From NCBI GenBank assembly GCA_002104905.1, contig MCFE01000557.1:1-58372 (forward strand): DNA of 58,372 bases, read 5' to 3'. Below the pieces are notes generated by a model. That model was not told the DNA's origin. It was given only the letters and a program-made list of their open reading frames with translations, and made no database searches. Positions within the stretch are counted from its first letter, which is position 1. Each line of letters begins with the position of its first letter. Positions 1 to 58,372 of the stretch are shown here, one piece after another. Origin of the DNA: Basidiobolus meristosporus CBS 931.73 (taxonomy: Eukaryota; Basidiobolomycota; Basidiobolomycetes; Basidiobolales; Basidiobolaceae). The position numbers and the translations under genes are program-made.

Positions 1-544
1 TTCGTAGTCCTCGTACTTGGAGTCGGCGACGACCTCCCCAAGAAGCTCGACGAAGTAAGGCCTGCGAGCATCGCTGCGTTAGTACAAGTTCACGGCACGC
101 GCCTGTTCGAGATACAAAAACACTAACAAATCTTCACGGAGGAATTCGGCGGAGTATACGAGGCTTTCACGACCAAGGCTGGTGGTCAAGAAGGCACCTT
201 GAAGTTCAGCCTCGCGGGTGATACGCAAAGCAGAGCGTTTGTTGGTGTTCTGTGTGGTTCGTATGGTTAGGTAAGCAAGGGGGAGAGCCAAAAGCAGGCA
301 AATATGTGGGGCGTACCTTGAAGGCGAAGTTCTTCAAATGGTGGGCGACACCGAGGTTGGATGAGCTCTCGCTACGACTACCTGCACCAACAACGACAGA
401 CAAGGAGGCAACTGGGGATTGTTCAGGGAGGGTGGCAACACGAATGCCGTTAGAGGTGGCAGTGGAGACAGCAGAATAGCTGGCCTTTTGGATTAAAGGG
501 AGGACAGCAGAGGCGGTCTTTTTGGTGATGGCACTTTGAATCAT
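1..544 (-). CDS. QCR2: Ubiquinol-cytochrome c reductase core protein 2, 5' part
   Basis: Encodes the N-terminal part of a core (processing-peptidase-like) subunit of mitochondrial respiratory complex III, located on the matrix side of the inner membrane. Three exons are readable: 317-544, 128-249 and 1-73. The start at 544 gives MIQSAITKK, a basic and hydroxylated mitochondrial presequence. It is followed by the M16-family core: VASLSVVVGAGSRSES, then NLGVAHHLKNFAFK across intron 1, then ALRITREAELQGAF and YSAEFLREDF. The third exon reads DARRPYFVELLGEVV and runs off the window edge. There is no HxxEH zinc site in the visible part, as expected for core 2 rather than the processing peptidase beta subunit. 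Intron 2 has a textbook TACTAAC branch site. MPP-alpha is the main alternative. Confidence 0.85.
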
Positions 545-1770
545 TGTACAGAGCAAACTAGTTAGAGGAAGGAAGAAGACACCTCAGGGAGAACAAGCTA
601 AGATGGCAAATTTGGCTATTCTACTTGGTATTGAATTTTTTCTGAGCGATTGTATCCAGCACCGCAAACCTTGCACTTCACCCGGAGGAATCACGTGAAC
701 CACACGTTGAGAGGTTGACATTACCCCACACAATTTTCCTCACCCCAAATTGCTGAACTGCTGTCAATCTTGCTTTTTCCCCTGCAAACACTCACCAGCA
801 CGAAACTCGGGAGGGTGGAGAATTGGGGTGATCCGCGCTGATTTGAAGAGCGGGAGTGGGGACCCCAAGATGCGAACACCTTGAGCATCACTCGCCTACG
901 CCGATTGCATAAGTTATCCCAACAACTGAGGTGAGCTGACTAAGTTTAAATAGACGACTATGCTGACTAAATATAATCACGTAATCCATAACTTTATCCA
1001 ACAATACGCCAGTTGAAGGAGTCGGCATAAAGTAGCCAGCGAACAGCAGTATATGGTCTCATGAAGGACGCCCACCCAGGCCAATCAACACCCAACTCAT
1101 ACGCCGAATGTTGAAGGAACTAATAAAAGAGGAATCCCGTCAAACCACTTACATATCCAGCAATATCACCCTGGTTACGTATCAAGCAATATCACTCTGG
1201 ATACGTATAGAGCAATATAGCAATTGCAACATGGCCATATGAGATATCGACCCACCCATTTCGAATCGGGATTAAAGTTGCTGACATCTCGACTAATTTA
1301 AGCTTAATCGTTCTGGAAGCCGGGCCAAGCAGGCTACGCTGTCTACACCAGCTGCCTGGCTTAATCTAGAATGCTGTATGTGGAATGTTTTGTGGTGCGG
1401 AAGGGACGCCCAGTAGCTCATATCCTTTGGGCCAGGTCGGAGCACGTTGCAGATCGCATCAGCTCAATCGCCCCAATGGGAGAATGTTTATCAGCCTCAT
1501 TGGGTTTTAACAGAAATGGCAATTAATCAACCTAAAGTTTGGTAGGAGGGAGCAGCAATATATCGCCACAATAGCAATCAACTTATTCGTGAACGCCTGC
1601 TAATTAAGTCCAAACCTAGCAGGCCCAATGCATCTGTCATGACCAAACGGTATCCGTACCTCGATGATAGGGTGGACTGGGTGATTCACAAATAGCAGCC
1701 AATCAACCAGCGTCTGCAAGCTGCTTATAAGTGACAGCCTGATGGCACCCACTCCACAGTTTCCTCATAT
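545..1770. other. Intergenic region between QCR2 and UGDH
   Basis: No convincing gene is seen. It should hold the divergent promoters of QCR2 (left) and UDP-glucose dehydrogenase (right). Around 1160-1225 a ~25-bp unit containing 'agcaatatcac' and 'tacgtat' is repeated imperfectly two to three times. A TATA-like 'cttataag' lies near 1724-1731, about 55 bp before the preferred dehydrogenase start. Confidence 0.5.
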
Positions 1771-3180
1771 TTGCTACGTAATACCATGGTTGTTGTAAAG
1801 AAGATTTGCTGTATTGGTGCTGGCTACGTTGGTGGTCCCACATGTGCAGTCATTGCCCTGAAGTGCCCCGAAATCCAAGTCACCATTGTTGACGTCAATC
1901 CCAGCCGTATCGACGCCTGGAACTCCGACAAGCTCCCAATCTACGAGCCAGGCCTTGACGAGGTCGTCCAGGCCGCCCGCGGCAGAAACCTCTTCTTCTC
2001 CACCGAGGTGGACAAGGCCATCCAAGAGGCCGATCTTATCTTCGTGTCGGTGAACACTCCCACCAAGAAGTCTGGTATGGGTGCCGGGTTTGCCGCCGAC
2101 CTGGCCTACATCGAAACTGCCACCAGACGTATCGCTACCGTCGCCAACAGCTCGAAAATCGTTGTCGAGAAGTCCACGGTCCCTTGTCGCACTGCACAGA
2201 GCATGCGCACCATCCTGGAAGCCAACTCTCGGGACGGAATTAGATTCGACATCCTCTCCAACCCCGAATTCCTTGCTGAAGGCACAGCAATCGACGATCT
2301 CTTCAACCCTGACCGTGTCTTGATTGGTTCCCTTCAGACACCCGAGGGCCGGGAGGCTCAGCAAGCATTGGTCGATGTCTATACTCACTGGGTTCCCACC
2401 GACAGAGTGATCACCACCAACCTCTGGTCCTCCGAGCTGACCAAATTAGCCGCCAACGCCCTTCTAGCCCAGCGTATTTCAAGCATCAATGCGCTCAGCG
2501 CAGTATGCGAGGCGACTGGCGCGGACGTCGACGAGGTGGCGAGAGCTTGCGGTAAGGACTCGCGTATCGGACCCAAGTTCCTGAAGGCCAGTGTTGGGTT
2601 TGGCGGTAGCTGCTTCCAAAAGGACATCCTCAACCTGGTCTACCTGTGCCAGCAATTCCATCTGGACGAGGTTGCCGACTACTGGCACCAGGTTGTTGTG
2701 ATGAATGAATATCAAAAGAAGCGATTCGCCACCCGAGTGATCAAGTCCCTCTTCAACACCATCACCAACAAGAAGATTGCCATCCTGGGCTTCGCATTCA
2801 AGAAGGACACCGGAGATACCCGTGAGTCCGCGGCCATCACATTGATCAAGGATTTCATCCAAGAGAATGCCAATATCAGCATCTACGATCCCAAGGTTGA
2901 GCACTCACAGATCTGGATGGATTTAACCGAGCCTGGGGTTCATTCCAACGAAGACCAGGTGAAGAAGCAAGTCACAATCTGCCCTAGCGCCTACGAGGCA
3001 GCCCAGGATTGCGATGCTGTGGTCGTCTGCACCGAATGGGATGAGTTCAAGGTGCTTGATTGGCAACAAATCTACAATGGAATGCACAAGCCAGCATTCG
3101 TGTTTGATGGGCGCTTGATGTTGGACGCCCCCAAATTGCGCGAGATCGGCTTTAAGGTTGAGGTCATTGGCAAGCCCTAA
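1771..3180 (+). CDS. UGDH: UDP-glucose 6-dehydrogenase
   Basis: Oxidises UDP-glucose to UDP-glucuronate with two NAD+, supplying uronic-acid precursors for cell-wall and capsular polysaccharides in the cytosol. The single-exon ORF of 469 codons has the family's usual length. The N-terminal Rossmann motif is [15 protein letters not shown]. The sugar-binding region [20 protein letters not shown] follows in mid-protein. The catalytic cysteine lies in [15 protein letters not shown], and the C-terminal UDP-binding domain contains [16 protein letters not shown]. The first ATG is at 1771 (MLRNTM); the second at 1786 ([11 protein letters not shown]) matches the usual family start better. Polyadenylation-like 'aaataaat' sits about 35 bp after the stop. 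A minisatellite follows downstream. Confidence 0.96.
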
Positions 3181-3292
3181 TAGAATCGCCTATTGTAATA
3201 TCATTAATCTTCCGTAAATAAATCGAACTTGAACAAGCATATTGTAATCCCATGAATTGAACATGAAAATGGTTAACCGCCGTTAATCGCAT

Positions 3293-3408
3293 CGATTTGC
3301 TAGGCGATTGCTAGACGATTGCTAGCGATTTGCTAGACGATTTGCTAGACGATTGCTAGACGATTGCTAGACGATTTGCTAGACGATTTGCTAGGCGATT
3401 TGCTAGGG
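3293..3408. repeat. Minisatellite of 11-12 bp units
   Basis: About ten tandem copies of gattgctagac / gatttgctagac alternate in length between 11 and 12 bp, with occasional 'ggc' for 'gac'. The array begins ~110 bp after the UGDH stop and ends ~250 bp before the eIF3g start. Confidence 0.9.
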
Positions 3409-3657
3409 TGTCAGCGGCGGGTGAAAGAATTCAGGGTTAGGGAACTGAGATTGGAAGAAAAAAAAAGCAAAAAAAATTGAACCGTAAACCAGATGAGTAT
3501 ACTGGGCAGAAATTTTCCTGACGTGCGACCACACTCTCGGGATAACTCCTTCAGCTCCTTGTGTTCTCGATTTTTTTAAGGAATCCTCCAGTGTTTCTTC
3601 TCCAACACACCAACATATCTGTATTATTTTTAATCTGCTTCGGAATTTTCCTTAATC

Positions 3658-4839
3658 ATGGCTGTTACTACTGAAACCAAAGCCAGCTGGGCTGATGAAG
3701 TCGGTGAAGAATTAGATAACGAATTCAACGACGATGGAATTAAAACTGTGGTCGACATCCAAGTTCGCGAGGATGGAAAGAAAGTCAAAGTAAGATCTCT
3801 TCCAGGCCCTGCTTTCCTTTTATGCAGAGGCTTGCCAACCTTTGCACCCGGACAAATGCTCACCTGGATACCTAGGTTACCCGTAAAATTCAAAAGAAGC
3901 TCGTCACTGAAAGAGTCAACCACGTTGTAGCTGAGAGAAAGGTTTGTCGATATATGCCTATATCCCATATTTGTCACAGCTGTACTTACCAACACCACTA
4001 TAGAAATGGGCCAAATTCGGCCAAGAGAAGGGTAACAAGCCTGGCCCTGACATGAGCACCACTACTGTTGGTGAACAAATCTTCTTGAGACTGTCGTCCA
4101 ACAGCCAGGTATTTTCGACCATTGATTTCGCTCGACAAATCGACACTCACCTCTTTACTTTCCTCAGAATGTCGAGTCCGAGGACCCTGATAGCAAACTC
4201 AAAGAACAACTTAAGGGCAAGAAGATTCTCTGCAGAATTTGTAAGGGTGATCACTTCACCCTCAAGTGTCCTTACAAGGATACCCTCAAACCTCTCGACG
4301 AGCTCACCAGTGCTCTCAACGAGAGCAAGCCCGCCGCTGCCGAAGCAGCTGCCGCCGAGTCTGGCACCTCTGGAAGATATGTTCCTCCCGCCCTTCGTGC
4401 CAAGATGGCTGGTGGCTCTGGTGCTACCGGTAGTGACGATAGAGAAAGAAGAGGCAAGTGTGCTCACTATTTGGAGTATGAAAGAAATAGCAGCTAACCT
4501 GATTCTAACTCTGTAATAGATGATACACCAACATTGCGTGTTACCAACTTGTCTGAAGATACACATGAGAGTGATATCTATGACCTCTTCCGTCCCTTCG
4601 GTCATATCGCCCGTGTCTACCTTGCTAGAGATCGTGAAACCAACATCTGTAAGGGCTTTGCCTTCGTCAGTTTCGCTGATCGTGAAGATGCTGCTCGTGC
4701 CATTGAGGGAGTTGATGGCCATGGATTCGATAACCTTATCCTTCATGTCGAATGGGCTAAGTAAGTTGAACCTGAATATTGTTCCACCTTCAATTTCACT
4801 AATGTATGTTCTCGATGATTGTCTAGGTCCTCCAAATAA
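3658..4839 (+). CDS. TIF35: Translation initiation factor eIF3 subunit g
   Basis: RNA-binding subunit of eIF3, which acts in 40S scanning and reinitiation. Six exons give 280 residues, similar to yeast Tif35: 3658-3789, 3876-3941, 4004-4108, 4168-4453, 4520-4760 and 4827-4839. The N-terminus [18 protein letters not shown] is typical. A CCHC-type knuckle [16 protein letters not shown] comes next, then an Ala/Gly/Ser linker. A C-terminal RRM starts [15 protein letters not shown] and includes the RNP1-like KGFAFVSF. The protein ends HVEWAKSSK. The fourth intron (4454-4519) begins GC rather than GT, in a strong AG|GCAAGT context, and this splice keeps the reading frame into the RRM. Confidence 0.95.
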
Positions 4840-5894
4840 ATTCTGAAATCTCTACTAACATAGAAATACCGAAGTTCTTCAAATTTGCATTTGTATTTGG
4901 GCTGTATACCAACATTTGGCAATAAAAACATTGTAGAAATATTAAACTGTTGTGCACCGTCACTTAACATTACACCGTCAAATTAACGTTAGTGTGCTCA
5001 TGAACTATTGGAGCTATAGTCATTACACATGACAGTTTGAGCTAGAACACTTTTGGATTTGTTTGAAAATGGAACAGTAAAAATATGTTTAAAGTTTTTA
5101 TTAATTTGTTTTGTTCAATATGTACACATCCGGCTGAAAAACTTGGAAACCTGAAATAATATACGTGTTAGTGAATGTGTAGATATTGAGGTATTGAGGG
5201 ATTCATAAGGAACTTTCAGAATATAACATTCATCTCATTATATTTCGAAATGAGCTGGGTTTAATAGCAAAATAGTTTCATCACGTAAAGTGTGAGGGGG
5301 GCTGAGTTTGAATATTAAACTGTTCACTTACCAAGATAGCGGAGAAGAGTGATGTCAGATGAACAACTGATGCGCTATTTGTATTGTCAGCTGGATTGCT
5401 TCGACATGGGTGAAAAAATAATTCAAGGATGTGCAGGACAAGGGTCCTGATCATAAGCAAGGGGCCGTAGCTGGTTGAGAAAACAAAGTTCAGATTCTAG
5501 AAAATTCGATTGCTTCGTCTAATTCAATAAGAATATAATTGCTATATAGTTATTCAATTTATAAAGTTCAACAAGAACTCGCATATGGCGTAGCAGTAAT
5601 GAATCCATATGACATTCATTCGGTCAAGGTTCGAATCCTTGATGCGAGTTAAATTTCGAGCGATGACTATAACCTTCATGCACCACTCTCAGACCCTCGG
5701 GTCGGTGATGATAAAACGAACCTTAGAATCAACCTGTATGAGCTCGAAATCCACACATCCCCATCATTTTTATTTCCTAACCACCCTGGTTGTTTACATT
5801 TTGGGGGGGGGGAGGTAAACAGCCGGATCCAGCCAAATCGCCCGATGTTCACGGCGACCGACGGAGCCCCCTTGGTTGCCTCGTGCTCGCGGAG
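4840..5894. other. Intergenic region after eIF3g
   Basis: AT-rich, with polyadenylation-like 'caataaaaac' at about 4919. No protein-coding gene is recognised. It contains the tRNA-like sequence at 5575-5650 and a G10 run at about 5804-5813. The right end is the APC11 promoter region. Confidence 0.45.
5575..5650 (+). tRNA. tRNA-like sequence, probably a pseudogene
   Basis: An 8-bp acceptor-like stem (aactcgca / tgcgagtt) encloses ~60 nt. A perfect T arm, caagg-ttcgaat-ccttg, is correctly placed beside the 3' strand. The total length is normal for a tRNA. The D stem is poor, and the best anticodon hairpin (tgaat / attca) has a 9-nt loop without a convincing anticodon. I therefore read it as a decayed tRNA or a tRNA-derived element, not a confident functional tRNA. 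Confidence 0.35.
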
Positions 5895-6410
5895 ATGAAA
5901 GTGAAGATACAAAGTATGTCCGGACTTTTGTCGACTTCCCCTTTTGTGGCGTACACTCACGCAGTTGTTTAGGGTAAAGTTCAGCCGTCTACCGGAGACG
6001 AGTAAGAGACCTCCCGGTTAACCCCCTTTTCCCCTTGCAGTTGGAAACCAGTCGCCTTCTGGCGCTGGGATGTTCACGAGGACGATGTGTGTGGCATTTG
6101 TCGAGTTGCGTTCGACGGCTGCTGCCCAAGTTGCAAAACCCCTGGGGACGACTGTCCCTTGAGTAGGTGCTTTCCAAGAACTGTTCACACTGGAGCCGCC
6201 TGCTGAACTCGGTCGTTTATTTCTAGTTTGGGGGAAATGTTCCCACTGCTTTCACATGCACTGCCTGCTGAAATGGCTCGAAACGGAGAGCTCCCAACAG
6301 CAATGTCCTATGGATAGAAGACCTTGGGGTAAGCCGGGAATTCCCGCCCACCTGACCCATCCCCACCCGTTCTAACTCCACCCGCTTGTCCCTTAGAAAC
6401 CGCCACCTAA
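5895..6410 (+). CDS. APC11: Anaphase-promoting complex RING-H2 subunit APC11
   Basis: Catalytic RING subunit of the APC/C ubiquitin ligase, which recruits E2 enzymes to drive mitotic exit. Exons: about 5895-5913, 6041-6162, 6227-6328 and 6397-6410. The start MKVKIQ is diagnostic. The rest reads WKPVAFWRWDVHEDD, VCGICRVAFDGCCPSC, PGDDCPL, IWGKCSHCFHMHCLLKWL and QQCPMDRRPW. The final RING pair is CPMD, with Asp at the last zinc-ligand position; RBX1 has Asp there too, so it is not necessarily a defect. The consensus first donor (gtatgt) leaves the frame one base short at the second exon. A weaker donor four bases downstream (gtccgg) restores it. Confidence 0.88.
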
Positions 6411-6782
6411 GCCCCCCCCCCGCCCCCAGATTCCTGCTGAGCTCGACGTTGTACTCCTAGTGCTTGTAAAAATAAGGCCACATACAAATCGCCATCTGTA
6501 ATGGAAAAAAAGTATCCAGATACACCACACATCACATATCTCCTACCACTCACCCACTCACCACCACTCACCCACCACTCACCCACCACTCGCTTCGATC
6601 TCCATATTGATGGCAAATAAAAAAATTCATCGACTCCCTGATGACCCACCACTCGGCTGAGCCAATGGGTGTCAGAGGTGATAAGATGCCTGGAATTCAA
6701 TCGTATCCATTTGGACAACATTGTCAGCGTTGGTTGAAAGTGACCTTTCCAAGGTTTATCTCTAATAGGCCGTGGAGCGAGC
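6411..6782. other. Intergenic region with CA-rich short tandem repeat
   Basis: Starts with a C-rich run directly after the APC11 stop (about 6412-6427). At about 6546-6593 a ~10-bp 'caccactcac' unit is repeated. No gene is seen. The right end is the CARM1 promoter region. Confidence 0.5.
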
Positions 6783-8369
6783 ATGTCAGAGCAAAACGAG
6801 AACCCACCCGTGGAGCAGCGCGATCCAGCATACTTCCAATACTATGGGATGCTGACCCACCAGGTAACCTTGCCCGTTCCCTCCTACCTGCATCGACTGG
6901 CCCGTTTCATCCTAACCGCGAGCTCTCCATGCACTTTCAACACAGCAAAATATGCTTCAGGACGTGGTGCGTACCAGCACTTACCGAAACGCCATCCTCA
7001 ACAACAGTGCTCTGTTCAAGGATAGATTGGTGTTGGACGTCGGGGCAGGTTCGTTGTTCTCTTCACCCTCCGGCTCGGACCCTAACTAACCCAGGCTCCC
7101 AACCCTCACCAAGGCTCCGGGATCCTCTCGTACTTTGCCGCCCAAGCCGGGGCCAAAGTTTACGCCGTGGAGGCGTCCGGGATGGCGGAGAAGATGCAGA
7201 AGATCGTGGACGAAGCCAACAAGGAGGACGGCACCGGAAAGAACGCCTGGATGAAAGACAGAATCCAAGTGATCCAAGGTAACCAGAGCTGCGAGTAGTT
7301 ACCACTCACTTCCCCCTTCCACTTGATTCACCCGGCCATTCGCTCATCCAACCTTTCCCTGAAGACAAGATCGAAAGCCCCGACTTGCCAGTGCCACAGG
7401 TCGACACCTTGATATCGGAGCCGATCGGGGTTTTGTTGGTGCACGAGAGAATGTTGGAGTCCTTTGTGTATGCCAGAGGTACCGAACCTATATATGTGGT
7501 GGTGACCTTCAGTGGACCAACCTGCTTACTGGCTCTTGAATCTAGACAAATATCTTAAGGCAGGCGGGGCGATCCTTCCCTCTCAAGGGTCCATCGAGCT
7601 GGCGCCGTTCACCGACTTCGCTCTGTGGAACGAGACGATGGGCAAAGTAAGATTCTGGCAGCACTCGAATTTCTACGGGGTCGACTTGAGGCCGCTTCAG
7701 GAGGATGCCAGGGATGAGATGTTCGGCATGCCCGTGGTTGGCCACTTCGACCCCAAGTCTCTGATGGCAATGCCCACCCCAGGCGGATTCAACGTCGACT
7801 TCTACACCATCACCCTGGCGCAACTGCGGGAGTTTACAATCCCCATCTACTGGCAGGTCAAGTACACCGGCATCATGCATGGTATCGCCGGCTGGTTCGA
7901 CCTGTCATTCATCCCTCCCGTTGGCACCCTCAACCCAGTCAACATAGACATGTCCACCGGGCCAGCGGCCGAGAGAACCCACTGGCAACAGGTGCGTTTC
8001 CTGTTCAAGGAGCCCCTCGCGGTTAACTCGAACCAGGTGGTCAAGGGCTGGATGAAGTGCGTGGTGAACGAGATGCGAAGCTACTACGTCAGTGCGCACG
8101 TCGCGCTGTGCGACGAGGGCTCCAACATCACCCCGGAGACCATCGAGTTAATCCCCAGCTCCCTCCGAAGATCCGGCAAGTGGAACCTCCACGAGCAAAC
8201 CTACAACTACAGCTACATGCCCGAGTACGCGGCCAGCCAGGACATCTTCCGACCGGAGAGTAACTTCCTCTACGAGCCAGAGAACGAGTTCGTCAAACTA
8301 GATGTGGACCAGATCCCGGAGGAGATCATGACCTTGGCTGAAGGCGTGGAGCTTCCCAACCTCAACTAA
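6783..8369 (+). CDS. CARM1: Type I arginine methyltransferase, CARM1/PRMT4-like
   Basis: Transfers methyl groups from S-adenosylmethionine to arginine as asymmetric dimethylarginine. In animals CARM1 modifies histone H3 and splicing or coactivator proteins. Five exons give 428 residues: 6783-6863, 6946-7048, 7114-7278, 7365-7478 and 7546-8369. The N-terminal [17 protein letters not shown] matches the CARM1 YFQFYG signature rather than PRMT1. SAM motif I is [17 protein letters not shown], and the double-E loop is [16 protein letters not shown]. The THW loop is [10 protein letters not shown]. Histidine-containing LHSGLVHG-like sequence appears as [12 protein letters not shown]. The animal C-terminal activation domain is absent. 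PRMT4 is rare in Dikarya, which supports an early-diverging fungus. Confidence 0.9.
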
Positions 8370-8536
8370 GGCGCATTCGTTTATTTAGAACTACCCAACT
8401 ACTCCCCAACTACTTATAAACTTCTGATTACCAACAAGTGTTGAATGAATTAATGATGGTGGAGGTGATGAAAGGGAATGAGACGCGGATGATATGAAAA
8501 TGTACAAAAGAAATAAATCGAGCGGTGGTTGGCTCT

Positions 8537-9948
8537 CTACTTGGTTCTTGTGACAACTTTATGCGCCAATTGGATCAGAGCCTCCCGGGCTTGGGAAGGG
8601 GGCAGCTGCTGAACTGCGTTGATTGCCTTTTGGCAATAGGACTCGGCCAGCTTGCGAGTCTGCACAATTCCATTACTACGCCATACTAGGTCGTACGCCT
8701 ACAAATATGTGTTAGAGTGCGACCTGAGGGGGCGGGGCTGCGAAGGAGCGTACCTGTTCAATATCCCCTTTGGTAGAGAACTTCCGCTTGATCAGCTGGC
8801 CAAGTTCGGGGAACTCTTCCCAGGCAAAAAGCACTGGTGCGGTGGCCAAGCCAAGCTTCAAGTCGGCTCCAACGGGCTTTCCAAATTCGTCAGCGCTTGT
8901 GGTGTAGTCCAGCATGTCATCGACCAACTAGCAGAATGTGTGCATTTAGATACATTACCCCCACATTCCATCGGTGCGCGCACTTACCTGAAATGCCAAG
9001 CCCAGGTCTTTCCCAAAAGAGTAGGCCAGTTCGGCAACGGGCTTGGTACTTCCACCAAGGATGGCGGCAGCTTTGCAACTGTTGGCAATCAAGCTTGCGG
9101 TCTTCAAGTACGTTTTTCCATATAGTGCTCGAAGGTGGACAACTCAGGTCGTTCGTGGTCGTTTTGTTTGGTGTTTTTGAGTTGCTTCAACTCACCATCC
9201 ACAAGATCCTCCATGACAGTGGCCAAAAGCTCAGTCACCTCGGGATTTCTCAGACGGGCTAGGGCGATGGATGAGCGAGCCAAGATAAAGTCGCCCGCTA
9301 GTACGGCTGACCTGTTGCCAAAGGTGGCATTGGTGGAGGGAGCGCCACGACGAGTTGGGGAGTCGTCAACGACATCGTCATGAACCAACGATGTTGTGTG
9401 TATCATCTCAACGATTTCAGATAAACGACGCTGGGTGGGCAAAATGGTGCAACCTTCGGCATCTACGGTGCAGTGATAGAAGTCAGCGTCGTCAGCTCTG
9501 ATCCAGGAAGCATTGTTGGAGCACAGCTTAGTATCCATCATTTCATAAGTGTTGTATGATTCGGAGGCGGGATTCTTCGGAGCCAAGCTGGTAGCTTGTG
9601 ATATTAATAATACCAGTAGCGGGCGAATATGCTTACCAGGCTGTTCAAAATAGTATTTACTAATGTCATAGAGTCTTTTATCCTTGGTGTTTAGCAGGCC
9701 GTTGATGTTCGGTGTGATTTCGGAAATATTCTTTCCAAGTAAACTCCTGTGATCGATTTTGACTGTGGGTTCGTATTGCACTAATGGCTGTGCTTCTAGC
9801 ACGGCCTGAGTCCAGTTGCTTGCTTTACCGGTAAATTGGGCTGGTGTCGGTCTTGGGCGAGCAGAAGACATGGACACGCCACTGCGAACTCCAAGCGAAG
9901 TGCTGAAACGGCGCAGAGTGTTCCTGGTAATGCAAGTCGTGGTTGCCA
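8537..9948 (-). pseudogene. COQ1: Mitochondrial trans-polyprenyl diphosphate synthase, one-base frameshift
   Basis: Makes the long polyprenyl tail of ubiquinone in mitochondria. The N-terminus MATTTCITRNTLRRFSTS is a presequence; an upstream in-frame ATG also exists at 9973. The first aspartate-rich motif lies in LVHDDVVDDSPTRRG and the second in LAFQLVDDMLDYT. Exons: 8988-9948, 8754-8927 and 8537-8698, the last ending HKVVTRTK. At 9112-9116 a run of five A (sense strand) breaks the frame. The protein reads FEHYMEK before it and TYLKTASLIANSCKAA after it, and one more A would join them. All motifs are intact on both sides, so a sequencing or assembly error in an essential gene is more likely than real decay. 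An ~25-residue insert near YNTYEMMDTK precedes LPTQRRL and could hide an unspliced intron. Confidence 0.85.
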
Positions 9949-10410
9949 TCTTGAATGGGGAGAAATACACCATAGTTAAGTGGATAGCAAAGTAGAATGG
10001 ACCAGCGATAAGGAATGGGTAGTCTCTATATTAGCGAGTGTAGGAGAAGCACATAAAACTCTAGTCGAAGGAACTTCAATTATCACACTGGGACACGTTA
10101 ACTCGCACGAGTGGGTATGTAAATAGTAGAGCAGGAGCGAGTGCTATGCGAAATTCAATCACAACCAGAGAAATTTTTCTTTTGGTGATATGGATTCCTA
10201 TATAAGGTACAAAGACATGCCTTAAAGTTGTACCGAAAACGATTGGAGCAGTGTGCCGAAACGAAGAACGCCTACTGGTTCGTGATTATGCTAAGCTCAC
10301 TGGGGTATCGAGTGGGGAAGGGATCCAAACCAACTTAATTTAAGAGCATTCTTCACGGCTTGGCTGATTTCAGGATTATGTAAACATTCATGTGAAATGA
10401 ATGATGATGT
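9949..10410. other. Intergenic region between COQ1 and the PHO13-like gene
   Basis: No gene is seen. It contains the COQ1 promoter and the 3' region of the PHO13-like gene. A TATA-like 'cctatataagg' lies near 10197. Confidence 0.4.
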
Positions 10411-11829
10411 TTATTGTTGCTGAGATAAGAAGTAAAGGTCACCCAACGCGTTGGCATAGAAGTCGGGCTTGATCGGTTGGTCTTGATCCAGAATTTCATG
10501 CTCTTTGCTGATGCCTATTTGTTGATGTGAATACCAACCATGATCTAACACCAGACTAACAGATACTAACCAGTCAGCACAAGAAGCGTTTTCAGCCCTC
10601 CGTTGATCCCGAACAGGATGTCAGTGTTGAGGCTATCGATGAATGTCAAAAATATCGCTCAAAATAACGCTTGTTCCGAAGCAGCTTACCGGTCTCCAAC
10701 CATACAGGTTCGATTCTTATCCAAATGATATCTAGAATGACGCATTAGTCACTCGAGATTCCGCTCATTCAACATGGAGTCTCACTTACTTGTCCACCAC
10801 ACAATCAATCATGGGCTTTTCCGGTTTGCCCATCACGATAGGCCGGCGACCAAGTGCGGTGATAACCGGGGAGATAATTGCTCCAGTTCCTAACAAAGTG
10901 TTATCGACCATGCAATATGCTCACCATCCATATATATACAATACCTGGATATACTGTCCCGTGGATTGGATAGGTGCTATCTTCGTTGGTGGCAATGAAC
11001 GTACATTCCGGATTATGGTACAAGTAGGTAAATGCCTTGGCATATTTCCGGTAGTTGAGATTAATATCAAAGCCAAGGATAACTGCCCCGATCTGAAGAT
11101 TGTGTTAAAGCGACAGTGCTGACGGAAGATAGGTAGCGACTGGAAGCTTACCGAGTCATCTGGTTTAATTGTATGGAGAGTGTCAAAATCTATAGGCTCA
11201 TTGTCTTCCTGTGAAATATAGTTTAGAATACTAATTGAATGGCTCGGCAAATACGGTTACCTACCCCGATACCACACACTGTAACATTTTGAGCCTCGAG
11301 TTCTTCCTTCAGCCCCTTATCTCCAAAAGCGTAGACCTTTTTATCAGTAGGGAAGTCAAGGATGTTCTTTACGTAGTAAGCAGTGGCATAGGCAGAGCCA
11401 AAGATTTCCTCCTGGCAAAATCAAAAGTTGAGCAATACACATCTCTCTGGTCTTGCAAAAGCTTAACAAACCTCTGTAGCCTCAATTTTCATGGAGACCA
11501 ATTTCTTCAAGTACATGGAACGAGATTTCGTGCTATTGTTAGTGACAAACAAAATGCGTTTGCCTGACGAATTCTTGTCAGTAAAGCTTAACAGACTGTT
11601 CTCACGGTGAAATGGTACCTGTTTGTCTAAGGAGACTGAGGGTTTCGCGCACACCATCTAACACACGGTCACCTTCCCAAAGTACACCTTTGAAGGGAGA
11701 TAAAGAATATTACTAAATAAACTGCAAGGAATGTCATAATAGACATTTACCATCGCAGTCAAAGAGAAAAGTGTCAATGCTGTCGAGAAATTCTCTGGCC
11801 TCTTCAGTTGTGCTGATTTTGTGCATCAT
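10411..11829 (-). CDS. PHO13: HAD-family 4-nitrophenylphosphatase / phosphoglycolate phosphatase
   Basis: Cytosolic HAD phosphatase that clears toxic metabolic by-products such as 2-phosphoglycolate. About ten short exons splice cleanly. The first (11751-11829) gives MMHKISTTEEAREFL and FLFDCD, and continues GVLWEGDRVLDG in exon 2, which is HAD motif I (DxDGVLW). Motif II is ILFVTNNSTKSR. The C2-type cap region includes VILGFDINLNYRKYA and FIATNEDSTYPI. Motif III lies near MGKPEKPMID. Motif IV is CMVGDRLNTDILFGINGG. The last exon is 10411-10514, ending GDLYFLSQQQ. The order and spacing match yeast Pho13 throughout. The gene is unusually intron-rich for this window. Confidence 0.92.
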
Positions 11830-12030
11830 AGTTCTACCAAGTCTGAAGGGAAAACAATCTTCCTCGAAATAAAAAGTCGTGCTTGAACGTCTTCATAAAA
11901 TGCAGATCCATGACGATATTGTTGCAATCGAAGTTAACCAATTTCGTACAATCTTGATTTTATTTTAATTATGTTGCTGTTGTTGATGGTGCTTGTCTCA
12001 CCATCCAGAGGATAAAGTGTATTTGCCAGA

Positions 12031-13361
12031 TTAGAAGACACCAAAGAACCCACGTCTGCGTGACTGACTGCTATTGGCGACATTGAATTTCTCCACGAGC
12101 TAGTAAAGGGAAAGTAAGCTTGGAGTATATAGTAGAGGTGAGTGCAGACAAGTAATACCCCTTGGATCGAGTTAATTCCCTTTGTTAGGGTGGCCAAGTA
12201 AGAGATCAAGAGCACGTCGTTGTACTCGGTCATAAATTTGTCCCGGAACTCTGGCCCATTCATGGCTGGCAATTGATTACATAAGCTTGCAATCTCCCGC
12301 AGGATCTGTGGGTCTTCGGGTATGTTGCCACTTTTTACATCCTCGATGTATCGTTTCAGGAAATCTACTCGGGTGTGCAACATTTTGATAGCATTCCGTT
12401 GGTTTGTCAAGTGCGCAATTACTGGAACCGATTAACTTTGGCAGAATCAAGAGATGGACCTAACAATACATACATGCAGAGTTGCTCTCTCCAGATTCGT
12501 TGACCGTGTGGGCGACATGATCAACCGCTATACGTTCAGCTTCTCCAGTTTCGATCTTGTAATTAGATTGAATAAATAGTGTCTGCGCTTGCTCGTCAAC
12601 AATGTCAACGAATGTTTCGTAAATTGTGATAGGCAGGTTTCGAATAGCCGTTAGATCATGTGGGTCAAGCTGCAAAAACAATGGGCTTTCATTGTAGGTC
12701 ATCAACTAAAGCTAGGAGTGTTACTTCTAATAGCTGATAAGGAGGCGCTCCAGAACTGTTACCTGTCTATGAATCGCCAGATCAGAAGAAGAAGGCTGCG
12801 AGCCAACAGAATACCAGCCCAAAAAGTCATATTCAGGAAACACTTGACGGACTAAGAAGCCAATTGAATTAGTGGGAAATGGAGGAGTGTTTCCTTGCTT
12901 CAGTTTCTTTGAAGGAGATCATACATTGCTCTTGCTTGGTGATGAAATAGCTGCCGTCTACTTCGATTTGCCCATCTATCACATTGAACGCCAGCTCGTA
13001 AGAATTAAAGATTTCTATATCTCGTCCACTCTGGGCGCCTAAAAGCGCACCTAAAACTTTGGGTGCAAAGGAGGTGAAATCCAGAATTAATCTAAACTCC
13101 GCGACAAGCGCATAAATGACTCTGGTTACTTTGTGGCTGTGAACATTTCTGTTGAACTTTTATGCGTGAGAAATGATCAGAGATGTTCATCAGAGTCAAC
13201 GGATGCCTGTTGCAAATAAACTCCATTGAGCAAAACCAAGGCACTTCGAGAAACTACATATTTACATACAAGGAAACAAGGATTCCTGAATTATTCTCAG
13301 CATTGGATACTACTCCACTAGTTGGCAGAGTCTCTTGTGGCGTTATATCCATACTAGTCAT
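12031..13361 (-). CDS. CSN6: COP9 signalosome subunit 6 (MPN-minus)
   Basis: Non-catalytic MPN subunit of the COP9 signalosome. It pairs with CSN5 in the complex that removes NEDD8/Rub1 from cullins. The start is MTSMDITPQE at 13361. Exons give ILVSLHPLTLMNISDHFSRI, then GALLGAQSGRDIEIFNSYEL after a 3' splice at the end of CCCAAAG. Next are QVFPEYDFLGWYSVGSQPSS, SPLFLQLDPHD, EAERIAVDHVAHTV and NAIKMLHTRVDFLKRYI. The C-terminus is ALIQG-like GINSIQG then LVEKFNVANSSQSRRRGFFGVF. No JAMM HxHx7Sx2D zinc motif is present, as expected for CSN6. eIF3f and Rpn8 are related alternatives, but the C-terminal NKFNV-type ending and RRRGFF fit CSN6 best. Confidence 0.9.
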
Positions 13362-13566
13362 TATGAGGCTTTAACAAGAGCAGATACAAAGAATCTGGTA
13401 CGAATGCTAGGATGCTAAACCCAGTATGAATGCTAACAGAATAATTTAACAAATTACAGCCACATCAACCATAGGGTTAAATAGATATACGTCACAAAGT
13501 ATCGAACTGTGGTTTATTTTCATGGATCATGGATCAAGAATCATGAATCATCAATCAGTGGCTAAC

Positions 13567-16930
<3,364 letters not shown>

Positions 16931-17240
16931 GAGCGATTAGTGCACCTTGTTACTGTTTGGCACTTCAAATGTATGCTTATGTGAAGGCTACTATTTCAAT
17001 CCTTAATTTTTTTTATACAAATCCATTTTGTTGCAATCATCCAAATCTCACTATAATCCCATCCAAACATGAATTGTCAACACAGTATGTACAAAGTCTA
17101 GCCAAGTAAAATTCGCTTTTCATGCGCTTTGCAAATACATGGGCCCAAGACATGTACATGATAGCTGCACAAAGCTCCACAGTAGATACGTTACAAAAAC
17201 AATTTGACGATGCCTTTTATTGTATACATGATCAAAAACT

Positions 17241-17787
17241 TTAGGCAGTAAGAACAACACAGCCACCGGTTTCCTTGATCTTTTGCTCAGCACGACGGGA
17301 GACATAACGAGCCTTAACAATAACGGGTTGTTCGGGAAGACGACCCTTACCGAGGACCTTGCCGAAACCGGCACGAAGAGTGTCGATGACAGGGACGACC
17401 TCCTTGTTGTCAGCGTACTTGACACGAGTTTGGTCAGAAACCAAAGTCCACAATTTGTCAAGGTTGACAGTAGGACGGTAGTACTTGTTGCGGGTCAAGT
17501 GGAAGTGGCGCATACCAACCTTACCGAAGTAACCAGGATGGTATTTATCCATGTTGATACGGTGATGATGTTGACCACCAGCAAGACCACGACCTCCTGG
17601 ATGTTTTCTGTGCTTGCCGACACGACCGTGACCGGCGGAAACGTGTCCACGCTTCTTTCTATTGTGGTGAAGTCTGGTAGGCTAGTATCAAGAATCGGTT
17701 AGCAAAACAGAATCATTGAAAAAGAAAAGTCCATCCATCATATGCAAGCTATGATATAGATGAAACTTCCAAATCGATGCTCACCAT
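17241..17787 (-). CDS. RPL28: 60S ribosomal protein L28 (uL15)
   Basis: Large-subunit ribosomal protein, the L27a of animals. Exon 1 (17785-17787) is only the ATG, followed by a GTGAGC donor. Exon 2 (17241-17681) begins [20 protein letters not shown] and continues with the invariant [20 protein letters not shown] and [15 protein letters not shown]. The C-terminus [19 protein letters not shown] is typical. The spliced length is 147 residues against 149 in yeast. It lies between the AFG2-like and KNL2-like genes, transcribed away from the latter. Confidence 0.97.
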
Positions 17788-18086
17788 GTCTACAAGTCCA
17801 GAGGATGGAAAAGAGAAAGAGTGATGAGCTCAGTGCCAAACATATAAACCAGCCAAATTTTCCGTTTGCCTGGGCACTTACCAATCATCAAGGGTAATTG
17901 GCTGATGCGTGATCTAGCAATCTCACATATAATTGACCTAGTTAACTCCAGATTCAATTTATTTAACCACTCTCACACAATTATCAATTAAGGATCTCAA
18001 AACAAAATCCGGGCTCACACAACCGCCTGAGTCGACAGTCCTCTGTTTTTTGTCCCCACAACCGCTCTTTCGTGTTTACGTTATAT
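17788..18086. promoter_or_regulatory. Divergent promoter region RPL28 / KNL2-like gene
   Basis: An ~300-bp spacer between two start codons on opposite strands. It is AT-rich and contains 'tcctctgttttttgtcc' upstream of the + strand gene. I see no named binding site beyond this context. Confidence 0.4.
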
Positions 18087-20564
18087 ATGTCGTGTCAAGA
18101 TCGCGTCCCTTCGGAAGCAATCTTTCGAATCCCTGATTTCTCAGTATTACGATCACCCACACCTCGTTCGCGTTCCGTGTCAAGATGCATGACACCAGCA
18201 GCTACGGGCGCCGCTCCTGATTTGCTCAGCACAACTCCCTCTACGCCTAGTCGATTCTCACATTCGTTGCGTTTTGGCACCCCACAAGTTCAGCCGTTAA
18301 TAAATGCTGGGTTAGCAAATACAGTGCTTCCAAATAACTCCTTCGATACTGACTTCCTGATTTAGAAGTCTTAACTCACCGGCATACAAAAGAGAGGCGA
18401 CTGCGCCTTTGAGAATGCGTGAAGCCTCGATCCCTTTAACTGATATGTTTGGTGCCAGTAATAATCCTTCTTTCGAGAGACTTTCTGTGACTAGCCCTAT
18501 TCCACAGGTAAACCTCACATAACGTCAGTGAGATCCAAGTAATTTGTTCACCGAGTCCATTTTCACCATGTTAAGCTTATCCGACGAACATATTCTCAAA
18601 TCGAATCTGATGGGTATATATCCAAGGAGCTTACCAACCACAACTATTGGATTCAAATCCCCAACCAACCCAGCACATACAGTAGCCTCATCCAATCTTA
18701 CCGCGAATCGCTCTAAACAGTCAAGGAAGAAAGCTGACAACAAAATGATGGAAATTGAACAGGATGGATCAGAGGCAGCTATGCCGAATGATGTCGCTGA
18801 TAATCACCTGACGAATCAACTAAAGTCGAGTGTAGAAACCGAGCGCGTTTCTACACAAGACCCGCCTAAGGCCACGAAAGCGCGCACTTCAAAACGGCGG
18901 ATCAATGTGGCAGCCAAATCGGTCTCAAAATCCTTGAAGAAAACAACTGGATCGAAAGCAAAAACGAAGCAGCAGGCGAATTCGAATGAAGAACCTGACA
19001 AGCAGCAGCCAGTAGATCCTGGTAGAGAGCTAGGTTCTACATCAAACGGGGACAACATACCAGATTCGATCGTTTTGAAAGAGTGGAGGCTAATCAAGGC
19101 TCGCACCGGTAATAAGGTAGCGTAGATCACAGGAACTATTTCCATTTACTTGGCAATTGATTTTGTTATGGTCCTATGGATAGCTCGCAAATTACGAGTA
19201 TTGGATCATCGTTGAAGGATTACGGGTAATGAGCGACGAAAAAGAACGAGTAAGCATTTAAACACATCAGCCATTTTCCTCAAGAGCATTCACTGAGCAC
19301 CCATCGAATCTTAGGTCTGGCATAGCTCTTTAATTGCCGAGCGTATCGACCAAACTACCTTGAAAACTTTCAGTGGTTCTATTTACCGGCTTTCCGGCCC
19401 TATATCGTTACAGGGGATGACCGATGCCGGTGGGTAAAGGCATTCTGTTAATGACTTGGATGTTCCTAACAATCAAGCTCCTTCTAGGGTTTTCCGAAGA
19501 CTTTGCCAACCTGTTCAGGGAAGGATTTCCAGAAGAATGGAAATCATGGATTTGTGTAGAGTTTGATGGCGAACTCTCTTCGGAAATGAAATATAAGGCT
19601 CAAATGCAAAAACGCAACCTGGAAGAACGGAAGAAAAGCGAAAAAGGTACCGACGTTTATCCACCACCCCTGAATGGTCTTTTATGCTCACAAGGCTACT
19701 TGGCTATTCTAGCTGATAGCACAACAACTCTTTCCGAAATTGCAAACATATCCACCGAACCAGAAAATGATCACTCAGAGTACAATAATCAAAGTATAGA
19801 GTTTTCATATGATGATCATTTGAAGATCACTCTTGATGAGGTTTTGCCAGAAGAAGGCCATCCTGAGACCACGGAGAAACCACCAGACAATGCACCCCGT
19901 CGATCCGGTAGAAAGCCAAAGCCACGTATTAATCTCGTTGCTAAATCAAGAACGCGTAAAAGCGCCAAGAAAGACCCGCCAAAATCGGAGGAGATTCAAA
20001 GCTTTGATGCATTGCTAGACAAACAGATTGTTGTTCCACAAGAGGAGAAGCCAGTATCAAAGACTTCGCTTCGAAAACTGAAAATGAAACTTAGCAAAAC
20101 AGCAGTTCAAGAATCTCACACATCTGGGAAAAGAGCGAGCGATTTGTCTGAGCGGGATGTCCACATTGCTAGCCACTCAGAGTCTACCTCATCTAATGGC
20201 TCGATCACCAATGCTATAGAAGCACACCCTAAGACCCCAGCTAGACGCGTAACGAAAGAGACACACCCAGAAGATAAAAAGGTACAGGGCATTTCTACCA
20301 CTTGATTTGATATATATATATGGTGCCCTCACACTTCTTTAGCATAATGAAATTGCATCTGAGAAAAGAGGCGACAAAGAAAAGGAACCCCCTAGTGAGT
20401 CAGGACTCACCCGCTCTGGTCGCAGTGTCCGTAAGCCTAGGGAGTATTGGATTGTTGAAGAGAATGATCACTCGCATACACCTTCAAAACGAGCCCGCCG
20501 GACTTCGGAGAAGCCAACCAAAGTGAAGCGGAAACCTGGGCCTGCTCGAAAGCGTAAAGCGTAA
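18087..20564 (+). CDS. KNL2/M18BP1-like protein with SANTA domain and CENP-C-like motif
   Basis: Probable centromere-licensing protein; relatives (plant KNL2, vertebrate M18BP1) help deposit CENP-A. Seven exons: 18087-18310, 18366-18507, 18556-19116, 19199-19249, 19315-19429, 19488-20281 and 20343-20564, about 702 residues. An earlier ATG at 18072 is also possible. The N-terminal ~300 residues are basic, Ser/Thr-rich and probably disordered. A SANTA domain follows at about residues 300-390: VLKEWRLIKAR, YWIIVEGLRVM, VWHSSLIAERID, LKTFSGSIYRLSG, GFSEDFANLF and EGFPEEWKSW. The last exon holds LTRSGRSVRKPREYW, matching the CENP-C pattern (RxS-x-R, P, YW). A possible extra intron at 19647-19711 is in frame either way. 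No Myb/SANT domain is seen. Confidence 0.72.
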
Positions 20565-20940
20565 TTTTTATTAGGATTGCAATTACTTTCGTCAAATGAT
20601 TTGCAGAGTACTTGTGTAACGCTATGGAGCTGTACATGGAATTCAGTGTCTTTTGCCGCAAGACGCTAATTGATCTACTGTGAGTACGTTACATTGTGAA
20701 GTCCATTAATGTGATTAAGTTAGTGTTACTTTTTGTTGTATAGGAATAAATTCATCTTTCAATTGTTCGTTAATAGCATTATCGTCACTTGGCTAATCTG
20801 CATCCTGGATTTGAATCAATCCGAATTTCCTTACGTGACGTCAAAAGCTTAGTGGGATGTCTTCATCACCTTAGTACCAGCCCACACTGTCCGGAATATT
20901 TGTGACCATCCTTTTTCTTGCAAACAATACTTGACAGAGA
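20565..20940. other. Intergenic region KNL2-like / ERV14
   Basis: 3' region of the SANTA gene and promoter region of the cornichon gene. It includes a 'ttacgtgacgtcaaaag' palindromic TGACGTCA element at about 20834-20841, a CRE/ATF-type site. No gene is seen. Confidence 0.45.
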
Positions 20941-21602
20941 ATGAGTGAGGTTATCATTTTTTTGCTGGCAGTAATATTCTCGGCGCTGTTTTTGTTCGCT
21001 ATGGTGTTCTACGTATGTATACCCTTCCGTATATGCTTTGAGTACAAACTAACCTTCCTCGCTAGGCTATAATGCTGAGCGATTTGGAATGTGACTATAT
21101 CAACCCAATAGATCTATGCAATAGGCTAAACCAGGTAGACACATCCTATGACCATTGTCTATTGAGCATAAAGTGATTCATTCTTCCCGACCGTAGTTTA
21201 TTCTTCCAGAGTATATTGGTCAATACGTGATGGCTATTGTATTTCTGTTCAGTGGAAACTGGACGGCCCTCATCATCAATCTTCCGGTAGTGGCGTTTAA
21301 TACTATGCAGTATGTACTTCAAGATACCCTATGATTGCACCGAGTTTGACCTTTCTACTAGGCTAACGAACAGTCGACATATGTATGACGCAACAGAGAT
21401 ATTTCGCACTCTTCCCGCGCACAAGAAGGAGACTTTTTTGAAGATGGGATTTTACCTGTTATGCTTTTTTTATTATCTGTATAGGTAAGCCGTTGGAAGA
21501 GCCGTATTCTATTACCAATGCTATTACCAATGCTATTACCAATGCCCCTAACCTCGATTTTTTGTTACTAGAATGATTCTTGGTCTAGTAGAGGAGGATT
21601 AG
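20941..21602 (+). CDS. ERV14: Cornichon-family ER export receptor
   Basis: Small membrane cargo receptor that loads membrane proteins into COPII vesicles at the ER. Five exons: 20941-21012, 21066-21134, 21197-21309, 21362-21484 and 21572-21602. The product is about 135 residues, as in yeast Erv14. The N-terminal hydrophobic helix is [20 protein letters not shown]. The conserved region [17 protein letters not shown] and [12 protein letters not shown] follow. A second hydrophobic stretch, [11 protein letters not shown], comes next. The Erv14 signature [20 protein letters not shown] and [14 protein letters not shown] close the protein. The fourth intron contains three tandem copies of 'ctattaccaatg'. 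Confidence 0.95.
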
Positions 21603-22157
21603 GTGTATGCTATTATGCTAAGTGAATTCATCATTTGCGGGGTCAATTCAATCAACTATAATTGCTGCACTGTTGAAATGGAAGAATGCTCTTAAATCCT
21701 AGGCTAAGCGCGCTTATTATAAACTTCAATCTGAATCTCTCCGACTCTAATAAATATGCTTGTATATATATATATAAGCATTAAGCCATATGAATCATCT
21801 ACTATAGCATAACCCTTGTCGTTCTCAATTGCTCCATAGGAAATCATTTAAAATTCATATCAATTCTGATGCCATCACGTGGATCCCGATGAGGCACAAA
21901 ATCAGGGATGGTCGACAGCAGGCACGTGACCCATTGGTCATAGAATCCATAACGTTCATGTGTGCGTCAACATAAAATTAGGAAACTACGGCAACAGCTG
22001 AAGAATACTTGACTAGTCTTTACGTACACTTTTTTCAGTTAATCTCCCCTTAGATCCAAGTGTCCCAAAGCACTTTTGAATACTACAGAATCTCACTTTA
22101 TTGGAACCACCCACTCTATTCATCTTCTCTACCACCGCACAAGTAGATTTTACTATC
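21603..22157. other. Intergenic region ERV14 / Ariadne
   Basis: AT-rich spacer with a short TA run near 21765-21777. No gene is recognised. The right half is the promoter and 5' leader of the Ariadne gene. Confidence 0.4.
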
Positions 22158-23875
22158 ATGTCAGACATGGATTTCGACGAAGAATACCAGGAGGAGGCCA
22201 GCTTCGACGAGGACGCTGACCTGGTAGACGAGGAGGAAAGTGAGTTCGAGATGGAGGAGGACGAAGACGACGACGACGATCTGTTAGACGAGGATTACGA
22301 GCTGGACGGAGACGACATGGGCTTCAGCACGGTGATGCTGGAGAAGAACAAAAAGAAGATCTACGAGGTGGACTTCACTGTTCTTTCCATCGAAGATATT
22401 GTCGAGAGCCAAAACAAAGAGATCAACCACGTCTCGAATATTCTAGGCCTACCGGATCAGCAGGCAGCCACCTTGCTCAGATATTTTCGTTGGAACAAAG
22501 AGACATTGATAGAAAGATACATGGATACACCGGAGAAGGTGTTGAGTAAAGCCGGGGTCATCACGAACGATGCGCGATCAGTCGACATCTCCAAGGTGGC
22601 TGGTTTCGTGTGTGACATCTGCTGTGACGATGATCCAGACCTAGACACAGTTTCTTTAGTATGCAATCATAGGTATTGCATCAACTGCTACCAGCACTAC
22701 CTGGTCCAGAAGATCAAGGAAGAGGGTGAAAGCCGGAAAATCCAATGCCCAGGCGAAGGTTGCAATCTAGTGATAGATGAATACACCGTGGAATTGCTTG
22801 TCAGTCCGGCTGTCTATGAGCGGTAGGTTTCGGCTCTCTATTCTAGACTGTTCAATTGATGAGAACGTGGCAGCTTATATTTTGTATTCAGTTACCGGAT
22901 GCTGCTCAACCGCACCTATGTTGATGACAATGATCACCTAAGATGGTGCCCTGCGCCCAACTGTGAATATGCTGTCTCCTGTTATGTTCCACACACGTCT
23001 TTGACTTCAGTGGTTCCAACTGTAGTTTGTAAATGCGGTCACAAGTTCTGCTTCGGCTGTGGTGTGGCTGATCATCAACCATGCATCTGCGCGTTGGTCA
23101 AGCAGTGGATAAAGAAATGTGAGGACGATTCGGAGACTGCCAACTGGATCTCCGCCAACACCAAAGAATGCCCGGCTTGCCATTCCACCATTGAGAAGAA
23201 TGGTGGTTGTAACCATATGACTTGTAGAAAATGTCGACACGAGTTCTGCTGGGTGTGCATGGGACCTTGGTCTGAACATGGAACAAACTGGTACAATTGT
23301 AATCGTTACGACGAGAAGAGCAGTACAGAGGCTAGAGACAAGCAAGCCGATTCTAGAGCAACTCTGGAACGGTACCTCCATGTAAGCATTTCTTTGTAGC
23401 AATACTCATGCAACCGAGCTTTAATCCACAATTGTCCTAGTACTACAATCGATATGCCAACCACGAGCAGAGTGCCAAACTGGACAGAGAAATGTATTTC
23501 AAGACCGAGAAAAAGATGGAGGAGATGCAACAAACGTCGGATCTATCCTGGATCGAGGTACAGTTCCTCAAGAAAGCCCTGGACACAGTGGTGGAATGCC
23601 GCATGACCCTCAAGTGGACGTACGCATTTGCATTCTATCTTGTGAGGAACAACATGACTGCCCTGTTTGAGGATAATCAGAGAGATCTAGAGATGGCCGT
23701 TGAACAGCTAAGTGAACTCCTTGAGACGCCAATCGCGCCGAACAAGATTACCGAGCTGAAGCAGAGCGTCCTTGACAAAAGCGTATATGTTGCTAGTCGC
23801 CGAGAGGTCGTATTAGAAGATACTGCCAAGGGGTTGGCAGAGGGCAGATGGGAGTTCATAGTGGACTTGAAGTAG
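22158..23875 (+). CDS. ARI1: Ariadne-type RBR E3 ubiquitin ligase
   Basis: RING-between-RING ligase that takes ubiquitin from an E2 onto its own RING2 cysteine; human ARIH1 works with neddylated cullins. Exons: 22158-22822, 22892-23381 and 23441-23875. The start MSDMDFDEEYQEE leads an acidic N-terminus. A UBA-like region carries ILGLPDQQAATLLRYFRWN. RING1 is VCDICCDDD...SLVCNHRYCINC. The in-between-RING region includes LRWCPAPNCEYAV and CKCGHKFCFGCG. RING2 is ECPACHSTIEKNGGCNHMTC, with the catalytic Cys in GGCNHMTC and then HEFCWVCMGPWSEHG. The C-terminal Ariadne domain runs from YYNRYANHEQSAKLD to EGRWEFIVDLK. All zinc ligands I checked are present. Confidence 0.95.
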
Positions 23876-24727
23876 GCAGGTCGTTGTGAAATCGAGTTTA
23901 GATTAAAAATTTACGATAATTTGCGAATCCAACAGCGCTACACTCCTCCCACTTCACCCACCCAAACACATGTTTCCCAGAACATCATCACTGAACATCT
24001 CCGCACCTTAATCCATTCACACCTTCTCTCAATAAACGCCACTCAATAACCGATCTTCCCTGATCATCTCGGCAGATGGTATAGATACGATGAAGAGAGG
24101 CTCCAAAATCGCCACAACACTTAGGGCAAAGCGCAGAACGAAAGCAAAGTTCAAGAGTTCAAGGGGATTTATTTCATATAAACAAAGCCATGGTCTAACA
24201 TGGGACTCGAACCCACACCTCAAGATCTCGTAGTGAAAGTCGGGTTACTTCAAGTATGGAGGGATCAGACAGTGTGAATACAACAAGAACATAAATCCAC
24301 TAAGTGGCCTTTAATCTCGAAGAAAATAAAGTCATCACATCCGCGCAGCCATACTTCCCCTAGACTAACATGGGATTCGAACCCACACCTTCAAGAGAAT
24401 CTCTTACGCTCTACCTATTAAGCTAATTAGACGTTGAGTTACGGTTGTTTCTGGGGATCAGACAGTGTGAATACAACTGGAGCATAAATCCACCGAAGTG
24501 GCATTTCATCTCGAAGAATATATGGGTCATCACATCCGCAGCGAAACCGGCTCAAGTCCAACGACCATTCCCCCAGGACCGTGACCCCACAGAGAGGCCA
24601 CCGTCCTACCAAAAGAAACCTGAACCTAGACAAGAAAAAGAACACGGGGACGGGGGCGAGGGAGAGAAACGAGTACCTTCGGAATTTATTTCTCTTCAAA
24701 CACTGAGGATTCAGGGAAAACGACCAC
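23876..24727. other. Intergenic region Ariadne / RPS13
   Basis: Contains the duplicated tRNA-like repeat (24186-24545). The remaining stretches, including the purine-rich 24600-24700, show no gene. Confidence 0.4.
24186..24545 (-). repeat. Duplicated tRNA-Lys-like SINE-type repeat
   Basis: Two direct copies of an ~85-bp block (about 24265-24350 and 24456-24542, both starting gatcagacagtgtgaataca) are each adjacent to a tRNA-like segment on the minus strand. The segment at about 24364-24433 has a good D arm (tagcttaataggtagagc) and a perfect T loop (gggttcgaatccc), but its anticodon loop is shortened by two bases. The segment at about 24186-24232 keeps only the 3' half with gggttcgagtccc. Family resemblance is to tRNA-Lys. 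I read this as a tRNA-derived SINE or duplicated tRNA pseudogene, not functional tRNA. Confidence 0.55.
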
Positions 24728-25251
24728 TTAGGCGACCAAAGCGGAGGCGGTGGAGGATTCGTACTTCCAGTTGGGGGCCAATTGACCGGCGGTCTTGTAG
24801 TAACGGGCCAATCTGTGGATTCTGGATTCGATGAGAATCAAGCGGTACTTGGAGTCGGCGTCCTTTCTGTTGCGCTCCAAATGCTTGCGAACGGCGACGG
24901 CCTTCTTGATGAGGTGGTAGAGGTCCTCGGGGATCTCGGGGGCCAAACCGTTGCTCTTCAAGATACGAAGAACCTTGTTACCGGTAACGCTCTTGACTTG
25001 AGGGACACCGTGGGAGTCTCTGAGGAGGACACCGATTTGGGAGGGGGTCATACCCTTCTTGGCGAGCTTGCAAATGTGTTCGCAAACTTCCTCAGGGGTG
25101 GCCTTAACCCAGGAAGCGGGAGTACGACGATAGGGGAGGGCAGAAGAGGCAATACCCTTACTGTGAATCCGGTTAGTATATGGTTGTTGGATGGATGGGA
25201 GTGGTTACAAATGGATGGGAATACTGACCCAGGAGTGTGCATGCGACCCAT
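24728..25251 (-). CDS. RPS13: 40S ribosomal protein S13 (uS15)
   Basis: Small-subunit ribosomal protein. Exon 1 (25229-25251) encodes MGRMHTPG. Exon 2 (24728-25160) continues [39 protein letters not shown] and [19 protein letters not shown], ending SSTASALVA. The spliced length is 151 residues, as in other eukaryotes. The donor is GTCAGT, a mild deviation from GTAAGT. Confidence 0.97.
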
Positions 25252-25680
25252 CTTGATATAAAGCTCGACTGGGGGAGAAAACCGTAAAGAAGAGCGGAAA
25301 GGACGGAACTCCAAGGATTCCGGTAGATTTTAATCCATTCGGATTCCCTTCCCCTTGTCGAATAGGACTCCCGAGAATTTTGGGTGAATTTTTTTTTCGG
25401 CTGGATTTTTCGAACCCGGGACCATCCAAGGAAAGGTGGCCAACTTCGCGAGCGATCTCCAACGAGTGCTTCCTTGTGGATCTCAGTCGATCCACCACCC
25501 CTCCCCTCAACATGTCCACGCATGATTGGCCCGACGGGGGGGGTAAGAAAAAAAATCGCCCCCCTCGGATATAAGCCACGAATCCCCCCATCGGCCTCCT
25601 TCTACCCACAACAAATCCAATAGTCACCGCTGCGCCGTGGACTCCGTTAATTTGTTAACTTTGCTGTATATTCACCACCA
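25252..25680. promoter_or_regulatory. Shared divergent promoter of RPS13 and RPS20
   Basis: The 429 bp between two ribosomal-protein start codons on opposite strands. It contains a G8 run at about 25537-25544, an A-rich tract, a C run, and a TATA-like 'gatataag' at about 25569-25575 facing RPS20. Head-to-head ribosomal genes often share coordinated control; this is inferred from arrangement only. Confidence 0.55.
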
Positions 25681-26045
25681 TGGCTTACGTCGCTAAAGGA
25701 AAACCCGGTTTCGAAGAGCAAGTCGAGGCCAAGATCCACAAGATTCGTATCACTTTGACTTCCCGTAACGTCAAGAATCTTGAGAAGGTCTGCGCCGACC
25801 TTGTCTCCCGTGCCAAGGACAAGCAACTCCGCGTCAAGGGTCCCGTCCGTCTCCCCACCAAGGTCCTTCGCATCACCACCCGTAAGACCCCCAACGGTGA
25901 GGGTTCCAAGACCTGGGATCGTTTCGAGATGAGAATCCACAAGCGTCTCATCGATCTCCACTCCCCCTCCGAGATCGTCAAGCAGATCACCTCCATCTCC
26001 ATCGAGCCCGGAGTCGAGGTCGAGGTCACCATCGCTGACGCTTAA
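25681..26045 (+). CDS. RPS20: 40S ribosomal protein S20 (uS10)
   Basis: Small-subunit protein of the 40S head. The single exon gives 121 residues. Characteristic stretches are [40 protein letters not shown] and [20 protein letters not shown]. The end is [13 protein letters not shown]. The start context CACCATGGC is strong. It is the only ribosomal protein gene in the window without an intron. A polyadenylation-like 'caaataaat' lies ~30 bp after the stop. Confidence 0.97.
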
Positions 26046-26263
26046 TTGTCTCGTCTTTACTCGGACGAATAACAAATAAATTTTTTCGGAAGATTTTTTT
26101 CCTGATTTCCTTGGTCCCATCCCGTCATGTCGGTTGTTTGAAACGATGCGGTGTTTGGTATGTGTATGTGTGTGTGTGTGTATGCGGTGATTGCATCCAG
26201 AGTGGTTATTTAAGGCGGGGGCGGCTCCTTGACCCCGGCACCCTCTTTGCCATCCTTCTAAAC

Positions 26264-26692
26264 ATGATGCACAAGTCCATTGCTCTTCTTCTTGTGTGCG
26301 CCATCCTGGGTGTTAGCCACTCTGCGCCTGTGCTGGTCGACGACTCGGGGGACATGGCGGGAGTCGGGCTGATGAAGAGGGGAAAGTTGAGTGAATCGGA
26401 AGAGCTTGATACAATTAGTGAAATCAATTACTCCAACTCATTAATCGGAAGAGTGGTAGGCGTGACTAGGACTTCGGTGGACGGACTACTTGACCTGCTG
26501 GGGATCAAGGGGACCGGTGGCCTGGATTCCATGGGGATCAGCAATATCCTGAACGACCCGGCCAAGCTGCAGCAGGTCAAGGAGATCGCGCAAAAATGGA
26601 TCGCCTCCCAAAACCAGAAGTCCAGCAACCCCACCAACCCACAGCCACTGTCCAGCCTTCTAAGCACCCTCCTGAAAAAAGAGAGGAGCTGA
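26264..26692 (+). CDS. Small secreted protein, unknown function
   Basis: 142 residues from the ATG at 26264 (a second ATG follows at once). The N-terminus KSIALLLVCAILGVSHSAPV is a clear signal peptide with a likely cut after SHS. A dibasic KR in GLMKRGKLSES, about 20 residues further on, could be a Kex2 site, so the 5' part may be a propeptide. The rest is hydrophilic with no cysteines, so it is not a disulfide-rich effector. The end is LLSTLLKKERS. A TATA-like 'ttatttaagg' lies ~55 bp upstream and a (TG)n stretch at 26160-26181. I do not recognise a family. Confidence 0.6.
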   Translation: MMHKSIALLLVCAILGVSHSAPVLVDDSGDMAGVGLMKRGKLSESEELDTISEINYSNSLIGRVVGVTRTSVDGLLDLLGIKGTGGLDSMGISNILNDPAKLQQVKEIAQKWIASQNQKSSNPTNPQPLSSLLSTLLKKERS

Positions 26693-26799
26693 GGCGAGTT
26701 GTGAAAAGTGATTGTCGGCCATGTTGTATTATTTAAATGGGGTTCATTATCTTTTTTTAAATTAACATAGAGAAACAATAAATCTCCTTTGACTATCTA

Positions 26800-29586
26800 T
26801 CATTCCCGGATCCTGCGGACCTTCTGGAGAACCTCCATGGTCCCCTCTTGCGCCAACAGCTTTCTATCTTCGTCCGACATCTCGGCTTGCGGTTGCGCGG
26901 ATTGGGTGAGTTGACCGAGCGTCTCTGGTGACCACTCGAGCCCCTTGAAAATCCCCAAGAGCCTGTGGCCTGGTGTGATGTCGATGGCTAGCAATATGTT
27001 GGTGAAGTACTCGATGTCAGTGGCCAGCTGTTTAGCGCCGAACGGGGAGATTCTTTCTAGGCCAAGGATCATCTCGCACAGTTTGCTCTGGGTGACTTGT
27101 GCCACTGAATTGATCCATCGATGGGTGATCTCGATGCGTCGGTTGGTCTCGTGGATTTGGTCGGACGAGTTCAAAGACAAAAGTCGTGGTCGTGATCCAG
27201 ATACGGATGAGCTGCGGCGTAGTCGGGGGGTATGCGCGTTACTTGAATGATCGGAAGAGACTGTGGAGTATGATCGGGCACGGTTCAACCCTGGGGGGCT
27301 TGATCGTTCACCAGCCGTGCGACTACGAGGGCTGGGTTTATCAGGCGAAAGCTTCGGTGATGATGTGTTGGTTGATGCAGGAGGTGTGGTTTCCGGAGTG
27401 ATGGATTGACTGAACGGTAGAGTATCCAGCGAGAAGCCAAACGAATCATGTCCAGAGTATGTTTCCAGCTGCTGTGGTAACGTCAACAGGTACTCACCGA
27501 TGCGAGTGATGTATATGGATGGTGAAAGACTGAACTTGGGGATTTGAAGACGCAGCGGCGAAGTGGTCCCGCTTTCATTAGAGGTCCAAGAGGGGTTCTT
27601 CTGGAAATCAACAAACTGCCTTTTGATCATGACGTAAAGAATATTAAACAAGTATCTCTGACATTGTTCAGTGAGTTTCTTCGATGCAGCATTAGGCTTC
27701 TCAAACAAGCAGAATGGTTTGCTTTTGACCGTTTCCAGTAGGCTACGCAATTCCAGGCTATTCAGAGTCGACTCTTTGAGCAGCATCAAGGAGGTAACGG
27801 TAATGTCCTGTGTAGGAATTGTGAAGTCGGTAGGGTTCGTTTCATTCACAACTATGAGATGGTCGGCCCCTTTGCCAAACGCCAGCTCTTCCCTGGTGAG
27901 ATTCTCGGTGAAAAGAACGGCTTTTCTGGCGTTGTTCTCTAACTCGGTAATTTGAGCTGCTAATCTCTGGCAAACGCCAATCAACTCCAAGCCAAGTTGG
28001 AATAGCTGCCAATTCACCTCCCGATATTCGTCTCCATCTGCTTCCTCGTCTTCGGTTATCTGTGGCAGTGTGACAGAGTTCTCATCGTTGAACAGGGACG
28101 ATAGCTGGGCACAATAGTTGCTTAACCTAGTTATTAATTTGCAGATATGCTCAGATACTGCCTTGGTCATCCCAACACTAGCAAACCCATGAGTCAAATA
28201 AAGGCACCTCGATAGCGATGCATTAAAGACGTTGAATGCTTTGGCAACAACATCGAGCATGCTACGTATGAGAGAATCGCCTGTTTCTTTCACCGAGTCA
28301 AACTTAAGGAGCTTGTCAAGTGTGATTTCAAGATAGGAGCTTTCGTACTCCGGGTACTTGCACTGATGTGCCAGAAATCCTTCAAAGATAGAATCGCCCC
28401 AATGACTTAGGTCAGTGGTCAAGTTGCCTTGATTCTGTTCGTATAGCTGGTTTAGCAGACGTTCAACATTGCTGCCAAACTTCTCAGACGCCTTAAAGGC
28501 CCTGATGAGCTCGGGTAAAGAGTCAGTCATAGGGCGCTGACCGACCAGTAAATCGACTTGCGAGGGGAACGAAGGCCTCAACGAACGGAAAAGACTGCAG
28601 ATAAGGGCATAAATGACTGAGCCAGGCTTGGGGAAGATCTCTGTACACCAGCCTTTTTCTTGGTTCAACACGATAAAGACTTCTTCGAAAAACTTGGGTA
28701 AAAAGTCTCCCAAGTTGGCGGAGGAGATCTTTGCAGCTGAAAGGTTGCTGCCATCCGGCCTTTCTGCGAATGAGTCTTCCCACTGTTTCGACAAAGAGGC
28801 TGTACGGTGATGAAAGTAGGTCTCCAGGAAAACCTCTTCTTTGTTGATTCGGCTGAAAATGCCGTATAGATCCTTGCAATCCTTAGTTTCTCTACCATCA
28901 ATTGCCGTGCTGAGTAAGGGTTGCAATGCATGCTCCAGCTGAGTCTTCAGGTTTTCCAATAACTTCAGTCTTTCCTCGTATTCATGGGAATCTTGGAACA
29001 TTGCTAGACTATTCTGTGCTTCTTCCAATCGACTGGTGACGTCAAGGTACGCTTTTTTGGCCATCAAGGAGCTAACTTCAGCACCAAGATTATTCCAGGT
29101 TTCTGCTTCGCGCAAGACGTTCTTGGATGCCTCCATTCGAGATTTGATCAGCTCCAGCTTTACCAGATCATACAGCGTATTATCCTCTTTCTGAACCACG
29201 TTCGCCAGCTCTTGATTGATATTGGCGATTTTCCCTTTCGCCGACACCGCCTCTTGCTTGATGATTTCCAGGTCATATATTATTCGGGGCAAATTCTTGG
29301 TGACACTCTCGCACGTTGTCTCGAGTCGTTTGTTCAGCTCATGACTTAGTAGCTGTAGCCTGGTGACATACATAAAGGCCTGCTTTTCCAACGTTGTATT
29401 CAGCGGTTCACCCTCGGTTAACTTCGACTCCTCACTGTCATTACTCAATGCGCTAATCTCTGAGGCGGTATCGTCGGAGTTTCTTTGTTTTAGGATGCGG
29501 GAGGAGTTGTCACTGGATAGTGAGCTGTTGATCCAATCTTTGAGGACAAAATTAGGAGATAGAAAGGCGTTGAAGTTGCCTGACAT
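26800..29586 (-). CDS. COG7: Conserved oligomeric Golgi complex subunit 7
   Basis: Subunit of lobe B of the COG tether, which captures recycling vesicles at the Golgi and maintains glycosylation enzymes. It is an uninterrupted ORF of 928 residues. The N-terminus FLSPNFVLKDWINSSL matches the COG7 signature (FxxDDFDVKEWIN). A helical stretch NLPRIIYDLEIIKQEAVSAK and SRMEASKNVLREAETWNNL follows. Near the C-terminus are PKFSLSPSIYITRIGEYLLT and GAKQLATDIEYFTNILLAID, both strong family matches. A Ser/Pro-rich insert of ~120 residues lies between these two, longer than in animal COG7 (~770 residues in all). It converges on the small secreted protein gene, with ~105 bp between stops. Confidence 0.9.
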   Translation of the reverse strand: MSGNFNAFLSPNFVLKDWINSSLSSDNSSRILKQRNSDDTASEISALSNDSEESKLTEGEPLNTTLEKQAFMYVTRLQLLSHELNKRLETTCESVTKNLPRIIYDLEIIKQEAVSAKGKIANINQELANVVQKEDNTLYDLVKLELIKSRMEASKNVLREAETWNNLGAEVSSLMAKKAYLDVTSRLEEAQNSLAMFQDSHEYEERLKLLENLKTQLEHALQPLLSTAIDGRETKDCKDLYGIFSRINKEEVFLETYFHHRTASLSKQWEDSFAERPDGSNLSAAKISSANLGDFLPKFFEEVFIVLNQEKGWCTEIFPKPGSVIYALICSLFRSLRPSFPSQVDLLVGQRPMTDSLPELIRAFKASEKFGSNVERLLNQLYEQNQGNLTTDLSHWGDSIFEGFLAHQCKYPEYESSYLEITLDKLLKFDSVKETGDSLIRSMLDVVAKAFNVFNASLSRCLYLTHGFASVGMTKAVSEHICKLITRLSNYCAQLSSLFNDENSVTLPQITEDEEADGDEYREVNWQLFQLGLELIGVCQRLAAQITELENNARKAVLFTENLTREELAFGKGADHLIVVNETNPTDFTIPTQDITVTSLMLLKESTLNSLELRSLLETVKSKPFCLFEKPNAASKKLTEQCQRYLFNILYVMIKRQFVDFQKNPSWTSNESGTTSPLRLQIPKFSLSPSIYITRIGEYLLTLPQQLETYSGHDSFGFSLDTLPFSQSITPETTPPASTNTSSPKLSPDKPSPRSRTAGERSSPPGLNRARSYSTVSSDHSSNAHTPRLRRSSSVSGSRPRLLSLNSSDQIHETNRRIEITHRWINSVAQVTQSKLCEMILGLERISPFGAKQLATDIEYFTNILLAIDITPGHRLLGIFKGLEWSPETLGQLTQSAQPQAEMSDEDRKLLAQEGTMEVLQKVRRIRE

Positions 29587-29907
29587 TGTTCATTCGAAAT
29601 AGAAGCGAAGTGAATAAGTGAACGGAGATGGCCACGAAGTTGTTGGCTCTATGCTAGTCTCGAAAAATGGGATAATTGTGGTTCGAAATAAATGTTGCTT
29701 ATAATCCACATAGGTTAAATTAAGGATTGATACGTCACTGAAATCGGTTCGCCATCATTTATCGTGAAGACAACACTCTCTTGATTAGCACGAGTAACAG
29801 CGCTCAGGTTGACTCAAATGGGATGGATTTATTACTTGGTGTCTCTTTATCTGCTCTCTAGGCTATATGAAGAGAAAACACTACGGTCCTGCCCGGGGGA
29901 ATTATCA
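29587..29907. other. Intergenic region upstream of COG7
   Basis: COG7 promoter region on the left; 3' end of the Nse6/SLF2-like gene on the right. No other gene is seen. Confidence 0.4.
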
Positions 29908-32514
29908 TTATGGGATCTGGGAGAGTAGCGGGTGTCTATCAGCGGGAGTTGTGCTAGGATGGGGTGAATTCAAGCTTAGGTTGTTGGTAGTTTGTATCAC
30001 GGGCTTGAGACACTGCAAAAAATAAGCGGACTGACAAACGTTGGATAATATCCTTGACCTACACAGGATGTCACGGTTAGAAAGACTCGATTGAAGGCGC
30101 GTGATGTGTATCGACTTACTCTGGTCCGGTCCAGGAATGCCGCTTTGGAGTCCACTGTTGCAAATACAATGACGCAAATCTTAGTGACGCTGTGGGAAGA
30201 AAGTTGACATCAACATCACCCTCACCTATCTTGCTATTCAGTCTTCTCAGGAAAGTGGAAATCATTTGAACGGATTTCTATACACAACACATTCAGTCCC
30301 GCACCTATAGCAAGCAATCATGAAAGGTGCACCATACCGGAGATTGTGCCAGTTCGCTTTCGTCGCCAAATATGAAATCCAACAAAATGATGATCAAGTA
30401 CAGCTCTCTATAATTGGTATCTTGATGGATGGTGAATTTCGTGTTGTCAATTATCATTCGAGCCACCTCTCCCCATGTATCGCCTCCCTGCAATGAGGGT
30501 GTACTGGTGCCTTCGGGGTTAAGGGTAAGGCGTAGGAACCTCATCGAAAGCTCTTGACGAAATAGCTTTCCTCTTGTAGAGCACTTGGACAATGTCTCTA
30601 ATAGGCGGATTTGATGTCTTAGTGATCCTTCGAAACATTTGGATGTAAATTCCACTACTTTTTCGCACTAGATTCGCAAGAAAATGTTAAAAGAGCCTCA
30701 CACCACATTGTGCTTCTGGCAATACATACGCCTAAAGGCCATTCCTCCTCGGAATAAAATTCATTGAAGCACTACGTTCAGGCCTGTCTCAATGTCGTAG
30801 AACAAATCAGTCAGTGTATTGTCCAAGAGGAGTATCATCATCAACCGAATCAATCGATGGATCTCTTCTGGGCGATAATGCTTTACTCTAAGTTCAACCC
30901 GGATTAGTACTTGCTCAACTGTAGACAAAGGAAATCCAATAAAATACCCTCGTTTGATTGAATAAACCATTAAACGGATCAAAAGCTGCAGATTGAATAC
31001 TGGAAGTGGTCTGGCTTCGGTCTGGCTTGTCTATGAGAAAGCGTTTAGGATTGAGGAAGTGCAAAGTCATACAACTTGGGGCTTACCTGAACTTGATGTA
31101 CTCTCTGTCTCAAATACAGAGACGGAGCTATCGGTGAATCGAAACCCATCTTCAAGAAGCTCTTGGCTCGCTCCGAATTTTTTGAGGGATTCAATGAAAT
31201 CATCAAATGGTATATGCAAATCCTATTCGATGTCAACAGAATGTAGTATTGAATGGAAAATGGCATTATCTACCGTGACCGACAAAGCGTACATCAGAGT
31301 GGCAGTGGCTGCATCAGCATAACGCGGATCAGCCTCGAATATTGCTAGTGTGGAAGAGCAGATGTTAGGTATATGAGGCAGATGCCGACCATGAGGAATC
31401 TCGAACCGATATCGCGCAGCCAGCTATAAATATCCCTGGGTAATGTTTCCACTGAATCGCAATACAACTGGATCAAGCCACTCTCAAGAAAAACGAGGGT
31501 GGATTCTGGATCTGAACGTCGGCGGGTTAGTATGCAACAAGTATTCATGCTATGGCCTAGCCTGTGGATACCTTTTGCAAATTGGTTGACGACGCGGAAG
31601 AAAGGATGGGTGAGTGGCAACTTGATTCTTGCTTTTGGCAAACTCTAATAGCCTTTAGATTAGTCGCGGTGGATGTATTGGTGGACTGATAATGAAAAAC
31701 ACCTTCGGCCAATCCACAAAGAACAAACACTTGATGTCTTGGTACTCGTTCAAATCGCTAGCTAGAATCTTGAAACGATACCATCGGATCAGGGTCATCC
31801 ATCAAATGGACAAGATTGAAGCACTACCAACCTCCGCTAACCTCATCCCCTTTTCTTCTGGTAAAATCTGCGTGGAAAGCTCGGTAGTATCATACATTGT
31901 GATATCCTCCTCGTGGCTATCTAGTAACTTCAAACGGTTTGAGTTCACGGTGTGTAGAAATGATGAGCCGGGTGCCCTATTTAAACTTTGGTATATTTAC
32001 ACTCTTCTCCTTCAATATTTTGTCGAGGGATTGCAGAGTCAATCCAGTAGAGTCGAGGGAGGCTTTTTCGCTTAACAAACTATTTAATGAGAATCGATAT
32101 GGTTTTGACTCCTCTTTGGCTTCAACTTCATCGTCCACGTTGTCAGGATGTGATTTTTCTTTCCCCCTGCCCTGCTCCGGTAAAGAGCTGCGACGGATTT
32201 CAATTTGGACCCTATATTGCTGATTAACCACATTTCCATGAATGCATACTGGTCTTTGTGATGGAAATGTTCTCACCTTGGTTCATATTTATGGTCTGCA
32301 TGTACATGATTTACGAGCTCATCATCCTCGTCGTCTAAAAACTGTAGTATAGCTTTAGACACAAGTATTGTAACTCAGCTTTATGTGCGCGTCTAACCTC
32401 AGGAATTGCTTCACTGTCACTCAAGTCCGAATCATCACTAAAACGAATAGGCGCGGATTTCGTATTTACTTTCTCCTCTATACACTCAACATTAGCTTTC
32501 GGTATACTCTCCAT
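29908..32514 (-). CDS. Probable Nse6/SLF2-like Smc5/6 loading factor
   Basis: A multi-exon gene whose exact structure I could not fix. The start MESIPKANVECIEEK at 32514 leads an acidic region, SDDSDLSDSEAIPE. Then come YRFSLNSLLSEK and SLDKILKEKSVNIPKF. Helical segments follow: LPRDIYSWLRDI spliced to AIFEADPRYADAATATLMYA; LHIPFDDFIESLKKFG; and LIRLMVYSIKRGYF. Next are HQIRLLETLSKCSTRGKLFR and YLIIILLDFIFGDES. The order, particularly the 'H-x-I-x-LLE-x-L-x-x-CSxRG' segment and the leucine-rich repeats before it, resembles the FAM178/SLF2 (Nse6) family that recruits Smc5/6 to DNA damage. The similarity is by eye and weak. The 3' exon near 29908 is a guess. Confidence 0.45.
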
Positions 32515-33169
32515 TACCCTCCCTCTTTACTTACTCCGCTTTGAGCTGGCATTTGACTCAGGAGTACTGATAACAATAGAACGGAATTTAAGCGTTCATT
32601 CGACAAAAATGAAGGACAAATATTAGAACCTAAGTACCTGTCCTCTGTGACTACAGGCACTTTGGCAAAAAAATTGGTGATAAGTGTGTTCCTGTTGCCA
32701 AAAACGAACAAGACGTGACTCGTGAGTGAAAGTTGGTGTTGTTTAATATCGAGTGTTAAACCTTACCCTTCCGGTTTTTTGGCAACGCGGCTTCGAGTAG
32801 AAGACATGTCAAAAGATTTCCTGTGTTCAATTAGTGTGTGTCTTGTTTGGAAGAATTTGGGTTTATTATGCACGTTGCTTCCAGACTATATGTAGATTCG
32901 TGAAGCACTCTATTGTTTCTCTATATGCTACTTGACAATGACCAAGTAGCTGAGACTGAAATGAAAACAAATCACAGCAAGGTAATTATTTTGACTTAAC
33001 TCCACCAGATTGAAATTAAGTAATTTTACTTAATTCTAGCATATCTATAACCGCCCGCGTCACACTTGTCTATTCATATTTTAGATAACTAGCACCTCCC
33101 CAACTTGGGCCGCTTGGCTGTTCCGTAATTAACTTACCTCCCTCGACTCAGACCCCAATATAAAGAAAC
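32515..33169. promoter_or_regulatory. Divergent promoter region Nse6-like / TRAPPC13
   Basis: A 655-bp spacer between two divergent starts. It contains short AT-rich palindromic stretches around 32990-33030 ('ttaagtaattttacttaatt'). No gene is supported. Confidence 0.4.
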
Positions 33170-34474
33170 ATGGCCACTCCGCATACCCAAAGTTCTGATA
33201 AGGACGACCAAATGGTTGGTCTAAAGCTCATGCGACTTTCTAGACCATCTTTGGCTATGGCGCAACCCATATTTTATGAGAATGGCACAGGTACACTTGC
33301 AGAAACTTTACATCAGCTCGCCCTTAACGACCCTACCGTACTGGAGAATAGGTCCAAAGATACCACGGACACCTCCTCGTTGCGACTTCGGGATTTCGGC
33401 TTGAGCGAAACCTTAATTTTACCGAATTCTTGGGGGAGCATTTACCTTGGGGAATTCCTCACCTGCTATCTGTGCCTCAATAACGAGAGCCCACAGCCAG
33501 TTAGAGAGCTCAGCGTCAAGGTTGAGCTTCAAACAACCTCCAAACGGTTCCCCCTAGCTGATACCACCACCTCCCCAGTGGAGAATTTCCTCCCCAACCA
33601 AACTAACGAGCTTGTTGTTCAGCACGAGGTTAAAGAGCTCGGTATCCATATCCTCGTATGTTCAGTACAGTACCTGACACATACCGAAGAAAGGAAATTC
33701 TTCCGAAAGTTTTTCAAATTTCAAATCCAAAACCCCTTGGCTGTCAAGACCAAAGTAAACAATAGTCATGGCGGTAAGATGTTGCTGGAAATCCAGCTAC
33801 AAAATGTGGCAGCAAGTTCCATGCATCTTGAAAACCTGCGCTTCGAACCCTCAGAGCCCTTTAATCACACCGATCTGAACCAAATCCAAGGGGACTCTGA
33901 TCATCAGGGCAACGTGGACCAGCACAGTATTTTTGGCGTAGGAGATATGCTGGCACCTAAAGACATCCGTCAGTACGTCTATATGCTATATCCAAAGTCG
34001 CTGAATGACATTACTGCTCGCACCACAAACGTTCTAGGGAAACTCGATATTGTGTGGCGCTCAGTACTGGGCGAATTCGGACGACTCCAGACTAGCCCGC
34101 TCATGCGTAAACCACCCACGCTCGAGAAGGTCGAGTTGAATGTAATCGAATCACCACTGAATATCTTCTTGGAGGAGCCGTTCCGGATCCGATGCAGACT
34201 TAGCAATCGTACATCGTCCCCCATGCATGTCAACCTAACTACTAACAAGGCGAAGATGGGATCGATCCTCATCACCGGCCATTCGAGTAAATATCTAGGT
34301 GACGTCCCAGCAAATGACTCGGTGGATCTCTCCCTCGACTTCGTCCCACTTGCCCCAGGTCTCCAAAGGATTGGCGGTATTCGGGTGCTGGATACCCTTG
34401 GTGGATACGCCCAAGACTTCGACTACCTGTGGGATGTCTTCGTTTCCTACGAGAAAGACCAGCCGGATAGGTGA
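33170..34474 (+). CDS. TRAPPC13: TRAPP complex subunit 13
   Basis: Subunit of TRAPPIII-type complexes, which act as Rab GEFs in ER-Golgi traffic and autophagy. The single exon gives 434 residues, close to the animal length (~417). Strong matches include LKLMRLSRPSLAMAQPI, the long-range GLSETLILPNSWGSIYLGE, VKVELQTTSKRFPL, and HEVKELGIHILVCSVQYLT. RKFFKFQIQNPLAVKTK and LGKLDIVWRSVLGEFGRLQT follow. The fold is predicted to be beta-sandwich without catalytic residues. It shares an upstream region with the Nse6-like gene. Confidence 0.93.
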   Translation: MATPHTQSSDKDDQMVGLKLMRLSRPSLAMAQPIFYENGTGTLAETLHQLALNDPTVLENRSKDTTDTSSLRLRDFGLSETLILPNSWGSIYLGEFLTCYLCLNNESPQPVRELSVKVELQTTSKRFPLADTTTSPVENFLPNQTNELVVQHEVKELGIHILVCSVQYLTHTEERKFFRKFFKFQIQNPLAVKTKVNNSHGGKMLLEIQLQNVAASSMHLENLRFEPSEPFNHTDLNQIQGDSDHQGNVDQHSIFGVGDMLAPKDIRQYVYMLYPKSLNDITARTTNVLGKLDIVWRSVLGEFGRLQTSPLMRKPPTLEKVELNVIESPLNIFLEEPFRIRCRLSNRTSSPMHVNLTTNKAKMGSILITGHSSKYLGDVPANDSVDLSLDFVPLAPGLQRIGGIRVLDTLGGYAQDFDYLWDVFVSYEKDQPDR

Positions 34475-34696
34475 GAATCTGCGGCTACCAACAACATAAC
34501 CATACATAGCACACTTATCCCCACGCATCTGTTCACCAATAATAAATAGAAGTCTACGAAAGAATTGAATATTCACTTGAACAAGTCTACTAATACGGTT
34601 TATTTTCGTGCTAAGACAAAGGCATTTGCCAACATACAAATTCCCAATCAAACGAAGAATCGCGTCAAGTGGTGATCATCGTACGAGGCAGAAAAC

Positions 34697-35196
34697 TTAG
34701 GCCTTGACGGCGAACTTGCGTTGAGGGAAGTGGATATCCTTCTTTTGTTGCTTGACAGTCTTGCGGGTGCTCTCGAACTTGGTCAAACGGCGACGAATAG
34801 CACGGGTCTTCTTGTGACGAAGGTCCAAGGGAAGGTACTTGCGGCCCTCTTGTTTGTACAAAAGACGGATGTTTTGACGCTCAGTTTGAGTGATGACGGT
34901 AAGAACACGAGCAATGGACTTGCGGACAGCGTTGCTAATATACAATGATAAATATACTAATCGATGCCACGTAGGATACGCTAGATAGGGGCTTACATGC
35001 GGGTCAACTTGGAGGCAGCGCCACCAGCAACCTTTTGAACTCTCAAGGAAGAAAGTTCTTGCTTGAGCTCGTCAAGTTCTTTCTTGAGTTCGTCCTTGGA
35101 CTTGTTGCGGAGTTCGTGAGCCTTGACTTTAGCCTAATGAAATGTCGTCAGCTTCTGTGTGTGTGGCAGTAAATGTGTAGCATGAAAACTAACCAT
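34697..35196 (-). CDS. RPL35: 60S ribosomal protein L35 (uL29)
   Basis: Large-subunit protein at the polypeptide exit tunnel, near the SRP docking site. Exon 1 (35194-35196) is the ATG alone. Exon 2 (34997-35133) reads [20 protein letters not shown] and [18 protein letters not shown]. Exon 3 (34697-34934) gives [19 protein letters not shown] and [19 protein letters not shown], ending RKFAVKA. The splice joints restore the full uL29 sequence (~124 residues). Confidence 0.96.
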
Positions 35197-35591
35197 CTTT
35201 GGATGAATGGATACAAAGTCAGCCGATGGATAACGAAGTAAGAGGGGGAACTCTTCTCAGCATGGACTTGATATTTTATGACAGACGATTACTCGGTCCC
35301 CAAAATCAACATCAAAATTGAATGATTTTTTTTTACTTCATCGCCCAGCCTTTAGGCGAGACCATCACGCCAACTGCTCTCTGCTTGATCGTAGCAAAAA
35401 AGAAAAAAATGGACTTGATGTAAATTCCAGGATTTCAGCCAATCATCGGCAAGCCTCCAAGCCCTGGGTATCTGAAGAAAATTTTCCCAAGAGGGATTCG
35501 GGTTCGGCAGGGTAACAAAATACCGCATTTTTCTTGTAGAGTTCCTTCTTTTTTCTCTTTAGCGGAAGCGTTTTTCCATTAATTTTTAATC
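35197..35591. promoter_or_regulatory. Divergent promoter of RPL35 and RPS11
   Basis: A second head-to-head ribosomal gene pair, 395 bp apart. It contains T- and A-runs and a pyrimidine-rich tract ('ttccttcttttttctcttt') just upstream of RPS11. Confidence 0.5.
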
Positions 35592-36123
35592 ATGTCTGCT
35601 GAGCAAGTAAGTTGCAAGTGGAAGTTACGTATGTGATGAGGATGCTAACCTCATGTTTCTGCGTACTGCTTAGGTTGAGAGAGCTTTCCAAAAGCAAGTT
35701 GGTATTTTCCAAAACGCCAAGGTTGTCGGTGCCAAGAAGAGCCGCAACCTCCGCTGGTACAAGGATGTTGGTCTTGGCTTCAAGACCCCCAAGGAGGCCA
35801 TTGAAGGTCAATACATTGACAAGAAGTGCCCTTTCACTGGTGATGTCAGCATTCGTGGACGTATTCTCACCGGTGTTGTCATCTCCACCAAGATGAAGAA
35901 CACCCTCATCATCCGTCGTGAATACCTTCACTACATTCCCAAGTACAACCGTTACGAGAAGCGTCACAAGAACCTTGCCGCTCACGTGTCTCCCTGCTTC
36001 CGTGTCGAGAACGGCGATATGGTCACCGTTGGCCAATGCCGTCCCTTGTCCAAGACCGTCCGCTTCAACGTCCTCAAGGTCCAAAAGAAGACCCAAGGCA
36101 GCAAGCAATTCGCCAAGTTCTAG
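35592..36123 (+). CDS. RPS11: 40S ribosomal protein S11 (uS17)
   Basis: Small-subunit rRNA-binding protein. Exon 1 (35592-35606) encodes MSAEQ; exon 2 (35674-36123) continues [37 protein letters not shown] and [20 protein letters not shown]. The core [20 protein letters not shown] and [15 protein letters not shown] are invariant. It ends QGSKQFAKF. Length about 154 residues. Confidence 0.97.
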
Positions 36124-36320
36124 ATTTGTTCTGTTATAAATAATAAAGCTTGGTTCATTTATATCGCAACTTCCATGGATTTTAACGATGCATACATCAA
36201 CAATCACACCCACATATACACACTCACCCTCAGGTTCAATGCTCAATAGCCGATGATTTATATTGGGATGGTTTAGAGAGTTTTCTTTATATAATAATGA
36301 TGAGACATAGCTTATACAGT

Positions 36321-37886
36321 CTAGTTGTCAGGATCGATGGTAGATCCTCTCTTGATCTTACCCCAACCAATTAAACGCCAATGTTTGTCGATACGTCTGC
36401 TCAAAGCGATCTTCTCGCCAACTTCCGTACAGGCGGGATGGGTCAACATGATCTTGGCCAAATCACCCTTGACGCCCAAGACACGGCCACCGGAAGAGGT
36501 GGAGCCAATGTTTACCATGAGCACCTCACCCTTGGTAAGCTTTTGCACCTTGGTTTGCTTCTTGTCGTCAGTCTTGACACCAAGAAGACGTCTGAGAAGG
36601 AAGTAATTGATCTCGAGCTCGTAGTAGATGGCAGGGAGCTTGCCCACGGAGCCCAAAACCTGACCGACCAAACGATCGGCTCTGCATAGAGTGGGATCAA
36701 CCTTGGTACCAACACCGATCAACCCTCCGGGAACGGCGAATTTCAAGTCGTTTTGTTCGGCGAAAAGAGTGATGATCTTGGAGAGAATGGGCTTGCACAC
36801 CATTCTACCCTCGCTGTCCTTGGAGACAATACCGGGTCTGATTTCAATCTCGTCTCCGATCTTCAAAACACCATTGAGAATGGAACCACCAGCAACACCA
36901 CCCTTGAGGTCGTCAACCTCGGAACCGGGCTTGTTGACATCGAAGGATCTAATAACAATCATGCGTGGGTCAGTGGTGAAATCACGAATGGGGACCGGGA
37001 TCTTCTTGACGATGTATTCGTTGATGGCATCAATGTTGTATTTGAGCTGGGCTGAGATGGGAACGATGGGGGCACCATCGGCAACAGTACCCTTGACGAA
37101 CTGAAGAATGCTCTGGTAATGCTCTTCGGCGGCACTTTCTTTGATCAAATCGACCTTGTTTTGGAGGATGATGATGTGCTTCAACTTCATAATTTCGATA
37201 GCAGCCAAATGCTCACTAGTCTGAGGTTGAGGGCAAGATTCGTTACCGGCAATAAGAAGCAAGGCTGCGTCCATTACAGCGGCACCGTTTAACATAGTGG
37301 CCATAAGAATGTCGTGACCAGGGCAATCGACAAAGGAAACGTGACGAAGGAGCTTCATCATGCCTCCGCAGAATGGACGTTCGCAAGGGAAAGTCTCTTC
37401 TTTGTCACTACGGTAAGATCTATAACAACCAGGTCTGGGGCAATCCTCATTGTCACACTTGTAAACCTATTTTTACCGGGAAAAATGATTTAGAACGAGC
37501 AAACATAGGATGCTCTTAAAGGAAGGCTCTTTTACCTTGGCATTGGCATAACCCAACTTGATGGTAATGTTACGCTCGAGTTCATTCTTGAAACGAACGG
37601 TCTGTTTGATGATGAAAGTGTTAGGAAAGAAAAGGGCAAGCTAGTTATGACGGATATATGTACCTGTACACCGGAGATGGCCTTGACAACGGTAGATTTA
37701 CCGTGAGCTACGTGGCCAATGGTACCTGTAAAATGCAGGAAAAAGTAGTTGAGCAAGTCATGTTCAAGTCTACGAAAGACGGTGGGTAAAAATACCAATA
37801 TTGATGGTAGCTTGGCGGGAGATGACCTCTGGGGAGAGGGGATTGAGAGTAGTCAGATCTATCTGGACAGCTTCAGTTTGAGCCAT
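36321..37886 (-). CDS. GCD11: Translation initiation factor eIF2 gamma
   Basis: GTP-binding core of eIF2, which delivers initiator Met-tRNA to the 40S subunit. Four exons; the start is [20 protein letters not shown] at 37886. Exon 2 carries the G1 motif [16 protein letters not shown]. Exon 4 starts at 37466 with [15 protein letters not shown], the eIF2-gamma zinc ribbon, then [20 protein letters not shown] (G3). G4 is ILQNKVDLI. Domain II includes [20 protein letters not shown], and the end is [15 protein letters not shown]. The CxxC ribbon insertion and AHGKST distinguish it from eEF1A. It converges on RPS11, with ~200 bp between stops. Confidence 0.97.
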
Positions 37887-38253
37887 GTTGAATTACTCCT
37901 AACAACAAACCAAATCTATGGCGAAAGGAAGAGAAAGACAGGAAGCTGAAAAAAGACTTTTTTTCCTAGAGGAACTCTCAGCAGGGATCCCACTAAGTAG
38001 CTTTGATCAAATCAACAAAATTAATGAATTTGGAAGTAAAAAAAAATCCCATTCAACATATCAATTAACGAAAGTGACTTATTAGGTGACGTACTCATGG
38101 GTTGGTAAATCAAAATTGCTTTTTGTTGCTTTGAAATTTTTCTCGTTTTTTTCCATCTACTCAATCCTTACTCAGTAGCATGTTTATTGTGGAGAGTGCT
38201 TACTAATTCTACATAATTTATGAGGAGATCGGGGCCAACATCCGGCGATATGC
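37887..38253. other. Intergenic region eIF2-gamma / PRMT5
   Basis: eIF2-gamma promoter on the left end, 3' region of PRMT5 on the right. AT-rich, no gene seen. Confidence 0.4.
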
Positions 38254-40252
38254 CTACAGGCCTATCCACGACGATCTACCGTCACAATTGTGGATGGGTG
38301 TGGTATGGATGATGGTATCCTTCTGATCATCTGGTGATGGCATGGTGACCGTTATCGCCCATTCATACCAGACTTTGCGTTGGTCCGTGAGGCGCCATAT
38401 ATGAGTTTCCACTTTGGCGCCACGGGGAACTTGAACGGGGATTTCTATCGGGAAGTATATGGGGAACCAGCTAAACATCGTGGGTGTATGGGTGTCTGGA
38501 TGAATACTAATATCAACGCTCTTGTATAATTCTGAATCGAAATATCCCGCGAGGCCGTGGAGTAAGCCACCACTCGTACAGGTGAACGTGTTGTGGGAGT
38601 ACCGGACATTATGGAGGTTGTTGGTTGGATGTCCCTCGTCATCCATGTGAACATGAGGGTTGGGGTGAACAAAATCCCATACTTTTTGAGGTGCAGCCAG
38701 TTCTTGGACAGCCTTAAACATGACCACGTACGGGGTTTCCAAGTTTTTGCGGTCTTTGTAGTTGCTGGCTTCTTTGTGTAACTTGGCCGAGGACAAGGGA
38801 GATACATAGGCAGAATAGGAGCGTGGAATGGAGATGCCGTCCGGCTTCAAGAATTTCTGGACGCCGTCCAAGCATTCTGGTGACAGCTCGTTATCTCCGA
38901 AGGATCCCAGGAGCTCGCTGACAAGTATATCTGCTAACTCTGGTGCCTTCCACTTCCTCATGTCCTCAAAAACCACTTGGACTTGATCACCCCAAATCTT
39001 CTCTTTTGTGGCTTGGAGGGTGACAAATGCATTTCTGTTCTTTTCCACGGCATAAAGCTTGACCTTCCGCTGCGCCTTCTCCGCTGCCCGCAAACAGCAT
39101 TGTACCAGTGGGCCACGGGGTCCGGCACCGACAACCATGATCACCGTGGTGGTGTCAGATTCGGGGGGAACCCGATCCAGAAGGGCGTGGTATACGGCTT
39201 TCTCGTATTGGACATACTTCATCGGGCATTGTTCAAACACCTCGTATGTCGAAGACTCCAGATTGTCCATCAACGGCTGGAGTGGTGCTTGCAAGCAGTC
39301 CTCATAGCCATCGGCGTGCTGCTCCAGAAGCGTGGGCTCGGGCTTGGTGCGATTCAGATACTTCAAATATTGAAGATAGTTCGACTCCTGATCTTGGTCA
39401 AATAGCTGGTCATCTTCGCCGGCAAGTATGAAGTAAGGATTGAACCGAAAGAGTTGGTTGATGAAATGCTGATGCTTTTTGCTGAGTACGGGGTATCCTT
39501 TGGCATTCATTGTGAAGATGTTGGTTGGAACAATAACCGCCCGAATTGGCTCAGAAAGCCATCTTTGAAGGATCTCGTCCTCGGGGAGCACTTCGGTCAA
39601 TTCAAGGGTAATTCCGAGAGATGAGTTGTGATTACATAAAGTACGTAGTTGGTTCCATTTTGACCAGGTGTCGTGCTCGGATAAAGGAAGAAGGGGAACT
39701 CGAATCCACATCCCGGAAAAACGTAATAAATCGATTGTGCTATTAACACAGCGTGCGAAATTAGCAATTGTGTCGATATTCGCAACACTTGGGAACAAAA
39801 TCGCTGATACGCCATTATACGAGGCCCATTCCACTTGCTGCTTGAAAGCCTATTGGCGAGATAGTAGTTAGTAAGTCGAAGAGGTTTTTTCAATCGGGGT
39901 GGTGAGCAATACTTGTTCAAAAGATATGCGGGAGCCGAAATCGGCCTGTTCAAATTCGATCCAATCAGAGATTTGGGCGACTATGTTTTCAGCCGAGACT
40001 ACAAAAGCCATGAGTGAGGTGCACTTGAAGGTGAGTCTTAGAGGAAAAAGATTTACAGGAGCTCTTGATGATCAGATCTTCTTCAGTAAAAGGCTTTGGT
40101 TCTGAGAAAGCAGGCTTACTGTGCTTCGCATCCGAATGCACGATCTTGGTGACAATGAAATGGAATCCACCTTGTTTAGCTACTTCGAGGGCTTCTTCAA
40201 GATTTCTGACTTGTTGAGGCAAACAACCAATGGAAAGGGTTTGATTTGACAT
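38254..40252 (-). CDS. PRMT5: Type II arginine methyltransferase PRMT5/Skb1
   Basis: Forms symmetric dimethylarginine on histones and spliceosomal Sm proteins. Start MSNQTLSIGCLPQQV at 40252. The first intron uses the distant acceptor just before FSAENIVAQISDWIEFEQ, restoring frame. A further intron precedes the main exon (38254 to ~39850), which holds the TIM barrel (MEWASYNGVSAILFPSVAN). The SAM site is VIMVVGAGPRGPLVQCCLRA with YAVEKNRNA. The double-E loop is VSELLGSFGDNELSPECLDG. The C-terminus carries LLHGLAGYFDSELY, FSWFPIYFPIE and the family ending GRSSWIGL. No catalytic residue appears missing. Confidence 0.95.
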
Positions 40253-41464
40253 TGTCCACGAACTCTACGGACCAGACAACACGCTTCGTGGAAAATAAGC
40301 AAAAAGTGAGAGCTTGTACAGTAGGAATGGCTAAATCCACTCACAAATTGCTCCGGTGATCCGATCCGAAAATAAGAAATAAAATGAATACGGATTGGCA
40401 TTGGCATTGCAAAAAAGGTCACAACACATTCCTACGGTGGTATATTGGTGGAGATCTGTGATTGAAGCACTGTGGTGTAAACAAACGATAGAGTGGCAGT
40501 GGAAGGTCTGGGATCAACTGCGATCATCTTTCAGGGCTCAATTGCTCCGGAACGATACTGATGAAGACATTTCGGAGAAGAGGTGGTCGATGGGTTCGGG
40601 TAATGCCCAGAGGCTTTTCCCGGTGAGAGAGTGCATGTGTGGGTCTGGTCCGAATGTTGACTTCTTTTTGACCAGCAAGAACATGATGGCTATCATCGGC
40701 AACAATAGGGCCTATCCACTGTTAATGGCTCAGTAAAAGATGCTTCTTTTTGGTGGGAATCGATGTATACAGCGTTGTCTTTGATGCAGATGGAGATGAG
40801 CTCATACACAGCAACCATAAATCCTGCTACTCCGAAGCTTCCATGATGGTAAACATTGATGATAATTGAAATATACTTGTAGTCGCCGTATTGCCTTCCA
40901 TGTAATTTTGGTGAGCATCGGCGATAACCGAATGATGTTAGTCCTGGTATTTGGTATTTTCCCTTTCATATCAATTGGTATTTTCCCTTTCAAATCAGCC
41001 GTTAAATATGAGTTCACACCGACCAACTTTATCCGTGGTTTATTTGTTAACCATGCAATATGAGTTTATTTCTCTTCGAATGCGATTAATTTCATTCCTT
41101 GCATTGTAACAGTGCGCCTTTCAAGCATTCTTGCTACTACCTTAAATTCATCCACTGGTCGTACTAGAGAGATGACGGAGTAACAATGAGCCTGGAAGCA
41201 GAGGTACATCGGAGGGTCTTGGCGATGGTGAGTGTATGATAACCATGCATCTTACAAGTGCTAATAGATAAAGGTGGAACATTGTAATAAATATATAATT
41301 CAAGGTTGAAACGCAACCAATTTATTTCATCAAGGTTCTCCAGCTTCTACATTTCCTGTATCGAACCGACATACCTTTACACACAGTGCTGATAAGGATA
41401 TATTCGATTTACACTCGTGGCACAATGATGAATGTGTCTTCTGGTAGCAGCCGAAACTTTCGGC
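40253..41464. other. Gene-free stretch between PRMT5 and transporter pseudogene
   Basis: The left part is the PRMT5 promoter region. The rest shows only short accidental reading frames. A 16-bp near-direct repeat 'ggtattttccctttca' occurs at about 40950-40990. Confidence 0.4.
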
Positions 41465-41472
41465 TATAAATA
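41465..41472 (+). promoter_or_regulatory. TATA box of transporter copy 1
   Basis: TATAAATA lies 48 bp before the ATG at 41520. The same layout is present before the intact copy. Confidence 0.6.
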
Positions 41473-41519
41473 TCTCGCTAGGCATTGCTCACTTGGTCAG
41501 CTTTAAACTTACTACTGCA

Positions 41520-42780
41520 ATGAGGTTCAATTCTCCAATGGCGCAAGTCATGTTGGTTGGCTTTGCATGTTTCTTTTGCCTGGGAATGTACAATGTAATC
41601 AACAGTTTGGGTGCTGGTGGTCAGATGGACGACAACACCACCAAGAATGGAAATGTCGCTCTTTATGCCTGTTTCTCAATCTTCGGCGTGTTTGGTGGCG
41701 CCATTTACAACGTCCTTGTAGGGCGCTGGACAATGTTTTGCGGTGGCCTTACTTACGCGCTGTACTCCGGCTCTCTCGTATACTATAGTAACACCAAGGA
41801 GCCAGCCTTTGTCATCGTAGCCAGCGCCATTCTAGGAGTCGGTGCTGGTATGTTCTGGACTGTTCAAGGGGCGATCATGATGTTGTACCCATCCGAAAAT
41901 CAGAAAGGCCGAGCAGTCGGCATTTTCTGGATTATTTTCAACATGGGGGCCGTTCTCGGCTCGTTCATTCCATTCGGCCTTAACTTTAATTCTACAGCGG
42001 CCAAAGTGAACACTGCCACCCACTACGTGTTGATGGTGCTAATGGTCATTGGTGCTTTACTCGGCTTGGGCCTGATTCCCCTTGAGAAGGTGGTTCGTGA
42101 GGATGGCTCCCGTGTACAGGTGTCCAAATTCGAGAATGTGGGTAGTGAAATCATTGAGATTCTCAAGTTAATAAAGAGCAAGAATATGCTTCTACTTCTA
42201 TCATTGTGTGTTACATCCAACTGGTTTTACTCTTATCAGTACAGTGCAGTCAACGGAGTCCTCTTTAATGTTCGCACCCGCTCTTTCAATAGTGCTTTTT
42301 ATTGGGGCTCTCAGATGATTGGATCCCATAGTGTGGGCCTGTTGCTTGATAACCCCAAACTTCAGCCCTCTACGGATTGTCACTGGTGGCAGTCCTAACA
42401 ACAGTAATCTGGGGTGGTGGCCTTGCTCTACAGCTGCAATACACTCGGGAGGACCATCCTAAAGATATCGATTTCAACAACGGTCTAGGTTGAGGAAGCA
42501 AGTTTGCACTGTACGTATTCTATGGATTTTTGGATGCCGTTCTACAAACCTATGCCTATTGGTTGATGGGGGCTCTTTCCAACGGAAAGCCATGTTCTTG
42601 CCCGTTACGCTGGGTACTACAAAGCGCTTCAATCGGCAGGCGCGGCTATTGCCTGGGACATTGATGCCAAAAGCACTGGTTTCCTAAGCACGGTTTCTCT
42701 CCCCTTCGCCTATCTGCTTGCCAGGAATGTCAGACACCTCTGCAGTGGACCCCGAGAAGATTGAGATGGAGAGAGCCTAA
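41520..42780 (+). pseudogene. UNC93-like MFS transporter, decayed copy
   Basis: Homologous to the intact gene at 44445-45857. The first ~290 codons are open, beginning MRFNSPMAQVMLVGFACFFC, with INSLGAGGQMDDNTTKNGN and FWTVQGAIMMLYPSENQKGR. After SHSVGLLLDNP the frame is lost. Further fragments of the family lie in different frames downstream: IWGGGLALQLQYT, then YGFLDAVLQTYAYWLMGAL, then LARYAGYYKALQSAGAAIAW. These are joined by small deletions and frameshifts, ending at a stop near 42780. A fresh or ongoing pseudogenisation is likely because the promoter and N-terminal half are well kept. Confidence 0.85.
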
Positions 42781-44388
42781 ATCAGTTATTGTTCTGATCA
42801 CCGTCAATGATTCATCAATAAACCAGAGTTATTTAACTAAAAAGATTGAGAAAAATTTAGTATTCACCACAACACAAATCCAAGAGACATAATTTACATA
42901 TGCTTGCTTATGAAGTACCATTATTGAAAACAATATGATGATTGCTATGGTATAATGGATATACCCAGCAAGTCTATTTCTCAGCCTTTGAAATAATATC
43001 CAGCAAGTCTATTTATTATTGGGTTTTTCTTGAGTAAGGCATTCCTTCTCTTCTTATATGTTTCCACACTTTCCTGCCCTCAGCATGTACTGTTGGTTGC
43101 CTTTATATTGCCATTGATTGGCTTGTCACCTATTTTGTTTGTATATCTCCAGGTTCTACTTTTCTGATGACTAAATGAATTTGTGGTAAGTTTGCTGTTT
43201 GTTACATTAAAATCTGTTAGAACCTTCATTCTTGTGCTAATGATGTCATATTGTATCTCCCAGCACAATCATAACATTAGCTCGCAAGTACTGATGTTAT
43301 GTCAATGCACTATTGAGTTAACATATATTTCTACAAGTCCACCAAATCTTTCTCAACACCCACTCTGAATCTGTTAACAATAGTGCTTTCAGTGATAAAG
43401 TTGCAATTGATGATGGAAGCACAGGAGATTTCACAGTTGCTGACCTGGATGGTATAGCTAGTTAGAAGTTGATCTAAAGACATCAAGTAATTGGTATTGT
43501 TTAGATACTAGACTAGTTATTGCAACAGAATCAGTAAGTATCATCTAACCCTAAGCTCACTCATACGAGGGATTAATTGATTATGATCTACTGTTTCCTC
43601 CAGTCCAACTAACTATGAACATGTTAGCTACATCGATGTAAATAACGTTTTGTTCGAGAGATGTAAAATACTAAACTGAGATACAAGATATCTGATATCC
43701 TACGTTAATAGTGTATATCTCATACTTTACGCCAGAGACAAATGACCTTTTCGTCACAAACCCATAGTTGAAGGAAACGTTTCTTTGACGGTAAAGCGAT
43801 AACAAAACTCAGACGGTGCTCCACTTTCTAACCATCTTTACAGGCGAGTCAAAGTGCGTTGAGCTATACCAGACTCTAAAAGTTAATCCGAACTCTAATT
43901 CTCTCAAGGTCATCTTCACCCTGGTTTTCCCAATGCCCCTTGGAAAGCCTCATTAGTTGGCTTGCTTACAGCCAGCAAAGGCACGTTGACGAAGAGAAGG
44001 CTTTAACAAAGTGACTCAGCAAATCCCAAAAAACCTGAAATTCCTACCTCGTAGGTAGTACACAAGTGTTAGACTACAAAGTATTACATGCAAGTGTATC
44101 CGTTCCTACTAAGGAATATCTTCTCTGATATGGTAACCAACGATCGAACTAGAGGGTGGCGGAAAGAATACTATCATTATGAGGAGTGGCGGCAAGAACG
44201 CTTTCATTCGTGGCGAAGGATAGTCCATTCCATGTGATCCTGTTATGGTATATCTGGCGAGAAGGGGAATCAACCAAAAATGGAGGGCGTCGCTTCGGAG
44301 ACGAAATACACATCCGTTTGCAGTAAGCGCTCTAGTTTGGTAAAGGATTGTGGAGAAAGCCATCGCCATAATCGTCGTGGACTGTGCC
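42781..44388. other. Gene-free stretch between the two transporter copies
   Basis: AT-rich with no recognisable gene. Minor features are a repeated 'ccagcaagtctattt' near 42967-43013 and an imperfect ~31-bp tandem repeat (gtggcgg-aagaa) near 44154-44215. A telomere-like 'ctaaccctaa' occurs at about 43545. Confidence 0.4.
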
Positions 44389-44396
44389 TATAAAAA
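44389..44396 (+). promoter_or_regulatory. TATA box of transporter copy 2
   Basis: TATAAAAA lies 49 bp before the ATG at 44445, in the sequence 'gtgcctataaaaaggcc'. Confidence 0.6.
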
Positions 44397-44444
44397 GGCC
44401 TCTCTGGCATATCCATTACACACTATTCTCTCTTCAAACTTGAT

Positions 44445-45857
44445 ATGTCATCTTTTTTCAACTACGACCTGTCAAAGGTCAAGATTGGCAGCTGGCGCTA
44501 CAATAGACCCCTGACCCAGGTGATATTGATTGGCTTCGTGTGCTTCTGTTGCCCCGGTATGTTCAATTGTATCAACGGTATGGGTGCTGGTGGTCAGATG
44601 GCCGGTAATACCGCAACAAATGGAAACGTCGCTCTTTACTGTACCTTTGCTGTTTTCGGTGTCTTCGGTGGTGCTTTTTACAACACTTTTGGAATCCGTC
44701 TTTGCTTGTTATTCGGAGGCGCCACTTATACGATTTACGCCGGTTCCTTGCTCTACATGCAAAAGCACAGTTATGTAATCGACAAGGTCACCTATAATAC
44801 ACCAGGGGCTGAAGCGTTCGTGATTACTGCGTCCGCCATCCTTGGTATCGGTGCTGGTATTCTCTGGACTGCTCAAGGTGTGATCATGATGTCTTACCCC
44901 CCGGAAAATGAAAAAGGTAGAAGCGTTGCTATCTTCTGGGTTATCTTCAATTTGGGAGGTGTGATGGGTGCTTGGATTCCTTTCGGTATTGAGTACAACA
45001 ACCCACATGGTGGTAGTAGCTACAGCACCTATGTTGCCTTTTTGTGTATCATGTGTTGCGGTGCTGCCATGGGAATGCTGCTTCTTCCGCCCGAGAAGGT
45101 TATCCGTGACGATGGTTCCCGCGTACAGGTCGACAAGTTCGAAAATGCCTTCGTGGAAGCCAAGGAGATTTTAAAGCTCTTTTTGGACAAAAACATGCTG
45201 CTGTTGACTCCTATCTCTGTTGCTTCCAACTGGTTTTACACATACCAATTCAATTGTATTAACGGTGCCATGTTCGACAGTCGCTCCAACTCATTCAACA
45301 ATGCCTTCTATTGGTTCTTCCAGATGGTTGGTGCTATGCTCATCGGATGGTTCCTCGATTCGAAGAAGTATGGCCGTCGTACTAGAGCCATTTATGGCTT
45401 ACTCGGTGTTTACGCCTGTATCATGATTGTGTGGGGAGGCGGTTTGGGCATGCAAGTTCAATATAGCCGTTACTCTCTGGCCCATGATCATTTGGAGAAG
45501 AACATCGATATGCTACGTGACAAAAGTACCTACTGGCCTATCTGGGTTCTCTACTCATGTTACGGATTGCTTGACGCCTCTACACAGTCATACGCCTACT
45601 GGATTATGGGTGCCATGACGAACGACTCATCCATGCTTGCCCGTTACGGTGGATACTATAAGGGTGTTCAGTCTGCTGGTGCAGCCATTGCTTGGAGAAT
45701 TGACGCAGTCAAAGCTCCCTTCATTGCTGAGTTCGCTATTGCTTGGGGTCTTTTGGTGTTTGCCTTCCCATTCACCTTCTATATTGCCAAGAATGTCAAA
45801 GAAACTAATAATACCGACGAGGAGTCGAAGGACGTGAAGCAAGTTACTGCCGAATAA
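44445..45857 (+). CDS. UNC93-like (DUF895) MFS-type membrane transporter
   Basis: A single-exon protein of 470 residues with about eleven to twelve hydrophobic segments. The first is LTQVILIGFVCFCCPGMFNC, followed by the family loop INGMGAGGQMAGNTATNGN. FGVFGGAFYNTFGIRLCLLF, ILGIGAGILWTAQGVIMMSY and EKGRSVAIFWVIFNLGGVMG match fungal UNC93-like proteins. The central cytosolic loop reads REDGSRVQVDKFEN-like RDDGSRVQVDKFENAF. The C-terminal tail is acidic (NTDEESKDVKQVTAE). Substrate is unknown for the fungal members. It is the intact partner of the pseudogene at 41520. It is also the last conventional gene before the telomere. Confidence 0.88.
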   Translation: MSSFFNYDLSKVKIGSWRYNRPLTQVILIGFVCFCCPGMFNCINGMGAGGQMAGNTATNGNVALYCTFAVFGVFGGAFYNTFGIRLCLLFGGATYTIYAGSLLYMQKHSYVIDKVTYNTPGAEAFVITASAILGIGAGILWTAQGVIMMSYPPENEKGRSVAIFWVIFNLGGVMGAWIPFGIEYNNPHGGSSYSTYVAFLCIMCCGAAMGMLLLPPEKVIRDDGSRVQVDKFENAFVEAKEILKLFLDKNMLLLTPISVASNWFYTYQFNCINGAMFDSRSNSFNNAFYWFFQMVGAMLIGWFLDSKKYGRRTRAIYGLLGVYACIMIVWGGGLGMQVQYSRYSLAHDHLEKNIDMLRDKSTYWPIWVLYSCYGLLDASTQSYAYWIMGAMTNDSSMLARYGGYYKGVQSAGAAIAWRIDAVKAPFIAEFAIAWGLLVFAFPFTFYIAKNVKETNNTDEESKDVKQVTAE

Positions 45858-46584
45858 GCTAGAGAAATTCGATATTATTGTAAAAAGAGAAGACCATAAT
45901 CACGATCAATAAACTCTCCAATATTTTGATTAGACGAACCAGTAGAACCTGTCAATCCAGCTTAGTCGATCCGTTCAATCCAGTTCAGTAGATCCAGTCT
46001 ATCCAGCTTATTTGCCATAATCAGTAGATTTCTATCACATGCCCTGAGTGGTAAATCCCTGGAATTTGGCACTTTCAGTGGCTTCTTGTTTGGAATCCAG
46101 AATTCACCTGAGCTTCTTGTTTAGGATGCAGAATGATCCTTGCTGCTCATCCTGGCCATTGATCCTGGGGTTTCTCATTCTCACACGCGGATATATAAAT
46201 CAGGCGCCAATTGAGAAGTGGCTTGATCATGATCACTATCTAAGCATGTCTATAGTTTACAACGTGATGTTTGTAGTTAAAATTGTTAGTTTTGATCCAC
46301 TCAAGGTTCGTTTGATGATCGTCCTATATATGTAGTATCACTAGTCTGTATTTGGTAGCGAGTTGGTCATTTGAGGCTGCTCGCGCTAGACGAATATCAC
46401 AAGTTTATGTAGCGAGAGAGGCGTATAAGATAGGCCTTGGATTGTTGGTAAACAAATTTAATTCCGCAAAAAATCCAGCCAAGCCTTGTGTGGTAGTGCT
46501 GGTGCTAAAGAAATGCGGGAAGATGAATTGGTGCTACAGGCCTGATATTATAATCCGATAATATCGCATTTGCTGATGACCGTA

Positions 46585-46645
46585 TATACCACACTCAGCT
46601 ATATGCCACACTCAGCTATATACCACACTCAGCTATATGCCACAT
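46585..46645. repeat. 20-bp tandem repeat
   Basis: Three to four copies of 'accacactcagctatat(a/g)' in tandem. Confidence 0.85.
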
Positions 46646-47055
46646 TCATCACAGAGTGCCGGTAACCATTGACCGCATAGAATCAGCGTTAAGATTAAAA
46701 TCAAGCTTGTAAATGAGGCTTAATTGAGCGATGTAGCATTCGCTTCAGAATCAGCCACTATGATTTGAGGCTTCGTTTCTAGAATTCCATGATCGAGGGT
46801 AAAGGTTGCTATGTTGAGCAAAGCCAGTCATATCCCTGACTGCTTCCCATAAGTATCTTGGTCAGAACTCCCAAAACCGTTCAATAAGCCACTACACTGT
46901 TGTAGATTAGTAGTGCATACAATTATTGGAGTGGTTCGACCTCCAACTCCGACCATTTTTTCTTGTTGATTGGATAGAGGTGCACCAGCAATTTGGAGTT
47001 CACCTCGTGGCTTTACGCTCCAGAATGTCAGGCAACAGTCGAAATGGCTTAATCT

Positions 47056-47094
47056 AATTACCAATCGAATTATCAATCGAATTACCAATCGAGT
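47056..47094. repeat. 15-bp tandem repeat
   Basis: Three copies of 'attaccaatcgaatt' with single-base changes. Confidence 0.75.
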
Positions 47095-47277
47095 TAGTCT
47101 AAATATAGTTATGTCCTAAGCTGCCAATTATTATTGTTGTTGAGTCCCATTTTAGGGAATAATTTCCGCATCACAGTGTGAAATACTTGGAATCACGGAC
47201 CAATTACCACATAGTAACAGTCGCTCCCCAACTTACCTGGACCTGTCCGCATATTTTCCTGGCCAAATAGCATCCAG

Positions 47278-47374
47278 ACTGTGTAGTAGCCAATATCAGA
47301 AACATGCGTAGAAGTGTGTAGTGCCCAATATCAGAAACATGCGTAGAAGTGTGTAGTGCCCAATATCAGAAACA
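47278..47374. repeat. 35-bp tandem repeat
   Basis: Nearly three copies of a unit containing 'tgtgtagtgcccaatatcag' and 'aaacatgcgtagaag'. The last copy runs directly into 'aacactaaccctaacac', a short telomere-like tract. Confidence 0.85.
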
Positions 47375-48117
47375 CTAACCCTAACACTGTTGCAGGATAC
47401 ACGGAATCTTGAGTGAGCACTCAAAACATGATTCGATATTATTCAGAGTGTGACGATAGTCGCTACAGTTGATGAGAGGTGCTAAAATATCCACGCAATT
47501 CTTATGAACGCTTGCTCAATAGCCGAATACCTAAGCTCTTTGACAAGTTATTAAACATCTACCAAGGATTTAGGTAGTAAGATATGGGCTAGCTCTTTGA
47601 ACTCACGATGTTTTGGAGGTTATGAAACCTTATAAACCCGTTTCATAGTGTATACATTGATCCCTTCATGAAACGTTCTTACCTTTCTTAAACTAACTGG
47701 TGGGTAGTTCAACCTGTCTAGTCCTCTAACTCGCATTTAGGACCGTGCCAAATCTTACATCAAGTTGGAGATATTACATAATTTACGTAATACACCAATT
47801 GGCTGACATATATGGATTATCGATGTTTGATGGAATGGTTGGGAATATTGAAACTGGCAGTGGGTGCTTGAAATCGCTTCATAGCACTTGTTACTTAGCG
47901 CCTAATAACCCTTTCAGCTCAATAAGTCTCTATGGCATATATTGTTGTAAATCTTGCTTTGATATTGCAATATTAACATTTGCTTGGGTCCTAGTATTTG
48001 AGCTTTATCCTTTTTGGTCCAAATCTGTAGCCAGGATATACTTGCAATATGCAATCATCTAATATAAGAACATGCAAATAGAGTTGTATAATATTAAGTC
48101 TCCCTTCCTTTAGTTTC

Positions 48118-48450
48118 TGTTGTAAAAATTCGTAATTCCACCTAAATATTCACCTAACTTAGTCACTTAGATCATTACCCTCAAATCCTAGAGAATACTG
48201 ACCAAATTCCTTGTTGGGATTTACTTAGAATATTTACCCAGAACATGAAAATTAGATATGTTGTCCAAACAGCCCCAAACTTTGCACACACGCTCTTGGG
48301 ACCCTCCTTAACCTATTCTACGTGCTTGTAATGCCAAGACCATGTAAAAGTATAAATACTACTTTTACATTCAATAAATCATTAAGTGAAGACCAAATAA
48401 TGTACTTGTTCTCCCAAATCACTTCTAATATCTCCAAGACTCTTACAACA
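48118..48450 (+). mobile_element. Solo LTR (copia-like family), copy A
   Basis: 333 bp beginning TGTTGTAAAAATTCG and ending TCTTACAACA. It is flanked on both sides by a perfect 5-bp target duplication GTTTC (48113-48117 and 48451-48455). It contains a TATA-like 'aagtataaata'. It is the same family as copies B and C and as the two LTRs of the complete element on the opposite strand. Confidence 0.9.
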
Positions 48451-48591
48451 GTTTCAACTCCCTGAGGTTGCTCTAGATGCTGTTCTACAGGCTAAAGATC
48501 CCCAGCTAGGTTTTGAGTTGCTGAACAAAGTTCTCTTTGTACAGACTCTGACAGATTCCAATGAACAGCTATATCTCCCTCATCAATCTGT
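48451..48591 (+). mobile_element. Possible retroelement pol fragment
   Basis: One frame is open from the solo LTR to the next LTR fragment and reads LPEVALDAVLQAKDPQLGFE then NKVLFVQTLTDSNEQLYLP. The style resembles the RNase H/integrase linker of Ty3/gypsy polyproteins, but it is short and the family is uncertain. Confidence 0.35.
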
Positions 48592-48653
48592 TGTTGTAAA
48601 AATTCATAATTCCACCTAAATACTCACCTAACTTAGTCACTTAGATCATTACC
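48592..48653 (+). mobile_element. Truncated LTR, copy B
   Basis: The first ~62 bp match copies A and C, from TGTTGTAAAAATTCAT to 'gatcattacc'. The match then stops at a TTAGGGG seam (48654-48660), where the non-LTR element begins. The rest of this LTR is not found elsewhere in the window, as expected if the chromosome once ended here. Confidence 0.75.
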
Positions 48654-48668
48654 TTAGGGGAGGGAAAG

Positions 48669-48725
48669 TCACCAAGTTGGTGAAATCTTTATTTGAGTTA
48701 AGAACTAATCTAAGTACAAATAAAG
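48669..48725 (-). other. 3'-terminal double hairpin of element 1
   Basis: Outer stem CTTTATTTG/CAAATAAAG (48687-48695 with 48717-48725) has 9 perfect pairs. Between it and the 3' end is an inverted repeat TCACCAA/TTGGTGA at 48669-48683. The same pair of structures is present at the 3' ends of elements 2, 3 and 4. Confidence 0.75.
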
Positions 48726-48741
48726 AAGCCAATTCAGAGGT

Positions 48742-51216
48742 CTAGAACCTCTCTAATAAGTAATCTAATTTATGTTTTGTTTCATCTCTAATGTTTGTTT
48801 CAATAAAGTAAAGCTCATCAGGGGTAAATATAAAATTCAGGGGTTTTGGGGGAAGTACAAATTGTAGATGTTTCTGATCAATATAATCCAAGACTGGAAT
48901 CCAGCCTGGGATTAGGTGTAGTAGGAAAGGTGTGTGGACTTGTAAGTAGCTCTGCCACATAGATGTTAGATGGTCCTGAGCCAGTAGTCTTGGTTTCTCT
49001 GCTTTTTGAAGTTTTGAAGCAAGCTCTGTTACTACAGCAGAGCCAACCAGGGTGTGCCAGCAAGAAGATTTCAGGGAGGAGTTAGATTGAAGCCATTGTT
49101 TGATGGAGGGGTTATGTGATTTCTGAAGTTTGACTAGGAAGGAAGCCTGGAGATAGATCATTTGGATTTGGTATGGGTAGAACCCAAAGGCTCCATCAGT
49201 TGCATGGATATAGGGAGATACTGGAAGATAAGGTACCAAGGATCTGATACACTGATGGAGAAATTTATCCAGGTGGTGAAGTTCTCTGGAGGTTAGGGGT
49301 ATAATGTGGAGACCAAATTCAAGTACTGGCAGTACATACTGCTTCAGAAGTATAGGGATCTTTTGAATTGGAGTGTCTGGAGTGACTACTACCAGAAGCT
49401 TTTTGAGAGCCTGTTGGGCAAGACGGATCCTATTATTCAGGTGGAGCTTTGAGCCAATCCCATGTTGACAAAACAGCAGACCTAGATATATTGCAGTTTG
49501 TTGTGGCAGAATGCTAGTGTTCTGTATAGTTGTAGTGCACCCAATTGGGACTGTCTTGGAAATTGAGAGTGAGAGGTTGTTGGCAGCCAAGTACTTCTCA
49601 ATGATGGCAGTGTCTGCTATGGGATTAGGAGTAGCAATCTTGATATCATCTGCATAGAGAGTTAGTAGTGGATAGGGAGAGTCTGGTGAGGGGCCTTTTG
49701 GAAATAAAGGAAAGTTGTGTAGGAATATCACAAATAGTAAGGGACCTAGTACAGATCCTTGGACTACTCTATTTGGAACCTCATAGGTCTCTGATGTGCA
49801 ACTTGGATGCAAAATTTTGGCTGAGTTCTCACAAAATAGAGAACATGCAAGAAGGGTCATTGGTAGTGTGGTAACAGCTAATAGCTTTCTCCAAAGCAGA
49901 GCTCTGTCCACAGAGTCAAAGGCTTTAGTAATGTCAAACAGAATGGTTGGCAATGAGAATTGAAGTGAATGATCATGGCTTAGCACTACAGCCATATCCA
50001 AGGAGAATTTGGGCAAGAAGCCAAACTGAGAAGGATGGAATGGATATAGTTGAGATTGCAAGGATCTTGCTATTATAAGCTCAAAGATTTTCCTGCAGGT
50101 TGGGAGGAGTGAAACTGGCCAGTAAGAACCTGGGAGTGAGTGTTTCCCCTTCCCTTTGTATAAGGGTATTACATTTGCCTGTGACCAGGCCTTTGGGGTA
50201 GTCAATTGTTTGGCACAGATAGAGTAGAATGGGATAAGTAAGTGACTCATTTTGGAGTAGCACACCTGGAGTAGATTGTAGGTAATCAAGTCATGTCCAG
50301 GTGCAGTATTTGCAGGAAGCTTCTATAAAATTTTCTCCAGAAGCTTGGCTGAAATCAAAATTGGAGATGTTGGACTGCTGGATATGTTACCAGTATGGTA
50401 GAAAGGAGGAGTGGGATGCATGGATGAATCAAAGAATATAGGGGCCAGTTTGTCTGGTGATGGTGTACTCCTTGCTTGCAGTCTCATGGCTTTGTATACT
50501 TTTGATATGGACCTTGTGGTGGCATTCATATTTACTAAGGGCAAGGTATCCATGATATGAGCCCATAATCTAGTATACTCAGTGATCTGTAGTGACTTGG
50601 AGTAGGAGATTGCGCTTTCCAGGAGGTTCTGTGTTTTTGGGTTAGGGAAACATAGGTAGCTGGAATTTAAGGCAGAAATGATGGACTTCCATTTAAGTTG
50701 GTTTGCAGATGGCTTTTGGTAGGACTTGGTGGGCAGGGCCAGACAACCAGTGATTATGATGAAATGCTGGTAAAATAGCCATAATGCATTTATATCATCA
50801 CAAATCCATGCAGGTAAGCTGGGAAATGCATATTCTGTAAGCAAGGATAGGTAGTTGGCAAAGTTGTGTGTCTGTGATATTGAAGCTTTGGCTGGCAGGA
50901 TTGTAAATGGCTGAAGAAGGGTGCTAATTGGTAGGGTTTTTCTGGCAGAAAGGATAATATGTATTGGCTTGTGATCAGATTTCTCTAGTGAACCACAGCT
51001 GATATCCTCTGGAATGCTTGTAACCTGGTGGATGTACTGTAAGGCAGCTGGAGTAGCTGTTACCCAGTCAACACAACGTTGAGCTTGCTGAGTGTTTACA
51101 GTGACCAGATGGTTTTGTTGGAGGAACTTTGTAAAGTGCTCCTCTTGGGTTCTAAGTCTGGATGAAATAGTGGTGATATTTTCAGGGTGGGGAATATTTT
51201 TATCTCCCACTACCAT
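48742..51216 (-). pseudogene. Endonuclease-reverse transcriptase ORF of element 1, one in-frame TAG
   Basis: From the right: MVVGDKNIPHPENIT (the GDxN motif of APE endonucleases) and SLEKSDHKPIHIIL (the SDHxP motif). Then follows the reverse transcriptase: NVIPLYKGKGKH, FDITKAFDSVDRALLWRKL, VVQGSVLGPLLFVIF and LTLYADDIKIATP, whose YADD is the catalytic box. The C-terminal region ends KLDYLLERF. The frame is continuous over ~820 codons except for a single TAG at 50323-50325, between LLEKIL and KLPANTAPGHD. The upstream part of the endonuclease, with the first catalytic residues, is missing. So this copy is inactive for two reasons, but only mildly decayed. Confidence 0.88.
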
Positions 51217-51260
51217 ACAAGGGATTGATAGGGGGGGAGACAGTGACCAACAGGTGAAAT

Positions 51261-51282
51261 CTTTATTTCAGTTGAAACAAAG
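51261..51282 (-). other. 3' hairpin of element 2 with compensatory change
   Basis: The plus strand reads CTTTATTTC-agtt-GAAACAAAG. Compared with the other three elements, the loop-closing pair is swapped (G-C to C-G), one internal pair becomes a G-U-type wobble in the RNA, and the loop is cut from ~20 to 4 nt. The stem is still nine pairs long. Confidence 0.7.
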
Positions 51283-51291
51283 AAGCCAGCG

Positions 51292-51842
51292 CTACTGTTG
51301 TAGCTTTGATACAAGAGTATGTAGCTGAGGGGATATTGTAGGTAAGTTAATAAGAAGTGATGACAGCTCTTCAGTGCTCAAGACACTGTTCAGTGGGAAG
51401 GGGGGTAGCAAGAGAGGTAAGAATGACTTGTGAACAACATCAATGAGGGGAATGTGATAAGGATTGATATTCATCATAAAGGGAGTGTGATGCTGCAGAT
51501 ATTGCTGCCAAAGATCTGTCAAGTACTTCAGGTAGGCCAGCTTGGGTTTTTCTGACTGCAGAATATAGTGAGCAAACTTCTTGACTTCAGGATCTCCAAG
51601 TATAGTTCTCCAGCAGGAGCCAGGTGTTGTGTGGTGTGTTCTCTTCCAGGCCTTAATCAGTGGGTTGTTGCAGTTGTGAAGTCTGAGGTATAATCTGGTT
51701 CTAAGGTAGAGAAGTCTGATCTTATAGGGCATAAACCCAAAAGCACCAAGAATAGCATGTCTGTAGGGGCATTCAGGCAAATGAGGCACCAAGGAGGTAA
51801 TGCACCATACTGCAAACTTGTCAAGCTTAGTGCAGTCTCTAG
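51292..51842 (-). pseudogene. C-terminal part of element 2 RT polyprotein
   Basis: Open for ~184 codons after the LTR insertion point. It reads FAVWCITSLVPHLPECPYRH, AILGAFGFMPYKIRLLYLRT and CWRTILGDPEVKKFA, and stops at 51292 (LHTLVSKLQQ). It is collinear with the C-terminus of element 1 (SLVPYLPVSPYIHATDGAFG). Confidence 0.85.
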
Positions 51843-52192
51843 TGTTGTAAAAATTCGTATTTTCCACCTAAATATTCACCTAACTTAGTCACTTAGATCA
51901 TCACCTTCAAATCCTAGAGAATACTGACCAAATTCCTTGTCGGGATTTACTTAGAATATTTTCACCAAAATACCAGGTACCCAGAACATGAAAATTCTCA
52001 AAGTTGTCTAAACAGCCCCAAACTTTGCACACATGTTCTTGGGACCTTCCTTAACCTATTCTACGTGTTTGTAATGCCAAGACCATGTAAAAGTATAAAT
52101 ACCACTTTTACATTCAATAAATCATTAAGTGAAAACCACATAATCTACTTGTTCTCCCAATCACTTCCAATATCTCCAAGACTCTTACAACA
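51843..52192 (+). mobile_element. Solo LTR (copia-like family), copy C
   Basis: 350 bp from TGTTGTAAAAATTCGT to TCTTACAACA. It is flanked by a perfect 5-bp target duplication TCTAG (51838-51842 and 52193-52197). It splits the RT reading frame of element 2. Confidence 0.93.
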
Positions 52193-52427
52193 TCTAGAAG
52201 TAAGAGAGAGAAGTGGTAAGCCAAATTCCAGGACAGGGAAGACAAACTGCTTGAGTAGAAGAAGGCAGTTGGGAGCTGAAGTTGTAGGAGGAGTAACAGC
52301 CAGTAGCTTGTGGAGTGCCTGTCTTGCCAGGATAATTCTCTTCTTCAGGTGTGCTCCAGAGTCTAGTCCAGTAGGAAGGAAAGGAAAGCCAAGATATGTA
52401 GCAGAAACCTGAGCAGGTAGAGTGGAG
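52193..52427 (-). pseudogene. Middle block of element 2 RT polyprotein
   Basis: One reading frame from the LTR element boundary to the solo LTR boundary gives VSATYLGFPFLPTGLDSGAH, LKKRIILARQALHKLLAVT and LLKQFVFPVLEFGLPLLSLT. It matches TAIYLGLLFCQHGIGSKLHL and the following region of element 1. Confidence 0.85.
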
Positions 52428-52776
52428 TGTTGCAATATTCTGAGGAGTATTGGAAGTGATGTGGAGAACTAGAAGATTTACATGTTATTCACTTGTAGAT
52501 TTATTGATCAAAAGTATAGTATTTATACTTTTGATAAAGTAGAGGAAACAAACGTGTAGAGTTTGTTAAGGAAGGTCCCAAGAATATGTGTGCAAAGTTT
52601 GGGGTCTTTTGGATGACTTTGAGAAAAATAATAATCTGGGTACCTGACAATTTGGTGAAAATATTCTAAGTAAATCCCGACAAGAAATCTAGTCAGGACA
52701 GAATGCTAATCACAGAATAAGATCTATGTGACTAAGTTAGCATGAATATTTAGGTGACAATTCAATAATTACAACA
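52428..52776 (-). repeat. Left LTR (3' LTR) of the complete element
   Basis: 349 bp, TGTTGCAATATTC to AATTACAACA on the plus strand. It is related but not identical to LTR copies A, B and C, which lie in the opposite orientation. Confidence 0.92.
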
Positions 52777-55382
52777 CTCCCACTCAACAAAATATTCATG
52801 AGTAATAAATACATATTGTGAGTGTGCAATCTGTAATAAGCGTATAAGATTTAACTGTTTTGCATACTGGACTAATATATTATCCAAAGGTGTATGCATT
52901 TGTGTTCAACTTAATAGAACAAGTAACTTGGAATTCAGCATGCATATCTACTTAGTAATATGCCTAAAAATCTGAATGATCTGATCATAATACTTATCAT
53001 CAACTTTGATCAGTTGTACGGGCTTGAATAATAAGCTGAGTCTAATTGACAGATCGTAATAATAGTATATAGCCTCTGGGCTATTCAATGCTTCTTATTT
53101 GAGCAAAATTGACCCACTTTTGGTCAAGTTAAGGTTTTGTCATTTACAGCAGATCTGGAGTTTCCTTATTTCCGGCCAACAGTCTAATCCATTTAGACAA
53201 CTTCACTGTGTGTCCATATTAGGCTCAGGGACAGTTACTTCCATCATATAGATGCTATATGAGGTAAAAAATAGTGACCTACTTTGGGTCAAGTTAAGGT
53301 TTTGTCATTTACGCCTGATCCGGATTATCCTTGTTTCCTGGCACTGTGGCACATATAACATGGCCAAAAAAAGAAGGTTTTTGCTCAACTCTGAGCTGGG
53401 ATGGCCTGCTCCCACTTGAACCACGTCTGTTTAGTGATTCAGATCCACAAATATGATCTAGAATGGTCATCTTTGTCTTCTTTAAATAGCAATAACTTTC
53501 TTTGGACTGATTACTTCATATGCGGTAGATTCAAAGTCCATTTGCTTCTTGATTTACCCAGTTTGGTATTGGACAACACCATGGGTTGTTTGGTAGCTAT
53601 TCTTAGAGTGCTTCTACTGATTTGGATTGATACAGCTGCTTTTGTCTTATCAGAATATACTTGTAGAATAGAGATTGGCGCTTTTCCAGAAGTGAGATTC
53701 TCCTTAACAAGGGCTTTGATTATCCTTATTCTCCTGATAGTTATTTTCAACCTTGAGCTCGGTTTCCAAGGCTAACTGATCTTCTCAGTGTCTTCAGAAT
53801 CCATAAAAAAACCATCTGGTTGATCCTTGCACCTTTTTCTTTCAGCTCCATAGACAGCAGACATCAAGACTTCTGCACTAAATAATCTGTTCCAATATAT
53901 ACTACAATATCTAACAGATCCTGTTGAAGTTTCAAGGCTCTTCTGGGGTTTCTAGCTTGAGAACTTCGTACAAGAGGCTCCATAGAACATATTTGCATTG
54001 CCAGATAGTCCAAATATGGCCTACATAAGTTTTGGCACCATTTGGGAAGTACCCTAGTTTGCGGTAGTAGTATTTTCCATTTTTTCTTCTTTTCTTTTTC
54101 TGCTGATGACCCAGGGATAATTCCTTTTGTGGGGTGGTTCTGGACTTCCTTGCAGGTGGGACCACGGGGTTTTTGAGCACAAGAGTCTCCATGACATCAT
54201 TGTTCCATAATATCTGACTATTTGAGAGTGAAATAATCAAAATCGGCATCCACTTAGATCATTCATAACTTTTGATAGAGTTGACCAAATTTGATCAAAT
54301 AAACTGCATTTGATAGCTAGCTTCATCAATACTTCGGTATCAGACTCCAATATATCAGTATTTTGAGTTGCAGAACTTGGCGGTGACTTGATCAATCAAA
54401 ATTCTTTTGATCTGATCCAGAGAAGTTAAATATCACCAAGTGTTTTCTCCCACTGTAATAAGTGATATATATATAACAAGTATAAAGTACTGTGTTATCT
54501 TCTGAGTGGCTCTTAGCTGTGTACTGACCAACTGTTGCTTGGTTGTATACTCCAATCAGGCTTGCAATTATATGCTTCACTCCTTTGGCTGGCGGTAGAA
54601 TCTTCATGAGTTGATTTTGCTAAATTTGTATAATACTTTCTCCCACTGTTTTGAGACTTAAACAGAGTGATAGCACGTCTAACAGCTCCATATTTAGCTC
54701 CTGGTACACTGGTTTCAGTATCAAAACACTTGATACAATTATAGCATTCTTCTAATGGATTGTGTAGTACATATCCGTACTCCAGGTGGATATATATGTA
54801 TTATACATCATTGGGATCCTTACAATTCAGGAAGCTTGTTTCTGAGATCTTTTTCCATCAGTAGATAGTCCAGAATGGCGGCTAACAGCTCCAGTATTTG
54901 CATTCTCAGCTGTATTTTGAGTGGCAACAGATTTTTGGTAAAATCCTCCTCCGGCAATCATTAATAATGATCTAACTTTTTTTTTTTTTGCAATTCAGGA
55001 TAATATCCTATCCAAGAGCTCGTCTAACAGTCAATTGGGGTCATATGAATACATATTGCAGTATATTTCATTGTAGATCTGGACTCTCAATTGCTGGAAT
55101 TACGCAATTTTCTTCAGTAGTGGTAGAGCACCAACATACTATATTTCTTGACACAATTACATGCCAGTTTGATTGACTCTTCTTCATAACTAACTTGGAT
55201 AGTTACTGAAGGCATCTTTTGAAGGCAAGGCCTTCTTCTCCACAGCAATATCCTCATAACCATAGTCCTTTAGCAGCGGTAGTCTTCTTTAACCTTAGCA
55301 GAGCAATAGTGCGGAAAGTCTTTCTCCAGACTAGCAGAAAAGGATCCAAAGCATAGTAGACACCAAGAGGACAGCAAGCTCG

Positions 55383-55394
55383 GGGCTCATAACC
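55383..55394 (-). promoter_or_regulatory. Primer-binding site matching the anticodon arm of initiator tRNA-Met
   Basis: The plus strand reads GGGCTCATAACC, identical to the anticodon arm of eukaryotic initiator tRNA-Met, directly next to the 5' LTR. Drosophila copia and some relatives are primed by an initiator tRNA cut in the anticodon loop; a match at this internal site instead of the tRNA 3' end points to the same half-tRNA mechanism. Confidence 0.7.
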
Positions 55395-55743
55395 TGTTGC
55401 AATATTCTGAGGAGTATTGGAAGTGATGTGGAGAACTAGAAGATTTACATGTTATTCACTTGTAGATTTATTGATCAAAAGTATAGTATTTATACTTTTG
55501 ATAAAGTAGAGGAAACAAACGTGTAGAGTTTGTTAAGGAAGGTCCCAAGAATATGTGTGCAAAGTTTGGGGTCTTTTGGATGACTTTGAGAAAAATAATA
55601 ATCTGGGTACCTGACAATTTGGTGAAAATATTCTAAGTAAATCCCGACAAGAAATCTAGTCAGGACAGAATGCTAATCACAGAATAAGATCTATGTGACT
55701 AAGTTAGCATGAATATTTAGGTGACAATTCAATAATTACAACA
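55395..55743 (-). repeat. Right LTR (5' LTR) of the complete element
   Basis: 349 bp. I found no difference from the left LTR when reading line by line, which implies a recent insertion. Confidence 0.92.
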
Positions 55744-55942
55744 TGGAGTTCTCCAAGTTGATGGGAGAGCCCAAAGGTACTGTCTTTGCAATGGAAAGCT
55801 GGAGATTATTCTTCTGCAGATACTGGTGGATGGTCTGGGAGTCTTGTTGCACATTGGAGGAGGATATTCTGATGTCATCAGCAAAGAGAGTAACCAGGCT
55901 GTCAGCTGAGAGTCTTGGGAAGTCATTCAGGAAGATGGCAAC
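55744..55942 (-). pseudogene. RT catalytic block of element 2
   Basis: Minus strand: VAIFLNDFPRLSADSLVTLF, ADDIRISSSNVQQDSQTIHQ and LQLSIAKTVPLGSPINLEN. The FADD catalytic box corresponds to YADD in element 1. The upstream RT and endonuclease are missing. Confidence 0.85.
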
Positions 55943-55962
55943 TTAGGGTAGGGGAGGGAAAG

Positions 55963-56019
55963 TCACCAAGGTAGGTGAAATCTTTATTTGAATGCAGACA
56001 AGTCTAACTCCAAATAAAG
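55963..56019 (-). other. 3'-terminal double hairpin of element 3
   Basis: CTTTATTTG (55982-55990) pairs with CAAATAAAG (56011-56019). TCACC-aaggta-GGTGA lies at 55963-55978. Confidence 0.75.
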
Positions 56020-56076
56020 AAGCCAGCTGGGAATAGAAGATTCCCAAAGTAAACACTAAGTTGAATATGAATAAAT

Positions 56077-56805
56077 CTAAGCTAAAGTTAAGGCAGTATC
56101 CCAGAGTACACTGGAGTTCAGGTTCATGGGGGAGTGAAGTAGATAAGCTTGAGAGATATAATAATCTTTGAGGAAGTGGGTAACAGCAGGTGAAGGGGAG
56201 TTTTTGATAAGTGAAGTGAATCTTGAGAGCAGAGATTCCTCTAATGAGAAGGTCTTGTAAACTGGAGAATCAGGAAACTCTTTAAAGGCATGGTCAGTAG
56301 GTTCCCAGTAAAACTGGTCAGAGACATTTTGAGAGAACTCTTTAGCAATACTTTTGTCAAGTACTACCTCCAGAGTGTGATTGTTGATAAATCTCATGTT
56401 AACAATCTTGGATAAATTGTAACCTTGTTGCTTGAGATACATCCTATGCTCAGATATAGGAATGAACTCCACATTGGCAAAGTAGCAGACAGCCCAGTCA
56501 GTAGCAGGAGGCAAATCAGAAGTAGCAGGAAACTTTCTTTTAGTCTTGGGAGGAGCAGCAGGATGTCTTGAGGAAGCAGGAGCAGGCTTTTTGACAGCTT
56601 CAGAGTAGGAAGAGTGAGCAGGAGCAGATGATTCTTGGGGAGTCTTGTTGACAGGAACAGCTGGCAGAGAGACAATAGATTCTTGCAGATCAGAGAAGGC
56701 AGAAAACAGCTTTTGAACTTGTTTCTTGAGTAAAGCATTTTCAGCTTCAACAAGTGCAAGCCTTTCCTCAAGGAAGGAAATCTGAAGGGAATGGAGTGAA
56801 GGCAT
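56077..56805 (-). CDS. ORF1/Gag-like retrotransposon protein, copy 1
   Basis: 242 residues from the ATG at 56805 (MPSLHSLQISFLEERL); the frame is open further upstream through the 5' repeat but without an ATG. A coiled coil comes first: LEERLALVEAENALLKKQVQ then KLFSAFSDLQESIV, with leucines at heptad spacing. A Pro/Ser/Ala-rich basic linker (APPKTKRKFPATSDLPPAT) follows. Then comes a compact domain, DWAVCYFANVEFIPISEHRM then YNLSKIVNMRFINNHTLEVV, possibly RRM-like as in LINE ORF1 proteins. The end is SSVLWDTALTLA. No CCHC knuckle is seen. The order coiled coil, linker, RNA-binding-type domain fits a LINE ORF1 product. Confidence 0.7.
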   Translation of the reverse strand: MPSLHSLQISFLEERLALVEAENALLKKQVQKLFSAFSDLQESIVSLPAVPVNKTPQESSAPAHSSYSEAVKKPAPASSRHPAAPPKTKRKFPATSDLPPATDWAVCYFANVEFIPISEHRMYLKQQGYNLSKIVNMRFINNHTLEVVLDKSIAKEFSQNVSDQFYWEPTDHAFKEFPDSPVYKTFSLEESLLSRFTSLIKNSPSPAVTHFLKDYYISQAYLLHSPMNLNSSVLWDTALTLA

Positions 56806-56982
56806 AAGAAATAAGAAGAAGAGGGTAAGATGGGGTGGGTGGGAGGGAAAATTAGCAGGGAGAAGAGAAGGAAGGAGCAAAAATTCCAGAAGTCAGAATT
56901 TATAGATGGATGGACAAGGGTAGATGGATGGATTATTCCTGGGTTAGGAAAATTAGCAGGGAGAAGAGAAGGGGAGGGAAAG

Positions 56983-57039
56983 TCACCAAGGTAGGTGAAA
57001 TCTTTATTTGATTTCAGACAAGTCTAACTACAAATAAAG
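56983..57039 (-). other. 3'-terminal double hairpin of element 4
   Basis: CTTTATTTG (57002-57010) pairs with CAAATAAAG (57031-57039). TCACC-aaggta-GGTGA lies at 56983-56998. Confidence 0.75.
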
Positions 57040-57096
57040 AAGCCAGCTGGGAATAGAAGATTCCCAAAGTAAACACTAAGTTGAATATGAATAAAT

Positions 57097-57825
57097 CTAA
57101 GCTAAAGTTAAGGCAGTATCCCAGAGTACACTGGAGTTCAGGTTCATGGGGGAGTGAAGTAGATAAGCTTGAGAGATATAATAATCTTTGAGGAAGTGGG
57201 TAACAGCAGGTGAAGGGGAGTTTTTGATAAGTGAAGTGAATCTTGAGAGCAGAGATTCCTCTAAGGAGAAGGTCTTGTAAACTGGAGAATCAGGAAACTC
57301 TTTAAAGGCATCGTCAGTAGGTTCCCGGTAAAGCTGGTCAGAGACATTTTGAGAGAACTCTTTAGCAATACTTTTGTCAAGTACTACCTCCAGAGTGTGA
57401 TGGTTGATAAATCTCATGTTGACAATCTTAGATAAGTTGTAACCTTGTTGCTTGAGATACATCCTATGCTCAGATATAGGAATAAACTCCACATTGGCAA
57501 AGTAGCAGACAGCCCAGTCAGTAGCAGGAGGCAAATCAGAAGTGGCAGGAAACTTTCTTTTGGTCTTGGGAGGAGCAGCAGGATGTCTTGAGGGAGCAGG
57601 AACAGACTTTTTGACAACTTCAGAGTAGGAAGAGTGAGCAGGAGCAGATGATTCTTGGGGAGTCTTGTTGGCACGAAGGGTTGGCACAGGGACAATAGAT
57701 TCTTGCAGATCAGAGAAGGCAGAAAAGAGCTTTTGAACTTGTTTCTTGAGTAGAGCATTTTCAGCTTCAACAAGTGCAAGCCTTTCCTCAAGGAAAGAAA
57801 TCTGAAGGGAATGGAGTGAAGGCAT
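57097..57825 (-). CDS. ORF1/Gag-like retrotransposon protein, copy 2
   Basis: 242 residues from the ATG at 57825. It is the same length as the copy at 56077 and has no frameshift between them. Differences (roughly fifteen residues) cluster in the linker (VSLPAVPV against VPVPTLRA; KKPAPASSR against KKSVPAPSR) and around YWEPTDHA against YREPTDDA. The coiled coil and C-terminal segments are nearly invariant. Equal length with substitutions only suggests that both copies were under coding constraint or are very young. Confidence 0.7.
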   Translation of the reverse strand: MPSLHSLQISFLEERLALVEAENALLKKQVQKLFSAFSDLQESIVPVPTLRANKTPQESSAPAHSSYSEVVKKSVPAPSRHPAAPPKTKRKFPATSDLPPATDWAVCYFANVEFIPISEHRMYLKQQGYNLSKIVNMRFINHHTLEVVLDKSIAKEFSQNVSDQLYREPTDDAFKEFPDSPVYKTFSLEESLLSRFTSLIKNSPSPAVTHFLKDYYISQAYLLHSPMNLNSSVLWDTALTLA

Positions 57826-57898
57826 AAGAAATAAGAAGAAGAGGGTAAGATGGGGTGGGTGGGAGGGAAAATTAGCAGGGAGAAGAGAAGGAAGGAGC

Positions 57899-58151
57899 AA
57901 AATCAGAAGTCAGAATTTATAGATGGATGGACAAGGGTAGATGGATGATTATCTGGGTTAGGAAAATTAGCAGGGAGAAGAGAAGGAAGGAGCAAAAATT
58001 CCAGAAGTCAGAATTTATAGATGGATGGACAAGGGTAGATGGATGGATTATTCCTGGGTTAGGAAAATTAGCAGGGAGAAGAGAAGGAAGGAGCAAAAAT
58101 TCCAGAAGTCAGAATTTATAGATGGATGGACAAGGGTAGATGGATGGATTA
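57899..58151 (-). repeat. Tandem ~101-bp 5' monomers with TATA box
   Basis: Three head-to-tail copies, the first slightly diverged, the last cut by the telomere. Each contains on the minus strand 'ccatctataaattctgact', a TATA-like box, and a pyrimidine-rich stretch (tccttctcttctccctgc). One further copy lies upstream of ORF1 in element 3 (56881-56970). They sit where a retroelement promoter is expected, as with promoter monomers of mouse L1. Confidence 0.8.
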
Positions 58152-58372
58152 TTAGGGTTAGGGTTAGGGTTAGGGTTAGGGTTAGGGTTAGGGTTAGGGT
58201 TAGGGTTAGGTTAGGGTTAGGGTTAGGGTTAGGGTTAGGGTTAGGGTTAGGGTTAGGGTTAGGGTTAGGGTTAGGGTTAGGGTTAGGGTTAGGGTTAGGG
58301 TTAGGGTTAGGGTTAGGGTTAGGGTTAGGGTTAGGGTTAGGGTTAGGGTTAGGGTTAGGGTTAGGGTTAGGG
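58152..58372 (+). repeat. Telomere, TTAGGG repeats
   Basis: About 36 TTAGGG repeats to the window end, G-rich strand running 5'->3' toward the end, as at a right chromosome end. One unit near 58205 is TTAGG (one G short). The first unit begins at a monomer position where 'ggattatt' already supplies TT. Confidence 0.98.

Follow-up and report, generated by a model that had tools for sequence, protein, structure and literature searches.

The telomeres of Basidiobolus meristosporus carry stacks of elements that are restricted to chromosome ends and which, on sequence features, are classed as non-LTR retrotransposons (LINEs) of the APE class, with a reverse transcriptase (RT), a predicted APE endonuclease and no LTRs. 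We consider it probable that these telomere-restricted LINEs, together with ORF1-only hitch-hikers, were added to breaks which telomerase had already seeded. A more specific proposal, on which we are nearly evenly divided and lean slightly towards doubt, is a LINE lineage whose integration follows telomerase, the primer being a break healed by about one repeat and recognized via a run of C in the RNA, and whose endonuclease-RT is made by UGA-CUA readthrough. If true, what the element targets would be telomere healing itself, in a fungus whose chromosomes are small and very numerous.

The window, the whole 58,372-nt stretch of contig MCFE01000557.1 that was analysed, contains four non-LTR units lying head to tail (48660-58153), with their 3' ends inward and their 5' ends facing a TTAGGG cap, as the initial annotation had described. 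Their tails (GTCACC...GGTGAAATCTTTATTT) start at 48668, 51243, 55962 and 56982, all on one strand. The 5' side of each inner unit ends where the next 3' tail starts; the annotation called this cut exact, which is true to within 0-12 nt. Target duplications, which it had also reported absent, were not seen at the four units on inspection by eye, and 5-bp duplications (TCTAG, TGGAG) flank both LTR insertions nested in the array. Telomeric letters occur at three of the four unit junctions.

The array stands on a truncated LTR fragment (48592..48655, plus strand), at whose break point ACCTT is followed by AGGG, in the related LTR by CAAATCC. A single hexamer TTAGGG (48654..48659, plus strand), whose first two T are common to the LTR, marks the boundary to unit 1, so that native CTT precedes AGGG. 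Unit 1 (48660..51229, minus strand) is a 5'-truncated family A copy up to 97% identical to others in the genome; its ORF2, comprising part of the endonuclease and the RT (RVT_1, 1.2e-17), is interrupted by one in-frame stop near 50320. Unit 2 (51234..55941, minus strand; C-type tail at 51243) belongs to family C and thus to a separate family. At its junction AGGG follows a native T. It is 5'-truncated, retains the C-terminal part of ORF2 (97% identity across 182 aa to ORF2 of family C) and is split by two insertions that the initial annotation passed over, a solo LTR (51843..52192, plus strand; TCTAG at 51838-51842 and 52193-52197) and a 3.3-kb LTR retrotransposon (52428..55743; TGGAG at 52423-52427 and 55744-55748) with LTRs identical at 349/349 positions, assigned to the minus strand solely by the inversion of its LTR relative to the solo LTR. 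The filler between units 2 and 3, CTTAGGGTAGGG (55942..55953, plus strand), includes a non-native C; a related copy reads ggcaa followed by ACAG. Unit 3 (55954..56972, minus strand) is an ORF1-only family B copy, 5'-truncated within its 5' repeat region. Its ORF1 (56077..56805, minus strand; 242 aa) is akin in its C-terminal part to its counterparts in families A, C and E, a kinship demonstrated with the unit 4 copy. The outermost unit 4 (56973..58153, minus strand), likewise of family B, joins unit 3 with zero telomeric letters; its 242-aa ORF1 (57097..57825, minus strand) is 49% identical over 67% to a Basidiobolus ranarum relative. Three 101-bp tandem repeats at its 5' end (57866..58162, plus strand) may, by analogy, be promoter repeats. 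The cap, (TTAGGG)n at 58152..58372 (plus strand), begins on native TT, where the 101-bp repeat elsewhere reads ggattatt followed by CCTGG.

The same polarity prevails genome-wide. The 89-Mb assembly contains 926 copies of the 3' tail (839 forward, 87 reverse). Of 382 exact tails, 200 were listed, and none of these is more than 24.3 kb from the contig end faced by its 5' side; on contigs >60 kb all 158 listed exact tails are nearer that end, which excludes chance. Likewise, 82/82 scored RT copies are no farther than 22.7 kb from the end they face; these were drawn from 1384 RT candidates, and 40 of 493 initial DNA candidates were scored. Distances rely on contig sizes interpolated from 22 known sizes and telomere positions and are negative for 4/82 RT copies (lowest -2.4 kb). 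For family C, the distribution is based on the ORF1/ORF2-boundary pattern and on the examined ends. These comprise 20 stretches, of which two (L010, L024) are not chromosome tips, two (L015, L027) are uncapped at the end and one (L028) stops 2.2 kb before the contig end, leaving 15 counted capped ends. In the examined ends the polarity is common to 66/66 tails, and in one contig its two ends are mirror images in this respect. The mostly internal location or mixed orientation that would have spoken against the annotation did not occur among the listed copies. Repeats break assemblies, and in a fragmented assembly of 1311 contigs any repeat might gather at contig ends. We regard such an artefact as very improbable given the orientation of 158/158 tails, the TTAGGG caps at many ends and a control LTR family with >4000 hits that is dispersed in both orientations (2140 forward, 1948 reverse). 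Among 100 listed places of this family, 62 are on contigs >60 kb and 27 of these are nearer the end faced, i.e., without bias. Tail polarity and the unbiased control together establish that the elements are telomere-restricted and that contig-end piling is not the cause of the array. An age gradient along the stack was rejected, since the correlation between copy identity and distance to the chromosome tip was not significant (rho -0.17, p 0.13).

The 3' end is common to five kinds of element: two encode ORF1 and an APE-type endonuclease/RT, two encode ORF1 only and one is represented by short pieces only. ORF2 of families A and C, about 46% identical, contains an RVT_1 domain (1.5e-20 and 2.2e-25, respectively), and its top-scoring solved relatives are LINE-1 ORF2p. 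The endonuclease motifs NCNS, GDxN and SDH are present in both families N-terminal to the RT, with Asp at what we take to be the catalytic Glu position. The Exo_endo_phos_2 profile narrowly passed in the relative P0001 (27.5 bits, cut-off 27.4), stayed below cut-off in family C and was undetected in family A. With its endonuclease retained, the ORF2 protein could still cut telomeric DNA. REL motifs (C-x1-3-C-x6-8-H-x3-4-C, RHD/N) were absent from 9/9 ORF2 proteins scanned, a Pfam search on ORF1 gave zero families above cut-off, and the units have no terminal direct repeats at their own ends, long repeats being found only between units or in nested LTR elements. A structure model of the ORF2 relative P0004 (five-sequence alignment) was set aside at a mean pLDDT of 38.9. 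Bearing on activity, the RT frame is uninterrupted in 14/82 scored copies (949 codons, zero stops inside the match). dN/dS was 0.12 for the pair L031-L032, 0.30-0.41 for three other pairs with uninterrupted frames and 0.37-0.56 for pairs including the interrupted copy of the window.

The shared 3' end comprises two hairpin sequences and a run of C. Stem II is unchanged in five families and stem I has one pair changed on both sides, while RNAalifold found the 3' stems unsupported by covariation (bonus +0.12) and two stem I pairs are disrupted in family D. Because this 3' end is common to the families, B, E and probably D would borrow the enzyme of A and C. The division of labour suggested by the annotation stands at family level, between RT-coding and ORF1-only elements. 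Its inner-RT, outer-ORF1 order is a local accident of the window; at end L031 an element with both ORFs complete sits directly under the cap.

In families A and C, the sequence TGA-CTA separates ORF1 from an ORF2 in the same frame. Among 100 listed of 168 ORF1/ORF2 boundaries the stop is TGA in all and TGACTA in 98, as seen with a pattern of fixed flanks that copies with altered flanks escape. The first Met of ORF2 (residue 59 in A, 142 in C) lies downstream of the endonuclease motifs. Boundary conservation and the lack of an upstream AUG suggest that ORF1-ORF2 is read as one fusion via UGA-CUA readthrough, which may be unusual in a LINE. HeT-A is described as needing a frameshift, and for TART-B1 a start codon of its own is presumed (PMC5009743).

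The junctions suggest how the units were added. In 200 of the 382 exact tails (the first 100 in each of two lists, a sample favouring young copies), the telomeric tract next to the tail in strict register measures 6 nt in 58 junctions, 10 nt in 27, 5 nt in 24, at least 13 nt in 15 and at least 16 nt in 10. Most junctions carry 4-12 nt of TTAGGG sequence, and overall the filler measures anywhere between 0 and at least 17 nt. Across all 17 nt seen, 24/200 are telomere-like at up to 2 edits and 44/200 at 3 edits, so the strict count of 10 understates the longer tracts once variant repeats are admitted. At least one native seed nucleotide was found in 34/50 resolved LINE junctions (1-3 nt in 31) and in 9/12 telomere caps (1-3 nt in 8); these counts omit unresolvable rows (16/66 LINE, 7/19 cap), include two boundaries (L019, L027) twice among the 50, and compare three rows with a telomeric copy. 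A non-native C precedes TTAGGG at three LINE junctions and one cap. More generally, C stands ahead of TTAGGG at 34/58 one-repeat LINE junctions and 48/93 array starts (expected 28% among A, C and T).

Since LINE junctions resemble those at real telomere caps, we infer seeding by telomerase. A break or erosion would remove the chromosome end, to which the arbitrary cut points of the units testify, and telomerase would put about one to two TTAGGG repeats onto a native seed of 1-3 nt. The C run at the RNA 3' end could then pair with the new ...GGG-3' end while the ORF2 protein copies the RNA, leaving the 3' end inward and an often truncated 5' end outward. Telomerase would cap the new end, and repeated cycles would build the stack. 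The polar, end-built array beneath a telomerase-type telomere and its repeated extension, both proposed in the annotation, are thereby retained, while the eroding end it envisaged is better described, on the evidence, as a telomerase-seeded break than as bare eroded DNA. A native seed is missing from 16/50 resolved junctions and telomeric filler from some junctions, so bare ends or microhomology may have served for part of the additions. Of the 200 junction 17-mers 190 are distinct, and the recurrence of some junctions at different ends points to recombination or break-induced replication as a further means of spreading arrays.

A SART/TRAS-like route, in which the APE endonuclease cuts mature TTAGGG arrays, the element inserts and later distal loss truncates the units, is a serious possibility but an unlikely one. 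The endonuclease motifs are retained across the divergence of families A and C, TTAGG lies within 12 nt of the tail in 144 matches (some tails matched twice), and a truncated C unit that is capped at L016 and followed at L021 by three repeats and an E element could be an existing-telomere insertion. However, random insertion into caps, about 200 bp long as assembled, would be expected to yield long proximal tracts, and the junction lengths disfavour insertion into long mature arrays (at least 16 nt strict in 10/200; 24/200 at up to 2 edits), and seeds and non-native C resemble de novo addition rather than array cutting. Less probable still is filler copied from the element RNA, whose 3' end would bear about 1.5 CCCUAA units and act on whatever broken end it met much as the template of telomerase does. 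In favour of this are filler lengths that peak at 6 and 10 nt rather than spreading broadly, and the TTAGGG that, for most listed copies, opens the sequence adjoining the 3' end, so that read-through transcripts would carry CCCUAA. Against it, filler lengths extend from 0 to at least 17 nt, and the non-native C and short seeds are common to LINE junctions and telomere caps.

The telomerase RNA-binding domain has two exon-like matches in the genome, 119 forward TTAGGG-array starts were counted, and 3/15 capped ends have no element tail within about 8.4 kb. The elements are therefore unlikely to be the telomere-maintenance system and are probably parasites or passengers of telomere repair. HeT-A/TART, the model favoured in the annotation, was given up on these grounds. 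Polarity, truncation pattern and coding/non-coding partners are like those of HTT arrays, but that the elements are the main keepers of chromosome ends is the least credible reading we considered, rejected by the telomerase matches, the TTAGGG caps and the tail-free capped ends.

Athena and Coprina, endonuclease-deficient Penelope-like elements of which Coprina is fungal, attach to exposed telomeric 3' ends and leave short telomeric repeats between copies. The Basidiobolus elements share these short repeats and probably the mode of attachment, but differ in RT class and retain an endonuclease. To our knowledge, telomere-specific LINEs alongside existing telomerase are known from few lineages. 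With HeT-A/TART/TAHRE the Basidiobolus elements share the inward 3' end, end-added stacks and an ORF1-only partner to an RT element; unlike Drosophila, described as lacking telomerase (PMC10088271), Basidiobolus has telomerase matches and a TTAGGG cap over the stack. SART/TRAS of Bombyx and Tribolium are likewise APE-type LINEs with ORF1 and ORF2, require their 3' UTR and live in hosts that retain a telomerase gene, but are described as cutting sequence-specifically inside telomeric repeats, with full-length copies reported at telomeres (PMC4700185, PMC5537684). In Basidiobolus tracts are short and truncations common, and insertion at a fixed position inside long telomeric arrays is not the pattern of the 200 junctions.

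MoTeR1 and MoTeR2 of Magnaporthe oryzae, also a TTAGGG fungus, are reported with 5' ends always chromosome-endward, head-to-tail arrays whose members are spaced by TTAGGG tracts ranging from half a unit to more than 20 units, truncation, a non-autonomous partner with common termini and short seeds on which telomeres are added de novo (PMC7367193), all paralleled here. FoTeR of Fusarium oxysporum is described as telomere-only, with its 5' end toward the terminus, 5' tandem repeats, an RT plus REL protein and about 3 to 7 TAACCC copies beyond its 3' side (PMC12857005); the first three features recur here, whereas the ORF1-only families have no described counterpart in that account. Both fungal non-LTR cases are REL-type (PMC7367193, PMC12857005). 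The Basidiobolus elements share the telomere-only, 5'-end-outward habit of the CRE/MoTeR/FoTeR clade and show no sign, in the nine ORF2 proteins scanned, of its C-terminal REL endonuclease with CCHC motif. Unlike MoTeR, they carry an APE-type domain before the RT, two ORFs, five kinds, 926 tails and junction tracts of mostly 4-12 nt.

Among the papers that literature searches listed, none deals with telomeric retrotransposons in Basidiobolus. A multi-family APE-type case from so early a branch of the fungi would add a further independent origin, and its junctions, which seem to capture a retrotransposon arriving after telomerase healing, make a hand-over between the two testable. The closest parallels are MoTeR/FoTeR and SART/TRAS, and the Basidiobolus arrays are a new case of this rare known kind of telomere parasite.

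In the assembly (89.0 Mb, 1311 contigs), the listed copies of the LINE elements are telomeric in location and have a fixed polarity. The terminal position and single orientation that the initial annotation had claimed for one array were borne out when the 3′ tail was searched assembly-wide: on contigs >60 kb, 158/158 listed exact tails are nearer to the end faced by the 5′ side than to the opposite end, while 8 of the remaining 42, on shorter contigs, are nearer to the opposite end. All 200 exact tails listed (of 382) are at most 24.3 kb away from the end faced, these distances being based on contig sizes interpolated from the contig numbering, which follows the lexical order of scaffold rank. 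All 82 scored reverse-transcriptase (RT) copies are within 22.7 kb of that end, and among the ORF1/ORF2 boundaries (100 listed of 168) 77/77 on contigs >60 kb are nearer to it, the farthest at 29 kb. With up to two mismatches allowed, the genome contains 839 forward and 87 reverse occurrences of the tail. The fetched ends showed one polarity for 66/66 tails; on contig C979 the orientation flips between the two ends, with 9 tails at the left one and 8 close to the right one. A dispersed LTR family, used as control for restriction and polarity, is present in 2140 forward and 1948 reverse copies; the end faced is the nearer one for 27 of its 62 listed places on contigs >60 kb, and 10 of the 62 are within 25 kb of it, with a median distance of 100 kb.

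The window represents the entire contig C821. At the base of the array, a truncated LTR (48592-48655) passes into TTAGGG and from there into unit 1 (48660-51229), a family A copy whose ORF2 is 5′-truncated and interrupted by one in-frame stop. Next comes a piece of family C, unit 2 (51234-55941; 97% over 182 aa), followed by two family B units with a 242-codon ORF1 each, unit 3 (55954-56972) and unit 4 (56973-58153). The 5′ end of unit 4 has three copies of a 101-bp repeat, and the unit meets the TTAGGG cap at 58152. Every junction in the window coincides with the point where the preceding sequence diverges from its relatives. Two LTR insertions, later than unit 2, lie inside it with a 5-bp target duplication at each, and the LTRs of the larger one are identical (349/349). 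The LTR element at 52428-55743 has an internal region of ∼2.6 kb without an open frame of 150 codons and is perhaps non-autonomous. By eye, ORF2 of unit 1 differs from intact copies by several apparent C-to-T or G-to-A transitions, with residue changes of this type (R to W/Q, G to R, D to N); cytosine deamination in subtelomeric DNA might be the cause.

Truncation occurs at each step of the arrays, and the junctions contain short telomeric fillers with telomerase-like seeds. Measured in strict telomeric register beside the 200 listed exact tails, the tract comprises 4-12 nt in 166, <4 nt in 19 and at least 13 nt in 15 cases; if variant repeats are allowed, the whole of the 17 nt seen is telomere-like in 24/200 junctions with at most two edits and in 44/200 with at most three. 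For 50 of the 66 fetched tails the native continuation could be read from another copy, and 34 of these LINE junctions stand on at least one native nt in telomeric register, 31 of them on 1-3 nt (two boundaries are counted twice). Telomere arrays of at least six repeats have a native seed in 9/12 cases, 8 with 1-3 nt. A non-native extra C precedes TTAGGG at three LINE junctions and one cap. Overall, C is found before TTAGGG at 34/58 one-repeat LINE junctions and 48/93 array starts, the expectation being ∼28% (among A, C and T), and the distributions of the preceding nt did not differ significantly between LINE junctions and array starts (p 0.08). For M. oryzae telomeres added to truncated ends, short seeds and a terminal C are also described (PMC7367193). 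Some junction strings recur among those listed, and finished stacks may also spread by recombination; the simplest account of the junctions is that telomerase began healing a break before the LINE was added. One truncated C unit carries a cap in one stretch of the assembly (L016) and is followed in another (L021) by three repeats plus an E element, a difference that reads equally well as loss or as gain.

TTAGGG-array starts without a preceding G number 119 forward and 5 reverse, with more than one on a few contigs. TTAGGG 24-mers occur 7428 times forward and 81 times reverse, and the arrays are nearly all located at the contig plus end, an excess probably caused by the assembler dropping the first read of each contig. 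At the end of contig C249 (L025, 8115-8187), the cap directly adjoins a predicted tRNA-Lys gene, one of a cluster of 10 predicted tRNAs, with no element tail near the cap, an arrangement suggestive of a broken chromosome healed by telomerase. At the end of contig C81 (L014) the cap begins inside a stretch that, judged by eye, resembles copia gag-pol, and its TTAGGG is preceded by a C absent from an 87% identical relative. The telomerase RNA-binding domain has two exon-like matches, at G000:C880:173109-173423, one of them with a stop within the matched stretch.

The tail is common to five kinds of element (A-E). Families A and C each code for ORF1 and ORF2 (∼46% ORF2 identity between them), and family B for the 242-codon ORF1 only. 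Family E is seen well in one copy (L019), cut off by a cap, with an ORF1 of ∼205 codons or more that is 45% identical to that of B; the ORF1 of both are distant relatives of the C-terminal part of A and C ORF1. Family D is present only as pieces of up to ∼560 bp, each ending at a cap or at the following junction. The one piece examined contains no clear ORF, and D may be the 3′ part of a longer element. The database protein K493DRAFT_348252 (Basidiobolus meristosporus CBS 931.73) is a partial match (53% over 45% of the query), and B. ranarum has an ORF1 relative (49% over 67%). The RNA 3′ ends adopt two hairpins, with a C run after them. All five kinds have an identical stem II, while in stem I one pair is altered on both sides and D breaks two pairs; the alignment-wide covariation term is nil (+0.12). 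In single-sequence folding, only C and E exceed shuffled controls; the slices used for A and B had been cut within stem I. A common 3′ end of this kind would be required for trans-mobilisation by the A or C enzyme.

Directly beneath a cap, the family A element L031 has an ORF1 of 552 codons and an ORF2 of 949 codons in one frame. The N-terminus of its ORF1 resembles a Cys4 zinc ribbon (Pfam match below threshold), and the protein also gives weak matches of coiled-coil type. In ORF2 the endonuclease motifs NCNS, GDxN and SDH precede the RT, and A, C and the ORF2 relatives P0002 and P0004 carry Asp in place of the expected catalytic Glu of the motif. Pfam detected RVT_1 strongly; the endonuclease family was just over the cut-off in the relative P0001, below it in C and P0004, and undetected in family A ORF2. 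The retained endonuclease could possibly cut telomeric DNA. TGA followed by CTA ends ORF1 in 5/5 A and C copies with the boundary; among the listed boundaries (100 of 168), TGA is found in 100/100 and TGACTA in 98/100. The sharing of TGACTA by the two families weighs more than these counts, as the copies of any one family are young. UGA-CUA is a leaky context. ORF2 has its first Met at codon 59 (A) or 142 (C), downstream of endonuclease motifs, so an internal AUG could not give a complete endonuclease, and the simplest reading of the sequence is that ORF1 and ORF2 are joined by readthrough. Of the 82 scored RT copies, 14 are in a 949-codon frame without a stop within the match. Pairwise dN/dS is 0.12 for L031 and the copy L032, 0.30-0.41 for three other pairs with uninterrupted frames, and 0.37-0.56 for pairs including the interrupted window copy, which fits a family with recently active members.

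We propose that the GGG-3′ of a nascent telomere would prime on the C run of the element RNA, and that telomerase would then cap the new end. ORF2 would be made via readthrough, and B, D and E would be mobilised in trans. On this model, the ORF2 RT would prefer GGG ends if offered TTAGGG, TTAGGGTTA or random primer ends.

In the part of a 2023 survey of telomeric retrotransposons considered here, the named hosts are insects, Giardia, Chlorella, Pyricularia, anole and rotifers, without early-diverging fungi (PMC10088271). SART/TRAS share the endonuclease class and two-ORF plan with the Basidiobolus elements, but are reported to insert within the repeats, which the latter do not match (PMC5537684, PMC4700185). 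FoTeR is also alike in its working (PMC12857005). By the REL test, the Basidiobolus elements fall outside the MoTeR/FoTeR clade. The closest in working is MoTeR, in which neighbouring elements are spaced by anything from half a TTAGGG unit to more than 20 (PMC7367193), and which, as here, forms head-to-tail arrays with the 5′ end outward and has a non-autonomous partner.
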